DNA of 64,000 nt from Hydrogenophilus thiooxidans (GTDB lineage Bacteria > Pseudomonadota > Gammaproteobacteria > Burkholderiales > Rhodocyclaceae), in assembly GCF_019049855.1 (NCBI RefSeq), contig NZ_JAHLSY010000005.1, positions 1 through 64,000 of the forward strand. Reading direction: 5' to 3'. The notes below the pieces were generated by a model. It did no database searches. It saw only the letters and a list, made by a program, of their open reading frames with translations, and had not been told where the DNA came from. Position numbers and translations under genes: made by a program. Positions within the stretch are counted from its first letter, which is position 1; each line of letters starts with the position of its first letter. Shown here piece after piece: positions 1-64,000 of the stretch.

Positions 1-99
1 CTCATTGCGCCGATCGCAATGGAAGAAGGTCTTCGCTTTGCGATCCGCGAAGGCGGCCGTACCGTGGGTGCCGGCGTCGTCTCCAAAATCATCGAGTGA
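1..99 (+). CDS. tuf: Elongation factor Tu, C-terminal end (partial)
   Basis: The visible 32 codons are the end of EF-Tu domain 3, with the typical [19 protein letters not shown] tail and a TGA stop. EF-Tu is the GTPase that carries aminoacyl-tRNA to the ribosome. The start lies outside the window. A tuf copy directly before the S10 operon is the usual proteobacterial arrangement (end of the str operon). Which of possibly two tuf copies this is cannot be decided. Confidence 0.95.
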
Positions 100-120
100 G
101 CGATTTGTGATACGATTCAT

Positions 121-150
121 GCCCTCGCGTCTGCGAGGGCCTTTCTTTTG
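121..150 (+). terminator. Terminator-like hairpin between tuf and rpsJ
   Basis: GCCCTCGC-GTCT-GCGAGGGC forms a perfect 8-bp stem with a 4-base loop, followed by CTTTCTTTT. This has intrinsic-terminator form. It ends only about 20 bases before the rpsJ start and about 6 bases before its ribosome binding site, so it may act as a partial terminator or an mRNA processing site rather than a full stop. Confidence 0.7.
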
Positions 151-168
151 TTCTTTGAGGATATCGAG

Positions 169-480
169 ATGAAAACGCAAAAGATCCGGATTCGCCTCAA
201 GGCGTTCGACTACCGGTTGATCGACCTCTCAGCCGCGCAAATCGTCGATGCAGTCAAGCGCACGGGTGCGGTCGTTCGTGGTCCTGTTCCCCTGCCGACC
301 AAAATCGAACGCTACAACGTGTTGCGCTCACCGCACGTCAATAAAAAGTCGATGGATCAGTTCGAGATTCGTACCCACCATCGCTTGCTCGATATCGTAG
401 ACCCAACGGACAAAACCGTCGACGCGCTTTCCAAGCTCGACCTTCCTGCCGGGGTTGATGTCGATATCAAACTGCTCTAA
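169..480 (+). CDS. rpsJ: 30S ribosomal protein S10
   Basis: S10 of the small subunit; in proteobacteria it also acts as NusE in transcription antitermination. The 103-residue product begins [19 protein letters not shown] and has the family's usual length. An in-frame TTG lies upstream, but the ATG preceded by TGAGGA is the clear start. It is the first gene of the S10 operon and sits just behind a terminator-like hairpin. About 98 bases separate it from rplC, unusually wide for this operon. Confidence 0.97.
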
Positions 481-578
481 GCGCAATTGTTTTTTTGTGT
501 TACAATGCTGCGTTCATCCGACGCAGCTTTTGTGTTTTGGTAACCTCCGGTCAATCGTAACCGGAATAGGAGATAAAA

Positions 579-1223
579 ATGAGTCTTGGCCTTGTTGCAC
601 GCAAGGTCGGCATGACCCGAATTTTTACCGATGACGGGCAAAGCATTCCCGTCACGGTATTGGCGGCTGCCGGCAATCGCGTTGTTCAGATCAAGTCTCC
701 CGAAACCGACGGCTATGCTGCCGTACAGGTCGGTTTTGGGGAGCGACGTCCCGTTCGGGTCACAAAACCGCTCGCAGGTCATTTCGCCAAGGCGGGTGTT
801 GTTCCAGCTAAGGTGCTCCGTGAATTTCGTGTCGACCCGGCTGAACTCGGGCAGTTCAAGCCAGGGGACACCCTTTCGGTCGAACGCTTTCAGGTTGGGC
901 AAAAGGTCGATGTCACCGGGCGCTCGATCGGTAAAGGCTTTGCGGGTGCGATCAAGCGGCACAACTTCAGTTCTAACCGCGCTTCGCACGGTAACTCGAT
1001 TACCACCAACGCACCCGGTTCGATCGGTATGGCGCAAGACCCTGGGCGCGTTTTCCCGGGTAAACGGATGGCGGGTCATCTGGGGGATGAAACCGTCACG
1101 GTACAAAACCTGGAAGTGGTGCGGGTCGATGCCGAGCGTCAACTCATCTGGGTCAAGGGGGCGGTCCCTGGCGCGAAAGGTCGCGAGGTGATCGTTCGTC
1201 CCGCAGTGAAGGCCAAAGGCTAA
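579..1223 (+). CDS. rplC: 50S ribosomal protein L3
   Basis: L3 helps start 50S assembly and reaches towards the peptidyl transferase centre. The 214-residue product starts [16 protein letters not shown] and contains the conserved [13 protein letters not shown] stretch and the central segment with [20 protein letters not shown]. The ATG follows AGGAGATAAAA. It lies in normal S10-operon order, 11 bases before rplD. Confidence 0.98.
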
Positions 1224-1234
1224 GCGAGGCGACG

Positions 1235-1861
1235 ATGGAATTGAAACTACTCGATACGAATGGTCAAGAGGCTGGTGCTGTGACCGTCTCGGACCAGCTT
1301 TTTGGTCGCGAATTCAACGAGCCGCTCGTCCATCAGGTCGTGGTGGCCTATATGGCCAACGCGCGTCGGGGTACGCGGGCGCAAAAAGACCGTTCGCAAG
1401 TGAAACACTCCACCCGCAAACCCTGGCGGCAAAAGGGTACCGGGCGAGCGCGCGCCGGGATGACCTCGAGCCCGTTGTGGCGTGGGGGTGGGAAGATTTT
1501 CCCAAGTACGCCGGACGAAAATTTTTCTCATAAAGTCAACCGGAAGATGTACCGCGCGGCGATGGCGTCGATCTTGTCGGAACTGGCGCGTCAAGGGCGG
1601 CTTGCGGTTGTCGACGGTTTCGACGTCTCAGCGCCGAAGACCAAATTGGTCGTCGAAAAGCTCAAGGCGATGGGGGTCTATGATCGCAACGTGCTCCTTG
1701 TTACGGACGTGCTCAGCGAAAACCTGCTGTTGGGCAGTCGCAATTTGAAGAATGTGTTGGCGCTGGAAGCGCACGAGGTCGATCCGGTTGCGCTCGTTCA
1801 TTTCGACTTGGTGTTGGTGACCAAGGGCGCCATCGAAAAATTCCAGGAGATGTGGCAATGA
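1235..1861 (+). CDS. rplD: 50S ribosomal protein L4
   Basis: L4 lines the polypeptide exit tunnel. In gammaproteobacteria it also represses the S10 operon; whether it does so here is unknown. The 208-residue product has the conserved central loop around [17 protein letters not shown] and [12 protein letters not shown]. Its stop overlaps the rplW start (ATGA), so the two are probably translationally coupled. Confidence 0.98.
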
Positions 1862-2166
1862 GTGCGCTCAAGGAACGCCATTATCAGGTGCTGCTGGCAC
1901 CGGTGATTTCCGAAAAATCGACGATGCTGGCCGAGACGCGCAATACCGTCGTCTTTCGGGTGGCGCCGGATGCCGAAAAACATGAAATCAAAGCGGCGGT
2001 GGAAGGTCTCTTCAACGTTCGCGTGCAAGGGGTGCGCGTCGTCAATGTGAAAGGCAAGGTGAAGCGTTTCGGCCGTTTTGCCGGTCGCCGCGCCAACGTT
2101 CGTAAGGCTTACGTGACGCTCGAGCCCGGCCAAGAGCTCGATTTCGTCATGGGTGGGAGTGCGTAA
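1858..2166 (+). CDS. rplW: 50S ribosomal protein L23
   Basis: L23 sits at the tunnel exit and docks trigger factor and SRP. The product from ATG is 102 residues ([20 protein letters not shown]...). An in-frame GTG six bases upstream could add two residues, but the ATG overlaps the rplD stop as ATGA and fits the family. The conserved VISEKST segment is near the N terminus. Confidence 0.96.
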
Positions 2167-2168
2167 TC

Positions 2169-2996
2169 ATGCCGATCGTCAAACTGAAACCAACCTCTCC
2201 GGGTCGGCGCCACGTCGTCAAAGTCGTTCATCCGCATCTGCACAAAGGTGAACCGTACGCGCCGCTCGTCGAAGCGCAAATCCGCAAAGCGGGCCGTAAC
2301 CATGTTGGGCGAATCACCACCCGACACAAAGGGGGTGGGCACAAACACCATTACCGAATCATCGATTTTTGCCGCAACAAAGACGGCATTCCGGCCAAAG
2401 TCGAACGGATCGAATACGATCCCAACCGTACGGCGCACATTGCGCTCGTTTGCTACGCTGACGGCGAACGCCGCTACATTCTCGCCCCCAAAGGACTCGA
2501 AGCGGGAATGGTGGTCGAAAGCGGCCCGCAAGCCCCGATTCGTGTCGGAAATGCGCTCCCGTTGCGTTCGATCCCCATTGGGACTACGATCCACAACATC
2601 GAGCTTCAGCCGGGTAAAGGGGGGCAGTTGGCTCGTGCCGCGGGCGCATCTGCGATGCTGGTGGGTCGCGACGGAGGCTATGCGCAGATCCGTCTCCGTT
2701 CCGGCGAAGTGCGTCGCGTCCCGATGGAGTGTCGCGCTACGATTGGGGAGGTCTCCAATAGTGAGCACAACCTGGAGAAACTGGGGAAGGCAGGAGCTTC
2801 ACGCTGGCGCGGAATCCGTCCGACTGTCCGTGGTGTCGCGATGAACCCGATCGATCACCCGCATGGTGGTGGTGAAGGCCGTACCGGTACCGGTGGGCCT
2901 CCCGTCAGCCCGTGGGGTTGGCAGACCAAAGGGTATCGGACGCGTAAGAACAAGCGTACGGACGGCATGATTATTCAAAGCCGTCATAAACGGTAA
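2169..2996 (+). CDS. rplB: 50S ribosomal protein L2
   Basis: L2 is a core 50S protein needed for subunit joining and peptidyl transfer. The 275-residue product has the diagnostic C-terminal stretch with [18 protein letters not shown], including the histidine implicated in peptidyl transferase function. Length and S10-operon position are normal. It starts two bases after the rplW stop. Confidence 0.98.
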
Positions 2997-3006
2997 GGGG
3001 TAAGCA

Positions 3007-3282
3007 ATGGCACGTTCAGTGAAGAAAGGGCCTTTCGTCGACGCCCACCTCCTGAAAAAAGTTGAGGCGGCGCGCGCGAAAAATGACAAACGGCCGATCA
3101 AAACCTGGTCGCGTCGCTCGACGATCTTGCCAGAATTTATCGGTTTGACCTTTGCGGTGCACAACGGTCGCCAGCACGTTCCGGTTTTCGTCACCGAAGC
3201 GATGGTGGGCCATAAGTTGGGTGAATTCTCCTTCACCCGCACCTTCAAAGGCCACGCAGCCGGTAAGAAGGCGAAACGGTAA
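3007..3282 (+). CDS. rpsS: 30S ribosomal protein S19
   Basis: S19 binds S13 in the head of the 30S subunit and contacts the A-site finger. The 91-residue product starts [20 protein letters not shown] and contains [19 protein letters not shown], both hallmarks of S19. It lies between rplB and rplV as expected, with an AAGGGGTAAGC ribosome binding region. Confidence 0.98.
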
Positions 3283-3293
3283 GGAGCGAAGCG

Positions 3294-3626
3294 ATGAAAA
3301 CCACCCAAGCAGTGATTCGCGGCGTGCGCCTTTCGCCACAAAAAGGCCGCCTGGTTGCCGACGTGATTCGCGGCAAGCCCGTTGCCGAAGCGCTCAACCT
3401 ACTTGAGTTCATGCCGCAGAAAGGGGCGAAGCTCATCAAAAAAGCGTTGCTTTCCGCGATCGCCAACGCCGAGCACAACGATGGTGCCGACATCGACGCC
3501 CTCAAAGTGGTCCGCATCCACGTCGAAAAAGGGTTTGTGCTGAAGCGCTTTGCGGCGCGCGCCAAAGGGCGCGGGACTCGGATCTTGAAGCCGACGTCGC
3601 ATATCTATGTGACCGTGGGCGAGTAA
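3294..3626 (+). CDS. rplV: 50S ribosomal protein L22
   Basis: L22 has a globular part on the 50S surface and a beta-hairpin in the exit tunnel. The 110-residue product starts [20 protein letters not shown] and carries the tunnel hairpin segment [19 protein letters not shown]. Macrolide-resistance changes in other species map to that hairpin; nothing unusual is visible here. RBS is AAGGAG. Confidence 0.97.
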
Positions 3627-3638
3627 GGAGAAGCATCG

Positions 3639-4406
3639 ATGGGACAGAAGATTCATCCAACCGGCTTTCGCCTCGCTGTCACGCGCGATTGGGTCTCGCG
3701 TTGGTATGCGCCCAGTAAAACCTTCGCACCGACCCTTCATGCCGACGTCGCACTGCGCCGCTATCTCAAAGAGCGCCTCAAGCATGCGGCAGTGAGCCGG
3801 ATCGTGATCGAGCGCCCTGCCAAAGCGGCCAAAATCACGATTCATACCGCTCGCCCGGGTGTCGTGATCGGCAAGAAAGGCGAAGACATCGAAAAGCTGC
3901 GTCAAGAGGTTTCTGAGCGGCTGGGTATCCCTGCCCAAGTCGCGATCGAAGAGGTGCGCAAACCGGAACTCGATGCACAATTGGTCGCCGAGTCGATCGC
4001 CAATCAGCTCGAAAAGCGCATCCAATTCCGCCGTGCGATGAAGCGCGCGATGCAAAGCGCGATGCGTTTGGGCGCCAAGGGGATTAAGGTGATGACCTCA
4101 GGGCGTCTGAATGGGGCCGAGATTGCGCGTTCGGAATGGTATCGCGAGGGTCGCGTGCCGCTGCACACGTTGCGTGCCGATATCGATTACGGGTTTGCGG
4201 AAGCGCGTACCACTTATGGGGTGATCGGCGTCAAGGTTTGGATTTACAAAGGGGATGTTCTCAATCGTAACCAGTCGCCTGTTGCGGCGTCCCCTGAAGA
4301 ACCGCGCAAATCGCGTCGTGCCACACGGGAAAACACACGTCGTGGCCGGGCTGGCCGCGCATCGGCTAAATCGGGAGTGAACCATGCTGCAACCGAAACG
4401 AACTAA
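3639..4406 (+). CDS. rpsC: 30S ribosomal protein S3
   Basis: S3 lies at the mRNA entry site and contributes to mRNA unwinding. The 255-residue product starts [18 protein letters not shown], has the KH-domain GxxG motif (GKKGEDI), and ends in a basic Arg/Ser/Ala-rich tail of about 40 residues, longer than in E. coli. The 3' end overlaps rplP by 23 bases, which implies coupled translation. Confidence 0.97.
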
Positions 4407-4800
4407 GTATCGTAAGGTCCAGAAAGGGCGCAACAAAGGGATCGCTACGCGCGGCACCGAGGTCTCGTTCGGGGAATTTGGTTTGAAAGCGATTGGTCGT
4501 GGTCGTCTCACGGCCCGTCAGATCGAAGCGGCACGTCGCGCGATGACCCGCCATATCAAACGGGGGGGTCGTATCTGGATTCGCGTCTTCCCGGACAAGC
4601 CAATCACGCAAAAACCGGCCGAGGTTCGGATGGGTAGCGGCAAAGGGAACCCCGAGTATTGGGTTGCTGAAATCCAGCCGGGCAAGGTTCTTTACGAGAT
4701 GGCTGGGGTCAGTGAGGAGTTGGCGCGTGAAGCGTTTCGCCTTGCCGCTGCGAAGTTGCCGTTCCGAACGATCGTCGTAACCCGACGGTTGGGGAGCTAA
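4384..4800 (+). CDS. rplP: 50S ribosomal protein L16
   Basis: L16 organises the A-site region of the 50S subunit and contacts tRNA. The 138-residue product starts [19 protein letters not shown] and contains [20 protein letters not shown] and [12 protein letters not shown], both diagnostic. The start lies inside the rpsC 3' end, supported by GGGAGTGAACC upstream and by family length. Confidence 0.97.
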
Positions 4801-4802
4801 CC

Positions 4803-4997
4803 ATGAAAGCTAAGGATTTGAGAGAGAAATCGGTGGCTGAATTGAAAGAAGAGCAGCTGTCGTTGCGTAAAGCGCAATTCTCCCTGCGGATGCAGCTTGC
4901 GACACAGCAACTCAGCAATACGGCGCAGATGCGCGCAGTGAAACGCGATATCGCGCGCGTCAAAACCGTGCTGGCAGAGAAAGGGGTACGGACATGA
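4803..4997 (+). CDS. rpmC: 50S ribosomal protein L29
   Basis: L29 is a small helical-hairpin protein beside L23 at the tunnel exit. The 64-residue product starts [17 protein letters not shown] and has the conserved [12 protein letters not shown] segment. It begins two bases after the rplP stop, and its stop overlaps the rpsQ start by four bases (ATGA). Confidence 0.95.
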
Positions 4998-5266
4998 CCG
5001 CGAATCAAGGGGAAAAAAACCGCCGCCGCCTGCAAGGGAAGGTGATTTCCACGGCACGGCAGAAGACGGTGACGGTGTTGGTCGAACGCCGCGAAGCGCA
5101 TCCGCTCTATGGCAAATATGTGACCAAATCGCGCAAGTTTCACGCCCATTGTGAAGATCCCAACGTGGCGCTGAACGATGTCGTCGAAATCGTCGAATCG
5201 CGCCCAATCTCCAAAACCAAGAGTTGGGTTGTTTCGCGAATCGTCACGAAAGCGGGTTTGGTGTAA
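4994..5266 (+). CDS. rpsQ: 30S ribosomal protein S17
   Basis: S17 binds 16S rRNA early in 30S assembly through an OB fold. The 90-residue product carries the typical [19 protein letters not shown] and [20 protein letters not shown] stretches. It is the last gene of the S10 operon; a promoter-like sequence begins four bases after its stop, marking the S10-spc boundary. Confidence 0.97.
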
Positions 5267-5270
5267 GGTC

Positions 5271-5299
5271 TTGGCAAAATTCCGCAGCGACAGTATAAT
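5271..5299 (+). promoter_or_regulatory. Sigma70-type promoter for the spc operon
   Basis: TTGGCA (5271-5276) and a perfect TATAAT (5294-5299) are separated by exactly 17 bases. They lie just past the rpsQ stop and about 90 bases before the rplN ATG. This is the best consensus promoter in the ribosomal region and would let the spc operon be transcribed independently of the S10 promoter. Confidence 0.8.
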
Positions 5300-5316
5300 T
5301 GATGATTCTGGTTGTG

Positions 5317-5336
5317 CGCCCCGCGTGAGCGGGGCG
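5317..5336 (+). terminator. Hairpin in the rplN leader (attenuator or S10-operon terminator)
   Basis: CGCCCCGC-GTGA-GCGGGGCG is a perfect 8-bp stem with a 4-base loop, followed by the modest pyrimidine tract TCTTGTTCCC. Predicted transcription from the TATAAT at 5294-5299 would begin a few bases before it, so the hairpin sits at the extreme 5' end of the spc mRNA. It could end S10 transcripts, stabilise the spc 5' end, or attenuate. Confidence 0.55.
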
Positions 5337-5388
5337 TCTTGTTCCCAGTCCAATACTGTCCGCATTGCGGTATAAGTTGGAGTCAAAG

Positions 5389-5757
5389 ATGATTCAAATG
5401 CAGACCCTTCTCGAGGTCGCCGACAACAGCGGTGCACGCAAAGTGATGTGCATCAAGGTGTTGGGTGGTTCCAAGCGACGCTACGCCAACGTGGGCGACA
5501 TTATCAAGGTGTCGATCAAAGACGCTGCGCCGCGCGGTCGTGTGAAAAAGGGCGACGTGTACAACGCCGTGGTGGTGCGTACGGCCAAAGGGGTTCGCCG
5601 TCCAGATGGTTCGCTCGTCAAATTCGACGAAAACGCAGCTGTGCTCCTGAACAATAAATTGGAGCCGATCGGAACGCGTATCTTCGGCCCGGTGACGCGT
5701 GAATTGCGTACCGAGCGGTTCATGAAAATCGTTTCGTTGGCTCCCGAAGTGATCTGA
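5389..5757 (+). CDS. rplN: 50S ribosomal protein L14
   Basis: L14 lies at the subunit interface and contacts 16S helix 14. The 122-residue product from ATG begins [20 protein letters not shown], the exact family N terminus. In-frame upstream codons would add residues not found in L14. It is the first gene of the spc operon and is preceded by TTGGAGTC and a 90-base leader with a hairpin. Confidence 0.97.
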
Positions 5758-5765
5758 GGTGTGTC

Positions 5766-6083
5766 ATGCAGAAGATTCGGAAAGGTGACGAAGTCATCGT
5801 CATCGCAGGAAAAGACAAGGGGCGCCGTGGCGTGGTCCAAAAACGTGTCGGTGCAGACCGTGTCGTCGTTGCCGGCATCAATGTCGTCAAAAAGCATGTG
5901 CGCCCAAACCCGTTGAAAGGTGAGCCGGGCGGGATCGTGTCGAAAGAGATGCCGATTCATATCTCGAACGTGATGCTCTTCAACCCCAAAACCCAGAAAG
6001 GGGATCGGGTTGGCATCAAGATTCTGGAAGATGGTCGTAAGGTGCGGTTTTTCAAGAGCACCGGTGACCTGGTAGAAGCGTGA
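5766..6083 (+). CDS. rplX: 50S ribosomal protein L24
   Basis: L24 is an assembly-initiator protein of the 50S subunit. The 105-residue product has the N-terminal KOW motif ([19 protein letters not shown]) and the conserved [14 protein letters not shown] segment. Length is normal. It follows rplN after eight bases and precedes rplE. Confidence 0.97.
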
Positions 6084-6093
6084 GGACACGACG

Positions 6094-6633
6094 ATGGCAC
6101 GGTTGTTGAAGCAATATCAGGAAGAGGTGGTCCCCGCGCTGATGGCTCGCTTTGGCTATCGCTCGGTGATGGAGGTGCCGCGCATCGTGAAGATCACCCT
6201 CAATATGGGAGTGGGTGAAGCGGTCGCGGACAAGAAAGTGATCGAAAACGCGATGAACGATCTGGCGAAGATCGCCGGACAAAAACCCGTGGTCACGCGG
6301 GCGCGGAAATCGGTGGCCGGTTTCAAGATTCGTGAGGGGTATCCCATCGGTTGTAAGGTCACCTTGCGCGGTGTGCGTGCCTACGAATTCCTGGATCGGC
6401 TGATTACGATCGCGCTCCCCCGTGTTCGCGACTTCCGCGGAGTCGGTGGCAAAGGGTTCGACGGTCGTGGCAACTTCAACCTGGGGGTTCGTGAGCAGAT
6501 CATTTTCCCTGAAATCGAATACGACAAGGTGGATGCCGTTCGTGGTCTGAACATTACGATCACGACGACCGCGAAGACCGATGAAGAGGGTCGGGCGCTT
6601 TTAGAAGCGTTCCGTTTCCCGTTCCGGACGTAA
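6094..6633 (+). CDS. rplE: 50S ribosomal protein L5
   Basis: L5 binds 5S rRNA and forms part of the central protuberance. The 179-residue product has the typical N terminus [18 protein letters not shown], the [16 protein letters not shown] stretch and the C-terminal [14 protein letters not shown] region. Length matches the bacterial family. Order rplX-rplE-rpsN is canonical. Confidence 0.98.
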
Positions 6634-6643
6634 GGGTACGAGT

Positions 6644-6949
6644 ATGGCTAAGAAATCGATGATCAACCGCGAAAAGAAGCGGGAAGCGCTGGTAGCGAAA
6701 TACGCGAAAAAGCGCGCGGAATTGTTGGCGATGATCAACGATCAGTCGCTGTCTCTTGAGGAGCGTATGGCTGCGCGTCTGAAGTTGCAGCAGCTGCCGC
6801 GTAACGCTAGTCCTGTGCGTCTGCGTAATCGTTGTGCGTTGACGGGCCGTCCGCGCGGGACGTTCCGTAAATTCGGGTTGTGCCGGAATCAGTTGCGTGA
6901 ACTGGCGTTCACGGGTCAGATTCCGGGCATGACCAAGTCGAGCTGGTAA
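6644..6949 (+). CDS. rpsN: 30S ribosomal protein S14 (long, zinc-independent form)
   Basis: S14 sits in the head of the 30S subunit. The 101-residue product is the long form: it has only two cysteines (in [10 protein letters not shown] and FGLCRNQ) rather than the two CxxC pairs of the short zinc-binding form. The segment [12 protein letters not shown] is diagnostic. It should not need zinc, unlike the L36 and S4 proteins encoded nearby. Confidence 0.96.
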
Positions 6950-6959
6950 GGAGAGCGCG

Positions 6960-7355
6960 ATGAGTATGACGGATCCCATCGCCGATATGCTGACGCGTAT
7001 CCGCAATGCGCAGATGGTGCAAAAAAGCCATGTCGAAGTGCCGCATTCCAAATTGAAAGAAGCGGTGGCGAAGGTACTGCACGACGAAGGCTATCTTGCT
7101 GGATACGAAGTCTTGCGTAACGGCCCGAAGGCAACCTTGAAAGTGGCGCTGAAGTACTACGCAGGCCGTCCGGTGATCGATCGCATCGAGCGTGTTTCCC
7201 GCCCCGGCTTGCGGATCTATCGCGGCGCCGACGAATTGCCCAAGGTTCTGAATGGCCTGGGTATCGCGATCGTTTCGACGCCTAAGGGTGTGATGAGCGA
7301 CCGTGAAGCACGCAAAGCGCGCGTAGGCGGCGAAGTGCTCTGCATCGTCGCTTAA
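6960..7355 (+). CDS. rpsH: 30S ribosomal protein S8
   Basis: S8 binds helix 21 of 16S rRNA; in E. coli it also represses the spc operon by binding its mRNA. The 131-residue product starts [18 protein letters not shown] and ends with the conserved [19 protein letters not shown]. An AAGGAGAGCG sequence precedes the ATG. Autoregulation here is inference only. Confidence 0.97.
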
Positions 7356-7369
7356 CGGGAGAAGAAAAG

Positions 7370-7903
7370 ATGTCTCGAATCGCGAAACAACCCGTTGTAT
7401 TGCCCAAAGGTGTGGAAGTCACCGTGAGTGGCGACGTGGTGCGCGCCAAGGGCCCACTGGGCCAACTGGAGATGAAAGTGCATCCTGCTGTGGCGATCGA
7501 AGTGGCCGACGGAGCTGCGCGGGTGCGCCCCAAAGCGGCGATCGTTCGCAGCAACATGTATGCAGGAACGATGCGTGCGCTGCTTGCCAATATGGTGAAA
7601 GGGGTTTCTCAAGGTTTTGAACGTCGTTTGCAACTCGTCGGCGTGGGCTACCGCGCTCAGGCACAGGGTAACCAAATCCAATTGTCGCTTGGGTTTTCTC
7701 ATCCTGTGGTCCACACTCTGCCCAATGGGGTCAAGGCGGAGACCCCATCCCAGACTGAAATCGTACTCAAAGGGATCGACAAGCAGTTGGTGGGACAAGA
7801 GGCAGCAAAAATTCGCGCCTATCGTCCACCAGAGCCCTACAAGGGCAAAGGGATTCGCTACGCTGGCGAAGAAGTGATCCTGAAAGAGACGAAGAAGAAA
7901 TAA
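7370..7903 (+). CDS. rplF: 50S ribosomal protein L6
   Basis: L6 lies near the factor-binding site of the 50S subunit. The 177-residue product has the duplicated L6 fold: the N-terminal half starts [17 protein letters not shown], and the C-terminal half contains the highly conserved [19 protein letters not shown]. Length and gene order (rpsH-rplF-rplR) are normal. Confidence 0.98.
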
Positions 7904-7915
7904 GGTGGTTTGACC

Positions 7916-8269
7916 ATGAACAAGAGACTTGCACGTTTGCGCCGCGCCCGCAAAACCCGGGCCAAAATCGCGCAACTAAAGAAAATTCGTCTGGTCGTCT
8001 ATCGCTCCAATGCGCACATGTACGCCCAGATCACCACGTCCGACGGGTCGAAGGTGCTTGCTGCCGCATCGACGCTCTCGAAAGAGTTGCGTGACCAAGT
8101 GAAGAACGGCGGTAACGTTGCTGCAGCTGCGTTGGTCGGCAAAGCGATTGCCGAAAAAGCCAAGGCGCTCGGTATCGAATCGGTGGCTTTTGACCGTTCG
8201 GGGTATTTGTACCATGGGCGTGTCAAAGCGCTTGCAGAAGCTGCCCGCGAGGCCGGCCTGAAATTCTGA
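7916..8269 (+). CDS. rplR: 50S ribosomal protein L18
   Basis: L18 binds 5S rRNA with L5 in the central protuberance. The 117-residue product from ATG begins [18 protein letters not shown] and ends in the conserved [28 protein letters not shown] six bases upstream is a possible but less likely start because the ATG fits family N termini and the spacing from AAGGTGG. Confidence 0.97.
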
Positions 8270-8281
8270 CGGGGTGAAGCG

Positions 8282-8800
8282 ATGAGCAAAAAAGGAAATA
8301 AAGGGCGCGAGTTTGACGCGCCAGAAGAGTTGATCGAAAATCTGGTTGCGGTCAATCGTGTCAGCAAGACCGTGAAAGGTGGCCGGATTCTGAGCTTTGC
8401 CGCACTCACGGTCGTCGGCGATGGCGATGGCCGTGTCGCGATCGGTAAAGGGAAAGCGCGCGAAGTCCCGGTGGCGGTGCAAAAGGCGATGCAGTATGCG
8501 CGTCGCAACCTGGTTGAGATTCCGTTGCGCAACGGCACCCTTCAGCACGAAATCGTCGGGAAACATGGCGCAAGCCTTGTGATCATGAAGCCAGCGCCTG
8601 CGGGGACCGGGATCATTGCCGGCGGTGCGATGCGTCTGCTCTTCGAAGCCCTTGGGGTCAAGGACGTCATTTGTAAGTCCTTGGGGGCTCGCAATCCGCA
8701 CAACGTGCTCCGCGCCGCGATGAAAGGGCTCACCCGGATGCAAACACCGGCTGAGATCGCCGCAAAACGTGGCAAATCGGTCGAAGAGATCGTGGAGTAA
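8282..8800 (+). CDS. rpsE: 30S ribosomal protein S5
   Basis: S5 lies near the mRNA entry and affects decoding fidelity. The 172-residue product has the N-terminal dsRNA-binding-like S5 domain ([19 protein letters not shown]) and the C-terminal part with [12 protein letters not shown] and [14 protein letters not shown]. Length is normal. It sits between rplR and rpmD as expected. Confidence 0.98.
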
Positions 8801-8805
8801 TCGAA

Positions 8806-8988
8806 ATGAGCGCACAAACGATCCGCGTGACTTTGGTCCGCTCCGTGATTGGCACGCGCCAGGACCATCGTGCAACCGTTCGAGGTTTGGGGTTGCGTCG
8901 TCTGAACCATACCGTCGAGTTACCCGATACGCCGCAGGTGCGGGGAATGATCCGCAAAGTAGGCTATCTCTTGAAAGTCGAGGGGTAA
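8806..8988 (+). CDS. rpmD: 50S ribosomal protein L30
   Basis: L30 is a small peripheral 50S protein. The 60-residue product contains the family signature [20 protein letters not shown] and [13 protein letters not shown]. It follows rpsE by five bases and precedes rplO by three. Some bacterial groups lack L30; its presence here is ordinary for betaproteobacteria. Confidence 0.96.
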
Positions 8989-8991
8989 GTG

Positions 8992-9429
8992 ATGCGCTTG
9001 AATCAACTGCAACCCGCAGAAGGGGCCAAAAAAGCCCGCCGCCGCGTTGGGCGCGGTATCGGTTCCGGTTTGGGGAAAACCTGTGGCCGCGGTCACAAAG
9101 GGCAAAAGTCTCGGGCAGGCGGCTTTCATAAAGTTGGTTTCGAAGGCGGGCAAATGCCGCTGCAGCGGCGGCTCCCGAAGCGCGGCTTTACGTCGCCCAA
9201 CAAAGGGCTTGTCCACGAGCTGCGTTTGAGTGATCTCGAGCGGCTGCCTGTCGATGAGATCGACTTGATCGTCCTGAAGCAGGCTGGACTCTTGCCGAAC
9301 AACGCGATCGGTGCGAAGGTGATCGCGTCGGGTTCCCTCTCCCGCCGCGTCGTTCTGCGCGGGATCAAAGCGACGCGCGGTGCGCGCGCAGCGATCGAAG
9401 CTGCGGGCGGTTCGGTCGAAACGGAGTGA
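8992..9429 (+). CDS. rplO: 50S ribosomal protein L15
   Basis: L15 is a late-assembly protein that threads through 23S rRNA. The 145-residue product from ATG starts [20 protein letters not shown] and has the glycine-rich stretch with [30 protein letters not shown] one codon upstream is the only start ambiguity. It is directly followed by secY. Confidence 0.97.
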
Positions 9430-9436
9430 TCGCGCT

Positions 9437-10759
9437 GTGGCGACGATGACCGCCCCTGGCTTCGCGCTCGGTAAATTCGCCGACTTGAAACGGCGTTTGT
9501 GGTTTCTCGTCGGCGCGTTGATCGTCTACCGGATTGGCGCGCACATCCCCGTCCCGGGGATCGACCCAGTGCAGCTTGCGAAGCTCTTCGAAACACAACA
9601 AGGCGGGATCTTGGGCGTGCTCAACCTTTTTTCAGGTGGGGCGCTTTCGCGATTCACGATCTTTGCTCTCGGTGTGATGCCGTACATTTCGGCGTCGATC
9701 GTGATGCAGTTGATGACTTATGCCTTCCCGCCCCTTGAGCAACTGCGCAAAGAGGGGGAAGCCGGGCGGCGCAAAATCGCGCAATACACGCGATACGGTA
9801 CCGTCGCTTTGGCCTTCGTTCAGTCGCTGGGAATCGCGGTGGCGTTGGAGAACCAGCCCGGATTGGTCTTGGATCCCGGGTTTATCTTCCGGATGACGAC
9901 GGTGGTCACCCTCGTCACCGGGACGATGTTTCTGATGTGGCTCGGTGAGCAAATCACGGAGCGCGGGATCGGTAACGGAATCTCGTTGCTTATATTTTCT
10001 GGGATCGTCGCTGGGTTGCCGCGCGCGCTCGCAGGTACGTTCGAACTCGTTTCCACTGGGTCGCTGCATCCCTTGGCTGCGCTACTCATCGTGTTCCTTG
10101 TGGTTGGCGTCACTGCGTTCGTGGTCTTCGTCGAGAAAGCGCTGCGCAAGATCCCCATTACCTACGCCAAGCGGCAAGTGGGCAATCGTCTCTATGGCGG
10201 CCAGAGCTCGCACCTGCCGTTGAAGCTCAACATGGCTGGGGTGATTCCGCCGATCTTTGCATCGTCGATCATCCTCTTCCCTGCGACTGCGGCGCAATGG
10301 TTCGGCGCATCAGAATCTCTCGAATGGCTGCGCAATATGGCCGCGGCGCTTTCGCCAGGGCAACCGATCTATATCTTGCTCTATGCGCTCGCGATCATTT
10401 TCTTTGCTTTCTTCTATACCGCGTTGGTCTTCAACGCGAAAGAGACTGCGGAAAACCTCAAGAAAAGCGGCGCGTTCGTTCCTGGGATTCGCCCCGGTGA
10501 TCAGACCGCACGGTATCTCGATCGGGTACTGACGCGATTGACGCTGGCTGGTGCGCTTTACGTGACATTGGTCTGTCTGATCCCTGAGTTCCTCATTTTG
10601 GAGTGGAACGTTCCCTTCTATTTCGGTGGCACGTCGCTCCTGATCATCGTCGTCGTGACGATGGATCTGATGAATCAGGTGCAATCGCACATCATGTCTC
10701 ATCAGTACGAGAGCCTCCTGAAAAAAGCGAACTTGCGCAGCGGTCGGACGAGGGGTTGA
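9437..10759 (+). CDS. secY: Protein translocase subunit SecY
   Basis: SecY is the channel subunit of the SecYEG inner-membrane translocon. From the GTG after ACGGAG the product has 440 residues, the usual length, with about ten hydrophobic segments and the conserved cytoplasmic loop with [21 protein letters not shown]. It starts seven bases after the rplO stop. An ATG three codons downstream is an alternative, but the GTG has the better ribosome binding site and matches family N termini. Confidence 0.96.
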
Positions 10760-10763
10760 CGCG

Positions 10764-10982
10764 ATGGCCAAAGAAGATGTGATCGAGATGCAGGGAGAAG
10801 TGATCGAGAATCTGCCGAACACGACGTTTCGGGTTCGGTTGGAGAACGGTCACGAAATTTTGGGTTATATCTCCGGCAAGATGCGGATGAACTATATCCG
10901 GATTTTGCCCGGGGACAAGGTGACGGTGCAATTGACGCCCTACGATCTCACGCGCGGGCGGATCGTCTTTCGCAGCAAATAA
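10764..10982 (+). CDS. infA: Translation initiation factor IF-1
   Basis: IF-1 occupies the ribosomal A site during initiation. The 72-residue product is an OB-fold protein with the family sequence [19 protein letters not shown] and [18 protein letters not shown]. Its position between secY and rpmJ is typical of betaproteobacteria, where infA lies inside the spc operon. Confidence 0.97.
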
Positions 10983-10997
10983 TTTTGGAGAGAAACG

Positions 10998-11111
10998 ATG
11001 CGAGTACAGCCTTCTGTCAAGCGGATCTGTCGCCACTGCCGGATCATCCGCCGCCATGGGGTCGTGCGGGTGATCTGTAAAGAGGCACGGCACAAACAGC
11101 GCCAAGGTTGA
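10998..11111 (+). CDS. rpmJ: 50S ribosomal protein L36 (zinc-binding form)
   Basis: This 37-residue protein ([19 protein letters not shown]...) completes the 50S subunit. It carries a zinc ribbon made of Cys11, Cys14, Cys27 and His32, so it is the zinc-dependent C+ form. The start follows TTTTGGAGAGAAACG. The promoter for the next operon begins inside its last two codons. Confidence 0.95.
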
Positions 11112-11136
11112 TCCTGGTGCATCTTTCCGCTAGAAT
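11108..11136 (+). promoter_or_regulatory. Sigma70-type promoter for the alpha operon
   Basis: TTGATC (11108-11113) and TAGAAT (11131-11136) are separated by 17 bases. The -35 hexamer overlaps the rpmJ stop codon. The predicted start lies about 20 bases before the rpsM ATG. Matches are 4/6 and 5/6 to consensus, so this is a fair secondary promoter for rpsM-rpsK-rpsD-rpoA-rplQ. Confidence 0.6.
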
Positions 11137-11164
11137 TGCATGTTTTTCATTGGGGTGAGTGGAT

Positions 11165-11530
11165 ATGGCCCGAATTGCTGGGGTAAACGTACCCAACCAT
11201 AAACACGCCGAGATTGCGCTGACCCACATCTTCGGGATCGGTCGTTCGCGCGCGCGCAAAATTTGCGACGCGGCGGGAGTTTCACGGCAAGCGAAGATCA
11301 AAGATCTCACGGACGCCGAAATCGAGCGCTTGCGCGAAGAGGTGGCTAAGTATAAGGTCGAAGGGGATCTGCGCCGCGAAATCACGATGAACATCAAGCG
11401 GCTGATGGACCTCGGGTGCTACCGTGGGATGCGCCATCGTCGCGGTCTGCCGGTTCGTGGTCAACGGACGCGGACCAATGCCAGGACGCGTAAGGGGCCG
11501 CGCAAGACGATCGCGGGCAAGAAGAAGTAA
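11165..11530 (+). CDS. rpsM: 30S ribosomal protein S13
   Basis: S13 forms bridges between the 30S head and the 50S subunit. The 121-residue product from ATG starts [20 protein letters not shown] and ends with the conserved basic tail [23 protein letters not shown] two codons upstream is in frame but would give a non-family N terminus. It is the first gene of the alpha operon. Confidence 0.97.
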
Positions 11531-11547
11531 TGTGAGGGTCAAGTAGC

Positions 11548-11937
11548 ATGGCGAAGAGTGGAGTCAAGGCGCGTCGTCGCGTCAAAAAGAACGTTTCCGA
11601 CGGGATTGCCCATATTCAGGCAACCTTCAACAATACCATCGTAACCATCACCGACCGGCAAGGGAACGCGCTGGCGTGGGCTTCCGCAGGCTCCTCTGGG
11701 TTCAAGGGGTCGCGCAAGAGCACGCCTTTCGCAGCGCAGGTTGCTGCCGACGCTGCCGGAAAAGCTGCGATGGAGTGTGGTATCAAAAATCTGGAAGTCC
11801 GCGTGCAAGGGCCGGGACCGGGGCGCGAATCGACCATTCGTGCCCTTGCTGCGTTGGGTATCAAAATCACCGGGATCGCCGACGTGACGCCGATTCCGCA
11901 CAATGGATGCCGTCCGCCCAAGAAACGTCGGGTTTGA
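11548..11937 (+). CDS. rpsK: 30S ribosomal protein S11
   Basis: S11 lies on the 30S platform at the mRNA exit. The 129-residue product has the diagnostic stretches [33 protein letters not shown] and [18 protein letters not shown]. Length and operon order (rpsM-rpsK-rpsD) are canonical. Confidence 0.98.
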
Positions 11938-11952
11938 TGAGGAGAATGATCA

Positions 11953-12582
11953 GTGGCACGTAATCGTGATCCAAAATGCCGTCAGTGTCGGCGTGAAGGT
12001 GAAAAACTCTTCCTGAAAGGGGAGAAGTGTTTCACCGACAAATGTGCGTTCGAGCGCCGTTCCTATGCGCCTGGTCAACACGGGCAGAACTCGGGGCGTC
12101 GTCTCTCGGGTTACGGTCAGCAGTTGCGCGCGAAGCAAAAAATCCGTCGGATCTATGGCGTACTGGAAAACCAATTCCGGCGGATTTATGCAGAAGCCGA
12201 ACGGCGCAAAGGGCAAACCGGTGAAAACCTGTTGCAACTGCTCGAAGGTCGCCTTGATTCGGTCGCCTACCGCATGGGGTTTGGCGCATCCCGAGCTGAA
12301 GCGCGGCAACTGGTGCGTCACAATGGGGTATTGGTCAACGGCAAACGCGTGAATATCCCCTCCTATCTCGTACGCCCCGGTGACGTGATCGAACTCACCG
12401 AGCGTGCCCGCAAGCAGCTGCGCGTGCAAGCGGCGCTCAAAAGCGCGCAAGAGCGCGGTTTCCCTGAGTGGGTCGAGGTCAACGTCGAGGAAGGCAAAGG
12501 GGTCTTCAAGGCCTATCCGATGCGTGCGGAACTTTCGCCGACGCTCAACGAGCAGGCGGTGGTCGAGCTCTATTCGCGTTAA
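11953..12582 (+). CDS. rpsD: 30S ribosomal protein S4 (zinc-binding form)
   Basis: S4 nucleates 30S assembly and in E. coli represses the alpha operon. The 209-residue product starts at GTG ([20 protein letters not shown]), three bases after GATCA and near AGGAGAATG. The N terminus has four cysteines, CxxC then CFTDKC, which form the zinc site of C+ S4 proteins. The S4 RNA-binding domain follows around residues 95-155 ([20 protein letters not shown]). Confidence 0.97.
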
Positions 12583-12602
12583 CCTGACGAGAGGACAGCG
12601 CA

Positions 12603-13592
12603 ATGCCGTTTGAATCTTATTTGACCCCGCGTTCGGTTCAGATCGAGATGCTGTCGCCGGTGACGACACGCATCACGTTGGAACCGTTCGAGCGCGGTTT
12701 TGGCCATACGCTGGGAAATGCGCTGCGCCGTGTTCTGCTCTCTTCTCTGCGCGGTTTTGCTCCGACCGAGGTGCGCATCACGGGTGTCCTCCATGAGTAC
12801 AGTGCGCTCGAAGGGGTGCGTGAGGACGTCGTCGATCTGTTGCTCAACCTCAAAGGGGTGGTTTTTTGCCTTCACGACCGGGACGAAGCGATCGTCCGTC
12901 TGGAAGTGGTTGGCCCCGCAGTGGTGAAAGCAGGCGATTTTGCGTTGCCCCATGGCGTTGAGGTGATCAATGAAGAGCATGTGATCGCCCACGTCGAAGA
13001 GGGTGGGCGCCTGGAAATGGAGGTGGTCGTCGAGGCGGGTCGCGGGTACGTACCGGCTAGCAGCCGTGACAGTAAGGTGATCGGTGGGATTGCGCTGGAT
13101 GCTTCCTTTTCGCCGGTACGCCGTGTCGCGTACACGGTGGAGAGTGCCCGTGTCGAGCAGCGCACCGACCTGGATCGCCTGGTTCTCGAGGTCGAAACCA
13201 ATGGTGCAGTCGATGGGGTCGAGTTGGTGCGTCAAGCCGCGAAGGTTCTGATCGAGCAATTCCAGTTCTTCGCCAACCTCGAGGGACAAGAGGAAACGGC
13301 TGCGACGGAAGCGCAAGCGACGATCGATCCGATTTTGCTCCGACCGATCGACGAGCTCGAATTGACCGTGCGTTCTGCCAATTGCCTCAAAGCCGAAAAC
13401 ATCTACTATGTGGGTGACTTGATCCAGAAGACGGAGCAAGAGCTGCTCAAGACGCCCAATTTGGGTCGGAAGTCGCTCAACGAAATCAAATCGGTGCTTG
13501 CGGCGCATGGGCTCTCCTTAGGGATGAAGCTGGACAATTGGCCGCCTGCTGGGCTTGTGCGTGCGGATGCCGACAAACAGAAGGAAGTGTGA
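12603..13592 (+). CDS. rpoA: RNA polymerase alpha subunit
   Basis: Alpha dimerises to start RNA polymerase assembly. The 329-residue product has the N-terminal dimerisation domain (about 1-235, with [16 protein letters not shown]) and the C-terminal DNA- and activator-contacting domain (about 250-320, with [12 protein letters not shown] and [16 protein letters not shown]). The arginine and asparagine used to contact UP elements are present. It lies in the usual place between rpsD and rplQ. Confidence 0.98.
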
Positions 13593-13594
13593 TC

Positions 13595-13990
13595 ATGCGA
13601 CACAAAAAGGGTTATCGTAAACTCAACCGAACTTCGAGTCACCGTCAGGCGCTGTTGCGTAACCTCGCCAGCGCATTGATCCGCGAAGAGCAGATCGTCA
13701 CGACGTTGCCGAAAGCCAAAGAGTTGCGTCGCTACGTCGAGCCGCTCATCACGCTCGCGAAGAAACCCACGGTGGCGAATCGTCGTCTTGCCTTTGCGCG
13801 GCTTCGTGACCGCGCTGCGGTCGTCAAGCTCTTCGACGATTTGGGCCAGCGCTCCTTGAACCGGCCGGGCGGATATACGCGCGTACTGAAGTTCGGTTAC
13901 CGCGACGGCGACAACGCGCCGATGGCGATCATCGAACTCGTTGATCGTCAAACGGCAACCGAAAGCGGCGAGGCAACCGCCGCGCAATAA
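13595..13990 (+). CDS. rplQ: 50S ribosomal protein L17
   Basis: L17 lies near the tunnel exit. The 131-residue product starts [20 protein letters not shown] and has [20 protein letters not shown] and [10 protein letters not shown], all typical. An in-frame extension into rpoA is not supported because the ATG two bases after the rpoA stop gives the exact family N terminus. It ends the alpha operon before a strong terminator. Confidence 0.97.
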
Positions 13991-14018
13991 GCGCCGATGC
14001 GTCGCTTGGGCGATCGTG

Positions 14019-14056
14019 AAAGAGCCGGTAGCCTGTGCCACCGGCTCTTTTCTTTT
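14019..14056 (+). terminator. Rho-independent terminator of the alpha operon
   Basis: AAAGAGCCGGT and ACCGGCTCTTT form a perfect 11-bp stem around a 10-base loop, followed by TTCTTTTG. It starts about 30 bases after rplQ and closes the ribosomal gene block. Confidence 0.85.
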
Positions 14057-14081
14057 GCCGTCACAAGAGAGGGGGTTAGCG

Positions 14082-14876
14082 ATGAAAGTCGGTTTGGCGT
14101 TGGGATCGGGTTCCGCACGGGGATGGGCCCATTTTGGGGTCATCCGCGAATTGCGCGCGTTGGGTGTGTCGATCGATATCGTCTGCGGAACGTCGGTGGG
14201 TGCGCTGGTCGGCGCTGCGCTCGCTTCCGGAAACGAAGAAGCGATGGCGGAATGGGTGGCGCGCCTGGGTTGGACCGATGTCGTCGCGCTGATGGATGTG
14301 TCGTTGCGCGGCGGTGCGTTGCAGGGCGACAAGGTGGTCGAGTATTGTGCGGAACACTTTTTCGCCGACCGTTTCGAGGCGCTCCAACTGCCGTTTGCCT
14401 GCGTTGCGACCGAATTGAGTAGCGGGCGTGAGGTCTGGTTGCGCGAAGGGCTGCTCGCGCCGGCGTTGCGCGCGTCGATCGCGTTGCCGGGAATGTTTCA
14501 GCCGCAACGCTTGGGGGGTCATTGGTTGGTCGATGGCGGATTGGTGAACCCGGTGCCAGTCTCGCTCTGTCGCGCGCTTGGCGCGGACGTGGTGATCGCG
14601 GTCGAGCTCGGAGCGGGGAGAGCGACGCGCCACATGCGCAAAGCCGCAGAAGAGATCCCCACGCTGGGTGCTGTGTTGGCCACATCGATCAATATCATGC
14701 AGACGCGGATTGCGCGGGCGCGCTTGGCGGGTGACCCCCCCGACGTCCTCATTCAGCCGCGGTTGACCGAATTTTCGATTCTCGACTTCCATCGCGGCAA
14801 AGAGGCGATCGAAGAGGGAGTCGCAGCTACCCGCCGAGTCCGGGCGCAAATCGAGGCGGTGCTCGATGGTTTCTGA
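14082..14876 (+). CDS. Patatin-like phospholipase, RssA family
   Basis: The 264-residue product is a patatin-fold serine hydrolase. It has the oxyanion-hole motif [12 protein letters not shown] near the N terminus, the nucleophile elbow GTSVG (Ser38) and the catalytic DGG in [11 protein letters not shown]. These proteins are cytoplasmic or membrane-associated lipid acyl hydrolases; the RssA substrate is not known. The start follows GAGGGGGTTAGCG. The last 11 bases overlap the next gene, which suggests co-transcription with the FAD-linked dehydrogenase. Confidence 0.85.
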
Positions 14877-16305
14877 ACAGAAAAAGGAGCTCGTCGCCGC
14901 GCTGCAGGCAGAACTGCCTGAGGGTCGTGTGGTGGCGCCGGACGAACAGTCTGCGCTTCTGACCGATTGGCGCGGCCGCTATCAGGGTGACGCGATCGCG
15001 GTCGTTTTTCCACGCACGACTGCTGAAGTGGCTGCTGTGGTCGCCTGGTGTCGTGCGCATCAGGTAACGATCACGCCACAAGGGGGTAACACCGGTTTGT
15101 GTGGCGGCGCAACTCCTTTGGGTGGGGAGCGGCCGCGGCTACTCCTCAATCTTCAGCGTCTCGACCGCATCCGTTCGCTCGACCCGTTGGGCGGTTTTCT
15201 GGTCGCAGAAGCCGGCGTGACCGTTGCTGCGCTGCAGGCAGCGGCTGCCGAAGCGAACCGTCTTTTCGCACTCTCGTTGGCCTCTGAAGGGAGTGCGACG
15301 TTGGGAGGGGTGTTGAGTACCAACGCCGGTGGCGTACATGTGGTGCGGTATGGGACGATGCGCGCGCAAGTCTTGGGCGTGGAGGCCGTGTTGGCGGATG
15401 GTTCGGTGGTGGCGAACCTCTCGGGGCTGCGCAAGGACAATACGGGATACGATTGGCGGGATCTGTTGATCGGCGCAGAAGGAACGCTCGGGATCATCAC
15501 TGCGGCCGCGGTGCGACTCTTCCCGCGGCCGCGGTGGCAGCAAACGGTTTGGGTGGCGCTTGCCGATCTCGACGCAGCTGCGGCACTCTTCGTCGCGTTG
15601 CACGAGACCTTTGGGGACAAGTTGACCGCGTTCGAATTGATGGGGCGGACGGTGTTCGAATTGGTGCTGCGCCATATCCCTGAGGCGCGTGCGCCGTGGC
15701 AAGGGGCGGAGCTGCCGGAGTGGGCGGCGCTCGTCGAGTTGAGCGATACGGCACCTGCGGCGGGGCTCGAAGCGCTCACCGAATCGTTTTGGGGAGAAGC
15801 GTTTGAAAAAGGGTGGGTGTGGGACGTGGCGGTCGCGCTGAGCGAAGCGCAGCGGCTGCGCTTCTGGCAGTTGCGCGAGTCGGCTTCGGAAGCGCAGCAG
15901 CGTGAAGGGGTGAGCATCAAGCACGACATCGCGTTGCCGCTTGCGCAGATCGTGCCGTTCATTCGCGCGGGTGAAGCCCATTTGCCTGCCCGTTTTCCCG
16001 GCGTGCGCATCGCCTGCTTTGGCCATTTCGGCGACGGCAATCTCCATTACAATTGCTTTTTGCCGTCTGGGTTGGATCGTGCGGACCGTGCGGCCGCCGC
16101 AGCGGAGGTGACGCGCTGGATTCACGATGAGGTGGTGCGTCGTGGCGGCTCATTCTCTGCCGAACATGGCATCGGTTTGCTCAAGGTCGAAGCGATGGCA
16201 CGGTACAAGTCGGATGCCGAATTGGCGTTGATGCGGCGCATCAAAGCGGCGCTCGATCCCGACGGCCTGTTCAACCCGGGAAAAGTGCTTCCCAAAGTCG
16301 GGTAA
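14866..16305 (+). CDS. FAD-linked D-2-hydroxyacid dehydrogenase (GlcD/D2HGDH family)
   Basis: The 479-residue flavoprotein has a PCMH-type FAD-binding domain (about 35-215, with TPQGGNTGLCGGATP and GSATLGGVLSTNAGG) and a FAD-linked oxidase C-terminal domain with HFGDGNLHYN and the final SAEHGIGLLK. These are the metal- and substrate-binding motifs of D-lactate, D-2-hydroxyglutarate and glycolate dehydrogenases. The substrate cannot be fixed from sequence; D-2-hydroxyglutarate (a serine-biosynthesis by-product) or D-lactate are the best guesses. No glcE or glcF partner is adjacent, which argues against a glycolate oxidase complex. Confidence 0.85.
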   Translation: MVSEQKKELVAALQAELPEGRVVAPDEQSALLTDWRGRYQGDAIAVVFPRTTAEVAAVVAWCRAHQVTITPQGGNTGLCGGATPLGGERPRLLLNLQRLDRIRSLDPLGGFLVAEAGVTVAALQAAAAEANRLFALSLASEGSATLGGVLSTNAGGVHVVRYGTMRAQVLGVEAVLADGSVVANLSGLRKDNTGYDWRDLLIGAEGTLGIITAAAVRLFPRPRWQQTVWVALADLDAAAALFVALHETFGDKLTAFELMGRTVFELVLRHIPEARAPWQGAELPEWAALVELSDTAPAAGLEALTESFWGEAFEKGWVWDVAVALSEAQRLRFWQLRESASEAQQREGVSIKHDIALPLAQIVPFIRAGEAHLPARFPGVRIACFGHFGDGNLHYNCFLPSGLDRADRAAAAAEVTRWIHDEVVRRGGSFSAEHGIGLLKVEAMARYKSDAELALMRRIKAALDPDGLFNPGKVLPKVG

Positions 16306-16314
16306 GGAGAAAAG

Positions 16315-17286
16315 ATGGCTGGTACTCTGCCGTTCTTGACCCCGGTGCGCGAGGCGTTTCGTGCGCTCGATGAGACGATCCGTCAGCAACTCCACTCTGA
16401 TGTAGCGTTGGTGCGTACGATCGCCGATTATCTGATCGCCGCCGGCGGCAAACGGTTGCGGCCAGCGGTTCATCTCTTGGCTGCGGGGGCGTGCGGATAC
16501 GAAGGGCAGGATCGGGTCACGTTGGCCGCGGTGATCGAGTTCATCCATTCGGCGACGCTTTTGCACGACGACGTCGTCGATGAGTCCGATTTGCGCCGCG
16601 GAAAGCGGACCGCAAACGCGGTGTTTGGTAATGCCGCGTCGGTATTGGTGGGGGATTTTCTCTACTCGCGCTCGTTTGAGTTGATGGTTTCCGTTGGGCG
16701 GATGCGGGTGATGGAGATTTTGGCGAAGACCACCAATGCGATCGCCGAAGGGGAGGTGCTGCAGTTGATGAACTGCGGCAATCCCGAGGTGACTTGGGAC
16801 GATTACTTCCGTGTGATCGACTACAAGACGGCGAAACTCTTCGAAGCGTCGGCGCAGCTCGGCGCGGTGGTCGCCGATGCCCCGCCTACGGTGGAATCGG
16901 CCTTGGCGACTTACGGCCGTCATTTGGGGATCGCGTTCCAGATCGCGGACGACGTGCTCGATTACACCGCGGACGAAGCGCAATTGGGGAAACACTTGGG
17001 CGACGATTTGGCCGAAGGGAAGCCCACTTACCCATTGCTCTACGTGCTCGAACAGGGGAGTGAAGCGCAAAAAGCGCTCATTCGCGAGGTGATCGAGGCA
17101 GGCGCGCGGGAGCGACTCGATGCGGTGGTGGCCGCGGTAGAGGCGTGCGGGGCGATCGCGGCCAGTTACGACGCAGCACGTTGCCATGCCGAAACGGCCA
17201 AAACGGCGTTGGCAGCGCTCCCCTCTTCCCCTTGCCGGGAAAGTTTGCTACAATTAGCAGACTTCGCCGTTGAGCGAACGTTTTAG
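16315..17286 (+). CDS. ispB: Octaprenyl-type polyprenyl diphosphate synthase
   Basis: This 323-residue trans-prenyltransferase condenses isopentenyl diphosphate units to build the quinone side chain. The two aspartate-rich motifs are DDVVD (85-89) and DDVLD (212-216), with GGKRLRP near residue 45. Chain length (octaprenyl for ubiquinone-8) is inferred from the family and lineage. AAGGAGAAAAG precedes the ATG. A tRNA-Pro gene follows after five bases. Confidence 0.92.
   Translation: MAGTLPFLTPVREAFRALDETIRQQLHSDVALVRTIADYLIAAGGKRLRPAVHLLAAGACGYEGQDRVTLAAVIEFIHSATLLHDDVVDESDLRRGKRTANAVFGNAASVLVGDFLYSRSFELMVSVGRMRVMEILAKTTNAIAEGEVLQLMNCGNPEVTWDDYFRVIDYKTAKLFEASAQLGAVVADAPPTVESALATYGRHLGIAFQIADDVLDYTADEAQLGKHLGDDLAEGKPTYPLLYVLEQGSEAQKALIREVIEAGARERLDAVVAAVEACGAIAASYDAARCHAETAKTALAALPSSPCRESLLQLADFAVERTF
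17226..17254 (+). promoter_or_regulatory. Possible promoter for tRNA-Pro
   Basis: TACAAT (17249-17254) is a good -10 and lies about 37 bases before the tRNA. TTCCCC (17226-17231) sits 17 bases upstream but is a poor -35 (3/6). Both are inside the ispB 3' end. The tRNA could also come from ispB read-through. Confidence 0.4.
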
Positions 17287-17291
17287 CGAAT

Positions 17292-17368
17292 CGGGGAATA
17301 GCTCAGCCTGGTAGAGCACTGCGTTCGGGACGCAGGGGTCGGAGGTTCGAATCCTCTTTCCCCGACCA
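17292..17368 (+). tRNA. tRNA-Pro (anticodon CGG)
   Basis: The 77-base cloverleaf has acceptor arms CGGGGAA and TTCCCCG, a D loop with AGCTCAGCCTGGTAGAGC, anticodon arm CTGCG-TTCGGGA-CGCAG with CGG at 17326-17328, and the GGTTCGAATCC T arm. A discriminator A and an encoded CCA end the gene. It reads CCG. Confidence 0.97.
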
Positions 17369-17385
17369 ATCGAAATCGACGTAAC

Positions 17386-17417
17386 AAAAAACCCACCGGA
17401 TTCTCGGTGGGTTTTTT
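17386..17417. terminator. Bidirectional terminator between tRNA-Pro and efp
   Basis: AAAAAACCCACCG and CGGTGGGTTTTTT form a 13-bp inverted repeat around GATTCT. Read on plus it ends in a T run after tRNA-Pro; read on minus it ends in a T run after efp. It therefore serves both converging transcripts. Confidence 0.9.
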
Positions 17418-17473
17418 GTTGGGTTTTGAGTCTTCTGCCGTCGCGGGCCGCGCACGGCCAGCGACGAGACCTT

Positions 17474-18034
17474 TTACGAAACTCGGCGCTTGTATTCGAA
17501 CGTGTTGGTGTCGATTTCGATCTTGTCGCCGATCTCGACGAACGCCGGGACCTGGATTTCGAAACCGGTCGGTTTGATGCGCGCCGGTTTCATCACTTTA
17601 CCGGAAGTGTCGCCGCGCACCGCTGGTTCGGTGTATTCCACTTCCCGAACGACCGAGGCGGGGAGTTCGACGCCGATGGGCTTACCTTGGAAGAAAACCA
17701 GCTCGGCGGTCATGCCGTCTTCGAGGAACGGCAAGACGTTCTCCATGTTCTCTTTTTCCACTTCGTATTGGTTGAACTCTTCGTCCATGAAGACGTACAT
17801 CGGATCGGCAAAGTAGCTGTAGGTGCACGCTTTGCGCTCGAGAATGACCGTTTCGAACTTCTCGTCAGCCTTATAGACGGTTTCGGAGACGTTGCCGGTG
17901 AAGAGGTTTTTGAGCTTGAGCTTCATCACCGCCGCGTTGCGTCCCGACTTGTTGTATTCGCCTTTGAGCACGATATAGGGCTCATCCTTGATCAGGATGA
18001 CGTTGCCGTTACGCAGTTCTTGCGCTTGTTTCAT
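17474..18034 (-). CDS. efp: Elongation factor P (arginine-32 type)
   Basis: EF-P rescues ribosomes stalled at polyproline. The 186-residue product from the second of two adjacent ATGs begins [19 protein letters not shown] and has three OB-like domains. The modification loop reads KSGRNA with arginine at position 32 instead of the lysine used by PoxA/EpmA, matching the rhamnosylated EF-P class. EarP, the enzyme for this modification, is encoded immediately upstream in the same direction. The ribosome binding region is AAGAGGCGAGAT. Confidence 0.96.
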
Positions 18035-18075
18035 CATAGGGATCTCGCCTCTTTCCAAGCAAAAACAAAACGCTA

Positions 18076-19209
18076 TTATCGCACGATCGGCAAACTCATT
18101 CCAAGCACGGTTTGCCCGAGTTCGGGTAACAGAAGTAGCGTTTCGCGCCATGCGGCTGCGTGGTGCGCCCAGGCCTCCCATTCGACGAAGGCTTGACGCC
18201 AATAGGGGGCGTCGGTGATCCGCGTTTCGGTATCGGCCAGGGGCCAGTGGCCGCCAAAGCGGGTGCGGAATGCTTCGGCGAAGTGTACGTGGGCGCCGTC
18301 TGCGCGCCGGTAGGGACTCCAGACGAACGGCCGTGCGGCCCATTGCGCGCGTACGAACGAGTCTTCGCCGCGGACCCAGTTGAGGTGGCTTAGCGCCAAG
18401 AGTCGATCGTAGTCGTCTGGCGGGAGAAAGGGGATCGGTTGCCAGACGTGTGGGGTACCCAGCCAGGCTTGCGGTGATTCGTCGAGCTCGATTCCGGCGG
18501 CGGCAAGCGCCTGCCGCGGCGCGCCAGGCGGAACGAAGAGAAGGGTGGGGGTTGGGTCCTCAGCAAGTGCCGCCAGGAGCCCCGAGAGCGGCGCATCGGC
18601 GTAACAAAAGAGTGAGATGCGGCGATAGCGCGTTGCGGGAAGTGGGGTAAGGCGTGTGAAAAAAGCGCGTGCCTCGGCGTCTGGAGATTCGGCAAAGCGG
18701 GTCAAGAGATCGGGTTCGCGCAAAAGCCCTCCGCATCTCGGTTCGAATCCGGGAATGCACCATTGGGCGTCGAGCGGCAGTCTCGGGTGGGGACTGCTGA
18801 GCCCGTGGACGCTGCCAGCCCAGGGCTCGGTAACCAGATGGTCGAGGACGATCCATCGTGGGGGGTGCGGGCGGCGTGCTGCGAATGCCGCTAGCCACGG
18901 GTCGCTGAATCCGCACGCAAACGCTTCGATCACCGCGTCGACTTGGGACACCTGGTCGCGATCTTCTGCCGTTGGCGCCGAACGGTGCCAACGGCGCACG
19001 GTGAGCGTGGGCAGGGAGGATGTCCGCGCTACGAACGATTGCGCCGCGTGCCAATCGTCAACCCACCAGACGACTGCGTGTTCCGCTTGGGCCAAAACGC
19101 GCGCCAGGCGCCAGGTGACGCCGATGTCGCCCCAGTTGTCGATGCGGGCGCAAAAAATCGCGATTTTCGTTCCGGAAATCAAAAGGGTGTCGATCGGTTG
19201 TGCCGGCAC
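18076..19209 (-). CDS. earP: EF-P arginine rhamnosyltransferase EarP
   Basis: EarP transfers rhamnose from dTDP-rhamnose to Arg32 of EF-P. The 377-residue product has the N-terminal signature [19 protein letters not shown], which holds the two catalytic-site aspartates (Asp24 and Asp28 here), and the nucleotide-sugar binding stretch [21 protein letters not shown] near the C terminus. It is transcribed with efp, 41 bases upstream of the EF-P start. The product may start slightly further in, since the first 15 residues are not conserved in the family. Confidence 0.93.
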
Positions 19210-19261
19210 GGAATGCGTGTATTATAGAAAGCTTGGGTGCAACAGAGCAGGAGTGGTTTCA

Positions 19262-19714
19262 ATGGTTCGCAAAGTGGGGATTGGGTGCGCCATCTGGCTC
19301 ATCGCTGCGCAGTGGGCTTACGGGGCGACTCAGAACGAGTCGAGCGAATTGCCGCAACTCGATTTGCGCTTGCCCACAGGGGTCTATCGCTGTGCCTACG
19401 GGGAACCGTTGGTGGGGATCGATCGCAGCACCGAAACCAACGGGGCCGTGAAAGTTCACTATCAAGGGCGGGTGCATGAGCTGCGGCGGGAGATCTCGAA
19501 GTCGGGGTTGCCACGCTTTTCCGATGAAGCGGCGGGGCTTTTGTGGATCGATTTACCGTGGAAGAGTGTGCTTTTGAATCTCAGGAACGAGCGCCCCATC
19601 GCCAACGACTGCACCTTTGCCCCCGAGCTGACCCTAGCGCAACTCGATAAGGGGCATGCGGCAGAGCGTTCGCCTCAAGAGAAGCGCGTCAAGAAGGTTG
19701 CGAAAAACCATTGA
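19262..19714 (+). CDS. MliC-like secreted protein (C-type lysozyme inhibitor fold)
   Basis: The 150-residue product has a signal peptide (VGIGCAIWLIAAQWAYG, probable cut near Ala22), so the mature form is periplasmic. The mature part resembles MliC: YRCAYGEPLVGI at the start (Cys44), a FSDEAAGLLWIDL strand, and IANDC (Cys117) that could pair with Cys44. There is no lipobox. Lysozyme inhibition is a family-based inference at modest confidence. The start is chosen from AGGAG and the signal peptide. A weak TTGTGC/TATTAT promoter lies at 19198-19225. Confidence 0.6.
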   Translation: MVRKVGIGCAIWLIAAQWAYGATQNESSELPQLDLRLPTGVYRCAYGEPLVGIDRSTETNGAVKVHYQGRVHELRREISKSGLPRFSDEAAGLLWIDLPWKSVLLNLRNERPIANDCTFAPELTLAQLDKGHAAERSPQEKRVKKVAKNH

Positions 19715-19840
19715 GGCTTCTTTTGCTGTCTGCCTCGCTGCGAACAGCGGCCCGATTGGGTGGCAGTAAGGCGGCGGGTGTACCTTCACCGCCGGTCGCA
19801 TTGGCAAGTTATAATTCAACCTTTTTGTGGAGAAGGAAGC

Positions 19841-20266
19841 ATGGCAATCGAACGGACGCTCTCGATCATCAAACCCGACGCGGTTGCGAAGAATGTGATT
19901 GGCAAAATCTACCAGCGTTTCGAAGACGCCGGATTGAAAATCGTGGCGGCGAAAATGGTGTGGCTTTCGGAGAAAGAAGCGGCGGCTTTTTACGCCGTCC
20001 ACAAGGAGCGCCCCTTTTTCAACGATCTGGTTCGCTTCATGACCTCTGGGCCGGTGATGGTCCAGGTGCTGGAAGGGGAGAACGCGATCGCGAAAAACCG
20101 CGAATTGATGGGCGCTACCGACCCGAAGAAAGCGGCGCCGGGGACGATTCGTGCCGATTTCGCCGAATCGATCGACGCCAACGCCGTCCATGGTTCCGAT
20201 GGCCCCGAGACGGCGCGCACCGAAATCGCCTTCTTCTTCCCGGAAATGGCGATCTATTCGCGCTGA
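19841..20266 (+). CDS. ndk: Nucleoside diphosphate kinase
   Basis: Ndk transfers the gamma phosphate of NTPs to NDPs through a phosphohistidine. The 141-residue product starts [20 protein letters not shown] and has the active-site NAVHGSD with His117. A TATAAT sits at 19810-19815, about 25 bases before the ATG, without a convincing -35. AGAAGGAAGC is the ribosome binding site. It heads a run of genes reaching der. Confidence 0.97.
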
Positions 20267-20273
20267 CCGTCGA

Positions 20274-21422
20274 ATGAAAGAGACCGAAGCTGCCGTGGCT
20301 GACGCGGTGCCGACCAATCTCCTGGAGCTGACGCGCGAGGAGCTGGAAGCCTGGTTCGTCGCGCAAGGAGAGAAGCCCTTTCGGGCGCGCCAGGTCTATC
20401 GCTGGATCCACCGCATGGGGGTCGCCGATTTCGCGGCGATGAGCGATGTCGCGAAAACCTTGCGGGCGCAACTGGCGCAATCTGCGTCGATCACGCCACC
20501 TCGGGTGATTTCGGACCGCGTTTCGAGCGACGGGACGCGGAAATGGCTCTTGGACGTCGGTCAGGGCAACGCGGTGGAGACCGTCTTCATCCCGGAACGC
20601 AGCCGGGGAACGCTCTGCATCTCGACCCAAGCAGGCTGTGCGCTCGAGTGTGCGTTTTGCGCGACCGGCAAGCAAGGTTTCAACCGTAATTTGACGACCG
20701 GCGAAATCCTGGGCCAGTTGTGGCTGGCCAACCATGTGTTGGGGCCAGCGTACGCGCACGCTCGGCTCGACGACGGCGATTGGACCGACAACGGGCGCGT
20801 GGTGACCAACGTCGTGATGATGGGGATGGGGGAGCCGCTTGCCAATTACGATGCGGTGGTGCGCGCGCTCAAAGTGATGCTCGACGATTTCGGCTATGGC
20901 CTGTCACGGCGCCGGGTGACGGTTTCGACCTCAGGGTTGGTGCCGGCGATGGATCGGCTGCGTGCCGAATGCCCTGTGGCATTGGCCGTTTCGCTGCATG
21001 CGCCCAACGACCGATTGCGGGACGAATTGGTTCCGATCAACAAAAAGTATCCGCTCAAAGAACTGATCGCAGCGTGCGAACGGTATCTCACCGCGTCGCC
21101 CCGCGATTTCATCATGTTCGAATATGTGTTGCTCGACGGGGTGAACGACAACCCGCGGGATGCGCAGGAGTTGATCGCGCTGACCCGTGGCCTTTCGTGC
21201 AAATTCAACTTGATTCCGTTCAACCCCTTCCCAGGGAGTCCGTTTCGGCGCCCGGCGCCGGAGCGTGTCCGAGCGTTTGCCGAGCGGCTGATGGCTGCAG
21301 GGCGCCTGACGACGATCCGTCGCACCCGCGGCGACGACGTCGCAGCGGCGTGTGGCCAATTGGCGGGACAGGTCAAAGATCGAACCCGTCGTTCGCTGCG
21401 CTTGGTTGCCGCGGAGGGGTGA
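20274..21422 (+). CDS. rlmN: Dual-specificity 23S rRNA A2503 / tRNA A37 methyltransferase RlmN
   Basis: RlmN is a radical-SAM enzyme that makes 2-methyladenosine in 23S rRNA and some tRNAs. The 382-residue product has the CxxxCxxC cluster motif (Cys122, Cys126, Cys129 in GCALECAFC) and a C-terminal cysteine in AAACGQLAG that fits the methyl-transfer mechanism. The first ATG seven bases after the ndk stop gives the normal length. The rlmN-pilF-rodZ-ispG order is common in proteobacteria. Confidence 0.95.
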
Positions 21423-22238
21423 ATGAAGTGGGGGCAGGTCTTTTGCGGGGTCGCAGCAGCGTTCGCGCTGGCGGGGTGCGCGTCCGTTGCGACGTCGCCG
21501 CGTGCGGGGATCGCCGAGGGCGTTTATCCTGCGCCCCTTTTGGACCAAACGGCCGCGCAGCCCGAGGATAAGGAACGCAAAGCGCGCATCGACCTGGCGT
21601 TGGCCTACCTTGAGCTGGGGCGCGTCGACGTGGCGCTCGACGAAATCGCAAAAGCGCGTGCGCTCAACCCCTCTGACCCGCTGGTGCCCTATGCCTGGGG
21701 GTTGGCCCATCTGGCGCTGGGGGATCGCGCGACTGCAGAAAAGAGTCTCGAAGAGGCGCAGCGGCTTGCGCCCAACGATCCCGACATTCTGCATGCGCTC
21801 GGCTCACTCCGTTGTTCCGCAGATCGTTTCCAAGAGGGGTTGGCGTTGTTGCGTGAGGCGGCGATGAACCCCTACTATCCGCGGCGCGCGCGTTCGCTGG
21901 CGAACCACGCGTGGTGTGCTTGGCGTGCCGGCGATGAATCTGCAGTTCAGAACGAGATCGACATGGCGCTTGCGCTGCAACCCGACGATTTCCTCGTCCA
22001 AGTCCGCGCGTTGCAATGGGCGGCGCGCAAAAGGCAGTGGGCGATTGCGGATCGCCATTTGGAACGGCTCCTCCAGCGCGCGCCCGACGACCCGATGGTC
22101 TGGTGGCTTGCGGCCAATCTGGCGCACGCGAAAGGCGATCGTCTGAACGAAGCGCGCTGGGCCGAACGGTTGCGCCAAGAAGCGCCCAACCGCTTGGAGA
22201 CGCGCAAATTGGAGCGAGGAGAGTGGGAGTCATGGTGA
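21423..22238 (+). CDS. pilF: Type IV pilus biogenesis lipoprotein PilF (PilW)
   Basis: The 271-residue product has a lipoprotein signal ending LAGC (Cys19) and at least four TPR repeats. This matches PilF/PilW, the outer-membrane pilotin needed for PilQ secretin assembly. It starts directly after the rlmN stop and overlaps the next gene by seven bases. No other pilus gene is in the window, so its role rests on synteny and architecture. Confidence 0.85.
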   Translation: MKWGQVFCGVAAAFALAGCASVATSPRAGIAEGVYPAPLLDQTAAQPEDKERKARIDLALAYLELGRVDVALDEIAKARALNPSDPLVPYAWGLAHLALGDRATAEKSLEEAQRLAPNDPDILHALGSLRCSADRFQEGLALLREAAMNPYYPRRARSLANHAWCAWRAGDESAVQNEIDMALALQPDDFLVQVRALQWAARKRQWAIADRHLERLLQRAPDDPMVWWLAANLAHAKGDRLNEARWAERLRQEAPNRLETRKLERGEWESW

Positions 22239-23221
22239 CAGAAGAACGCGGCGCTTCACCAGAGGCGGTTGGCGAAGCGATTCGTCAGCTCCGGGAGGCT
22301 TCGGGTTGGTCACGTGAAGCGCTTGCCGCCGAGCTGAAGATCGCTACCCGGCAATTGGCCGCGCTGGAAGCGGGCGAGTGGCACGAACTGCCCAACGCGA
22401 TTTTCGTACGCGGCGTGCTCAGAGGGATCGCACGCTGGGGAAATCGCGATCCGCAGCCGTGGTTGGAGGTGGCGCAAGCCTGTTTCGCCGAATCGACCGT
22501 GCGTCTGACGCCGCCCAGAAACGCCGAGGGCGAAATCGTCGTGCGTCGCCCCGTCTGGCGCCATCCGGTCGTGCGTTTCGCAGCTGGTGTCATCGTGGTT
22601 GGTCTGCTGCTCGTCGGTTATCTGCAGTGGTTCGGGGTTTGGGAATCGGACTCGGCGATGGGCGACGGGGTTTCGTTACGGACGCCACTGGTCACGCCCA
22701 ACGGCGATACCGCTGCGGCAGTCGTTACGGTGCCGCCCCCCCCGCCAACGGATGCCGTGGGTACGCCTAGGGCCGATCCACGCTCCGAAACGGGTAGTGA
22801 CAGGGCGGCCGACTCCGCTCCTTTGTCGCGATCCGAAACCGAGGCGAGACAGGGGGCGAAAACGCAAGCCGAGCTAATGGGCGGTGCCGGCGGAGCGTTG
22901 GGTGGCGGCTTTCCCGAGGGCGCAAAGAAAAGCGAGCCAGATGCCCAGTCACAGTCGGCGAGCCAGTCGCCGCAGTCGGTTACCGGGCTTGCGATTCGCG
23001 CGGAAAGTGGGGACTCGTGGATGCAGGTGACCGCCGCCAACGGGACCAAGGTTTTTGACGGCATTCTCCGGCAAGGCAACAGCCGCACTTTTCCCGTCGA
23101 CGGTGCGCCGTACGCGCTTCACCTGGGGAACGCCCAGGCGCTGGTGATCGAATGGAATGGTGCCTCCCTCAAGCCCCCTGGTCGTGGGGTCGTTCGTATG
23201 CAAGTTCCGGCACAACCATGA
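22232..23221 (+). CDS. rodZ: RodZ-like cytoskeletal membrane protein
   Basis: The 329-residue product has an N-terminal Cro/C1-type helix-turn-helix (about 12-70), a juxtamembrane basic stretch, one transmembrane helix (about 113-134), a Pro/Ser/Gln-rich periplasmic linker and a C-terminal domain of the DUF4115 type ([18 protein letters not shown]). RodZ links MreB to the cell-wall elongation machinery. The start overlaps pilF (ATGGTGA), and the stop overlaps ispG (ATGA). Confidence 0.87.
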
Positions 23222-24492
23222 ACGACACGCTGCACTCTCCAGCGACCCCCATCGCGCCAATGCCGTATGGACCGGCGCCGCGTCGCCCCACTTATCAGGT
23301 TCGGGTTGGTAAGGTGACGATCGGTTCGAGCGCGCCAGTGGTGATCCAGTCGATGACCAATACCGACACCGCCGACGTGGCCGCGACGGCCCGGCAAGTC
23401 GCGGCGTTGGCGCATGCGGGTTCTGAAATCGTTCGCGTTACGGTGAACAGCGCAGCCGCGGCGAAAGCTGTCCCGGAAATCGTCGATCGTCTGCTGGCAT
23501 GGGGTGTCGACGTTCCGCTGGTCGGCGACTTTCACTACAACGGCCACCGTCTGTTGCGTGACACGCCAGCCTGTGCCGAGGCGTTGGCGAAATGGCGAGT
23601 CAATCCCGGTAATGTCGGGTTTGGAGCGAAACGCGACGCGCAATTCGCTGCGATCGTCGAACTGGCGTGCCGTTTCGACAAACCTCTGCGGATCGGGGTC
23701 AATTGGGGCAGTCTCGACCAGTCGGTCTTGGCGCGGCTGATGGACGAAAACGCCCGCCGTAGCGAACCCTGGCCTGCAGACGCGGTGATGCGGGAAGCGC
23801 TCGTCACCTCGGCGTTGGAGTCTGCGGCGGAAGCGGAGCGCCTGGGGTTGGCGCCGGACCGGATCGTTTTGTCGGCGAAGGTCTCGAGTGTGCAAGACTT
23901 GATCGCGGTCTATCGTGCGTTGGCTGCACGCTGCCGTTATCCGCTCCATCTTGGTTTGACCGAAGCGGGAATGGGCAGCAAAGGGATCGTCGCGAGTACC
24001 GCAGCGTTGGCGGTATTGCTGCAAGAGGGGATCGGCGATACGATTCGCGTCTCGCTCACCCCCGCGCCTGGGGAACCGCGCACGCAAGAGGTGGTGGTTG
24101 CGCAACAGATCGTGCAGTCCTTGGGTCTGCGGGCGTTTGCCCCGACGGTGACGGCGTGTCCGGGGTGCGGCCGCACGACGTCGACCTTTTTCCAAGAGTT
24201 GGCGCAGCGTACCGAAGCGTTTTTGCGCGAGCGCATGCCCGAATGGCGACAGCAGTTCGACGGGGTGGAACAACTGAGCGTTGCGGTGATGGGGTGCGTC
24301 GTCAATGGTCCGGGAGAGTCGCGGCAAGCCCATATCGGCATTTCGCTGCCCGGCACCGGTGAGGCCCCAGCAGCGCCCGTTTTCATGGACGGAGAGAAGG
24401 TGGCCACGTTGCGCGGCGACCGGATCGCCGAAGAGTTTTTGGCGCTGATCGAGCACTACGTGACCACCCGTTTTGTGGAAAGGATGAGATGA
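23218..24492 (+). CDS. ispG: 4-hydroxy-3-methylbut-2-enyl diphosphate synthase
   Basis: IspG (GcpE) is the 4Fe-4S enzyme that converts MEcPP to HMBPP in the MEP isoprenoid pathway. The 424-residue product has [11 protein letters not shown] near the N terminus, the cluster cysteines in TACPGCGR, and the C-terminal [11 protein letters not shown] motif holding the third cysteine and a cluster-ligating glutamate. The ATG overlaps the rodZ stop and the stop overlaps hisS. Confidence 0.97.
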
Positions 24493-25796
24493 GCCAGAAA
24501 GGGATCCGCGGGGTTCGCGGCATGAACGACATCCTGCCGCCTGAGTCGTTCCTCTGGAACGAATTCGAGGCGCTGGTGCACTCGTGGGCAGCTGCCTACG
24601 GCTATCGGCCGTTGCGTACGCCGATCGTCGAGCAGACAGCGCTCTTCAAACGGGCGATCGGTGAGGTGACCGACATCGTCGAAAAGGAGATGTACGCCTT
24701 CGAGGATGCACTCAACGGCGAGCACCTCACGTTACGGCCGGAGGGAACCGCGGGGTGCGTGCGCGCGGCGATCGAACACAATCTGTTGCACCAGGGGCCG
24801 CAGCGCCTGTACTACTGGGGCCCGATGTTTCGCCACGAACGACCGCAAAAAGGGCGCTACCGGCAGTTTCACCAGATCGGTGTGGAGGCGTTGGGTTTTG
24901 CCGACCCTGAGATCGACGCCGAATTGATCGTGATGGGGGCGCGGCTGTGGGACGATTTGGGCCTTACCGACGTACGGCTCGAGATCAACTCGTTGGGGGA
25001 CCCTGAGGAGCGCGCAGCGCATCGGGAAGCGCTCATTGCCTATTTCACCGCCCATCAGGAGGAGCTGGACGAGGATTCGCGCCGTCGGCTCACCCGCAAC
25101 CCGCTGCGCATTCTCGACAGCAAAAACCCGGCGATGCAGCCGCTCATCGAAGGGGCGCCGCGGTTGTTGGACTATCTGGGGGCGGAGACGCGCGCCCATT
25201 TCGACGCGGTGTTGGCGCTAATCGAAGCGGCGGGTATCCCCTACCGGATCAACCCGCGGCTGGTTCGTGGCCTCGACTACTACAACCGTACCGTGTTCGA
25301 ATGGGTGACGCCAAAGCTCGGCGCCCAGGGTACGATCTGTGCCGGAGGGCGTTACGATGGACTCTTTGCCCAGTTGGGGGGAAAACCCGCCCCTGCAGCC
25401 GGGTTTGCGCTTGGGGTCGAGCGGGTGTTGGCGCTCTGGGAAGCGTGTGGGGGGGAACCACCCCGGCCGGAACTCGACGTCTATCTCGTCCACCAAGGCG
25501 AAAAAAGTGCGCACGCGGCGTTCCGACTGGCCGAAGCGTTGCGTTCGAGCGGTTTTTCGGTGGTCGTGCATGCGGGCGGGGGCAGCTTCAAGAGCCAGAT
25601 GAAGCGTGCCGACGCAAGTGGCGCCGAGGTGGCGGTGATCCTGGGCGAATCGGAACTCGCGAGTGAGACGGCCACGGTGAAACCGCTGCGGCGACCGGGC
25701 GCACAACGGCAAGTGCCGTGGGCGCAGCTCGAGGAGGTCGTGGCGCAAATCCAATTGGGATCGGAGGAAAGCGATGGCGCTGGTACTCTCGCATGA
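24489..25796 (+). CDS. hisS: Histidyl-tRNA synthetase
   Basis: This class II synthetase of 435 residues charges tRNA-His. It begins with [16 protein letters not shown], has motif 2 ([18 protein letters not shown]), the histidine-binding segment [13 protein letters not shown] and the C-terminal anticodon-binding domain. The start overlaps ispG (ATGA), and the 3' end overlaps yfgM by 23 bases. A paralogue without catalytic function, hisZ, lies 7 kb downstream. Confidence 0.97.
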
Positions 25797-26445
25797 AGAG
25801 CAGGAGCAGGTCGACGCGCTCAAAGCATGGTGGCGGGAAAATGGCCGTTTGCTCATCGCCGCGGTGAGTGCGGCACTCGTTTTTTCGCTCGGTTGGCACG
25901 GTTGGCAGTGGTGGCGGAGCGAACAGATCCAGGCGGCGGCGCACGCGTTCGAAGCGATCGACCAAGCCTTGGAAAAGCAGGCGTGGGCCGAGGCGCGCGC
26001 GGCGTGGGAGCGCCTCAAAGCCATTCCGTGGGTTGGGAAAACGCAGGCGGCTTTTGCGGCGCTCGCAATCGCCGACCGTGCAGCGGCCGAGCATGCGGCC
26101 GCCGAGGCGATTCCCGTGGTGCGCGAGGCGGTGGCACTCGGCAATGCCGACGATGCGGTGCAACCGCTCCTGGCGTTCACGTTGGCGGAACTCCATCTGG
26201 CGCAAGGGGATGACGATGCTGCGGCGAAAGCCTTGCCGCAGGCAGTTCCAGCGCCTTATCAGCCACGGCTCTGGGCGCTCAAAGGCGATATCGCGCTTGC
26301 GCACGGTCAGGCGCAACAGGCGGTTTCCCATTATGACCAAGCGCTTGCCGAGGTGCGCGGCGACCCCTCGTGGCAGATGGTATTGCGCGCACAACGCGAG
26401 CAAGCGGCGATCGTGTCCGATTCCGTTCAGGAGCCTACCCAATGA
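25774..26445 (+). CDS. yfgM: YfgM-type ancillary SecYEG translocon subunit
   Basis: The 223-residue product has a short cytoplasmic N terminus, one transmembrane helix (about 26-45) and a periplasmic Ala-rich TPR-like domain. In E. coli YfgM associates with SecYEG and PpiD and hands secreted proteins to periplasmic chaperones. The hisS-yfgM-bamB-der order is the standard context. The ATG is well inside hisS; GGAGGAAAGCG precedes it. Confidence 0.88.
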
Positions 26446-27608
26446 AACGTTTCGCGCTTCTTCGGCGCTGGGTGGTATGCGCTGCGCTGGGGGTTGGGGT
26501 TTCGGGTTGTGCCTCGCTCGATGCGCTCAACCCCTTTGCCGCTTCGGGCCCCAAGCCGGCACCGTTGCCAGAGCTTCGTGACACGCGCTCCCTTCCGGTG
26601 CGCTACACCGTGCACCTTTCCGAAGGGGGACAACGCTACCTCACCCCCGCCCCTGTTGCCGACGGAGTGGTCGCCGCGGGGGGGAAAGGGGAAGTGGTCT
26701 GGATCGGCGCCGACGGCAAGGAGCAGTGGCGCACCGAGGTAGGCGCGCCGATCCTGGCCGGGGTGGGGAGCGACGCTCGGTTGGCAGCGGTGGTGACCGA
26801 GCAGGGGGAGGTAGTCGCGATCAACGTCAGTGACGGCTCCATCCGGTGGCGTCAAGCCGCCGCGCTGCCGGCGGTGACGCCGCCGCTCGTGGGAGAGGGG
26901 TTGGTGGTCGTTCGCGCCGCGGACCATCGGCTGCTGGCGTTCGATGCGTTCGATGGCAAACCCCGCTGGCGATATGAGCGGCCGCTGCCGCCGCTTTCGT
27001 TGCGGCAGAGTGCGCCGCTCGTTGCGGCCGGTGGCGCGATTTTCGTCGGCTATCCCGGCGGAATCGTCGCAGCGCTCGATCCCAACCGGGGGCAGCCCTT
27101 CTTCGAGCTCACGGTTGCGCCGCCCAAAGGGACGACCGAAATCGAACGGCTGACCGATATCGTTGGGGCCGTGGTGCTCGACAGCCAAGAGCTCTGTGCG
27201 GCGGCGTACCAAAGCCGCATCGCCTGTTTCGACCTGAAAACGGGGCGGGAGGTGCTCACGAGTGCGATCGCGACGCGAGTCGGGATCGACCGCGACGTGC
27301 GTTCCTTGATCACGGTCGACGAGGTCGATCGCATCGTCGCGATCGATCTCTTCAACGGGCAACCGCGCTGGCAAAACGATTCGCTCGTCTACCGACAGCT
27401 GACGCGTCCGATGGTCTTTGGCGACGTTGCGCTGGTCGGCGACGCGCAAGGGTATCTCCACGCCGTCGATCTCAGTGACGGGCAGCTCCGCGCCCGCACC
27501 CGTATCGGCAGCGGCGCGATCGTCGTGGCTCCGCAGCGCGTTGCCGATGGCGCGGTCGTGGTCCAGAATCAAGACGGCACGGTAGCGGTGCTGGAGCGGA
27601 CGCGGTGA
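26442..27608 (+). CDS. bamB: Outer membrane assembly lipoprotein BamB
   Basis: BamB is a beta-propeller lipoprotein of the BAM complex. The 388-residue product has a lipobox VSGC (Cys23) and repeated PQQ-like blades such as SDGSIRWRQ, FDGKPRWRYE and FNGQPRWQN. The ATG overlaps the yfgM stop (ATGA); the stop overlaps the der start (GTGA). Context and architecture agree. Confidence 0.95.
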   Translation: MKRFALLRRWVVCAALGVGVSGCASLDALNPFAASGPKPAPLPELRDTRSLPVRYTVHLSEGGQRYLTPAPVADGVVAAGGKGEVVWIGADGKEQWRTEVGAPILAGVGSDARLAAVVTEQGEVVAINVSDGSIRWRQAAALPAVTPPLVGEGLVVVRAADHRLLAFDAFDGKPRWRYERPLPPLSLRQSAPLVAAGGAIFVGYPGGIVAALDPNRGQPFFELTVAPPKGTTEIERLTDIVGAVVLDSQELCAAAYQSRIACFDLKTGREVLTSAIATRVGIDRDVRSLITVDEVDRIVAIDLFNGQPRWQNDSLVYRQLTRPMVFGDVALVGDAQGYLHAVDLSDGQLRARTRIGSGAIVVAPQRVADGAVVVQNQDGTVAVLERTR

Positions 27609-28972
27609 GCGCGCAGCTGCCCACCCTCGTTTTGGTCGGTCGCCCTAATGTGGGCAAATCGACCCTCTTCAACCGATTGACGCGGTCGCGTGACGCGCTG
27701 GTTGCCAACGTTCCCGGTTTGACGCGCGACCGCCGTTATGGCCGCGGCAAAGTGGGCGGGCGTCCCTATCTGGTCGTCGATACGGCGGGTTTCGATCCAA
27801 CGGCGAAAGAGGGGCTGACCGCCGAAATGGTCCGGCAAGCGGAGCTTGCGATTCGCGAGGCCGACCTCGTGCTCTTCGTCGTCGACGGTCGCGCGGGCTT
27901 GACGCCGCACGACGAAGCGATCGCGGACTATCTGCGCGCGCTGGGGGTAGCGGTGCGCGTATTGGTGAACAAAACCGAAGGATTGGACCGCGCGATCGCG
28001 CGCGCCGAGTTCTACGCGCTCGGGTTTGGTGAGCCGTTGCCGATTTCGGCGTCGCACGGTGACGGCGTGCGCGAGATGATCCACGAGGTGTTGGCCCCCT
28101 TCCCAAAGCCAAAGCCGAACAAAGAGCCGTTGGCCGAAATGCAGAGCGAGGAAACGGGGGACGAAGATGGGATTCGCGTGGCGGTGCTGGGTCGTCCGAA
28201 CGTCGGGAAATCGACGCTCATCAATGCTCTGTTGGGAGAGAACCGTCTGATCGCGTACGACATGCCGGGAACCACCCGCGACGCGATCGATGTTCCATTC
28301 GAACACAACGGTCGCCCCTACACGTTGGTCGATACCGCGGGCGTGCGCAAAAAAGGGCGGGTGACCGACACCATCGAAAAGTTTTCGGTGATCAAGGCGT
28401 TGCAAGCGGTAGAGCAGGCCAATGTCGTGATTCTGACGCTCGATGCCACCCAGGAGGTGGGCGAACAGGATGCCCATTTGGGTGGTTTCATTTTGGAGAC
28501 CGGGCGGGCGCTGGTGATCGCCGTAAACAAATGGGATGCTGCCGACGCCTACCAGCGGCAGCGGACCAAGACGCAGCTTGCGCACAAGCTCGCGTTCCTC
28601 TCGTTCGCGCCGGTGGTCTTTCTCTCGGCGAAAACCGGAAAAGGGCTCGACGCGCTGATGCGCGCAGTCGACCAGGCGTTCGCTGCGGCGATGAAAAAAC
28701 TGCCGACGCCACAACTGACGCGGGTGTTGCAAGAACTGGTGAAGCGTCAGGCACCGCCGCGCCACGGTCTCTTTCGCCCCAAACCGCGCTATGCCCACCA
28801 GGGCGGGAGCAATCCGCCGATCATCGTGATCCACGGCAATGCCCTCGAACACCTGCCGAAGTCGTACCTCCGCTACCTGGAGCAAGGGTTCACCGAAGCG
28901 TTCGGGTTGAAGGGTACGCCGTTGCGGCTCGAACTGCGCACGAGTCACAACCCATACGCCGAAAAGGGATAG
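27605..28972 (+). CDS. der: Ribosome assembly GTPase Der (EngA)
   Basis: Der acts in 50S maturation. The 455-residue product has two tandem GTPase domains, each with GRPNVGKST (near residues 12 and 200), DTAG switches and NKxD-like motifs (NKTE in the first, NKWD in the second), followed by a KH-like domain that ends NPYAEKG. It starts at GTG overlapping the bamB stop. Confidence 0.97.
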
Positions 28973-28982
28973 TCGCACCAAG

Positions 28983-29000
28983 GTGCACCACCCGGTGCAC
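28983..29000. repeat. Short inverted repeat upstream of hfq
   Basis: GTGCACC-ACCC-GGTGCAC is a 7-bp inverted repeat ten bases after der. No T run follows, so it is not a typical terminator. A TACAAT at 29009-29014 lies just downstream, so the repeat may overlap the hfq promoter. Function unknown. Confidence 0.4.
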
Positions 29001-29051
29001 AACTCGCGTACAATATCAGGTTCTGATCACACACCATTAGAGTCGAGAACG

Positions 29052-29297
29052 ATGAGCAACAAAGCCCTCCAACTGCAAGACCCTTTCCTCAACCTGCTGC
29101 GCCGTGAGCGCGTGCCGGTTTCCATTTACCTCGTCAACGGGATCAAATTGCAAGGTCAGATCGAGTCGTTCGATCAGTACGTGGTGCTCCTCAAGAACAC
29201 CGTGACTCAAATGGTCTATAAACACGCGATCTCGACGGTCGTGCCGTCGCGCCCGGTGACCTTGCGCGAAGTTCACGGGGAAAGCGAAGAAGCCTGA
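29052..29297 (+). CDS. hfq: RNA chaperone Hfq
   Basis: Hfq is a hexameric Sm-like protein that pairs small RNAs with mRNAs. The 81-residue product has Sm1 ([21 protein letters not shown]) and Sm2 with the YKHAIST motif. The ATG lies in AGTCGAGAACG and matches family N termini ([19 protein letters not shown]). TGATG links it to hflX, a typical hfq-hflXKC operon. Confidence 0.98.
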
Positions 29298-30496
29298 TGT
29301 TCGAACGCCCGCGTTTCGGCGAGCGGGCCTGGCTCGTCCAAATCGATTTCGGCGAAGGGCGCGTTGCCGAGCGGCTGGAAGAGTTGCGCCAGCTCGCCGT
29401 GAGTGCCGGCGCGGAAATCGTCGGCGCACTGACCGTGCGTCGCGCCAAACCCGATCCCGCCACCTTCCTCGGTTCGGGTAAAGTCACCGAATTGGCTGCG
29501 CTGGTGCGCGAACACGGGGCCGATCTCGTCGTCTTCAACCATGCGCTCTCGCCGGCGCAACAGCGCAATCTCGAGCAAGCGCTCGCGTGCCGGGTGGTCG
29601 ATCGCAATACCTTGATCCTGGACATTTTCGCGTTGCGCGCCAAAAGCGCCGAGGGGAAACTGCAAGTCGAGCTCGCGCAACTCGAATACGTCAGCACGCG
29701 GCTCGTGCGCGGTTGGACCCACTTGGAGCGGCAACGTGGGGGGATCGGCTTGCGCGGCCCCGGCGAAACGCAGCTCGAAACCGACCGGCGGTTGATCGGG
29801 ATGCGGGTAAAGCGCCTCAAAGCGCAATTGCAACGGCTGCAAACCCAGCGGGCGACCCGCCGGCGTGCGCGACAACGGTATGGTGTGCCGCAGGTGTCGC
29901 TCGTCGGCTACACCAACGCAGGCAAATCGACCCTCTTCAACGCGCTCACCAAAGCGCAAACGTATGCGGCAAACCAGCTCTTTGCGACGCTCGACACCAC
30001 CTCGCGGCGGATCTGGCTCCCGCAAACGGGCAACGTAGTGCTTTCCGACACCGTGGGCTTCATCCGCGATTTGCCGCACGACCTCGTTGCCGCGTTTCAC
30101 GCAACGCTCGAAGAGGTGAAGGAGGCCGACCTGCTGCTGGTGGTGAGCGATCTCGCCAGCCCCGACGCCGACGCGCAGCGCCTGGCGGTGACCGAGACGC
30201 TGCGGCAGATCGGTGCTGAGTCGGTTCCGATCTTGGAGGTGGGGAACAAAATCGATCTCCTCGATCAAAGCCCAGAAGGGGTGCGCGACGGCTGTGGTAC
30301 GATTCGGCGCGTCACCGTGAGTGCGGCAACGGGCGCTGGGCTCGACCTGCTGCGCGCCGCGATCGACGAGCGGTTGCAGAGCGTCGCCGCTCCTTTGTCC
30401 GGTGAAAACAGCGCCGAGACGACCCCCGCATCGACACAGGATCACGCCGAACCATTCTGGGAACCGCTTGAGAGGGAAGCAACACCATGTCCTTGA
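29297..30496 (+). CDS. hflX: Ribosome-splitting GTPase HflX
   Basis: HflX splits stalled or stress-inactivated ribosomes. The 399-residue product has the N-terminal HflX domain, the linker RGPGETQLETDRR, and a GTPase domain with GYTNAGKSTLFN and DTVGFIRDLPHDLV. The start overlaps the hfq stop by one base, and the 3' end overlaps hflK by ten bases. Confidence 0.96.
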   Translation: MFERPRFGERAWLVQIDFGEGRVAERLEELRQLAVSAGAEIVGALTVRRAKPDPATFLGSGKVTELAALVREHGADLVVFNHALSPAQQRNLEQALACRVVDRNTLILDIFALRAKSAEGKLQVELAQLEYVSTRLVRGWTHLERQRGGIGLRGPGETQLETDRRLIGMRVKRLKAQLQRLQTQRATRRRARQRYGVPQVSLVGYTNAGKSTLFNALTKAQTYAANQLFATLDTTSRRIWLPQTGNVVLSDTVGFIRDLPHDLVAAFHATLEEVKEADLLLVVSDLASPDADAQRLAVTETLRQIGAESVPILEVGNKIDLLDQSPEGVRDGCGTIRRVTVSAATGAGLDLLRAAIDERLQSVAAPLSGENSAETTPASTQDHAEPFWEPLEREATPCP

Positions 30497-31806
30497 ACGA
30501 TCCGCGCTGGGGCGATGACGATCCGCGGCAACGCCCCGAAGACGCATCGCACGGGCCGCAACAGCGCCCCTCTGGGCAACGACCCGATGACGGACCGCCC
30601 GACCTCGACGAAGTGTGGCGCGAGTTCAACGAACGTCTGAACGCGTTGTTCGGAGGCAAAGGGGGCGGTCGTCGTCCGCGCGGCCCCCTGCCCGGCGGTA
30701 GTGGCGGCGATCCGCGCCGAGTCGTTCTGTTCATCGGTTTGCTCGCGGTTGCGGCGCTCGCGCTATGGCTCGCTTCCGGTTTTTACAAAGTGGAAGCAAA
30801 CGAGCGCGCCGTAGTATTGCGCTTCGGAAAATATTTCGAAACCACCGAGCCTGGGTTGCGCTGGCGGTTGCCGTGGCCGATCGAATCGCACCAACTGGTC
30901 GATTTCACCGGAGTGCGCACCGTCGAAGTCGGTTATCGGGGAAGTGAACGCAACAAAAATCTGCGCGAAGCGTTGATGCTCACCGACGACGAAAATATCG
31001 TCACGATCTTCTTCGCGGTGCAGTACCGCTTGAAATCGCCTGAAGACTACCTCTTCCGCGACCGGGCGCCGGACGAGACCGTGAAACAGGTTGCTGAAAG
31101 CGCGATGCGCGAGATCGTCGGGAAGAGCAAGATGGACTTCGTCCTCTACGAAGGGCGGGAAGAGATCGCGGTGCGCACCCAAGCGTTGATGCAACAGATG
31201 CTCGACCGCTATCAAACCGGAATTCAAATCGTGCGGGTGACGTTGCAAAACGCACAACCGCCCGAGCAGGTGCAAGCCGCGTTCGACGACGCGGTGAAGG
31301 CGGGGCAAGACCGTGAACGGTTGCGCAACGAAGGCGAAGCGTACGCCAACGCCGTGATTCCGCGCGCCCGCGGGACGGCGTCGCGGATGATCGAAGAGGC
31401 GCAGGCCTATAAATCGCGCGTGATCGCGCAAGCCGAAGGGGACACGCAGCGCTTCTTGAGCCTCTATGAGCAGTACCGGCAGGCACCGGCGCTCACCCGC
31501 GAGCGGCTCTACCTCGAGACGATGCAACAGGTCTTTACCCACACGAGCAAAGTGCTGGTCGATGTCGAATCGTCCAACAACCTGTTGATGTTGCCGCTTG
31601 CGGAGATCCTGGGACAGCAGCGCGGTGCGGGCAGAGCCGAACCCACCAGCGACGCCAGTCAATCTCCTGAGGATCTGTTGCGTGACGCCGTCTCAGGTGC
31701 GGTTTCGCCCCAAAGCAGCGGCGTCGCGTCCCCCTCGACGGGTTTGCTCGACCGCGCCCGAGACGCGGTCCGAACCTTGACGCGTGACCGGGAGAGCCGC
31801 CCATGA
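30487..31806 (+). CDS. hflK: FtsH protease regulator HflK
   Basis: HflK forms with HflC a membrane complex around the FtsH protease. The 439-residue product has a Pro/Gly/Asp-rich cytoplasmic N terminus, one transmembrane helix (about 79-98, RVVLFIGLLAVAALALWLAS) and an SPFH/band-7 domain (FYKVEANERAVVLRFGKY onward). The stop overlaps hflC (ATGA). Confidence 0.96.
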   Translation: MSLNDPRWGDDDPRQRPEDASHGPQQRPSGQRPDDGPPDLDEVWREFNERLNALFGGKGGGRRPRGPLPGGSGGDPRRVVLFIGLLAVAALALWLASGFYKVEANERAVVLRFGKYFETTEPGLRWRLPWPIESHQLVDFTGVRTVEVGYRGSERNKNLREALMLTDDENIVTIFFAVQYRLKSPEDYLFRDRAPDETVKQVAESAMREIVGKSKMDFVLYEGREEIAVRTQALMQQMLDRYQTGIQIVRVTLQNAQPPEQVQAAFDDAVKAGQDRERLRNEGEAYANAVIPRARGTASRMIEEAQAYKSRVIAQAEGDTQRFLSLYEQYRQAPALTRERLYLETMQQVFTHTSKVLVDVESSNNLLMLPLAEILGQQRGAGRAEPTSDASQSPEDLLRDAVSGAVSPQSSGVASPSTGLLDRARDAVRTLTRDRESRP

Positions 31807-32690
31807 ACCCAAGAGCCACGCTTTTGATTGGAGTGACGCTGATCGTTGCGGTATTGGCGTCGATGAGCCTCTTCGTGGTCGACGAGCGCCGTTATGCGAT
31901 CGTGACGCAATTCGGTGAAGTGCGGCAGGTGATCGATCAACCCGGGCTCCATTTCAAGATGCCGCTGATCCAAAATGTCCGTTTTTTCGACAAGCGGCTT
32001 TTGACGATCGATACGCCCGATCCGGAGCGCTTTATCACCTCGGAGAAGAAAAACGTGTTGGTCGACCATTTCGTCAAATGGCGGATCGTCGACCCGAAGC
32101 AGTATTTCATTTCGCTGGCGGGTGATGAGCTACGAGCGCGCACCCGCATCATGCAAACGGTAAACGCCACGTTGCGTGAAGAGTTCGGTCTGCGCACCGT
32201 TCATGACGTCGTCTCTGGAGAACGGGACCGGGTGATGGAGGAGGTGCGGCAAAAAACCGACAAGGATGCGCGCACCTTTGGGGTTGCAATCGTCGATGTC
32301 CGGCTCAAACGCGTCGACTTGCCGGTAGAGGTTTCCGAATCGGTCTATCGCCGCATGGAGGCCGAACGCAAACGGGTGGCGAACAACCTGCGCTCCGAAG
32401 GGGCGGCGGATGCCGAACGGATCCGCGCCGAAGCCGACCGCGAACGTGAGGTGATCATCGCAAAGGCGTACCGCGAAGCACAGAAGATTCGTGGTGAGGG
32501 GGACGCCGAAGCGGCAAGGATTTTCAACGAGGCGTTTGGACGCGACCCTGAATTCTTCCGCTTCTACAGAAGCCTCGAAGCGTACCGCGCGAGCTTTGCC
32601 CGCCGCGACGACGTGCTCGTGCTCGATGCCACGAGCGAATTCTTCCGCCATTTCCGCGGCGACGCTGCAGCGACCGAGGGGGCGCGATGA
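31803..32690 (+). CDS. hflC: FtsH protease regulator HflC
   Basis: This is the HflK partner. The 295-residue product has an N-terminal transmembrane segment and an SPFH domain (VVDERRYAIVTQFGEVRQV), then a charged helical region rich in Arg/Glu/Ala. It overlaps both hflK and hisZ by four bases, so translation is probably coupled. Confidence 0.96.
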   Translation: MNPRATLLIGVTLIVAVLASMSLFVVDERRYAIVTQFGEVRQVIDQPGLHFKMPLIQNVRFFDKRLLTIDTPDPERFITSEKKNVLVDHFVKWRIVDPKQYFISLAGDELRARTRIMQTVNATLREEFGLRTVHDVVSGERDRVMEEVRQKTDKDARTFGVAIVDVRLKRVDLPVEVSESVYRRMEAERKRVANNLRSEGAADAERIRAEADREREVIIAKAYREAQKIRGEGDAEAARIFNEAFGRDPEFFRFYRSLEAYRASFARRDDVLVLDATSEFFRHFRGDAAATEGAR

Positions 32691-33871
32691 CGCTGTGGAC
32701 GGTGCCCGACCACTTCCGCGACGAATTACCGCCTGCGGCGGAGCGGCTCGAGACGTTGCGGCGGCAATGGCTCGACCGGCTGCGGGGGCACGGTTATCAG
32801 TTGGTCGCGCCGCCCCTCATCGAGTATCTGGACGCGCTCACCGTCGGTTCCGGGCGGGACCTTGCGGAACGGACCTTTCAGGTGGTCGATCCGCTCACCG
32901 GCAAGCCGGTGGCGGTGCGTCCCGACATGACCCCGCAGATTGCGCGGATCGACGCCCATCTGTTGAACCGCAGCGGCGTAACCCGCCTGTGCTATGCTGG
33001 GCCGGTTGCCCACGCGCGCCCTGCCAACCTCTTTGCGGTGCGTGAACCGTGGCAGTTGGGCGCCGAGCTCTATGGGCACTCGGGCGTCGAAGCCGACTGC
33101 GAAGTGGCGCGTCTTCTGTTGTGTCTCTTGGCGGAAGCGGGGCTTGAGGCGGTGCGCCTCGAGTGTGCGCACATGGCGATCTTCCGGGTGCTCACGCGGG
33201 GTTGGTGCGAAGCCGATGCGGAGACGCTCTTCACCCTGTTGCGCGCGAAAGATCGCGCCGATCTGCAACGTTTCCTCGCGGGACGGGAACTGCCTGCCGA
33301 GGTACGGGCAGCACTGCTCTGGCTGCCACACGCCTACGGTGGTGAGGAGGTCTTGGCCGAGGCGCGCCGCCGCTTGCCCGATTGGCCCGAGATCGCCGCG
33401 GCGCTCACGCAACTCACCGCGCTCGCTAAGGCGCTTGCAGCGGAAGGAGCTGCGGTGGGGTTCGATCTGGCCGATTTGCGCGGCTACCACTACCACACGG
33501 GCGTGATGTTCGCTGCATTCGCACCGGGAAGCGCCGCTGCGGTGGCGTTGGGTGGGCGCTACGACGGCATGGGCGCTGCGTTCGGACGGGCGCGGCCTGC
33601 TACCGGCTTTTCGATCGACTTGCGTGCGGTGGTGACGCTCTTACCGCTTTCTCCGCTCCCCGGCGCGATCCTTGCACCCGCGTTGGGTGCGGACGCCCCG
33701 GCAAAGCAGCGCACCGCGCTTGTCGAGCGGGTCGCTGCGCTGCGCGCAGCGGGAGAGGTGGTGGTCGACGAATTGCCTGGACACCCCCGCGAAAGTTGGT
33801 TTGAGGCGGGGTGCACGCGCCAGCTGGTTTGGGAAAGAGGCGCCTGGCACGTGGTGCCTTTTGCGGAATGA
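32687..33871 (+). CDS. hisZ: ATP phosphoribosyltransferase regulatory subunit HisZ
   Basis: HisZ is a HisRS paralogue without aminoacylation activity. It combines with short-form HisG to make the first enzyme of histidine biosynthesis. The 394-residue product starts WTVPDHFRDELPPAAERLE after Met and keeps the fold (DMTPQIARIDAH, YYHTGVMFAAF) but lacks the HisRS anticodon-binding domain. The hflC-hisZ-purA order is typical of betaproteobacteria. Confidence 0.93.
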   Translation: MTLWTVPDHFRDELPPAAERLETLRRQWLDRLRGHGYQLVAPPLIEYLDALTVGSGRDLAERTFQVVDPLTGKPVAVRPDMTPQIARIDAHLLNRSGVTRLCYAGPVAHARPANLFAVREPWQLGAELYGHSGVEADCEVARLLLCLLAEAGLEAVRLECAHMAIFRVLTRGWCEADAETLFTLLRAKDRADLQRFLAGRELPAEVRAALLWLPHAYGGEEVLAEARRRLPDWPEIAAALTQLTALAKALAAEGAAVGFDLADLRGYHYHTGVMFAAFAPGSAAAVALGGRYDGMGAAFGRARPATGFSIDLRAVVTLLPLSPLPGAILAPALGADAPAKQRTALVERVAALRAAGEVVVDELPGHPRESWFEAGCTRQLVWERGAWHVVPFAE

Positions 33872-33888
33872 ATCGAGTCGAGGAGTAG

Positions 33889-35210
<1,322 letters not shown>

Positions 35211-35211
<1 letters not shown>

Positions 35212-35231
35212 GTAAGCGGGGAGCGCTTACC
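35211..35231. terminator. Hairpin directly after purA
   Basis: GGTAAGCG-GGGAG-CGCTTACC is a perfect 8-bp inverted repeat whose first base is the last base of the purA stop codon. It has no T run, so it may be an RNA 3' stabiliser or weak terminator between convergent purA and the aldehyde oxidoreductase gene. Confidence 0.45.
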
Positions 35232-35297
35232 TCACGGGTGCGCAAGCGCCCGGCCGCCGATCGTAGCAAAAGAGCGGGAAAGCGGCTTTGGCCCAGG

Positions 35298-37337
35298 TCA
35301 ACGTTGGTGCGCTTGGGCCATCGCGGCGATCTGTGCCGTGCGCACCGTCTCCCAGTAGCGTTGCGCCAAACGTTGCCAGGTGGTGCGGTCGTTTGCAGCG
35401 AGCAACCGGTCGATCGTCTGCTCGGTGGTTTCACCCGGTTGCGCTTCAGGAGCGAAGAACGCGGCCACTGGTGAGAGGTCCACTCCGTTTTCGCGCTGCC
35501 AGCGCCAGTAGTGGGCGAAGAGTTCGATCAAGCGGGGGGTCTCCCAAAAACGACTCGCTGCTTCTTCGGCAGCGAAGAGCTCCTGCGCGAGGCGCTTTAC
35601 TCGTTCGTTGTAATCGGCGGGGAGCCCGCGGTGGTTCACCAAGAGTTGTTCGGCCATCGGTTCGCCCCAGGCGCGATGGAAGCGGCACATCCCGGCGTTG
35701 TCGGAGATGAGCTCGCCGATCATCCGTGCGACGTTCCATTGCCCGAGCGCTTCCGGCGAGAGGAGGTCGTGGCCGTAGAAGACATAGTACTTGCCCATGA
35801 TCGGCATGGGGCTGAACATCCCCGGTACGAAATATTGGTTGGGGACGAGCGCCCCCCGTTCGCCGTGGGCAAGGTAGACGGCGCGGTCGCCAGGCCGTGT
35901 CTGCGGGTAGCGGGCGTTGAGGGTCTGTGCTGCAACGCGAACCCCTTCGCGCAGCGGGGCGGCGCGCTCGTCCCAGAGGATTGCGGCGATCGCGCGCAGC
36001 GCGTAGTCGGCGTTCGCGGCACTGTCGGCGACGAGGTCGAATTGCTCGGGGTTAGCGGTGAAGCCGCGAAAGCGTAGTTCGTGGGCGGGCGGTAGCCCCA
36101 GATCCGTGGGGTCAAAGTCCCCGGCGGAGATCGCCTCGAAGAGCCAGCCGAGGGTGCCGCCGAGCTGGATCGCGTCGAATCCCATCGCGTCGGCGAAGTC
36201 GTTGACCCGTTCGGCGGCGCGCTGGTCGAAGATCCCGATCTGCGGGCCCAGCGTATGGTACGGCTCGTAATCCTTTTTGTGCGGTCCGTTCATCTTTTTG
36301 CATGCGACCGAGCAGGGTTCGCCGCAGTGTTCGAACTGCTTGTTCGCGATGGTCTCTTCTTGGAACTGTTTCCAGTAGTGGCCGCGGACGAACCGTTCCA
36401 TCTGCGCCAGACGCTCTGGTTTGGGGGCGAAAACGCTCTGGTAGTGGAACGAGAGGATCTTGTCGCCCATCGCCGCGTAGTTCGAACCGAAGGTGCCGCC
36501 GGTCCCCGTCTTGGGGTCGAACGAGTATTTTACGGTGGTGCGCTGCTCGACTTTGACGTAGCGATCGCCAAATCGTGCTTCGAAATCGGGGTCGTATGCT
36601 TTCGTCGACTCTTTCGCAGGCTCCCATGCGCCGCCCACGAGAAGCGCCGCGACGTGGAAATCGCGGAACAAAGTCGAGCCCATCCCACCGCGGCCGCAGA
36701 ATTCGGAGACCCAGGTGATCGCTCCTTTCTCGACCGGGTTCGAGACGATCGTTCCCTCCCAAGTGACCGCCGCTGCCGGGCCGACTGCGAGCGCCCGCAC
36801 CTGTTTCGACGGAAATGCCGCGCCGAAGCGGTCGAGCATCGCTTGTTGAACCGCAAGCGCACCGCTGAGCTGGGCGCCGTCGCTGGCGCGCCGGTAGCCG
36901 ACCCGCCAGAGTGTCTCGAGATCGGGGATGGGTTCCAGAGTAACGGTAGGGGCGTTGCCGTCGTGACGCAAGATCAGCACCGACGGTTGCGCCGCGCGTC
37001 CGACGAGCGTCACCCAGGGGATGCCGAAATGTTTGAAGGTGTACGCGACGCCGCCAGCGGAGGAGAGATAGAAACTCTCCCATTGGTGGCTGTAGCCGCA
37101 GACGAAAAGGCGGCGTGTCCCGGCCAACGGCGAATCGGCAAGCCGCCCGATGCCGAACGTAAAGGCGTCGCGCCCATACTGTTGGTAGATGCGCCAACCG
37201 TATTCGATCGGTCCGGTGATCGTTTCGGCGGTGCGTTCAGTCAGCATCGTACTGCCATCGTTGAGCGCAATGGTGAGGCTCTGCGCAGGGAGCCAGGCAG
37301 ACGTTCGAAGCAACGTTAGGGGTTGGGGGGCGTTCAT
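35298..37337 (-). CDS. Aldehyde:ferredoxin oxidoreductase family protein (tungstopterin enzyme)
   Basis: The 679-residue product belongs to the AOR family, which oxidises aldehydes to acids (or the reverse) with a tungsten bis-pterin and one 4Fe-4S cluster. Visible features are the N-terminal domain, FCGRGGMGSTL near 213-223 (pterin-binding region), cysteines 338, 342 and 346, and Cys551 in DNAGMC, which should ligate the cluster. The spacing CX3CX3C differs from the CX2CX3C of Pyrococcus AOR. The product is somewhat longer than the archaeal enzyme. No AorA-like ferredoxin or AorC-like flavoprotein gene is adjacent, so its electron partner is unknown. GAGGAA precedes the ATG. An FNR-like box lies upstream. 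Confidence 0.85.
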   Translation of the reverse strand: MNAPQPLTLLRTSAWLPAQSLTIALNDGSTMLTERTAETITGPIEYGWRIYQQYGRDAFTFGIGRLADSPLAGTRRLFVCGYSHQWESFYLSSAGGVAYTFKHFGIPWVTLVGRAAQPSVLILRHDGNAPTVTLEPIPDLETLWRVGYRRASDGAQLSGALAVQQAMLDRFGAAFPSKQVRALAVGPAAAVTWEGTIVSNPVEKGAITWVSEFCGRGGMGSTLFRDFHVAALLVGGAWEPAKESTKAYDPDFEARFGDRYVKVEQRTTVKYSFDPKTGTGGTFGSNYAAMGDKILSFHYQSVFAPKPERLAQMERFVRGHYWKQFQEETIANKQFEHCGEPCSVACKKMNGPHKKDYEPYHTLGPQIGIFDQRAAERVNDFADAMGFDAIQLGGTLGWLFEAISAGDFDPTDLGLPPAHELRFRGFTANPEQFDLVADSAANADYALRAIAAILWDERAAPLREGVRVAAQTLNARYPQTRPGDRAVYLAHGERGALVPNQYFVPGMFSPMPIMGKYYVFYGHDLLSPEALGQWNVARMIGELISDNAGMCRFHRAWGEPMAEQLLVNHRGLPADYNERVKRLAQELFAAEEAASRFWETPRLIELFAHYWRWQRENGVDLSPVAAFFAPEAQPGETTEQTIDRLLAANDRTTWQRLAQRYWETVRTAQIAAMAQAHQR

Positions 37338-37375
37338 TGCGGTTCCTCAACTGGGGTTTTCTTCCATCATCTATA

Positions 37376-37417
37376 ATGATATGCTGAAATGACGCTTCTG
37401 TCTTTGCGCGAGATCAA
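37376..37417 (-). promoter_or_regulatory. Predicted FNR-type promoter of the aldehyde oxidoreductase gene
   Basis: Read on plus, TTGCG-CGAG-ATCAA occupies 37404-37417: a perfect right half and a 3/5 left half of the FNR consensus. Read on minus, TATCAT occupies 37381-37376 as a -10. With a start at about 37369 the box is centred at -41.5, the class II activator position. The imperfect half-site keeps confidence moderate. Confidence 0.45.
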
Positions 37418-37453
37418 AGAGTAGGTCGGTAAGCGTAAGTGTGCCAGCTGCTG

Positions 37454-37483
37454 TTGTTTTTGTTGATGGTTTTTTGTTATAAT
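37454..37483 (+). promoter_or_regulatory. Promoter for the tRNA-Thr/tRNA-Ser pair
   Basis: TTGTTT (37454-37459) and a perfect TATAAT (37478-37483) are separated by 18 bases, with the tRNA-Thr gene starting 11 bases later. The region between is T-rich and clearly unlike coding sequence around it. Confidence 0.7.
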
Positions 37484-37493
37484 CTTCTTCTAC

Positions 37494-37569
<76 letters not shown>

Positions 37570-37589
37570 TAGCACAGACTATGGGGTGC

Positions 37590-37682
37590 GGAGAGGTACC
37601 GAAGTGGTCATAACGGCGCCGACTCGAAATCGGATGGTCGGGTAAAACCGGCACGCGGGTTCGAATCCCGCCCTCTCCGCCA
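37590..37682 (+). tRNA. tRNA-Ser (anticodon CGA)
   Basis: The 93-base gene has acceptor arms GGAGAGG and CCTCTCC, a long variable arm (GGTCGGGTAAAACCGGC region) typical of serine tRNAs, anticodon CGA at 37625-37627, T arm GGTTCGAATCC, discriminator G and an encoded CCA. It follows tRNA-Thr by 20 bases, probably in one transcript. It reads UCG. Confidence 0.96.
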
Positions 37683-37711
37683 ATCTTTCCGCTTGCCGAT
37701 TGCGACGAGCA

Positions 37712-37912
37712 ATGCAAAAGCTCCTTTTCTGGCTGGGCGTTGCGCTCATTCTGCTTGCGCTCCTATATCCGTGGCTGAGTAAATTGCCCTTCGGGCGTTT
37801 GCCGGGGGATATCGTAGTCGAGAAGGAGCATTTCACCTTCTACTTTCCGATCACTACGAGCATCGTGGTGTCGCTCCTCCTTTCGCTCCTCTTCTGGTGG
37901 TGGCGCAAGTAA
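37712..37912 (+). CDS. DUF2905 family small membrane protein
   Basis: The 66-residue product has two hydrophobic helices (about 2-20 and 43-62) separated by KLPFGRLPGDIVVEKEHFTF, the conserved centre of the DUF2905 family. The function of this family is unknown. The ATG is chosen over an upstream in-frame TTG because it gives the family N terminus. It follows tRNA-Ser by 29 bases. Confidence 0.8.
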   Translation: MQKLLFWLGVALILLALLYPWLSKLPFGRLPGDIVVEKEHFTFYFPITTSIVVSLLLSLLFWWWRK

Positions 37913-37956
37913 ATGCGGGTTAGAATCGCGGGCGTTTCGGGTTACGGCAGTTCGTG

Positions 37957-38544
37957 ATGCGCCTCTTTTCTTCTTTGTACGCGCGCGTGATGCAGTGGGT
38001 GCGCCACCGCCGTGCGCCTTGGTTCCTCGCTTTGCTCTCCTTTGCCGAATCGTCTTTCTTCCCCATCCCTCCGGACGTGATGCTCGCGCCGATGGCGATG
38101 GCGCAGCCGCAGCGGGCGTGGTGCTTGGCACTGTTGACAACGGTGACCTCGGTATTGGGCGGATTGTTCGGCTACGCGATCGGGTGGGGGGCATTTGGCT
38201 TGATCGAGCCGTGGCTGCAAACCTCTCGCTATTGGGAGGCGTATCAGACGGCACACCGCTGGTTCGCGGAGTGGGGCGTCTGGGCGGTCTTCATCGCAGG
38301 GTTTTCGCCGATTCCTTATAAAGTTTTTACGATCGCCGCCGGGGTGCTGCAGATGGCGCTCATGCCGTTCACGATCGCGTCGTTCGTGGGCCGCGGGGCG
38401 CGCTTTTTCCTCGTTGCCGGGCTCATGGCGTGGGGCGGTCCCCGTTTGGAGGCGACGCTGCACCGTTGGGTCGACCGCATCGGCTGGGCAATGGTCGGGT
38501 TGGTCGCCGTCGGTCTCGGGTGGTGGTATTGGACGAAGGGGTGA
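37957..38544 (+). CDS. YqaA/DedA-type membrane protein (VTT domain)
   Basis: The 195-residue inner-membrane protein has the VTT/DedA-like pattern: LSFAESSFFPIPPDVML near the start, a GGLFGYAIGWGAFGL segment, and FSPIPYKVFTIAAGVLQM. Members of this superfamily act in lipid carrier or phospholipid transbilayer transport. The YqaA subgroup has no defined substrate. A GTG one codon upstream of the ATG is also possible. Confidence 0.8.
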   Translation: MRLFSSLYARVMQWVRHRRAPWFLALLSFAESSFFPIPPDVMLAPMAMAQPQRAWCLALLTTVTSVLGGLFGYAIGWGAFGLIEPWLQTSRYWEAYQTAHRWFAEWGVWAVFIAGFSPIPYKVFTIAAGVLQMALMPFTIASFVGRGARFFLVAGLMAWGGPRLEATLHRWVDRIGWAMVGLVAVGLGWWYWTKG

Positions 38545-38629
38545 CCTGGGTCGGGAGGGTGCCTTGCCTCCGTTCCCGGTGAGGCTTGGTGTGCGGGGGT
38601 GACACTGCGGCGCGGTGGATCTTTGCCAC

Positions 38630-40540
38630 CTATTGGCCTCGTAAGAAGAGGGCGTCCAGTGCGGCGAGCGGCAGTTCGATCCAAGTGGGGCGCCCGTGGT
38701 TGCACTGGCCGCCCCGTTCGGTCGCTTCCAGATCGCGCAACAGCGCATTCATCTCGTCATGTGTGAGCGCGCGGTTTGCTCGCACTGCGCCATGACAGGC
38801 TACGCGAGCAAGGAGCGCGTCCCGCCGCGCGGTGACCGCGTTGCTGGTGGGGGCATCGCGCAAGGTTTCGAGGAGTTCGGCAACGAGCGCGGGGATTTCC
38901 CGCGGCGCGACGAATGGCGGATGGGTGCGCACGGCGATCGTCTCGGTATCGAGCAGCGATGCTTCGAGCCCCAGCTGTGCCAACGTGACGCGGTGTTCGG
39001 TGAAGGTGGCGAGCGCCGCGCCGTTCAGCCGAACGGGGACGGGGTGCAGGAGCGGTTGCGCGGGTAATCCCGTTTCGTCGTAGTGACGTTTCAGCCGTTC
39101 GTAGAGGATGCGTTCGTGTGCGGCGTGCATATCGACGAGCACGAGCCCGCGGCGGTTTTGCGCCAAAATGTAGATGCCATGCAGTTGCGCAAGCGCGTAA
39201 CCCAGCGGGGGCTCCGTCGCAGACGGTTCGACGGGGGGCGGTGAGGGGGCTTCCACCTCAGGCGCCGCGTGCTCGTGCGCAGGGGCGAGCGGGGGAAGCG
39301 CGCCGGGCGGAGTCGTGGGTGCGGGGGTGGCGGTTTCCGATCGCGCGGTGTTTGCGTCTACAAAGGCGTGCGCGGCAAAAGCCAGGTAGCGGGCGTTGGC
39401 GCTGTCGCGCACGGTCGATGTGCCAAACGGCAGCCGTTGCTGGGCGGCCGGGGACGAAACGATGGCGCGGGTCGCGGGCGCTGTTACGCGCTCCGTAGCA
39501 AGCGGAGGTTGCGTTTTACCAGCAGCTTCGGTGGCCTCGGTGCCGAGTGGCTGCGGGAATACCACCGTTGGTGCCAGCGCTTGCGCAATCGCACCGTTTA
39601 CCAAGCGGAAGATGGCGTTGGGGTCGCGAAAGCGCACTTCGCTTTTTGCCGGATGGACATTGACGTCGACGAGTTCGGGCGCGACGGTGAGAAAGAGCAC
39701 GTAGCTCGGTTGGCGGTGGCCGTGCAAGAGATCGTGGTAGGCTTGGCGCACGGCTTGGGCGAGCAGCCGGTCGCGAACCGCTCGACCATTCACGAAGAGG
39801 TATTGAAGCGCCTGGCGCGCGCTTTCCCGGGCGAAGCGGGGCTCGATCACCCAACCCAGGAGTTGCGCGGCGGGGGTTTCGGCGTGTGCCAAGCGCCATT
39901 CGGCGGGATCGGTCTGAAAAAGCGCCACAAAGCGGGCCTCTGCCGATTGGGGCGCAAGCCGCCACACCAGTTTGTCGTTGTGGGTGAGGTGCCAAGTCAC
40001 CTGCGGGTGCGCAAGTGCCAGCCGTCGCGCGGCTTCGATCGCGTGGTGCGCTTCGGTCTGCGGCGTTTTCAAAAATTTGCGCCGCGCGGGGACCGTATCG
40101 AAGAGGGCGCGGCAGTCTACCTCGGTGCCGGGGGCCATCGCATACGGCGTGAGCTCGCCACTGCGGGCGTCGAGCTTCATGCCGTGCGGCGCTTCGCGGG
40201 GGCGGGACGCGATCGTGAGGTGGGTGACCGCTGCGATCGCCGCAAGCGCTTCGCCGCGAAACCCTTTGGTGGTGACGCGGAGAAGCGCCTCGAGCGAATC
40301 GATCTTGCTCGTAGCGTGGCGCGCTATCGCAAGGGGTAATTCCGAGGCTGGGATCCCACAGCCGTCGTCACGGACGCAGACCCGTTCGATCCCGCCCGCT
40401 TCGAGGTGGATCGCGATTTCGGTGGCGCCGGCGTCCAAGCTGTTTTCGGCGAGCTCTTTGACGATCGACGCGGGCCGCTCGACCACTTCGCCAGCGGCGA
40501 TCTGGTTGATGAGCGTGTCGGGCAGAAGCTGGATCGGCAT
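38630..40540 (-). CDS. mutL: DNA mismatch repair protein MutL
   Basis: MutL couples mismatch recognition to strand incision. The 636-residue product starts MPIQLLPDTLINQIAAGEVV. The GHKL ATPase domain has ENSLDAGAT (32-40), DDGCGI (58-63) and KGFRGEAL (92-99). After a Pro/Ala-rich linker the C-terminal domain has DMHAAHERILYE and CNHGRPTW, which correspond to the metal-binding motifs of endonuclease-competent MutL. It is therefore likely an endonuclease-type MutL, unlike E. coli. It is divergent from purN. Confidence 0.96.
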   Translation of the reverse strand: MPIQLLPDTLINQIAAGEVVERPASIVKELAENSLDAGATEIAIHLEAGGIERVCVRDDGCGIPASELPLAIARHATSKIDSLEALLRVTTKGFRGEALAAIAAVTHLTIASRPREAPHGMKLDARSGELTPYAMAPGTEVDCRALFDTVPARRKFLKTPQTEAHHAIEAARRLALAHPQVTWHLTHNDKLVWRLAPQSAEARFVALFQTDPAEWRLAHAETPAAQLLGWVIEPRFARESARQALQYLFVNGRAVRDRLLAQAVRQAYHDLLHGHRQPSYVLFLTVAPELVDVNVHPAKSEVRFRDPNAIFRLVNGAIAQALAPTVVFPQPLGTEATEAAGKTQPPLATERVTAPATRAIVSSPAAQQRLPFGTSTVRDSANARYLAFAAHAFVDANTARSETATPAPTTPPGALPPLAPAHEHAAPEVEAPSPPPVEPSATEPPLGYALAQLHGIYILAQNRRGLVLVDMHAAHERILYERLKRHYDETGLPAQPLLHPVPVRLNGAALATFTEHRVTLAQLGLEASLLDTETIAVRTHPPFVAPREIPALVAELLETLRDAPTSNAVTARRDALLARVACHGAVRANRALTHDEMNALLRDLEATERGGQCNHGRPTWIELPLAALDALFLRGQ

Positions 40541-40544
40541 CGTT

Positions 40545-40569
40545 CGATTGTACGACAGGTGTACAATCG
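40545..40569. promoter_or_regulatory. 9-bp inverted repeat forming a symmetric divergent promoter or operator
   Basis: CGATTGTAC-GACAGGT-GTACAATCG lies five bases before the mutL start and 28 before purN. Each arm contains TACAAT read outwards: on plus at 40562-40567 towards purN, and on minus at 40552-40547 towards mutL. The two -10-like elements are thus mirror images. No good -35 is seen for either. It may be a bidirectional promoter, an operator, or both. Confidence 0.5.
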
Positions 40570-40597
40570 CGCGAACCACAGACGAAGAGGCGTAGCG

Positions 40598-41269
40598 ATG
40601 GGTGCAGCGAAACGGTTGGTGATCTTGATTTCGGGACGGGGAAGCAACATGGAGGCGATCGTGCGGGCGCAGATTCCCGGTGCGACGGTTGCTGCGGTGA
40701 TCAGCAACCGCCCCGACGCGGCGGGGTTGCGGTTTGCGCGCCAGCATGGCATCACCACCGAGGTGGTCGATCACAAGGCGTTCCCGACGCGCGACGCGTT
40801 CGATGCGGCGCTTGCTGAGCGCATCGACCACTATCGGCCCGATCTGGTGGTGCTCGCGGGGTTCATGCGCATTTTGGGCGAAGCGTTCGTTCGCCGCTAC
40901 GAAGGGCGAATGATGAATATCCACCCGTCGCTCCTTCCTGCGTTTCCCGGCTTGCACACCCACGAGCGCGCGATTGCCGAAGGGTGTCGGGTGCATGGCG
41001 CAACGGTCCATTTCGTCACGCCGGCGCTCGATCATGGCCCGATCATCGTTCAAGCGGCGGTGCCGGTGTTGCCCGAGGATACGCCAGAGACGCTCGCCGC
41101 ACGGGTGTTGCGCGAAGAGCACCGTATCTATCCGCAAGCGATCTGCTGGTTCGTCGAAGGGCGGATCTCGCTGACCCCGGAGGGACGGGTGATCGTGGCG
41201 GATGCCCGTTTCCCGGACGTCGCGGTGCACGTGCCGGCAACGGAAAAGCGCAAGGAAGCGACGGAATGA
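40598..41269 (+). CDS. purN: Phosphoribosylglycinamide formyltransferase
   Basis: PurN transfers a formyl group from 10-formyl-THF to GAR in purine synthesis. The 223-residue product has LVILISGRGSNMEAIV, the catalytic region GFMRILGEAFVRRYEGRMMNIHPSLLPAFPG (Asn, His) and HFVTPALDHGPIIVQ (Asp). Start AGCGATG follows GAAGAGGCG. The stop overlaps the next gene (ATGA). Confidence 0.97.
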   Translation: MGAAKRLVILISGRGSNMEAIVRAQIPGATVAAVISNRPDAAGLRFARQHGITTEVVDHKAFPTRDAFDAALAERIDHYRPDLVVLAGFMRILGEAFVRRYEGRMMNIHPSLLPAFPGLHTHERAIAEGCRVHGATVHFVTPALDHGPIIVQAAVPVLPEDTPETLAARVLREEHRIYPQAICWFVEGRISLTPEGRVIVADARFPDVAVHVPATEKRKEATE

Positions 41270-41985
41270 GGCGCGCGCTACTTGGGTGTGGCCACTGGGC
41301 GGTGGGGTTGGTGATCGGACTCTGGGCAGCGGTCGCGTTCGGCAATGCGGCTCGCGCGACGTTCGTCCTGCCCAGTGAGGGGCACGCCCAGTACACGGTC
41401 CAAAAAGGAGGGGTGCCCTTGGGAGTGGCGCGATTGGAATGGCAGGTTGCGCCGGATGGGCGCTATCGCATCGTTCTCGCGTCCCAAACCACCGGGTTGG
41501 CCGGGTTGCTGAGCCACTATGCGGAGACCCGTATCAGCGAAGGGCGTGTGGTGTCTGGGTGGTGGGTGCCCGAGCGCTCTGTGCGTCAACGGCCAGGAAA
41601 GGACGATGAGGTGATCGCGCGCGCTGAGGAGACCGTGGTGGTGACGCGCAAAGGCCAGACGCTACGCTACCCGGCGCCCCCAACTGCGCAGGATTTTCTA
41701 AGCCTCCTCTTTTCGATGCCATCACGCGCTGCGGCGGGAAAAGGCGATGGCGAGACGGTGTTACTCGGCGCAAAGCGCGGCAAAGCAATCACTTTCCTGA
41801 GAGCCGCCACCGAAGCGGTGACGTTGCCGGACGGACAAACGGTTTTGGGGTTGGTCTTTCACGCGGAGACGCAGAAAAAGGATTGGCAGGTGACCGCCGA
41901 GTGGCAGGTTGCACCGATCGTTCGTTTGGTGCGCCTCGAAGTAAATGGGGAAGAGGGTGATTTTGTCTACGAACTTGCGCGCTGA
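41266..41985 (+). CDS. DUF3108 domain secreted protein
   Basis: The 239-residue product has a probable signal peptide (to about residue 31, ending NAARA) and a mature beta-rich domain of the DUF3108 type (GHAQYTVQKGGVPLGVARLEW, DFLSLLFSMP). The function of this family is unknown; it is periplasmic or envelope-associated. It overlaps purN by four bases and the methyltransferase gene by 41. The purN-DUF3108 pairing is seen in betaproteobacteria. Confidence 0.75.
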   Translation: MRRALLGCGHWAVGLVIGLWAAVAFGNAARATFVLPSEGHAQYTVQKGGVPLGVARLEWQVAPDGRYRIVLASQTTGLAGLLSHYAETRISEGRVVSGWWVPERSVRQRPGKDDEVIARAEETVVVTRKGQTLRYPAPPTAQDFLSLLFSMPSRAAAGKGDGETVLLGAKRGKAITFLRAATEAVTLPDGQTVLGLVFHAETQKKDWQVTAEWQVAPIVRLVRLEVNGEEGDFVYELAR

Positions 41986-43282
41986 ATGGCACCCGCAACG
42001 GGTGCAGGCGGTGGTTCAGGCGTTATCGGAAGCGCTCACGTTCGCCGCGCCGGCAGACAAGGTGCTGTCGGCGTTTCTGCGCGCCTGGCCCCAGTTGGGG
42101 CAGCGCGACCGCGCCTGGGTTGCCGAAACCTATTACGGTGTGATTCGCCACTATCGTCGCCTCACCCTCTGGGCCGAGAGTACCGCGCCGCGCCATCTCC
42201 TGCTGGCATGGTTGGTGGTGGGGCGGGGCTTTTCGGTGGCGCAGCTGACCCCCTTCATCCGGCGGGAAGAGGCGGAATGGCTCGCGCACCGCAAAGCGGC
42301 GATCGCAAACTATTCGTGGCGTGACGCCGAACGGTTGAGCGTGCCCGATTGGTTGTGGGTGCGGCTCGTCGCCGCGTACGGGGGCGACGAAGCGCAACGC
42401 ATCGCAGCGAGCATGCTTTGCGCAGCGCCACTCGATCTGCGGGTAAACACCCTCAAAGCGAAGCGCAGCGAGGTGTTGGCGGCGTTTACCGCCGAGGGGC
42501 TCGAGGCGCAACCGACACCATGGTCGCCGTGGGGGATACGCCTTAGCGAAAAAGTGGCGCTCAACCGACACCCCTTCTACCGCGAGGGTGTCGTCGAAGT
42601 GCAGGACGAAGGGAGCCAATTGGTTGCTCGGTTGGTCGCCCCCAAACGGCGACAGACGGTGGTCGATTTCTGCGCGGGCGCCGGCGGCAAGGCGCTGGCG
42701 TTGGCGGCGCTCATGGCCAATAGCGGCCAGATTTTCGCGTGCGATGCGATCGCAAAGCGCCTCGCCGGTTTGCATCCCCGTTTGGCGCGTGCGGGCGCAA
42801 CCAACGTCCAGCCGATGGCGATCGCCGATGAACACGACCCCAAGCTCGCCCATCTGAGCGGAAAAGCCGACCGCGTATTGGTCGATGTCCCGTGCTCCGG
42901 GATCGGGACGCTACGCCGTAACCCCGATTTCAAATGGCGCCAGACGGAAGCAACGGTAGCGGCGCTTTCCGCGCAACAAGGGAGCATCCTCGCGTCGGCG
43001 GGCCGGTTGGTGAAACCAGGAGGCCGACTGGTTTATGTCACCTGTAGTATCTTGCCCGAAGAGAACGACTGCGTGGTGCAGCAGTTTCTCGCCGCGCACC
43101 CAGAGTTTGCGCCACTACCCTGGAATGAATTGACTGCCGATTGGCAGCACGGTACGCACGGCACCCCGTTTGTCAATGGCCCGTTACCAACGGATGGTGT
43201 GCCCGAGGCGGTGCGGCTTTTTCCTCATGTTCATGGGTGTGACGGCTTTTTCGCGGTGGTGCTCGAGCGACGTTCCGTCTAG
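41945..43282 (+). CDS. RsmB/NOP-family RNA (cytosine-C5) methyltransferase
   Basis: The 445-residue product has the SAM-binding FCAGAGGKALALAAL, motif IV DVPCSGIGTLRRNPDFKW and motif VI TCSILPEEN, with both catalytic cysteines. These define the Nop2/Sun m5C methyltransferases; the bacterial members RsmB (C967) and RsmF (C1407) modify 16S rRNA. The N-terminal part lacks an obvious NusB-like region, so the exact target is uncertain. The true start may be the GTG or TTG a few codons inside. Confidence 0.85.
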   Translation: MGKRVILSTNLRAEWHPQRVQAVVQALSEALTFAAPADKVLSAFLRAWPQLGQRDRAWVAETYYGVIRHYRRLTLWAESTAPRHLLLAWLVVGRGFSVAQLTPFIRREEAEWLAHRKAAIANYSWRDAERLSVPDWLWVRLVAAYGGDEAQRIAASMLCAAPLDLRVNTLKAKRSEVLAAFTAEGLEAQPTPWSPWGIRLSEKVALNRHPFYREGVVEVQDEGSQLVARLVAPKRRQTVVDFCAGAGGKALALAALMANSGQIFACDAIAKRLAGLHPRLARAGATNVQPMAIADEHDPKLAHLSGKADRVLVDVPCSGIGTLRRNPDFKWRQTEATVAALSAQQGSILASAGRLVKPGGRLVYVTCSILPEENDCVVQQFLAAHPEFAPLPWNELTADWQHGTHGTPFVNGPLPTDGVPEAVRLFPHVHGCDGFFAVVLERRSV

Positions 43283-43332
43283 AATAGACAAGGTTTCGAG
43301 CCATTTTTGTTGACACACAGAGGAGTAGTGTG

Positions 43333-44334
43333 ATGAGTGAGGCTTTTACCGCATTGATGATTCGGGAAAACCCGGAAGGGGGCGTGCGCGCCGCGTTGGA
43401 ATCGGTTCCGTTCTCAGAGCTCGACCCCGGTGAAGTGCTCATTCGCGTCCACTATTCGAGCATCAACTACAAGGATGCGTTGGCGGCAACGGGGAAAGGC
43501 AAGATCATTCGGCGTTTTCCCTGCATTGGCGGGATCGATCTCGCGGGAACGGTGGTCGAGTCGAGCGACGACCGTTTTCGGCCTGGGGAGGCGGTGATCG
43601 CCACGAGCTACGACATCGGGGTTTCGCACCACGGCGGATATGCCGAATATGCCCGGATTCCCGCGAAGTGGATCGTGCCGTTGCCGGCGGGTCTCGATCT
43701 GTTCGAAGCGATGGCGTTGGGGACTGCGGGCTATACCGCAGCGTTGGCGGTGGAACGGATGGAACACGAAGGGTTGAAGCCGGAGGCGGGGCCCGTGGTG
43801 GTGAGCGGCGCGTCGGGTGGCGTCGGGATGTTGGTGATCCAGATGCTGGCGGGCCGAGGGTATCACGTGGTGGCGCTCACGGGCAAACCGGAAGAGGCCG
43901 AGCAATTGAAAACGCTGGGGGCAGCGGAAATTCTCGACCGCAACGCGATCGATTTCGCTGCGACGCGGCCGCTTGAAAAAAGCCGCTGGGCAGGGGCAGT
44001 CGACAACGTCGGTGGTCCGATCCTCCACTGGATGTTGGCGACGATGAAACAGGCGGGAACGGTGGCGTCGATCGGTAACGCCGCGTCGCCGAAGCTCGAA
44101 ACCACGGTCTTTCCGTTCATTTTGCGTGGCGTGAGTCTGCTCGGGGTCGACTCGGCCTACACCGACTTTCCGTTGCGTGGCAAAGTGTGGGAGCGGTTGG
44201 CCACCGACCTCAAACCGCAACACCTCAAAGCGATCACCCGAGAAGTGCCGCTTACGGCGCTACCGGCGATCTTCGACGAGTTCATCGCCGGCAAGGCTAA
44301 AGGGCGCACGGTGGTTCGTATCGGTGATAAATGA
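43333..44334 (+). CDS. acuI: Acrylyl-CoA reductase (AcuI/YhdH type)
   Basis: This 333-residue medium-chain reductase uses NADPH to reduce acryloyl-CoA to propionyl-CoA. It has the GroES-like N terminus (HYSSINYKDALAATGKGKIIRRFP), the nucleotide-binding SGASGGVGMLVIQ, and the AcuI/YhdH features DLAGTVVESSDDRF and GVDSAYTDFPLR. It lacks zinc ligands. AGGAG lies eight bases before the ATG. The next gene encodes PrpE, which supports a role in acrylate or propionate metabolism. Confidence 0.87.
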   Translation: MSEAFTALMIRENPEGGVRAALESVPFSELDPGEVLIRVHYSSINYKDALAATGKGKIIRRFPCIGGIDLAGTVVESSDDRFRPGEAVIATSYDIGVSHHGGYAEYARIPAKWIVPLPAGLDLFEAMALGTAGYTAALAVERMEHEGLKPEAGPVVVSGASGGVGMLVIQMLAGRGYHVVALTGKPEEAEQLKTLGAAEILDRNAIDFAATRPLEKSRWAGAVDNVGGPILHWMLATMKQAGTVASIGNAASPKLETTVFPFILRGVSLLGVDSAYTDFPLRGKVWERLATDLKPQHLKAITREVPLTALPAIFDEFIAGKAKGRTVVRIGDK

Positions 44335-44380
44335 TGCATAATTATGGCTAGTCTTGTTGTGCGTTTGAGGGAGGGAAGCC

Positions 44381-46276
44381 ATGGGGGTATACGAAGCGTT
44401 CTACCGCCGTTCGATCGAGGAACGTGACGCTTTTTGGGCGGAGGAGGCAAAGCGGATCTACTGGCACAAAGCGCCAGAGGTGATCTGCGACGATTCGCGG
44501 CTGCCGTTCGTCAAATGGTTCAAAGGGGGGGAGACCAACCTCTGCTACAACGCGGTCGACCGCCACGCCGCAGAGCGCCCGAACGACACCGCACTGATCT
44601 ACGTTTCCACGGAAACGAACGAAGAGAAGCGCTACACCTTTGCGGAACTCCAGCGCGAGGTGGAGCGCATGGCTGCGCTCTACCTCAACCTGGGCGTTCA
44701 GAAAGGGGATCGGGTGCTCATCTACATGCCGATGATTCCCGAAGCGGCGTTTGCGATGCTGGCGGCGGTACGCATCGGTGCGATCCATTCGGTGGTCTTC
44801 GGCGGCTTTGCGTCGGCGTCGCTCGCTACCCGCATCGACGACGCGCAACCGAAGATCATGGTGACGGCTGATGCGGGGATGCGCAACGGCAAAGTGGTCC
44901 CCTATAAGCACCTGGTGGATGAAGCGTGTGCGTTGGCAAAAACACCACCTGAAAAAGTCATCATCGTCGACCGTGGGCTCGACAAGGGGTTTCCGCGGGT
45001 CGAAGGGCGAGACCTCGATTACGCGACCCTGCGCGCGCAGCACCTCGATGCTGCAGTTTCCGTGACGTGGGTCGAGTCTACCCATCCAAGCTACATCCTC
45101 TACACCTCGGGGACCACCGGCAAACCCAAAGGGGTGCAGCGCGACACGGGCGGGTACGCGGTGGCGCTCGCGGCGTCGATGGACTACATTTTCTGCGGCA
45201 AGGCCGGCGAAACGATGTTTGCCACTTCCGACATCGGCTGGGTGGTCGGCCACAGCTACATCATCTACGGGCCGCTTCTGGCGGGCATGGCGACGATCCT
45301 CTACGAAGGAACACCGCTGCGCCCCGATCCGGGCATCTGGTGGCGAATGGTCGAGCAATACCGCGTTGCTGTGATGTTCTCCGCGCCCACCGCGATCCGG
45401 GTGCTCAAGAAGCAGGATCCGAAGTATCTAAAGAGTGCCGATCTTTCCAGCCTCAAGCATCTCTTTCTTGCGGGTGAGCCGCTCGATGAGACCACCCATA
45501 AGTGGATCCACGAAGCGTTGGGCAAACCGGTGATCGACAACTACTGGCAAACCGAAACCGGTTGGCCAATGCTTGCGATCTGCCGCGGCATCGAAGAGAA
45601 ACCGATCAAATACGGCTCTCCTGGGTTCCCGGTCTATGGGTACAACCTCAAAATCTTCCGCGAGGATGGTACCGAGTGTGGTCCCAACGAGAAAGGGATC
45701 GTCGGCATCTTGCCGCCGCTGCCCCCGGGGTGCCTGAGTTCGGTGTGGGGAGATGATGCGCGCTTCATCAGCTCCTACTTCAGCCTCTTCAAAGAGCCGC
45801 TCGTTTATTCTTCCGCCGACTGGGGGATCAAGGACGAAGCGGGTTACCATTTCATCCTGGGTCGCACCGACGACGTGATCAACGTCGCGGGGCATCGCCT
45901 GGGCACGCGCGAAATCGAAGAGGCGGTGCAGGCGCATACCACGATTGCCGAAGTGGCGGTGGTCGGTGTCCGCGACGAAGTCAAAGGGCAGGTTCCAGTC
46001 GCGTTTGCGGTGGTCAAAGATCCGTCGCGGGTCGAAACGGAGCAAGGGCGGCAAGCGCTCGAAGCGGAAGTCAAGCAGAAAGTGGACGAGCTCTTGGGCG
46101 CAATCGCTCGACCCCAGCGCGTCTATTTCGTCTCGGCCTTGCCGAAGACCCGCTCCGGCAAGATGTTGCGCCGCTCGATCCAGGCGCTTGCCGAAGGGCG
46201 CGATCCCGGCGACCTCACGACGATCGAAGACCGTTCGGCGCTGGAGCAGATCGCCGAGGCGCTCAAAACGCAATAA
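44381..46276 (+). CDS. prpE: Propionate-CoA ligase
   Basis: This 631-residue AMP-forming acyl-CoA synthetase makes propionyl-CoA, and in some bacteria acryloyl-CoA. It has YTSGTTGKPKGVQRDTGGY, the PrpE-type substrate region ATSDIGWVVGHSYIIYGPL, WQTETGWPM, and the catalytic lysine in KTRSGKMLRRS. The RDTGGY segment distinguishes PrpE from acetyl-CoA synthetase. It follows acuI by 46 bases; GGAGGGAAGCC precedes the ATG. Confidence 0.92.
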   Translation: MGVYEAFYRRSIEERDAFWAEEAKRIYWHKAPEVICDDSRLPFVKWFKGGETNLCYNAVDRHAAERPNDTALIYVSTETNEEKRYTFAELQREVERMAALYLNLGVQKGDRVLIYMPMIPEAAFAMLAAVRIGAIHSVVFGGFASASLATRIDDAQPKIMVTADAGMRNGKVVPYKHLVDEACALAKTPPEKVIIVDRGLDKGFPRVEGRDLDYATLRAQHLDAAVSVTWVESTHPSYILYTSGTTGKPKGVQRDTGGYAVALAASMDYIFCGKAGETMFATSDIGWVVGHSYIIYGPLLAGMATILYEGTPLRPDPGIWWRMVEQYRVAVMFSAPTAIRVLKKQDPKYLKSADLSSLKHLFLAGEPLDETTHKWIHEALGKPVIDNYWQTETGWPMLAICRGIEEKPIKYGSPGFPVYGYNLKIFREDGTECGPNEKGIVGILPPLPPGCLSSVWGDDARFISSYFSLFKEPLVYSSADWGIKDEAGYHFILGRTDDVINVAGHRLGTREIEEAVQAHTTIAEVAVVGVRDEVKGQVPVAFAVVKDPSRVETEQGRQALEAEVKQKVDELLGAIARPQRVYFVSALPKTRSGKMLRRSIQALAEGRDPGDLTTIEDRSALEQIAEALKTQ

Positions 46277-46317
46277 GCTGCGTGCCCCCGGCGCCGCACG
46301 CGCAGCGCGCGGCCATC

Positions 46318-46358
46318 AACACCGCTTGCGGCAGCTGCTGCAAGCGGTGTTGCGTTTT
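46318..46358 (+). terminator. Terminator after prpE
   Basis: AACACCGCTTGC and GCAAGCGGTGTT form a 12-bp perfect stem around a 10-base loop, followed by GCGTTTTGG. The T run is short, but the stem is strong and placed about 40 bases after prpE. Confidence 0.7.
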
Positions 46359-46469
46359 GGGGCTTCAGTCGGCCCGATTGGTTGGGGATAGGCCGACACC
46401 GCGCTAAAATGGCTTTTTTGGGGAATCCAAACCATGGGGTTCCCTCTTTTCGTTGCGGAAGGAATGGCA

Positions 46470-47675
46470 ATGACCCATCTGATGAACACCTACGCCCGTT
46501 TGCCGGTGGCGTTCACGCACGGGGCGGGGGTCTGGCTCAGCGACGAAGTGGGAAACCGCTATCTCGACGCGCTTGCGGGCATCGCGGTCTCGACTTTGGG
46601 GCACGCCCATCCGCGCCTGGCCGAAGCGATCTGCGCCCAAGCCAAAAAGGTGCTCCACACCTCGAACCTCTATCGCATTCCCGCGCAGGAGGCGTTGGCC
46701 GAGCGGCTCTGTGCGCTGAGTGGCATGACCGAAGTCTTTTTTGCCAATTCGGGCGCGGAAGCGAACGAAGGGGCGATCAAACTCGCCCGCCTCTACGGCC
46801 ATCGCCGCGGCATCGCGCGGCCGAAGATCGTCGTGATGGAGCAGGCGTTTCACGGTCGGACGCTCGCAGCGCTCTCGGCAACCGGTAACGTCAAGGCCCA
46901 GCAAGGCTTTGAGCCGCTCGTCGAAGGGTTCGTTCGGGTGCCGTTCGGTGATCTTGCCGCACTGGAAGCGGCGCTTATGGATTCCGACGTCGTTGCGGTG
47001 CTCTTCGAAGTGATCCAGGGAGAAGGCGGGATTCGCCTCGCCGCGCCCGAGGTCGTGCGGGCGATCCGGGAGATCACCGCGGCGCGGGGCGTGTTGATGA
47101 TGTGCGACGAGGTGCAGTGTGGCGTTGGGCGCACTGGCCATTGGTTCGGTTGGCAGTGGGCCGCTGCGGCGCTGGGGGTGGCGCCGGAGGCGCTGGCACC
47201 GGACGTGATGACGCTCGCAAAAGGGCTCGGTTCCGGCGTACCCCTAGGTGCGCTCCTGGCACGGGGGCCTGCCGCTGGGGTTTTCGGTCCGGGAAATCAT
47301 GGATCGACGTTTGGCGGCAATCCCTTGGCGTGCGTCGCCGGGCTCACCACGCTCGCGGTGATCGAGGAAGAGGGATTGCTCGCGAACGCGGCGGCACGCG
47401 GCGCGCAACTCAAGAACGCACTGCAACAGGCGTTTGCTGACCTTCCCGCGGTTCAGGAGGTGCGCGGGGAAGGACTGATGATCGGAGTGGTGCTCGACCG
47501 CCCCTGTGGTGCCTTGGTGCGGACCGCGCTCGAGGAGGCGCGGTTACTGATCAACGTGACCGCCGAGCGGGTGATACGCCTTTTGCCGCCGCTCGTCATT
47601 TCGGAAGCTGAGACGGAGGAGATCGCCGCGCGGCTGGTGCCGTTGGTGCGGCGATTCGTGAGGGGAGAGGAATAG
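46470..47675 (+). CDS. argD: Acetylornithine aminotransferase
   Basis: ArgD is a PLP enzyme that makes N-acetylornithine. The 401-residue product has ANSGAEANEGAIKLAR, QAFHGRTLAALSATG, CDEVQCGVGRTG and the PLP lysine in MTLAKGLGSGVPLGA. The second of two close ATGs is chosen because GGAAGGA lies six bases before it, whereas the first ATG would abut it. It precedes argF by three bases. Confidence 0.93.
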   Translation: MTHLMNTYARLPVAFTHGAGVWLSDEVGNRYLDALAGIAVSTLGHAHPRLAEAICAQAKKVLHTSNLYRIPAQEALAERLCALSGMTEVFFANSGAEANEGAIKLARLYGHRRGIARPKIVVMEQAFHGRTLAALSATGNVKAQQGFEPLVEGFVRVPFGDLAALEAALMDSDVVAVLFEVIQGEGGIRLAAPEVVRAIREITAARGVLMMCDEVQCGVGRTGHWFGWQWAAAALGVAPEALAPDVMTLAKGLGSGVPLGALLARGPAAGVFGPGNHGSTFGGNPLACVAGLTTLAVIEEEGLLANAAARGAQLKNALQQAFADLPAVQEVRGEGLMIGVVLDRPCGALVRTALEEARLLINVTAERVIRLLPPLVISEAETEEIAARLVPLVRRFVRGEE

Positions 47676-47678
47676 ACG

Positions 47679-48602
47679 ATGCCAGCGGTCAAACATTATT
47701 TGCAATTCCGCGATTTTTCCGCGGACGAATATCGTTACCTCTTCGATCGTGCGGCGTGGATCAAGCGTAAGTTCAAGCAGTACGAACCGTGGCATCCGCT
47801 CTTCGATCGCACGCTGGTGATGATCTTCGAAAAAGCGAGCACCCGCACCCGCCTTTCGTTCGAAGCGGGGATTCAGCAGTTGGGTGGCTTCGCCGTCTAT
47901 CTCAATACCCGTGACTCACAGCTTGGCCGCGGCGAACCGGTCGAGGACGCGGCGGAGGTGATCTCCCGGATGAGCGATCTGGTGATGATCCGTACCTTCG
48001 AGCAGGCGATCGTCGAGCGCTTCGCGGCGCGTTCGCGGGTGCCGGTGATCAACGGGCTCACCAACGAATTCCACCCGTGCCAGGTGATGGCCGATATCTT
48101 CACTTTCATCGAGCACCGCGGCGCGATCCAAGGCAAGACCGTGGCGTGGATCGGGGATGCGAACAATATGTGCAACACCTGGTTACAGGCGGCGGAAGTG
48201 CTCGACTTCAAAGTGAACGTCTCGACCCCGCCCGGCTATGCGGTCGATCCGGCGGTCGCGCAAGTCACTCCGAACGGCCACTATGAGTGTTTTGCCGATC
48301 CGATGGACGCGGCGCGTAACGCCGACCTGATTACCACCGACGTCTGGACGTCGATGGGGTTCGAAGAGGAGTCCGAAGCGCGGCTCCAGGCGTTCCGCGA
48401 CTGGCAGGTCGACGCCGAAATGATGGCCGTCGCCAAACCCGATGCGCTCTTCATGCACTGTTTGCCGGCGCACCGCGGCGAAGAGGTGACCGCCGAGGTA
48501 ATCGACGGACCGCAGTCGGTCGTCTGGGACGAAGCAGAAAACCGGTTGCACGTGCAAAAGGCGCTGATGGAGTATTTGGTACTGGGACCGATGGAAGGGT
48601 AG
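47679..48602 (+). CDS. argF: Ornithine carbamoyltransferase
   Basis: ArgF makes citrulline from ornithine and carbamoyl phosphate. The 307-residue product has the carbamoyl phosphate site EKASTRTR, the NEFHPCQVMAD motif, and the ornithine-binding HCLPAHRGEEV. Length fits the anabolic enzyme. argD-argF-(gap)-argG form an arginine cluster on the same strand. Confidence 0.97.
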   Translation: MPAVKHYLQFRDFSADEYRYLFDRAAWIKRKFKQYEPWHPLFDRTLVMIFEKASTRTRLSFEAGIQQLGGFAVYLNTRDSQLGRGEPVEDAAEVISRMSDLVMIRTFEQAIVERFAARSRVPVINGLTNEFHPCQVMADIFTFIEHRGAIQGKTVAWIGDANNMCNTWLQAAEVLDFKVNVSTPPGYAVDPAVAQVTPNGHYECFADPMDAARNADLITTDVWTSMGFEEESEARLQAFRDWQVDAEMMAVAKPDALFMHCLPAHRGEEVTAEVIDGPQSVVWDEAENRLHVQKALMEYLVLGPMEG

Positions 48603-48667
48603 GGTCAGCTGCGGGCGGCAGGCGTAGCCGCTGCGTAACCGCTGTTGGGGCAACGCAAAGGGGTCCT

Positions 48668-49054
48668 CTATAACCGACACAACTCGATCCCTTCTTCGGC
48701 GATGCGTCGCAGCAATGGGGACGGCGGGGTCTCAGGGGTGACGATCACGAGATCGATTTTTTGTTCGTCGAGGTGAGCTACCAACCGCGCCCAGAAGCGG
48801 TTGGCGAGGTCCAACCGTTCCGAGGCGCTCAGACGCACGGGTACGTGCAGGCACAGATCGATATCACCGCCGCGTCGCGCTGGGTCGGTGCGCGATCCGA
48901 ACAGAAGAACTCGGCTTCCTGGCGGCAGAAGCTGCGCCGCTGTGGTCTCGATCGCACGGCGCTCGGCTGGCGTAAGGCGCGGCTGACACGCTCTTGCATG
49001 GGGTGGCAGCGCGCGGTCTGGCGCCGACGGGGGAGAAGTTTGCGCGAATCTCAT
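48668..49054 (-). CDS. MNT-type nucleotidyltransferase, orphan
   Basis: The 128-residue product is a minimal nucleotidyltransferase with the GSX10DXD motif (Gly53-Ser54 to Asp64 and Asp66, in LFGSRTDPARRGGDIDL) and a third acidic residue in KIDLVIV (Asp101). MNT proteins are commonly antitoxins of HEPN toxins and AMPylate them. No HEPN gene lies beside it. It runs opposite to argF and argG, and the first ATG was chosen so that it does not cover the argG leader. Confidence 0.75.
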   Translation of the reverse strand: MRFAQTSPPSAPDRALPPHARACQPRLTPAERRAIETTAAQLLPPGSRVLLFGSRTDPARRGGDIDLCLHVPVRLSASERLDLANRFWARLVAHLDEQKIDLVIVTPETPPSPLLRRIAEEGIELCRL

Positions 49055-49127
49055 ACGCCAATGATAGAATAGCAAGCAAAATCGAGCAATTTCTTTTTTG
49101 GTTTGTACGACAGGAACATCCCCCAAA

Positions 49128-50360
49128 ATGAGCGACGTGCGTAAAGTGGTGCTCGCCTATTCCGGCGGGCTCGATACTTCGGTGATTCTCAAATGGTTGC
49201 AGGATACCTACCGCTGTGAAGTGGTGACGTTTACTGCCGACCTTGGGCAGGGTGAAGAGCTGGAACCTGCGCGGCAAAAAGCGTTGGCGTTGGGGATCAA
49301 ACCGGAAAATATTTTCATCGACGATCTGCGCGAAGCGTTCGTGCGCGACTTTGTCTTCCCGATGTTTCGCGCCAACGCCATTTATGAGGGCGAATACCTG
49401 TTGGGAACCTCGATTGCCCGCCCGCTCATCGCCAAGCGTCAGATCGAGATCGCGCGCGCCACGGGCGCCGATGCAGTGGCGCACGGGGCAACTGGCAAAG
49501 GGAACGACCAAGTCCGTTTTGAGTTGGGGTACTACGCGCTGATGCCCGAGATCAAAGTGATCGCGCCGTGGCGCGAGTGGGACCTCAATTCGCGCGAAAA
49601 ACTGTTGGCGTATGCCGAAAAGCACGGCATTCCGATCGAACAGAAACACCGCGAAGGCGGTGCCCCGTACTCGATGGACGCGAACCTGCTCCATATTTCG
49701 TACGAAGGCCGGCACCTGGAAGATCCCACTGCGGAACCGGAAGCGTCGATGTGGCGTTGGACGGTCGCGCCTGAAGAGGCACCGGACACGCCAGAGTATG
49801 TCGAACTGACCTTCGAAAAGGGCGATCTGGTCGCGATCAACGGTGCGCGGATGCGGCCGCACGAACTGCTGGCGAAACTCAATGAATTGGGCGGCAAACA
49901 CGGGATTGGCCGGCTCGATCTGGTCGAGAACCGCTACGTCGGGATGAAGAGCCGTGGCTGCTATGAGACCCCCGGTGGGACGATTCTTCTCAAAGCGCAC
50001 CGCGCGATTGAGTCGATCACGCTCGACCGCGAAGTGGCGCACCTCAAGGACGATTTGATGCCGCGCTACGCTGCGCTCATCTACAACGGCTACTGGTTCA
50101 GCCCCGAGCGGCAAGCGTTGCAGGCGCTCATCGACTTCACGCAGCAGACGGTGAATGGTTGGGTGCGGGTGAAGCTCTACAAAGGGAGCGTGATGGTGGT
50201 GGCGCGCGACTCCGCAACCGATTCGCTCTTCGATCCGACGATCGCGACCTTCGAAGACGACCGCGGCGCGTACAACCAGAAGGACGCCGAAGGGTTCATC
50301 CGGCTCAACTCGTTGCGGTTGCGCATCGCAGCGAAATTGGCGGCAAAACGGCGTCGTTGA
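49128..50360 (+). CDS. argG: Argininosuccinate synthase
   Basis: ArgG joins citrulline and aspartate using ATP. The 410-residue product has the PP-loop [26 protein letters not shown] and the C-terminal region typical of the short bacterial family. The ATG begins [18 protein letters not shown]. Its leader of about 73 bases separates it from the divergent MNT gene. Confidence 0.97.
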
Positions 50361-50426
50361 CTGCCAACGCGAGTAGCGGCCCCCGGTGCATCGACAACAT
50401 GAGGTCATGAAGCGCGAGAAACGGCG

Positions 50427-50651
50427 ATGGGTGAGGACCTGATTCTGGGGCTGACGTTCGAAGAGTGGGAGGAGTGGGCGCTGCGCATCCTCATTCCAGC
50501 GTTCATTCTCTACATGATCTTCATCATCGGCAACCTGGCGTGGAAGTCGAAAGCCGGCAAATACGGGACCTTGTGGCTCTTCGTCGCGCTCGGCGTCGGG
50601 TTCATCGGGTTTATCGCGAAGGGGATCATCGAATGGTTCATGACCCATTAG
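50427..50651 (+). CDS. DUF2788 family small membrane protein
   Basis: The 74-residue product has two hydrophobic helices (about 19-37 and 48-66) around LAWKSKAGKYGTLWLFVALG, which matches the DUF2788 family. Function unknown. Its 3' end overlaps the response-regulator gene by 19 bases, so the two are probably co-expressed. RBS region is GAGAAACGGCG. Confidence 0.75.
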   Translation: MGEDLILGLTFEEWEEWALRILIPAFILYMIFIIGNLAWKSKAGKYGTLWLFVALGVGFIGFIAKGIIEWFMTH

Positions 50652-51958
50652 TGGACGAGGGATCGCTCCACGCGCTCTTGGTGGACCCAGGCGAGGCGTC
50701 GGGAAAGTTCCTTGCGCGCACCCTGGACCGATTCGGATTGCGAATCCACCGCGCTTATGACGGTACGAGCGCACTCAGAATGGCCGGTGAGATCCGGTTT
50801 GATGTGGTGCTCACCACCTATGTGTTGCCCGACGACGATGGGATTTCGCTGGCGGCGAAACTCCGCCCGTGGCTCAAGGAAGCGGCGCCGGTGGTGATGG
50901 TTACCTCCGAGAATGACCAGGCGTTGCTGGAGCGCGCCTTTCGCAATGGGGTCACCGACGTCTTCACCCGGGATGATCTCGCGCAACTCGAAAACTTCCT
51001 CAACTATTTCCTCGCCCACCGCACCGATATGCTCGCGGGCGCGTCGCTGCTCTTGGTCGAAGACTCGCCGATGCAGCAGCGCAGCCTGCAGGCGATCCTT
51101 GAGCGGCGGCGCTATCGGGTGGAAACGGTGGGCAGTGTCGCAGCCGCGCGTGCGGCAATGACGCAGAACGAATACGAACTGTTCGTGATCGACCTCGTGC
51201 TCGCCGATGGCGAGAGCGGCTTGTCCCTCATTCGGCAGCTGCGTCGCCGTCCGGAGGATTTCGTTCTCTACCCGATCATCGTGCTCACCGGTTTTCACGA
51301 TACCGCGCGCAAGAACGAACTCTACCGCTTGGGGGTGAATGATTACGTCGTCAAACCGCCGCACGACGTCGAGCTCTTGGCACGGGTCCACAATTTGGTC
51401 CTGATGCGCCGCCTCTACCTCCAGGCGCGCGAACGCGAACGGCTACTGCAGGTGATGGCGGTGACCGACAAACTCACCGGTATTCCCAACCGTCACGCGT
51501 ACGAAGTTGTGGCGCGCCGCTATTTCGAACGCGCAAAACGCGATGGCAAGCCGCTTGCGCTCCTGATCGTCGATATCGACCGCTTCAAGCGGATCAACGA
51601 CACCTTTGGGCATAGCGTCGGCGACAAGATCCTTGTCGAGGTTGCGCAGTGCATCGCCAAATCGGTGCGGGCAAGCGATTTTCTTGCCCGTTTCGGCGGG
51701 GAGGAGTTCGTCGTCTTGCTGCCCAACTGCGATCTTGCCCATGCGGCGAAGAAAGCGGAACGGATCCGGCGCGAAATCGAGCAGCACGTGCGCGACAAGG
51801 TCGGCGAATCCGTAACCGTGAGCGTCGGGGTCGCCGAGCTGGCGCCACAAAAGGAGTCGTTCGACGAAGGGTTCGCGCGCGCCGACGCCGCGCTCTATGC
51901 AGCGAAGGCGCAGGGGCGTAACCGCGTTGTGGTTGCTGCTCCTACTTCGGCGCGCTGA
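50633..51958 (+). CDS. REC-REC-GGDEF diguanylate cyclase (PleD-like)
   Basis: The 441-residue protein has two receiver domains and a C-terminal GGDEF domain, the PleD architecture. REC1 (about 12-125) has Thr62 where the phospho-acceptor Asp should be, so it is probably not phosphorylated. REC2 (about 137-255) keeps Asp187 and Lys241. The cyclase domain has GGEEF (355-359), with an RASD inhibitory site (346-349) five residues before it, so it should make c-di-GMP with product inhibition. AAGGGG lies eight bases before the ATG. A GTG 18 bases later is an alternative start. No cognate kinase is adjacent. Confidence 0.9.
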   Translation: MVHDPLVDEGSLHALLVDPGEASGKFLARTLDRFGLRIHRAYDGTSALRMAGEIRFDVVLTTYVLPDDDGISLAAKLRPWLKEAAPVVMVTSENDQALLERAFRNGVTDVFTRDDLAQLENFLNYFLAHRTDMLAGASLLLVEDSPMQQRSLQAILERRRYRVETVGSVAAARAAMTQNEYELFVIDLVLADGESGLSLIRQLRRRPEDFVLYPIIVLTGFHDTARKNELYRLGVNDYVVKPPHDVELLARVHNLVLMRRLYLQARERERLLQVMAVTDKLTGIPNRHAYEVVARRYFERAKRDGKPLALLIVDIDRFKRINDTFGHSVGDKILVEVAQCIAKSVRASDFLARFGGEEFVVLLPNCDLAHAAKKAERIRREIEQHVRDKVGESVTVSVGVAELAPQKESFDEGFARADAALYAAKAQGRNRVVVAAPTSAR

Positions 51959-51985
51959 CCGCTCGCCCCGCTGACCGCTCGCCCC
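51954..51985. repeat. 16-bp perfect tandem duplication
   Basis: GCTGACCGCTCGCCCC occurs twice without a gap. The first copy contains the stop codon of the diguanylate cyclase gene, and the second fills most of the 42-base space before the convergent reductase gene. It looks like a slippage duplication. No hairpin terminator was seen here. Confidence 0.8.
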
Positions 51986-52000
51986 GCCACGGAGACGCCT

Positions 52001-53056
52001 TCAGGCTGAAAGCATCGCGTCCGCAGGCGCGGTCGCCGGTTGGGCCTGTCCGAAGAAGCCTTCGGTGTGGATGCGTGCTTCAGGAGCGCCCAGCGCCAGC
52101 GCCACCGAACGGCAGTCGGCGACGAATTCGGGGCTTCCCGCGATGAATACCGAATAGGCTGAAAGATCGGGGAAGTGGTGGGGAAGGAGCGCCGGGATGC
52201 GACCGTGCCAGTAGCCTTCGGCGGTTTCGCGGGTGAGCGTCGCCTTGTAGGTGAAGTTGCGGTGTTTCGTCTCCCAGTAGCGCATCATCCCTTGGGCATA
52301 GCAATCGGCGCGGGTGCGGCCGGAATGGACCAACGTCACCGGTTTGCGGTAGCCGCGGCGCAGCGCCGCTTCGGTGAGCGCGAGCACCGGCGCAAGCCCT
52401 GTGCCGGCGGTCAGGCAGAGCACCGGGGTTTCTGCCGAAGGATCACCGATGAAGGTGCCGTAGGGGCCGTCGATCTTGACGATCTCGCCAACCTGAAGCC
52501 GCTCGGTGGCCCAGACGCTGGTAAGACCCCCATCGATCTTCGCGATCTGAAGGCTCAGCTCGCCGTCGGGACGCGGGGCGTTTGCGATCGAGTAGGAGCG
52601 CGCTGGGTATTCGCCCCGCAGATCGGCAAGCGTCACGTACTGCCCGGGCCAGTAGCGCATCGGCTGGCCAACCGGGCGCAGGCGCAACTCCACCACCCGG
52701 GGGGTGCGCACGATGCGGTCGACGACGACGTAACGCTGGTTTTCCCGAGGTGGAAAGAGCTTCGGTTTGGCGTCTGCGGTGCCCCATTCGATCACCAGAA
52801 CTTTCGAGAGCGGTTTCGCCATACACATGAGGCCATACCCTTCCCGGCGCTCGTCCGGCGAAAGCGCCATGTCAAGCACCATTCCCTGATCGAACTGCCC
52901 TTCCCGCACTTTGACTTTGCATTCACCGCAGGCGCCAGCGCGGCAGTTGTTGGGGAGCGCGTAGCCCGCTTTTTCGAGCGCGGTGAGGACGGTGTCGCCT
53001 GGGGCGCAAACCACCTCGCGGTTCGATGGGTAGAGACGAATGACCGTGGGTTCCAT
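52001..53056 (-). CDS. Ferredoxin-FAD-NAD(P)H reductase, partner of the diiron protein
   Basis: The 351-residue product has an N-terminal plant-type 2Fe-2S domain (Cys38, Cys43, Cys46 and Cys78; CX4CX2CX31C), a FAD domain with RSYS (153-156) and an NAD(P) domain with AGTGLAP (217-223). It should pass electrons from NAD(P)H to an oxygenase. Its order (Fe-S first) is that of reductases of soluble diiron monooxygenases and CDP-glucoseen-reductase-like proteins; PaaE in this window has the opposite order. The ATG follows AGGAGAGCCCACG. It lies 70 bases downstream of the diiron gene and is probably co-transcribed. Confidence 0.85.
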   Translation of the reverse strand: MEPTVIRLYPSNREVVCAPGDTVLTALEKAGYALPNNCRAGACGECKVKVREGQFDQGMVLDMALSPDERREGYGLMCMAKPLSKVLVIEWGTADAKPKLFPPRENQRYVVVDRIVRTPRVVELRLRPVGQPMRYWPGQYVTLADLRGEYPARSYSIANAPRPDGELSLQIAKIDGGLTSVWATERLQVGEIVKIDGPYGTFIGDPSAETPVLCLTAGTGLAPVLALTEAALRRGYRKPVTLVHSGRTRADCYAQGMMRYWETKHRNFTYKATLTRETAEGYWHGRIPALLPHHFPDLSAYSVFIAGSPEFVADCRSVALALGAPEARIHTEGFFGQAQPATAPADAMLSA

Positions 53057-53126
53057 CGTGGGCTCTCCTGGGGCAACGGGCGCCATAAGGCGCCCGTGCA
53101 CAATCGGTTGGTGGTTCTCGAGCAGC

Positions 53127-54152
53127 TCAGAAGACCGGAATGATCGACGCCATATCGACTTCGCTCACCTCTTCACCCGAGATGCCGACTTCGGGGATCG
53201 CGGGGAAGGGGATCCCATAGCGGTCGAGCACCCCTTTGAGATTGAGGATTGCGTTGCGCCAGTTCTCTTTCTTCGCCTCGTAGGTGGGGATGCCGAAACC
53301 GGCTTGGCGCGCGACCTCCTCGGCTTCGCGCTGGTTGGGGATGAAGTCTTCGGGCAGATCCCAGAACTCCATCGGCGGTTCGAAGAGCACTGCCGAAAGG
53401 AACAGGTACCCGGCGCGGATCTGCTTGGTGACGAGCGCTTTGTCCTCGATGGGGAGTTTCGGGTAGTCGCGCTCCATCAGCGCCATGCAGATCGCCATGT
53501 GGCGCCCTTCGTCGCGGCCAATGTTGCGGAACGCCTCTTTGAAGACCAGTTCGCGGCTGTTGTCGTGCATCTGCTTGAAGATGGTCGCCGCGGCGATTTC
53601 GCCCATCAGGAACGAAGAGAAGAGCACCGCAAGCGAATACTTCGGTACTGCGTTCTTGTACCCGTTCCAGTAGCGACCCCCGTTGTAGTAGAGCCACTTC
53701 GCGTTTTTCTGCAGCCGCTTCCCCAGTTCCGTCTTCGGTTGATAGGTGAGCGGGTCGTGGTGATCGAGGAACTTCTTGATCGCCAACCCGCACATCTGTT
53801 CGTGGTTCTGTTCGTCCCGGGTGATCGAGAAGAAGCAGCGACGGACGGGGTCTTCCTCATGCTCTTCGTAGGTCTTGATGAGCGCCGACGCAAAGACGGG
53901 GGGTGCCGACGCGTCGAAGACCGAAAGGAGCGTCCACCAGTACCCGATCGCTTCCCGTTCTTCCCAACTGTAGGAATCGACGTCGAGGGTATCCCACGGC
54001 AATTTTTTCGGATCCCAGTTTTCGCGCTGCGCGGCGTCCCAGATCTCTTCGAGCTTCATCGTCTGAGCGTGCCACGAGAGCGGATAGACGTTGGGTTGCG
54101 GGGTTTCCGGCGGAAACTCCATGGTCAATGCCAGTTTTTCGTTGTGTGCCAT
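53127..54152 (-). CDS. Ferritin-like diiron protein, putative oxygenase or oxidase
   Basis: The 341-residue soluble protein has the two ExxH motifs of a ferritin-like diiron site: Glu114-His117 (DEQNHE) and Glu215-His218 (DEGRHM). Glu185 (MGEIAAA) and an upstream acid, perhaps Asp80, would complete the ligand set D/E, ExxH, E, ExxH. The spacing resembles ribonucleotide reductase R2 and soluble diiron oxygenases, but overall it is neither a BoxB, PaaA nor R2 protein I recognise. The N-terminal third is rich in Trp and Tyr. A strong AAGGAGG precedes the ATG. The next gene encodes a suitable reductase. Substrate unknown. Confidence 0.7.
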   Translation of the reverse strand: MAHNEKLALTMEFPPETPQPNVYPLSWHAQTMKLEEIWDAAQRENWDPKKLPWDTLDVDSYSWEEREAIGYWWTLLSVFDASAPPVFASALIKTYEEHEEDPVRRCFFSITRDEQNHEQMCGLAIKKFLDHHDPLTYQPKTELGKRLQKNAKWLYYNGGRYWNGYKNAVPKYSLAVLFSSFLMGEIAAATIFKQMHDNSRELVFKEAFRNIGRDEGRHMAICMALMERDYPKLPIEDKALVTKQIRAGYLFLSAVLFEPPMEFWDLPEDFIPNQREAEEVARQAGFGIPTYEAKKENWRNAILNLKGVLDRYGIPFPAIPEVGISGEEVSEVDMASIIPVF

Positions 54153-54217
54153 TTGGCTTCCTCCTTATGTGTGGGTTGTGCCGGTTCAAAAATCGCAAAC
54201 TGATTTGCGTGTGTTGA

Positions 54218-54258
54218 ATTTTATGCGAATGCAACTCTTTTTTCTTTGATCTAGATCA
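54218..54258 (-). promoter_or_regulatory. FNR/Anr-type promoter of the diiron operon
   Basis: TTGAT-CTAG-ATCAA (54245-54258) is a perfect 14-base FNR consensus palindrome. On minus, TAAAAT at 54223-54218 forms a -10. With a start near 54211 the box is centred at about -41, the class II activator position. No other -35 is needed in such promoters. The mRNA leader would be about 60 bases. Confidence 0.75.
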
Positions 54259-54274
54259 AAAAACATGCAAATAA

Positions 54275-54286
54275 TCCGACCGGTCG
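54275..54286. promoter_or_regulatory. 12-bp palindrome, possible TetR-family operator
   Basis: CCGACCGGTCGG is a perfect palindrome flanked by AT-rich sequence. Its form resembles operators of TetR-family regulators of acyl-CoA and aromatic catabolism. It lies about 69 bases upstream of the predicted diiron-operon start and about 50 upstream of the predicted nudix start, so it could control either side. The TetR regulator encoded about 8 kb away is a candidate. Confidence 0.5.
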
Positions 54287-54322
54287 GTCAAAAAATTAAC
54301 GAAAACGGCGACGTAGCGAGAA

Positions 54323-54331
54323 TGCTATACT
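54323..54331 (+). promoter_or_regulatory. Extended -10 promoter of the nudix gene
   Basis: TGCTATACT gives a TGn extension and TATACT hexamer (54326-54331), about 25 bases before the nudix ATG. No clear -35 was found, which is tolerated by extended -10 promoters. Confidence 0.5.
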
Positions 54332-54356
54332 GTGAAAACCCAAATTTGTCAGGCGC

Positions 54357-55067
54357 ATGGGTGCGATGGCCGTACCAGAGCAGCTACCCGGACGGGGTGG
54401 GTTCGACGAGACGAAGCAGCGTGAAGCGGCGTGGACGCCCGAAGCGATCCGCGCCGCTTTGCATCTGCCGCACACCTTCCCGGGGCCCTATGGGGACGAT
54501 GGCGCGCGGGTCGTGCGGTGGCCTGCGGCGGTGCTGGCCGTGCTGACCCCACACCCGGAACAGGGCGTTTCGGTGTTGCTCACGCGGCGCACCCCCCATC
54601 TCTACCACCATCCCGGACAGATCAGCTTTCCGGGCGGCCGAGTGGAAGCGGGGGAAACACCCGAACAGGCGGCACTGCGCGAAGCGCAAGAGGAAGTTGG
54701 GCTAGCGCCCGAACGGGTGACGATCCTAGGGGCGTTACCGGCTTACGTCACCGTCACCGGGTACCGGGTGACGCCACTGATCGCGTGGAGCCCAGCGGTG
54801 GGGCTGCTTACGCCCGATCCGTTTGAAGTGGCGGAAGTCTTTTTCACACCGCTGGACCATTTCGCAGACCCTGCTCGCTATCTGCGGCTCAGTCTCACCT
54901 ATGCGGGCCAACCGCGTTACTACTGGGCCGCTCCGTGGCGCCACTATTTCATTTGGGGCGCCACGGCGGCGATGTTGCGTCAGCTGGCGTTGCGGCTTGC
55001 CGCTTATCGCGCGGTGGAGTCGGATCCGTCGGCAGCGGCGCGCGCTTCTGGTGCCTCTTCTGGATAA
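54357..55067 (+). CDS. Nudix hydrolase, CoA pyrophosphatase type
   Basis: The 236-residue product has the Nudix box [24 protein letters not shown] split as [11 protein letters not shown], preceded by [19 protein letters not shown]. The latter is the extra motif of CoA diphosphatases such as NudL, which cut CoA and acyl-CoA to phosphopantetheines and ADP. Two in-frame ATGs nine bases apart leave the start slightly open. The 3' end overlaps the convergent hemerythrin gene by 64 bases. Confidence 0.83.
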
Positions 55068-55687
55068 GGACCGGCGCCCAAACCGATGGGCGGCGGGGCG
55101 TGCCGAACGAGTTTGTCGAAAATCGCCTGCCATTCGTCGCGGGTCGTGGTTCCCACCATCGGGTCGCTGCCCCCTTCGCGCCACCCTTCGGCGACCCATG
55201 CCCAGTCTTCGGGCGTGAAGTGCCGTTCGGCAACGGGGAGTATCTCGCGCTCTTCGGTCATCATGTGCTGACGGTAGAAGTGGGCGTAGCGCTCGAAAAC
55301 GTCGCGAAAGCGCTCGAAACCACCCGGTTCGCGGCGCGCAAAGGCGTGGAGCGCCCCTTCGAGTTCACTGATGCGCTGTTCCGCCGCAGCGTGCTCCTGT
55401 TCCAACCGGGCGATCACTGCGTCTGCTTCGTCGGTTTTTGCTTTGAGGCGGGCAAAGAGGTAGCGGTCTTCGTTGGGGTGGTGGCGCCGTTCGGGGTATT
55501 CGGTGAGGTAATAGAGCATCGCGCGCAGGAGGCGAAAGTCGGGTTCGATCCGGCCCGCGCCGATCTCGTCGAGCAGGAAATGGAGCGCGTGCAAGACGGC
55601 AGCAAGCGCCTGGTGCTCGTCTTCGATGAGCCGCCACGCGCCATGAAAGCGCTGGGGCGCGTTGGGGGGAGTGTTTTTTTCGTTCAT
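55004..55687 (-). CDS. Hemerythrin HHE-domain protein
   Basis: The 227-residue product has a hemerythrin-like cation-binding domain: [23 protein letters not shown], a coiled middle with EQEHAAAEQ, and [20 protein letters not shown]. Such proteins bind a diiron centre and sense or store O2, NO or iron. A low-complexity C-terminal tail of about 30 residues overlaps the nudix gene. AAGGA lies about seven bases before the ATG. It sits ten bases downstream of livF and may be the last gene of that operon. Confidence 0.83.
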
Positions 55688-55697
55688 CGCCACATCC

Positions 55698-56453
55698 TTA
55701 AGCTGATACCGCAGCCAGTTTTTCTTGACGTTTGCTCATCCCTAGGTAGGTTTCGATCACCTGCGGGTTGTTTGCCAACCGCTCGGCTGGCCCCGCCAAG
55801 GTCACTTCACCGGTTTCGAGCACGTAGCCGATGTCGGCCACTTGCAGCGCAGCGCGCGCATTCTGTTCGACCAGGAGGATCGATACCCCCTGTTCGCGCA
55901 GCCGCGCGATGGTGCGAAAGATTTCGCGGATGATGAGCGGCGCAAGCCCCAGCGACGGTTCGTCGAGCATGAGCAGCTTGGGTTTGCCCATGAGCGCACG
56001 CCCCACCGCGAGCATCTGCCGCTCTCCGCCGGAGAGGGTCGCGGCCATTTGCGTGCGCCGCTCCTTGAGGCGGGGAAAGAGTTGATAGACTTCGTCGAGC
56101 GTCTCGCTGATCGAGCGATCCCCTTTGCGGTAGCGTTGAAACGCCCCCAAGATGAGGTTGTCTTCCACACTCATTTCACCGAAGAGCTCGCGTTTTTCGG
56201 GAACGAGCGCCATGCCGCGCTGCACCAAGTATTCCACGTCGGGCACGGTGATCGTTTCCCCCGCAAAATGGATCGTGCCTTGGCTGGGCAGCAGCCCCAT
56301 GATCGCCGAGAGCAGGGTGGTTTTCCCGGCACCGTTGGGACCGATCACGGTGACGATCGCGCCGGCCGGAACGGCAATCGAGACCCCGTGCAGCGCTTCG
56401 ACCTTACCATAGCGCACGTGAAGGTTTTCAACCGAGAGGATGGTGTCGTTCAT
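55698..56453 (-). CDS. livF: LIV-type ABC transporter ATPase (LivF)
   Basis: This 251-residue ATPase has Walker A GPNGAGKTT, the signature LSGGERQMLAVGRAL and Walker B KLLMLDEPSLGL, with the LivF-type QGTIHFAGETI and PEKRELFGEMSVEDNL. It energises a branched-chain amino acid or aromatic-acid importer with the fused LivM-LivG, LivH and LivK encoded upstream. The start follows AGGAGTGCCTG. Confidence 0.93.
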   Translation of the reverse strand: MNDTILSVENLHVRYGKVEALHGVSIAVPAGAIVTVIGPNGAGKTTLLSAIMGLLPSQGTIHFAGETITVPDVEYLVQRGMALVPEKRELFGEMSVEDNLILGAFQRYRKGDRSISETLDEVYQLFPRLKERRTQMAATLSGGERQMLAVGRALMGKPKLLMLDEPSLGLAPLIIREIFRTIARLREQGVSILLVEQNARAALQVADIGYVLETGEVTLAGPAERLANNPQVIETYLGMSKRQEKLAAVSA

Positions 56454-56463
56454 CAGGCACTCC

Positions 56464-58317
56464 TTACTGCACGCCGCCCAAGTAGGCTTCGAGCACCCGG
56501 GGGTCTTGTTGCACTTCGTCCGGCAGCCCTTCGGCGATCTTGCGCCCGAACTCCATCACGACGACGCGGTCGGCAAGCTGCATCACGAAGTCCATGTCGT
56601 GTTCGACCAAGAGAATGCCGATCCCTTCGGCCCGAAGCGCTCGCAGCAGCTCCGCCAGCGCCGCTTTTTCTTTATGGCGCAGCCCCGCAGCCGGTTCGTC
56701 GAGAAGCAGCAACGACGGGTCGCTCATCAGCGCACGGGCGATTTCGACGATCCGCTGTTGGCCAAGCGCCAACGCGCCGGCTTCGGTGTGGAGGTACGCT
56801 CCTAAGCCGACCCGTTCGATCTGCCGCCGCGCTTCCGCGAGAATCCGCGCCTCTTCCCTCCGTTCCAGATGGAGCATCGCGGGGAGGACTCCCGCGTGGG
56901 TGCGCAGATGGGCGCCGATTGCGACGTTGTCGAGTACCGAAAGGTTGGGCAGCAGCCGAACGTGCTGGAAGGTGCGGCTCATTCCCAGCGCGGCGATTTC
57001 ACGCGACGGTTTGCCGGTGATGTCGACGCCGCGGAAGGTGATCTTTCCTTCCGTTGGGGTATCGACGCCCGAAATCTGGTTGAAGAAGGTCGATTTGCCT
57101 GCGCCGTTCGGGCCGATGAGCGCGAGGATCTCTCCCGCATGGATGGTCAGCGACATCTTGTCGTTCGCTACCAGCCCTCCGAAACGGCGGGTGACCTGGT
57201 CCGCTACCAGCAATACCTCGCCGCGTTGCGGTTTGGCTTGGCTGGGAAGCGCCTCGGCCGTTTCAGGCATCCAGCGCGGCGTCGCTTTCACGGGGGCGTA
57301 GCGCCGCAGGATCGGCCAGATGCCGTCCCGCGCTTGCTGCAGCACCACCACCATCACCAGGCCAAAAACGATGAGTTCAAAGTTGCCGCTCTGCCCCAGG
57401 AGCTGCGGCAGGATGTCCTGGAGCCACTGTTTGGTCAGCGTGATGAGCACCGCCCCAAGGAGCGCGCCCCAGAGGTAACCTGCGCCGCCGACGACCGCCA
57501 TGAAGAGGTATTCGATGCCGATGTGGAGCCCAAACGGAGTGGGGTTCACGAAGCGCTGCATGTGGGCATAGAGCCACCCCGAGAGCGCCGCAAGCAGTGC
57601 GGCAAGGAGGAACGCGGTCCGTTTGTAATGGGCGGTGTCGACCCCCATCGCTTCGGCCATCACCACCCCCCCTTTGAGGGCGCGAATCGCGCGCCCGGGG
57701 CGGGAGTCGAGCAGATTCGCGATTGCCCACATCGCAAGGAGTAGCAATGCCCAGATCAGCGGGTAGATCGCTTCGGGTTCGGTAAGCGTCCAGGGGCCGA
57801 GCGTGATTGGCGGGATTGCCCGCATTCCGGTGTGACCGCCCAGGAATTCCAAGTTACCGAAGAGGAAATAGAGGCTCAAACCCCAAGCGATCGTGCCCAG
57901 CGGCAGATAGTGCCCGGAGAGTTTCAGCGTGATCGCGCCGATCAGCAGCGCCGCGGCAGCGGTAAGGAGCAAGCCCAGGACGAGCCCCGTCCAGGGCGAA
58001 GGAGGGAGCCACGCGAACCATTCGGGGAGCTGCCCCGCGCTCACCACCGCGGTGGTGTAGGCGCTGAGCCCGACGAACGCGGCTTGACCAAAACTCGTGA
58101 GGCCCGCGACACCTGTGAGCAACACGAGCCCGAGCGCCACCATCGCGTAGAGCGCGATGTAGTTCATCAAAGTGACGTGATAGGTTCCCAGTAGGAACGG
58201 CGCGGCGGCTACGAGCACGAGGAACGCGATCAGGACCGCACGCGCGGGGATCGCCCCTTCAGGCGTGCGCAAGGGCTTCTCCGAAGGTTGTGCGGAGAGC
58301 GAGTTGGGCGCAGACAT
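56464..58317 (-). CDS. Fused LivM permease - LivG ATPase
   Basis: The 617-residue product joins a LivM-type permease (about residues 30-330, eight to ten transmembrane helices, with [11 protein letters not shown]) to a LivG-type ATPase (about 368-617, Walker [10 protein letters not shown] at 402-410, [26 protein letters not shown]). The usual separate livM and livG genes are one reading frame here with a linker of about 40 residues. Fusion forces a 1:1 ratio of the two parts. The ATG overlaps the livH stop (TGATG). Confidence 0.92.
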
Positions 58318-59348
58318 CACTCTTCCTCCACGTGGTGGGTGGTGAGCGAGCGCCAGAAGAGTACGGGAATGATCAGGGTGAAGACGATCACCTCTTTATA
58401 GGCGCTGGCCCAGAAGGAACCGAAGGCTTCGATGAGCCCAACGATGAGCGCACCGAGTGCCGCGATCGGGTAGCTCGCCAGCCCACCGATGATCGCAGCA
58501 ACGAACCCTTTGAGTCCAATGAGGAAACCGGAATCATAGTAAAGCGTGGTGATGGGGCTCACCAAAACGCCAGAGATCGCGCCGATCGCAGCGGAAAGAA
58601 GGAGCGTGAGTCGGCCCGCCAGGTTGGGGGAAATCCCCATGAGGCGCGCGCCATTGCGATTGACCGCGGTGGCGCGAAGCGCCTTGCCGTAGAGGGTCCG
58701 GCTGAAGAACCACGCAAGGAGCGCGATCAAAGCAAGCGACGCGCCGATCACCCAAAAAGCCTGGCCAGGAATCAGCAACGGACCGACCGAAAAGCGTTCG
58801 TCCCAGAGCGGTTCGGTCCGATAGCCTTCGGCGCCGAAGAGCAAAAGCCCCAAGCCGACCAACGCGAGATGGACCGCGACCGAGACGATGAGAAGCACCA
58901 GTACCGGCGCTTCGGCAATCGGCTGGTAGAAGATACGGTAGGTGATCGGTCCCATCGCGGCAATCAGCGCGATGGTGAGGAGCATTCGTGCCCATTGCGG
59001 AGCCGTCTGCCACTCGAGCGCGTAAGTAAGGAGAAGGGTGATGAGTGGCAGCGCGGCATACCAGAAGAGCGCTTCACGCCACGGAACGCTCCGTCCGCGA
59101 AAATGGGCGAACGCCTCCAGCGCAAGCGCAGCGGCGCCGCCGGCGACGAGCAGCCAGACGGTGGCCGGGGTTTTGCCCAGTTCGAGCATCGCGAGCGTCA
59201 AAGCTCCGTACGAGACGTATTCGCCTTGGGGAATGAAGATGATGCGGGTGACTGCAAAGACCAGCACCAGCGCAAGCGCCAAGAGCGCGTAGATTGCGGC
59301 ATTGACCACACCGTCTTGTGTGAGGATGAGCGCGATTGACCAGTCCAT
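58317..59348 (-). CDS. livH: LIV-type ABC transporter permease (LivH)
   Basis: The 343-residue inner-membrane permease has about nine hydrophobic helices and the LivH features [31 protein letters not shown] and the EAA-like loop [17 protein letters not shown]. It partners the LivM half of the fused protein. AAGGAG lies about ten bases before the ATG. It follows livK by about 100 bases. Confidence 0.92.
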
Positions 59349-59447
59349 CGCGGCGGTTCTCCTTGAGCGAGCGCAGACAACCACCGCGTTGCCCCGTGGG
59401 GCGACGCGGCGATTACCGATTCCATCAGCGAGCGGTCGACGCGCTCC

Positions 59448-60602
59448 TTATTTGACGAATTTCCAGGTGCCGTTTTGGATCTGGACCATCACACGCGCCC
59501 GTTGGTCGAGCCCCAGGTGGTCCTCTTTGCTCATGGTGAAGACCCCGTGCGCGCCCGCGACCTCTTTGACGTTTTCGATCGCGTCACGCAGCGCGGCGCG
59601 AAATTCCGGTGTGCCCGGCTTGGCCTTCTTGAGCGCTTCCGGCAACGCGGCCGCGAGGAGTTTCCCAGCGTCCCACGCGTGTCCACCGAAGGTCGAAACC
59701 GACCCTTTGCCGTACTTCGATTCGTAGACTTGAACGTACTCCATCGCCGAGGCTTTCACGGGGTGATTGGCAGGGAGTTGTTCCGCGACAAGCACGGGCC
59801 CGGCGGGGAGGAAGGTCCCTTCACAATCTTTGCCACAGACGCGCAGAAACTCGTTGTTCGCCACCCCGTGGGTCTGGTAGATCTTGCCGCGGTAGCCGCG
59901 CTCCTTGAGCGTTTTTTGCGGCAACGCCGCGGGGGTTCCTGAACCCGCGATCAGGATCGCGTCGGGGTTGGCTTGAACGAGCTTCAGCACCTGACCGGTC
60001 ACCGAGGTGTCGTTGCGGTTGTAGCGCTCATTCGCGACGATCTTGAGACCCCGCGCTTCCGCCACTTTGCTGAAATTTTCGTACCACCCTTCGCCGTAGG
60101 CGTCGGCAAAGCCGATGAACCCGACCGTTTTTATGCCTTGGTCGACCATATGTTCGACGATCGCGGTCGACATCTGGTAGTCGTTTTGCGGCGTTTTGAA
60201 GACCCAGTAGCGTTTGGCGTCGACCGGCTCGACGATCCGGTTGCTGGCGGCAAACGAAATCATCGGTACTTTCGCTTCCGCAGCGACGTCGATCATCGCA
60301 AGCGAGTTGGGGGTGATGGTCGAACCCATCACCAGGTCGACCTTGTCTTCGGTGATGAATTTGCGGGTGTTCTTCACCGCGGTGGTGGTGTCCGACGCGT
60401 CGTCGAGTACGATATAGGTGATTTTTTCACCCGCGATCTCTTTGGGCATCAGCTCGATGGTGTTTTTCTCCGGGATGCCGAGCGAAGCCGCGGGGCCAGT
60501 GGCCGAAACGTTCACCCCCACTTTCACTTCGGCCCAGGCAGCGCCTGCGGCGAACGCAACGCCCAATGCAACGGTCAGCGATTTGCGCAACGGTTTTTTC
60601 AT
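59448..60602 (-). CDS. Periplasmic substrate-binding protein of the LIV-type transporter
   Basis: The 384-residue product has a signal peptide cut near Ala24 (AAWA-EVKVG) and a type I periplasmic binding fold with GVNVSATGPAASLGIPEKN and DDASDTTTAVKNTRKFI. A disulfide is possible in RVCGKDCEG. Family members bind branched-chain amino acids or aromatic acids. The neighbouring phenylacetate genes favour an aromatic ligand, but this is inference. GAGGAGACGTGTC precedes the ATG. Confidence 0.87.
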   Translation of the reverse strand: MKKPLRKSLTVALGVAFAAGAAWAEVKVGVNVSATGPAASLGIPEKNTIELMPKEIAGEKITYIVLDDASDTTTAVKNTRKFITEDKVDLVMGSTITPNSLAMIDVAAEAKVPMISFAASNRIVEPVDAKRYWVFKTPQNDYQMSTAIVEHMVDQGIKTVGFIGFADAYGEGWYENFSKVAEARGLKIVANERYNRNDTSVTGQVLKLVQANPDAILIAGSGTPAALPQKTLKERGYRGKIYQTHGVANNEFLRVCGKDCEGTFLPAGPVLVAEQLPANHPVKASAMEYVQVYESKYGKGSVSTFGGHAWDAGKLLAAALPEALKKAKPGTPEFRAALRDAIENVKEVAGAHGVFTMSKEDHLGLDQRARVMVQIQNGTWKFVK

Positions 60603-60676
60603 GACACGTCTCCTCATTTCCTCCAATTTGCCCGCACTGACCCGGCGGGGGTAGGGTGGTATAAAGTTACCACATA

Positions 60677-60690
60677 TCAAACAAGTTTGA
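60677..60690. promoter_or_regulatory. Inverted repeat in the livK promoter region
   Basis: TCAAAC-AA-GTTTGA is a perfect 6-bp inverted repeat within an AT-rich stretch flanked by ATAT on both sides. It lies about 75 bases upstream of the binding-protein start and just after the thiolase stop. A TTGTCA on minus overlaps its edge. It could be an operator for the transporter operon. Confidence 0.4.
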
Positions 60691-60701
60691 CAATATCTAA
60701 T

Positions 60702-61913
60702 TCAGGCTTTTTCGAGCAACATCGCGATCCCTTGTCCGACGCCGATGCACATCGTCGCCACCGCCCAGCGGCCGTTGCGGGTGTGCAGGGCCCGAGCTGC
60801 AGTGAGTGCGAGGCGCGCGCCTGACGCACCAAGCGGGTGACCGAGCGCGATCGCGCCGCCATGGGGGTTGACGTGTTCGGCGTCGTCTGGAAGCCCTAGG
60901 AGCCGCAACACCGCAAGCGCCTGCGCCGCGAACGCTTCGTTGAGTTCGATCACGTCGATTTCGCTCACTCGTTTACCGGTACGCTCCAGGAGTTTTTGCG
61001 TCGCTGGCGCCGGGCCGATGCCCATGATCCGCGGCGGAACGCCCGCGGTCGCCATCGCGTGGATGCGGGCAAGCGGCTGCAAGCCGTACCGCTCCACCGC
61101 GGTGGCGCTGGCAATCAGGCACGCGACCGCGCCGTCATTGACGCCGGAGGCATTTCCGGCGGTCACCGTGCCGTCGGGGCGTACCACCCCTTTGAGTTTC
61201 GCCAGCGCTTCCAGTGTCGTGTCGGGGCGGGGATGTTCGTCGATCGCAACGATCTGCGTTTCGTTCTTGTTGCCGGTTGGTGCGTCGATCGGAACGATTT
61301 CGCCCGCGAAAAAGCCTGCCTGTTGCGCCGCGGCGGTTCGCTGCTGGCTGCGGTAGGCGAACGCGTCTTGGTCGGCGCGGGCGATGCCGAATTCCGCTGC
61401 GACGTTCTCGGCGGTTTCGGGCATCGAGTCGGTGCCGTAGCGCGCGGCCATCTGGGGGTTGATGAAGCGCCAGCCAATGGTGGTGTCCTCGATCTTCGCG
61501 GTGCGGGAAAAAGCGCTCGTGGCTTTCCCCATCACGAACGGGGCGCGAGTCATGCTTTCGACGCCGCCTGCGATCATGAGCTCGGCATCGCCGGCAACGA
61601 TCGCGCGGGCCGCGGTGCCGATTGCATCGAGCCCCGAGCCGCAGAGGCGGTTGATCGTGCTGCCCGGCACCTCGACCGGCAACCCGGCCAAAAGCGCAGC
61701 CATGCGGGCGACGTTGCGGTTGTCTTCACCCGCTTGGTTGGCACAACCGAAAGTGACGTCGTCAAGCGTGGCCCAATCGATTTGGGGGTGACGGGCAACG
61801 AGTGCCCGGATGACGTGCGCGGCCATGTCGTCAGGGCGCACATGTGCCAACGCGCCGCCGTAGCGCCCGAATGGGGTTCGTACGCCGTCAACAAGATAGA
61901 CAGGTTCCTTCAT
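60702..61913 (-). CDS. paaJ: 3-oxoadipyl-CoA thiolase
   Basis: This 403-residue thiolase cleaves 3-oxoadipyl-CoA to succinyl-CoA and acetyl-CoA, the last step of the phenylacetate and beta-ketoadipate pathways. It has Cys91 in NRLCGSGLDAIG, GGVESMTRAPFVMGK, NEAFAAQAL, GHPLGASGAR and the second active cysteine in MCIGVGQG. The stretch DTTIGWRFINP is typical of PaaJ/PcaF. The ATG overlaps the TetR gene stop. Confidence 0.9.
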   Translation of the reverse strand: MKEPVYLVDGVRTPFGRYGGALAHVRPDDMAAHVIRALVARHPQIDWATLDDVTFGCANQAGEDNRNVARMAALLAGLPVEVPGSTINRLCGSGLDAIGTAARAIVAGDAELMIAGGVESMTRAPFVMGKATSAFSRTAKIEDTTIGWRFINPQMAARYGTDSMPETAENVAAEFGIARADQDAFAYRSQQRTAAAQQAGFFAGEIVPIDAPTGNKNETQIVAIDEHPRPDTTLEALAKLKGVVRPDGTVTAGNASGVNDGAVACLIASATAVERYGLQPLARIHAMATAGVPPRIMGIGPAPATQKLLERTGKRVSEIDVIELNEAFAAQALAVLRLLGLPDDAEHVNPHGGAIALGHPLGASGARLALTAARALHTRNGRWAVATMCIGVGQGIAMLLEKA

Positions 61914-62665
61914 TGTGGGTCTCCAAACGGTTGCGGGACAGAATCGGACGCGCGGTTGAGCGGCGGCGCTTCCGGCAGTGTAGCCAGGGGCGCTTCCGCT
62001 GCGGGGAAAGGGGCTGTGTGCGTGGCCGCAGCGGCGAGCGGCCCATGCGGAGGCAGCGCTGCTGCCGCAGAGAGGCCGCGGAGAAAGAGCGCGGTGACGA
62101 GCGGGGCCAGATCCCGGTGGGTGAGCGGCCCGTCCGGGCGCAGCCAGGTGAAGGTCCAGTTGATCATCCCAAAAAGGGTCATGGTGAGTGCCGAAACGAT
62201 GTGCGGCGGGGTGTCACGCGGAGCGAGCGCAGCGATCACCCGTTCGAAACCGCGCACCACCTGACGCTGTTTGGCGCGGATCGTCGCCGCGAGTTCGGGC
62301 GGCAGATGTTTGACATCTTGCACGAGCACGATGTGGCGGTGCTGCGCATGGGCGTACTCGTCGAGAAACGCGGTGATGAGGAGAGCAAGCGCCGCTTCGG
62401 CCTCTTGGGGAGTGGTGAGCGGTTGCTTGGCCAATGTCTCGCGCACGATCGCGCACAGCCGTTCGACGTGGGCGTCGGCAACGTCAAAGAGAATGTGCTC
62501 TTTGTCACGGTAGTAGTGGTAGAGGAGCGCTTTGGAAACCCCACACGCTTTGGCGAGCGTCGCCATCGACGCCGCGTGAAAGCCCATGCGGGCAAAGAGC
62601 ATCGCGGCTTTTTCGAGGATCGCTTCTCGCTGCTCTTCGAAGTTGGGGCTGCGCGTGCGGGCCAT
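61910..62665 (-). CDS. TetR-family regulator, PaaR-like
   Basis: The 251-residue product has an N-terminal TetR helix-turn-helix (about 11-57, with MATLAKACGVSKALLYHYYRDKEHIL) and a C-terminal ligand domain. A final 40-residue Ala/Pro-rich tail is unusual. Its position between paaE and the thiolase suggests it senses a CoA ester such as phenylacetyl-CoA, as PaaR does in other betaproteobacteria. It overlaps the thiolase by four bases. Confidence 0.82.
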   Translation of the reverse strand: MARTRSPNFEEQREAILEKAAMLFARMGFHAASMATLAKACGVSKALLYHYYRDKEHILFDVADAHVERLCAIVRETLAKQPLTTPQEAEAALALLITAFLDEYAHAQHRHIVLVQDVKHLPPELAATIRAKQRQVVRGFERVIAALAPRDTPPHIVSALTMTLFGMINWTFTWLRPDGPLTHRDLAPLVTALFLRGLSAAAALPPHGPLAAAATHTAPFPAAEAPLATLPEAPPLNRASDSVPQPFGDPQ

Positions 62666-62687
62666 GGCGCGGGTCTGCCTCCTTCGT

Positions 62688-63755
62688 TTAGCGTTCGTCG
62701 AAGCTGAGCGCCACCTGCTCGGTGAGCGGGTGCGCCTGGCAGGTGAGGACGAACCCCGCTTCGAGGTCTTCGCGCTCCAGCGAGTAGTTTTTGTCCATGC
62801 GTACCCGTCCTGCTACCACCTTGGCGCGACAGGCGCAGCAGACCCCATTTTTGCACGAATAGGGGAGCGCGATGCCTGCGGCCAACGCGGCGTCGAGGAT
62901 CGGGGTGGCGCCGCCCGGATAGGGAAATTCGCGGGTGATGCCGTCCATGATCACGCGGATCGTGGCGGCTGCGGCATCGTGCGCTTCGGCGTGGGGTGGC
63001 GGCGCACTTTCGGGCGCACCGAAACGCTCATGGTGGATGCGATCCTGCGCGACCCCGTGCGCGAGGAGCGCCGCTTCGACGCCGTCGATCATCGCATTGG
63101 GGCCACAGAGATAGACGCAGTCGATCGCATCGGGCTCCGGGAAAAGGGCGGAGAGGAGCGTGCGGGTTTTGGCTTCGTCGAGCCGACCTTCGAATAGGGG
63201 AACCTCTTGCGGCTCGCGGGAAAAGAGCGGTAGGAACAGGAAACGATCGGGGTAGCGGTTTTTGAGATCCTCGATCGTTTCCAGGAACATTGCGCTAGTG
63301 CGGGTGCGGTTGCCGTAACAGAGGGTGACGCGGCTCATCGGCTCTTCCGCAAGCGCTGTCGCGACGATCGAAAGGATCGGGGTAATGCCGCTGCCAGCGG
63401 CAAACGCAACGAGGTGGCGTTGTGCGTTCGGCTGGGGGCGGAACTGGAACCGCCCTTGCGGCGGGAGCGCTTCGATCGTCATCCCGGGGGCAAGTTGCTG
63501 ATTCGCCCAGGTGGAGAAGCGGCCATTGGGGATTTTGCGGATCCCGACGATCCAGCGACCGCTGCCCGGGGTGCTCGCCAGCGAGTAGCTTCGCCGCACT
63601 TCTTCGCCGTCGAAGGTGTGGCGCAGGATCAGGTGTTGCCCGGCGGTGAAGGCAAACGCGGACCGTAGGGGTTCCGGTACGTCGAATTCGACCGCTACTG
63701 CGTCAGGAGCCAGGCGTTCGATCTGTTTGACGGTGAGGGGGACGAAGGATTCCAT
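62688..63755 (-). CDS. paaE: Phenylacetyl-CoA epoxidase reductase subunit PaaE
   Basis: PaaE passes electrons from NADPH to the PaaABC diiron epoxidase. The 355-residue product has an N-terminal FAD domain with RSYS (55-58), an NAD(P) domain with AAGSGITPILS, and a C-terminal plant-type 2Fe-2S domain (CKNGVCCACRAKV ... LTCQAHP). The start is taken at the ATG beginning MESFVPLTVKQIERL; upstream in-frame codons overlap paaD. It lies seven bases after paaD. Confidence 0.94.
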   Translation of the reverse strand: MESFVPLTVKQIERLAPDAVAVEFDVPEPLRSAFAFTAGQHLILRHTFDGEEVRRSYSLASTPGSGRWIVGIRKIPNGRFSTWANQQLAPGMTIEALPPQGRFQFRPQPNAQRHLVAFAAGSGITPILSIVATALAEEPMSRVTLCYGNRTRTSAMFLETIEDLKNRYPDRFLFLPLFSREPQEVPLFEGRLDEAKTRTLLSALFPEPDAIDCVYLCGPNAMIDGVEAALLAHGVAQDRIHHERFGAPESAPPPHAEAHDAAAATIRVIMDGITREFPYPGGATPILDAALAAGIALPYSCKNGVCCACRAKVVAGRVRMDKNYSLEREDLEAGFVLTCQAHPLTEQVALSFDER

Positions 63756-63762
63756 GGTGGGC

Positions 63763-64000
63763 TCAAATCGGTTTGAAGTATTCGAAGGGTTCGCCACAGG
63801 CGCGGCAGCGCAGGAGTGCTTTGCAGGCAGTGCTGCTGAATTCGCTCAGTGGTTCCGTGTTGCGGCTGCCGCAGCGGGGACACGGGATCGTGGGATGATA
63901 GGTGAGCGGCGCAGCCGTTGCACGCGCTGCATCTGAGGGGGTGCCACAGCAAGCCGGCGGCGCGATGCCCGCCGCTTCGAGTTTGGCGCGGCCTTCGGCG
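63763..64000 (-). CDS. paaD: Phenylacetyl-CoA epoxidase maturation subunit PaaD (3' part)
   Basis: The 78 visible residues are the C-terminal part of PaaD, with EGRAKLEAAGIAPP, a CPRCGS pair and CRACGEPFEYF that form a zinc- or Fe-S-binding four-cysteine site, plus STACKALLRC. PaaD is thought to help build the iron-sulfur or diiron centres of the epoxidase. The 5' end and presumably paaA, paaB and paaC lie beyond the right edge. Confidence 0.94.
   Translation of the reverse strand, partial: AEGRAKLEAAGIAPPACCGTPSDAARATAAPLTYHPTIPCPRCGSRNTEPLSEFSSTACKALLRCRACGEPFEYFKPI

Follow-up and report, generated by a model that had tools for sequence, protein, structure and literature searches.

The window (the whole stretch of DNA analysed, 64,000 nt of a Hydrogenophilus thiooxidans contig) carries a pair of genes on the minus strand: one for an R2-like diiron-type hydroxylase of 341 aa (HYD, nt 53127–54152), a proposed phenylacetyl-CoA 1,2-epoxidase, and downstream of it one for a 2Fe-2S/FAD/NAD(P) reductase (RED, nt 52001–53056). 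The initial annotation had described a ferritin-like protein with two motifs, E114xxH117 and E215xxH218, adjoining a reductase with its Fe-S domain first, and both were confirmed. Where the pair has been annotated, one gene carries only a "hypothetical" label. Shine-Dalgarno sequences were located by inspection on the same strand, AAGGAGG for HYD (nt 54160–54166) and AGGAG for RED (nt 53065–53069). RED could also start at a GTG at nt 53101, giving 366 aa (nt 52001–53101), but the ATG at nt 53056, giving 351 aa, is the more likely start because it has the AGGAG sequence and agrees with the start of relatives.

An FNR/ANR-type palindrome (TTGATCTAGATCAA, nt 54246–54259, no strand assigned) starts 107 nt upstream of the HYD start. 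It is the sole exact match in the window to the perfect palindrome TTGATctagATCAA; with one mismatch allowed there are four matches, compared with a mean of 0.86 in shuffled sequence, and four were reached in 1 of 100 shuffles.

Further upstream, and also on the minus strand, are a gene for a hemerythrin-like protein (nt 55004–55693) and branched-chain-type ABC transporter genes (nt 55698–60680), all named by eye. The ORF cluster labelled hemerythrin-like also contains transporter ATPases, so a recurrence of this gene near other pairs would be putative. Many relatives' HYD-RED pairs have similar branched-chain-type transporter genes alongside. A paa island opens, on the same strand, with a 3-oxoadipyl-CoA thiolase gene of the pcaF/paaJ type (nt 60702–61913; TIGR02430, 689 bits, cut-off 597). 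The TetR-type regulator that follows (nt 61910–62665, minus, by eye) gave zero NCBIfam matches at E ≤ 1e-20 and would be PaaR-like by position. PaaE, the reductase of the classical epoxidase, is encoded at nt 62688–63797 (minus), and past the window end the contig continues with paaD, C, B, A, K, I, H, G, N and Y, recognised by BLAST to relatives' paa proteins. The genome encodes both PaaABCE and HYD-RED. The earlier remark that the pair has neither beta subunit nor coupling protein nor CoA ligase next to it is literally correct, but paaE, D, C, B, A and paaK are found about 8.5–14 kb off on the same contig, of which only paaE falls inside the window.

All three domains of RED exceed their Pfam cut-offs: Fer2 (residues 24–97), FAD_binding_6 (130–217) and NAD_binding_1 (231–331). 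This is the order of class IB-type monooxygenase reductases (N-terminal 2Fe-2S, then FAD, then NAD(P)), to which RED belongs by its domains. BenC, MmoC and the toluene-4-monooxygenase reductase have the same order of 2Fe-2S, FAD and NAD(P) domains, but RED scores far under each equivalog cut-off of the BenC/MmoC-type reductases (143.7 vs 430 bits for BenC).

Six residues of HYD (D80, E114, H117, E185, E215 and H218) are invariant in all 54 sequences compared and are, judging by their spacing, the proposed diiron ligands. They follow the six-ligand pattern of R2-like diiron-carboxylate proteins (D/E, ExxH, E and ExxH on four helices). Relatives of 51–53% and 21% identity keep E114, H117, E185, E215 and H218, and have Asp and Glu at the position of D80. 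The predicted model of HYD (pLDDT 87.5) matches the fold common to R2lox, VlmB and R2; its highest structural match is R2lox (Z 19.3, rmsd 3.4, 263 residues), within 1 of the VlmB group (VlmB, Z 18.6; Kitasatospora protein 60, Z 18.9).

The window protein and eight relatives checked lie below every Pfam cut-off. For R2 (Ribonuc_red_sm) HYD scores 23.7 bits against a cut-off of 33.6, with at most 25.1 in the eight relatives, and for AurF (PF11583) it scores 20.9 against 29.6, with 20.1–26.7 in the relatives. All 54 family members match the AurF model weakly, and a relative of 21–22% identity passes its cut-off. The rubrerythrin model (PF02915), whose cut-off is 22.8 bits, gives 22.3 over a stretch of just 53 residues, and 17.5–21.9 in the relatives, while the best of the 54 members (E 8.7e-5) may pass; COQ7 is matched weakly by five of the 54. 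Residue 121, four residues after the first ExxH histidine and the position of the R2 radical tyrosine, is Cys in 54/54, and residue 211, four residues before the last ExxH glutamate, the position of the extra histidine ligand of AurF, is an invariant Ile. PF05138 (PaaA_PaaC) gave no match to HYD at E ≤ 1 and is absent from the six families listed for the 54 members. Alignment to nine PaaA sequences by hhalign gave a probability of 1.5, the profiles being shallow enough that a remote link may remain. NCBIfam, which includes a BoxB model, gave no BoxB match to HYD at E ≤ 1, and neither HYD by itself nor its profile brought up anything credible among PDB sequences. Structures of PaaA, PaaC and BoxB were absent among the matches listed by Foldseek and VIA-align, and a distant relation may remain. 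The hydroxylase was initially set apart from PaaA, BoxB, AurF and R2, and this stands, profile matches being absent or below cut-off.

Gene context was compared at 86 loci (the 80 best of 243 found, and six more from other searches), where HYD identity is 74–100% except for one locus (L086) at 22–24%. In 85 of them RED comes after HYD, both on one strand, with a gap of 11–417 nt, so the pairing exceeds chance. Phage records searched gave no match, and a HYD homologue of Nonomuraea had no RED match within its 15-kb stretch. The conserved pairing agrees with the original suggestion of a two-component diiron-type oxygenase with one hydroxylase and one reductase gene. Within the stretches fetched (at most 6 kb on each side), at least one paa gene was present at 63 of the 86 loci and at least three at 47; the 23 with none include many of those nearest to the window protein. 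Among context representatives, PaaN, PaaG, PaaH, PaaI, PaaK, PaaX and PaaY scored above NCBIfam cut-offs. The linkage to paa genes is seen again in other lineages, gammaproteobacteria among them, and on a plasmid, with the genes arranged in different orders.

The distribution across genomes points the same way. In a family draw of 395 genomes, 69 carry HYD (a genome with 24% identity over a fragment, G256, was removed before counting) and 67 of these carry PaaN, the other two having HYD fragments only. PaaA/PaaC are also present in 36 of the 69, so in many cases HYD is not the only enzyme for the step. Where PaaA/PaaC were absent, HYD was found in 31 of 65 genomes with PaaN and 2 of 229 without (Fisher p 2e-21, uncorrected for phylogeny; the genomes are kin, so these counts are not independent). 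In total, 43 distinct genomes have HYD and PaaN without PaaA/PaaC over cut-off; PaaB (PF06243) was found in none of the 43 and PaaG in 41, while four of four controls bearing PaaA/PaaC have both. Five of the 43 are single-contig genomes, in which PaaN-, PaaG-, PaaK-, PaaI- and PaaJ-type genes surround HYD-RED (with PaaX too in four) and PaaA/PaaC were not found genome-wide. HYD-bearing strains in whose draft assemblies PaaABC were not found include Azonexus hydrophilus DSM 23864 and Brachymonas denitrificans DSM 15123.

The 125 genomes with a strong PaaN comprise 86 with PaaA/PaaC (36 of them also with HYD), 29 with HYD alone, nine with a stand-alone PaaA-like protein, and one with none, which also lacks PaaG. 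At E ≤ 1e-30, 34 PaaN genomes showed no epoxidase; 11 of these have PaaG over cut-off, and nine of those 11 encode a stand-alone PaaA-like protein that falls below this limit. Because the limit had missed such proteins, 26 HYD-only genomes were searched again at E ≤ 0.001, and a PaaA-like protein was found in none. In two genomes (G018 and G152), PaaN and PaaG occur but all three candidate epoxidases are missing; the only PF05138 matches there are BoxB-sized, at 25–29 bits. HYD and PaaA/PaaC are significantly complementary among strong PaaN genomes (p 0.0009), but their exclusion is not significant once divergent PaaN relatives are counted (p 0.51).

HYD-RED is very probably a two-component, NAD(P)H-dependent phenylacetyl-CoA 1,2-epoxidase able to replace PaaABCE. 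We infer the formation of 1,2-epoxyphenylacetyl-CoA from gene context, and the substrate, regiochemistry, metal and oxygen response are likewise putative. NAD(P)H would be the electron source, with RED relaying the electrons via its FAD and 2Fe-2S cluster to HYD, whose carboxylate-bridged diiron centre would activate O2 and add a single oxygen atom to the aromatic ring of the PaaK product, phenylacetyl-CoA. The resulting 1,2-epoxide would be isomerised by PaaG, yielding the oxepin, after which PaaN (a PaaZ-type dehydrogenase) and a hydrolase would carry the pathway on. HYD-RED would take the place of PaaABCE, with the same function and no detectable sequence relation.

In the window's genome, which has both enzymes, the position of HYD-RED behind an FNR/ANR site suggests that it may be the low-oxygen isozyme of PaaABCE, the weakest step of the proposal. 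The initial annotation's low-oxygen promoter is borne out by the perfect site in this genome, and similar palindromes precede HYD in the window protein's nearest relatives, but the operator is present in only 28 of 90 HYD upstream regions; it is a trait of some lineages, not of the whole family. As a marker of genomes with both enzymes the site fails: PaaA/PaaC occur in 13 of 17 genomes with it and 20 of 33 without (Fisher p 0.35), and a perfect site occurs in two Tepidiphilus genomes that lack PaaA/PaaC. With no clear tie between the site and the possession of both enzymes, the isozyme reading is weak. A broader scheme makes HYD-RED a new family in the R2lox/AurF fold group and outside the PaaA/BoxB lineage, epoxidising the ring with just two polypeptides, having displaced PaaABCE as the sole enzyme in many bacteria and serving elsewhere as an FNR-controlled second enzyme through which the oxygen-requiring phenylacetate pathway runs at very low O2; we consider it about equally likely to be right or wrong.

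It is unlikely that the main substrate oxygenated by HYD-RED is not phenylacetyl-CoA itself but a different CoA thioester (a substituted phenylacetyl-CoA, for example) feeding the same lower pathway. Variovorax relatives of about 50% identity, which may use another aryl-CoA, have MaoC, thiolase and AMP-ligase neighbours (one with PaaN, or a PaaN-like gene, and CoA-transferase) and not the standard paa set, and the 36 family genomes that retain PaaA/PaaC are consistent with this too. In the five single-contig genomes, however, HYD-RED is accompanied by PaaK-, PaaG- and PaaN-type genes, and no PaaA-family protein was found anywhere in these genomes. Quite improbable is a role as an O2-consuming NAD(P)H oxidase guarding micro-oxic metabolism, or as a helper clearing toxic epoxide. 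The palindrome, found in the window and again in the closest relatives, would suit such a role, and PaaABCE itself is able to deoxygenate its epoxide, according to PMC4498308; but 62 of the 90 upstream regions have no site with at least nine matches, the 67/69 co-occurrence with PaaN and the position in paa clusters speak against it, and a helper would leave 41 PaaN and PaaG genomes without a known epoxide-forming enzyme. The general low-oxygen oxidase role was dropped after the paa linkage emerged, and neither the O2-removing oxidase nor the separateness from CoA chemistry first proposed is supported, the distribution and neighbours both pointing to phenylacetyl-CoA ring epoxidation. That HYD-RED is an R2-like or AurF-like enzyme of unrelated function hitch-hiking with paa genes is scarcely credible: the weak R2 and AurF matches and the distant relative over the AurF cut-off could be cited for it, but the window protein and the eight relatives checked are under all Pfam cut-offs, Cys121 does not vary, and the linkage recurs in varied gene orders and lineages.

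If HYD-RED is the epoxidase, the ring-attacking step of phenylacetate breakdown, for which the usual four-part enzyme is absent in many HYD-bearing bacteria, would be carried out by unrelated enzymes in different bacteria, and one of these would be much simpler than the four-part complex. PaaA and PaaC have been proposed as robust genome markers of the pathway (PMC13186573), and this marker would overlook the 43 genomes found here. A two-part enzyme could aid the study and engineering of aromatic ring epoxidation, and may reveal how an oxygenase pathway is kept running in bacteria short of oxygen. No report of an enzyme of this kind was found in the open literature searched.

Among known systems, R2lox gives the highest structural match but is only 10–14% identical, and the first ligand position in HYD, judged by spacing, is Asp. 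A Tyr-Val crosslink and a Mn/Fe cofactor mark R2lox, which is not known to have a partner reductase or a CoA substrate. The AurF/VlmB N-oxygenases share their fold with the HYD model (VlmB and Kitasatospora protein 60), but HYD differs from AurF in its sub-threshold scores and in Ile211. BoxAB, the benzoyl-CoA epoxidase, resembles HYD-RED in having a single catalytic subunit plus a reductase, and acts on an aryl-CoA; its reductase BoxA carries two 4Fe-4S clusters, unlike the 2Fe-2S, FAD and NAD(P) domains of RED (both points on BoxAB from PMC4498308). PaaABCE is alike in its proposed reaction, its diiron centre on ferritin-like helices, its place in paa clusters and its NAD(P)H-using reductase, which contains flavin and 2Fe-2S. 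The sequence relation of PaaA/PaaC (PF05138) to HYD is undetectable, however, and the 2Fe-2S domain comes first in RED and last in the window's PaaE. HYD is a single hydroxylase polypeptide, and PaaC, PaaB and PaaA are dispensed with in the 43 genomes.

The gene for the R2-like diiron-type protein (HYD, 341 aa) lies at 53127-54152 on the minus strand, with an ATG start and the Shine-Dalgarno sequence AAGGAGG. Its partner reductase (RED) occupies 52001-53101 on the same strand if read from a GTG; an alternative ATG at 53056, giving 351 aa, is preceded by AGGAG and agrees with the start position in relatives. Fer2, FAD and NAD(P) domains of RED each exceed their Pfam cut-offs. The HYD of the window reached no Pfam or NCBIfam cut-off, scoring 23.7 bits with Ribonuc_red_sm (cut-off 33.6), 22.3 bits with rubrerythrin (cut-off 22.8, over 53 residues) and 20.9 bits with AurF (cut-off 29.6), and the eight relatives scanned with bits shown likewise passed none. 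The two ExxH motifs reported in the initial annotation (Glu114/His117 and Glu215/His218) were found at the same positions. D80, E114, H117, E185, E215 and H218 are invariant in alignment A1 (54 sequences), and all except D80 are also kept in relatives of 51–53% and 21% identity, where the D80 position is Asp in the former and an aligned Glu in the latter.

Foldseek searches with the AlphaFold2 model of HYD (pLDDT 87.5, pTM 0.86) returned six matches at E <= 0.001, all R2 proteins. By VIA-align, in which a common arrangement alone can bring helical bundles to Z of about 13, the model aligned with R2lox (Z 19.3, rmsd 3.4, 263 residues), Kitasatospora protein 60 (Z 18.9), VlmB (Z 18.6) and, among the matches listed, R2 proteins (Z 17.0–17.8). 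Judged on the predicted model, R2lox, protein 60 and VlmB are tied as structural matches. Profile comparison of HYD with PaaA detected no relation, both profiles being shallow.

A scan of genome contigs gave 243 encoding stretches; the 80 best (81–90% identity) were taken and, with L001 and five more, made a set of 86 loci. RED lies downstream of HYD on the same strand in 85 of these, with a gap of 11–417 nt. The sole exception, L086, encodes an AurF-like protein 22% identical to HYD. At this locus a Liv-type binding protein is followed by a tandem pair of diiron-like proteins of 339 and 329 aa (L086:1375-3325); the first exceeds the AurF cut-off (42.8 vs 29.6 bits) and the second matched no Pfam family. 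Neighbouring ORFs were grouped into clusters named by hand, and representatives, then scored by NCBIfam, exceeded the cut-offs for PaaN, PaaG, PaaH, PaaI, PaaK, PaaX and PaaY. At least one paa-cluster gene occurs in 63 of the 86 loci, and at least three in 47. The pair is placed between paaK and paaA in Marinospirillum, Nitrincola and one Pseudomonadaceae MAG, and is divergent from paaABCDE in L061 and L073. Most Azonexus, Dechloromonas and Zoogloea loci have paaN adjoining the pair, often paaX too, and no paaA or paaC within the fetched stretch. On plasmid pVF1 of Vitreoscilla filiformis the pair is close to paaZ and paaE, and is annotated as a hypothetical protein (HYD) and a 2Fe-2S protein (RED).

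Relatives of the pair on Variovorax plasmids (L090 and L091, ~52% and 35% identity) lie in operons with MaoC/dehydratase, enoyl-CoA hydratase, thiolase, AMP-ligase and Liv transporter genes, one of which also carries PaaN and a CoA-transferase. They perhaps act on a different aryl-CoA substrate.

A genome with PaaK, PaaG and PaaN, but without PaaABCE, needs another epoxidase. PF05138 (PaaA/PaaC) was searched for in 50 of the 80 genomes behind the loci, a selection favouring isolates and longer contigs; it was over cut-off in 33 and in none of the other 17, one of which (G102) had a single match below cut-off. Of 55 HYD genomes, 52 have PaaN (TIGR02288) over cut-off, among them every one of the 17 without PF05138 over cut-off. 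A family draw of 395 genomes contained HYD in 69 (70 rows minus one fragment of 24% identity; the 69 include several partial ones), PaaA/PaaC in 101 (E <= 1e-30) and PaaN in 152 (E <= 1e-100). PaaN was present in 67 of the 69 HYD genomes, and the remaining two (G116, G290) have HYD as fragments only. The PaaN-positive genomes divide into 36 with HYD and PaaA/PaaC, 31 with HYD only, 51 with PaaA/PaaC only and 34 with neither.

Together with 12 from the loci, the 31 make 43 distinct genomes with HYD and PaaN but without PaaA/PaaC. PF05138 over cut-off and PaaB were each found in none of the 43, and PF05138 at E <= 0.001 in none of 26 retested HYD-only genomes. PaaG exceeded its cut-off in 41, the other two (G292, G333) having only partial HYD matches; PaaB and PaaG were both present in four of four PaaA/PaaC-bearing controls. 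Among the 43, five genomes are assembled as a single contig (G019, G117, G128, G220, G295), and BLAST of the fetched regions showed PaaN-, PaaG-, PaaI-, PaaK- and PaaJ-type genes surrounding HYD-RED in all five and a PaaX-type gene nearby in four; the PaaH match was weaker in G019 (35% identity) and G128 (44%). With kinship uncorrected, Fisher tests gave p 2e-21 for HYD and PaaN among PaaA/PaaC-negative genomes. Tested likewise for complementarity, HYD and PaaA/PaaC gave p 0.0009 in the 125 genomes whose PaaN match was strong (E <= 1e-250) and p 0.51 in all PaaN genomes.

PaaG was over cut-off in 11 of the 34 PaaN genomes with neither enzyme, and in nine of these it adjoins a stand-alone PaaA-like protein. 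In the five such regions read (L099–L102 and L105, of G113, G355, G010, G030 and G343) the protein has ~260 aa (PF05138 78–86 bits in the three scanned), and a flavodoxin-sized gene stands beside PaaN in four, its identity Pfam-confirmed in one and assigned by resemblance in three. This PaaA-like protein may represent a third type of phenylacetyl-CoA epoxidase, and a second stand-alone copy is present elsewhere in several of the genomes concerned. Two PaaN- and PaaG-positive genomes of one genus (G018, G152) are without all three candidate epoxidases, their PF05138 matches elsewhere being only BoxB-sized (25–29 bits); an AMP-ligase gene is near their PaaN/PaaG regions (L103, L104). The 125 strong-PaaN genomes comprise 86 with PaaA/PaaC (36 with HYD too), 29 with HYD only, nine with the PaaA-like protein and one with none (G120), which had no PaaG match at E <= 1e-50.

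The low-oxygen promoter of the initial annotation corresponds to a perfect FNR/ANR palindrome at 54246-54259, the sole exact match within the window. The same intergenic region precedes a NUDIX-type gene (assigned by eye; 54357-55067, plus strand, opposite to HYD) starting ~205 nt upstream of HYD, and a similar gene is near HYD-RED in five other loci. FNR-type palindromes with at least 9 of 10 matches occur in 28 of 90 HYD upstream regions, 25 of them beginning 69–145 nt upstream of HYD, compared with 0 to 10 for 19 other arrangements of the half-site and 0 to 8 for other spacers; perfect sites were seen in eight regions vs 0 or 1 for control arrangements. Rows with the site cluster on the tree (9 changes vs a mean of 24 with shuffled labels), and 21 of the 28 are among the rows nearest the window protein, a group that the tree does not resolve as a single clade. 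Most loci in which the pair adjoins paaN and paaX have no such site. Its presence shows no clear link with possession of both enzymes: PaaA/PaaC occurs in 13 of 17 genomes with the site vs 20 of 33 without (p 0.35), and Tepidiphilus has the site with PaaA/PaaC not over cut-off. An 8-of-10 FNR-like site recurs ~290 nt upstream of HYD in six loci (L032, L037, L041, L049, L056, L076) of Zoogloea and similar genomes, close to where the divergent paaN begins.

No report of HYD-RED was found in the open literature searched. Passages of a 2026 pathway survey describe a final filter demanding PaaABCDE nearby and record paralogous contexts without core epoxidase subunits; its text nowhere uses the terms diiron, hydroxylase or alternative (PMC13186573). 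The passages found of a 2022 gap-filling paper describe an alternative oxepin-CoA hydrolase and no alternative epoxidase (PMC9007349). In parts of two other studies, classical epoxidase subunits are among those changed in Bradyrhizobium under microoxia (PMC6515984), and paaABCDE is listed for a Variovorax strain (PMC9115942). The phenylacetate route, as outlined in part of a published account, runs from PaaK through epoxidation by PaaABCE to PaaG and PaaZ (PMC4498308). HYD-RED, found in paa clusters of genomes without PaaABCE, is a candidate for the epoxidase of this route, with an electron path and O2 chemistry that would follow those of the families to which the two proteins are related.
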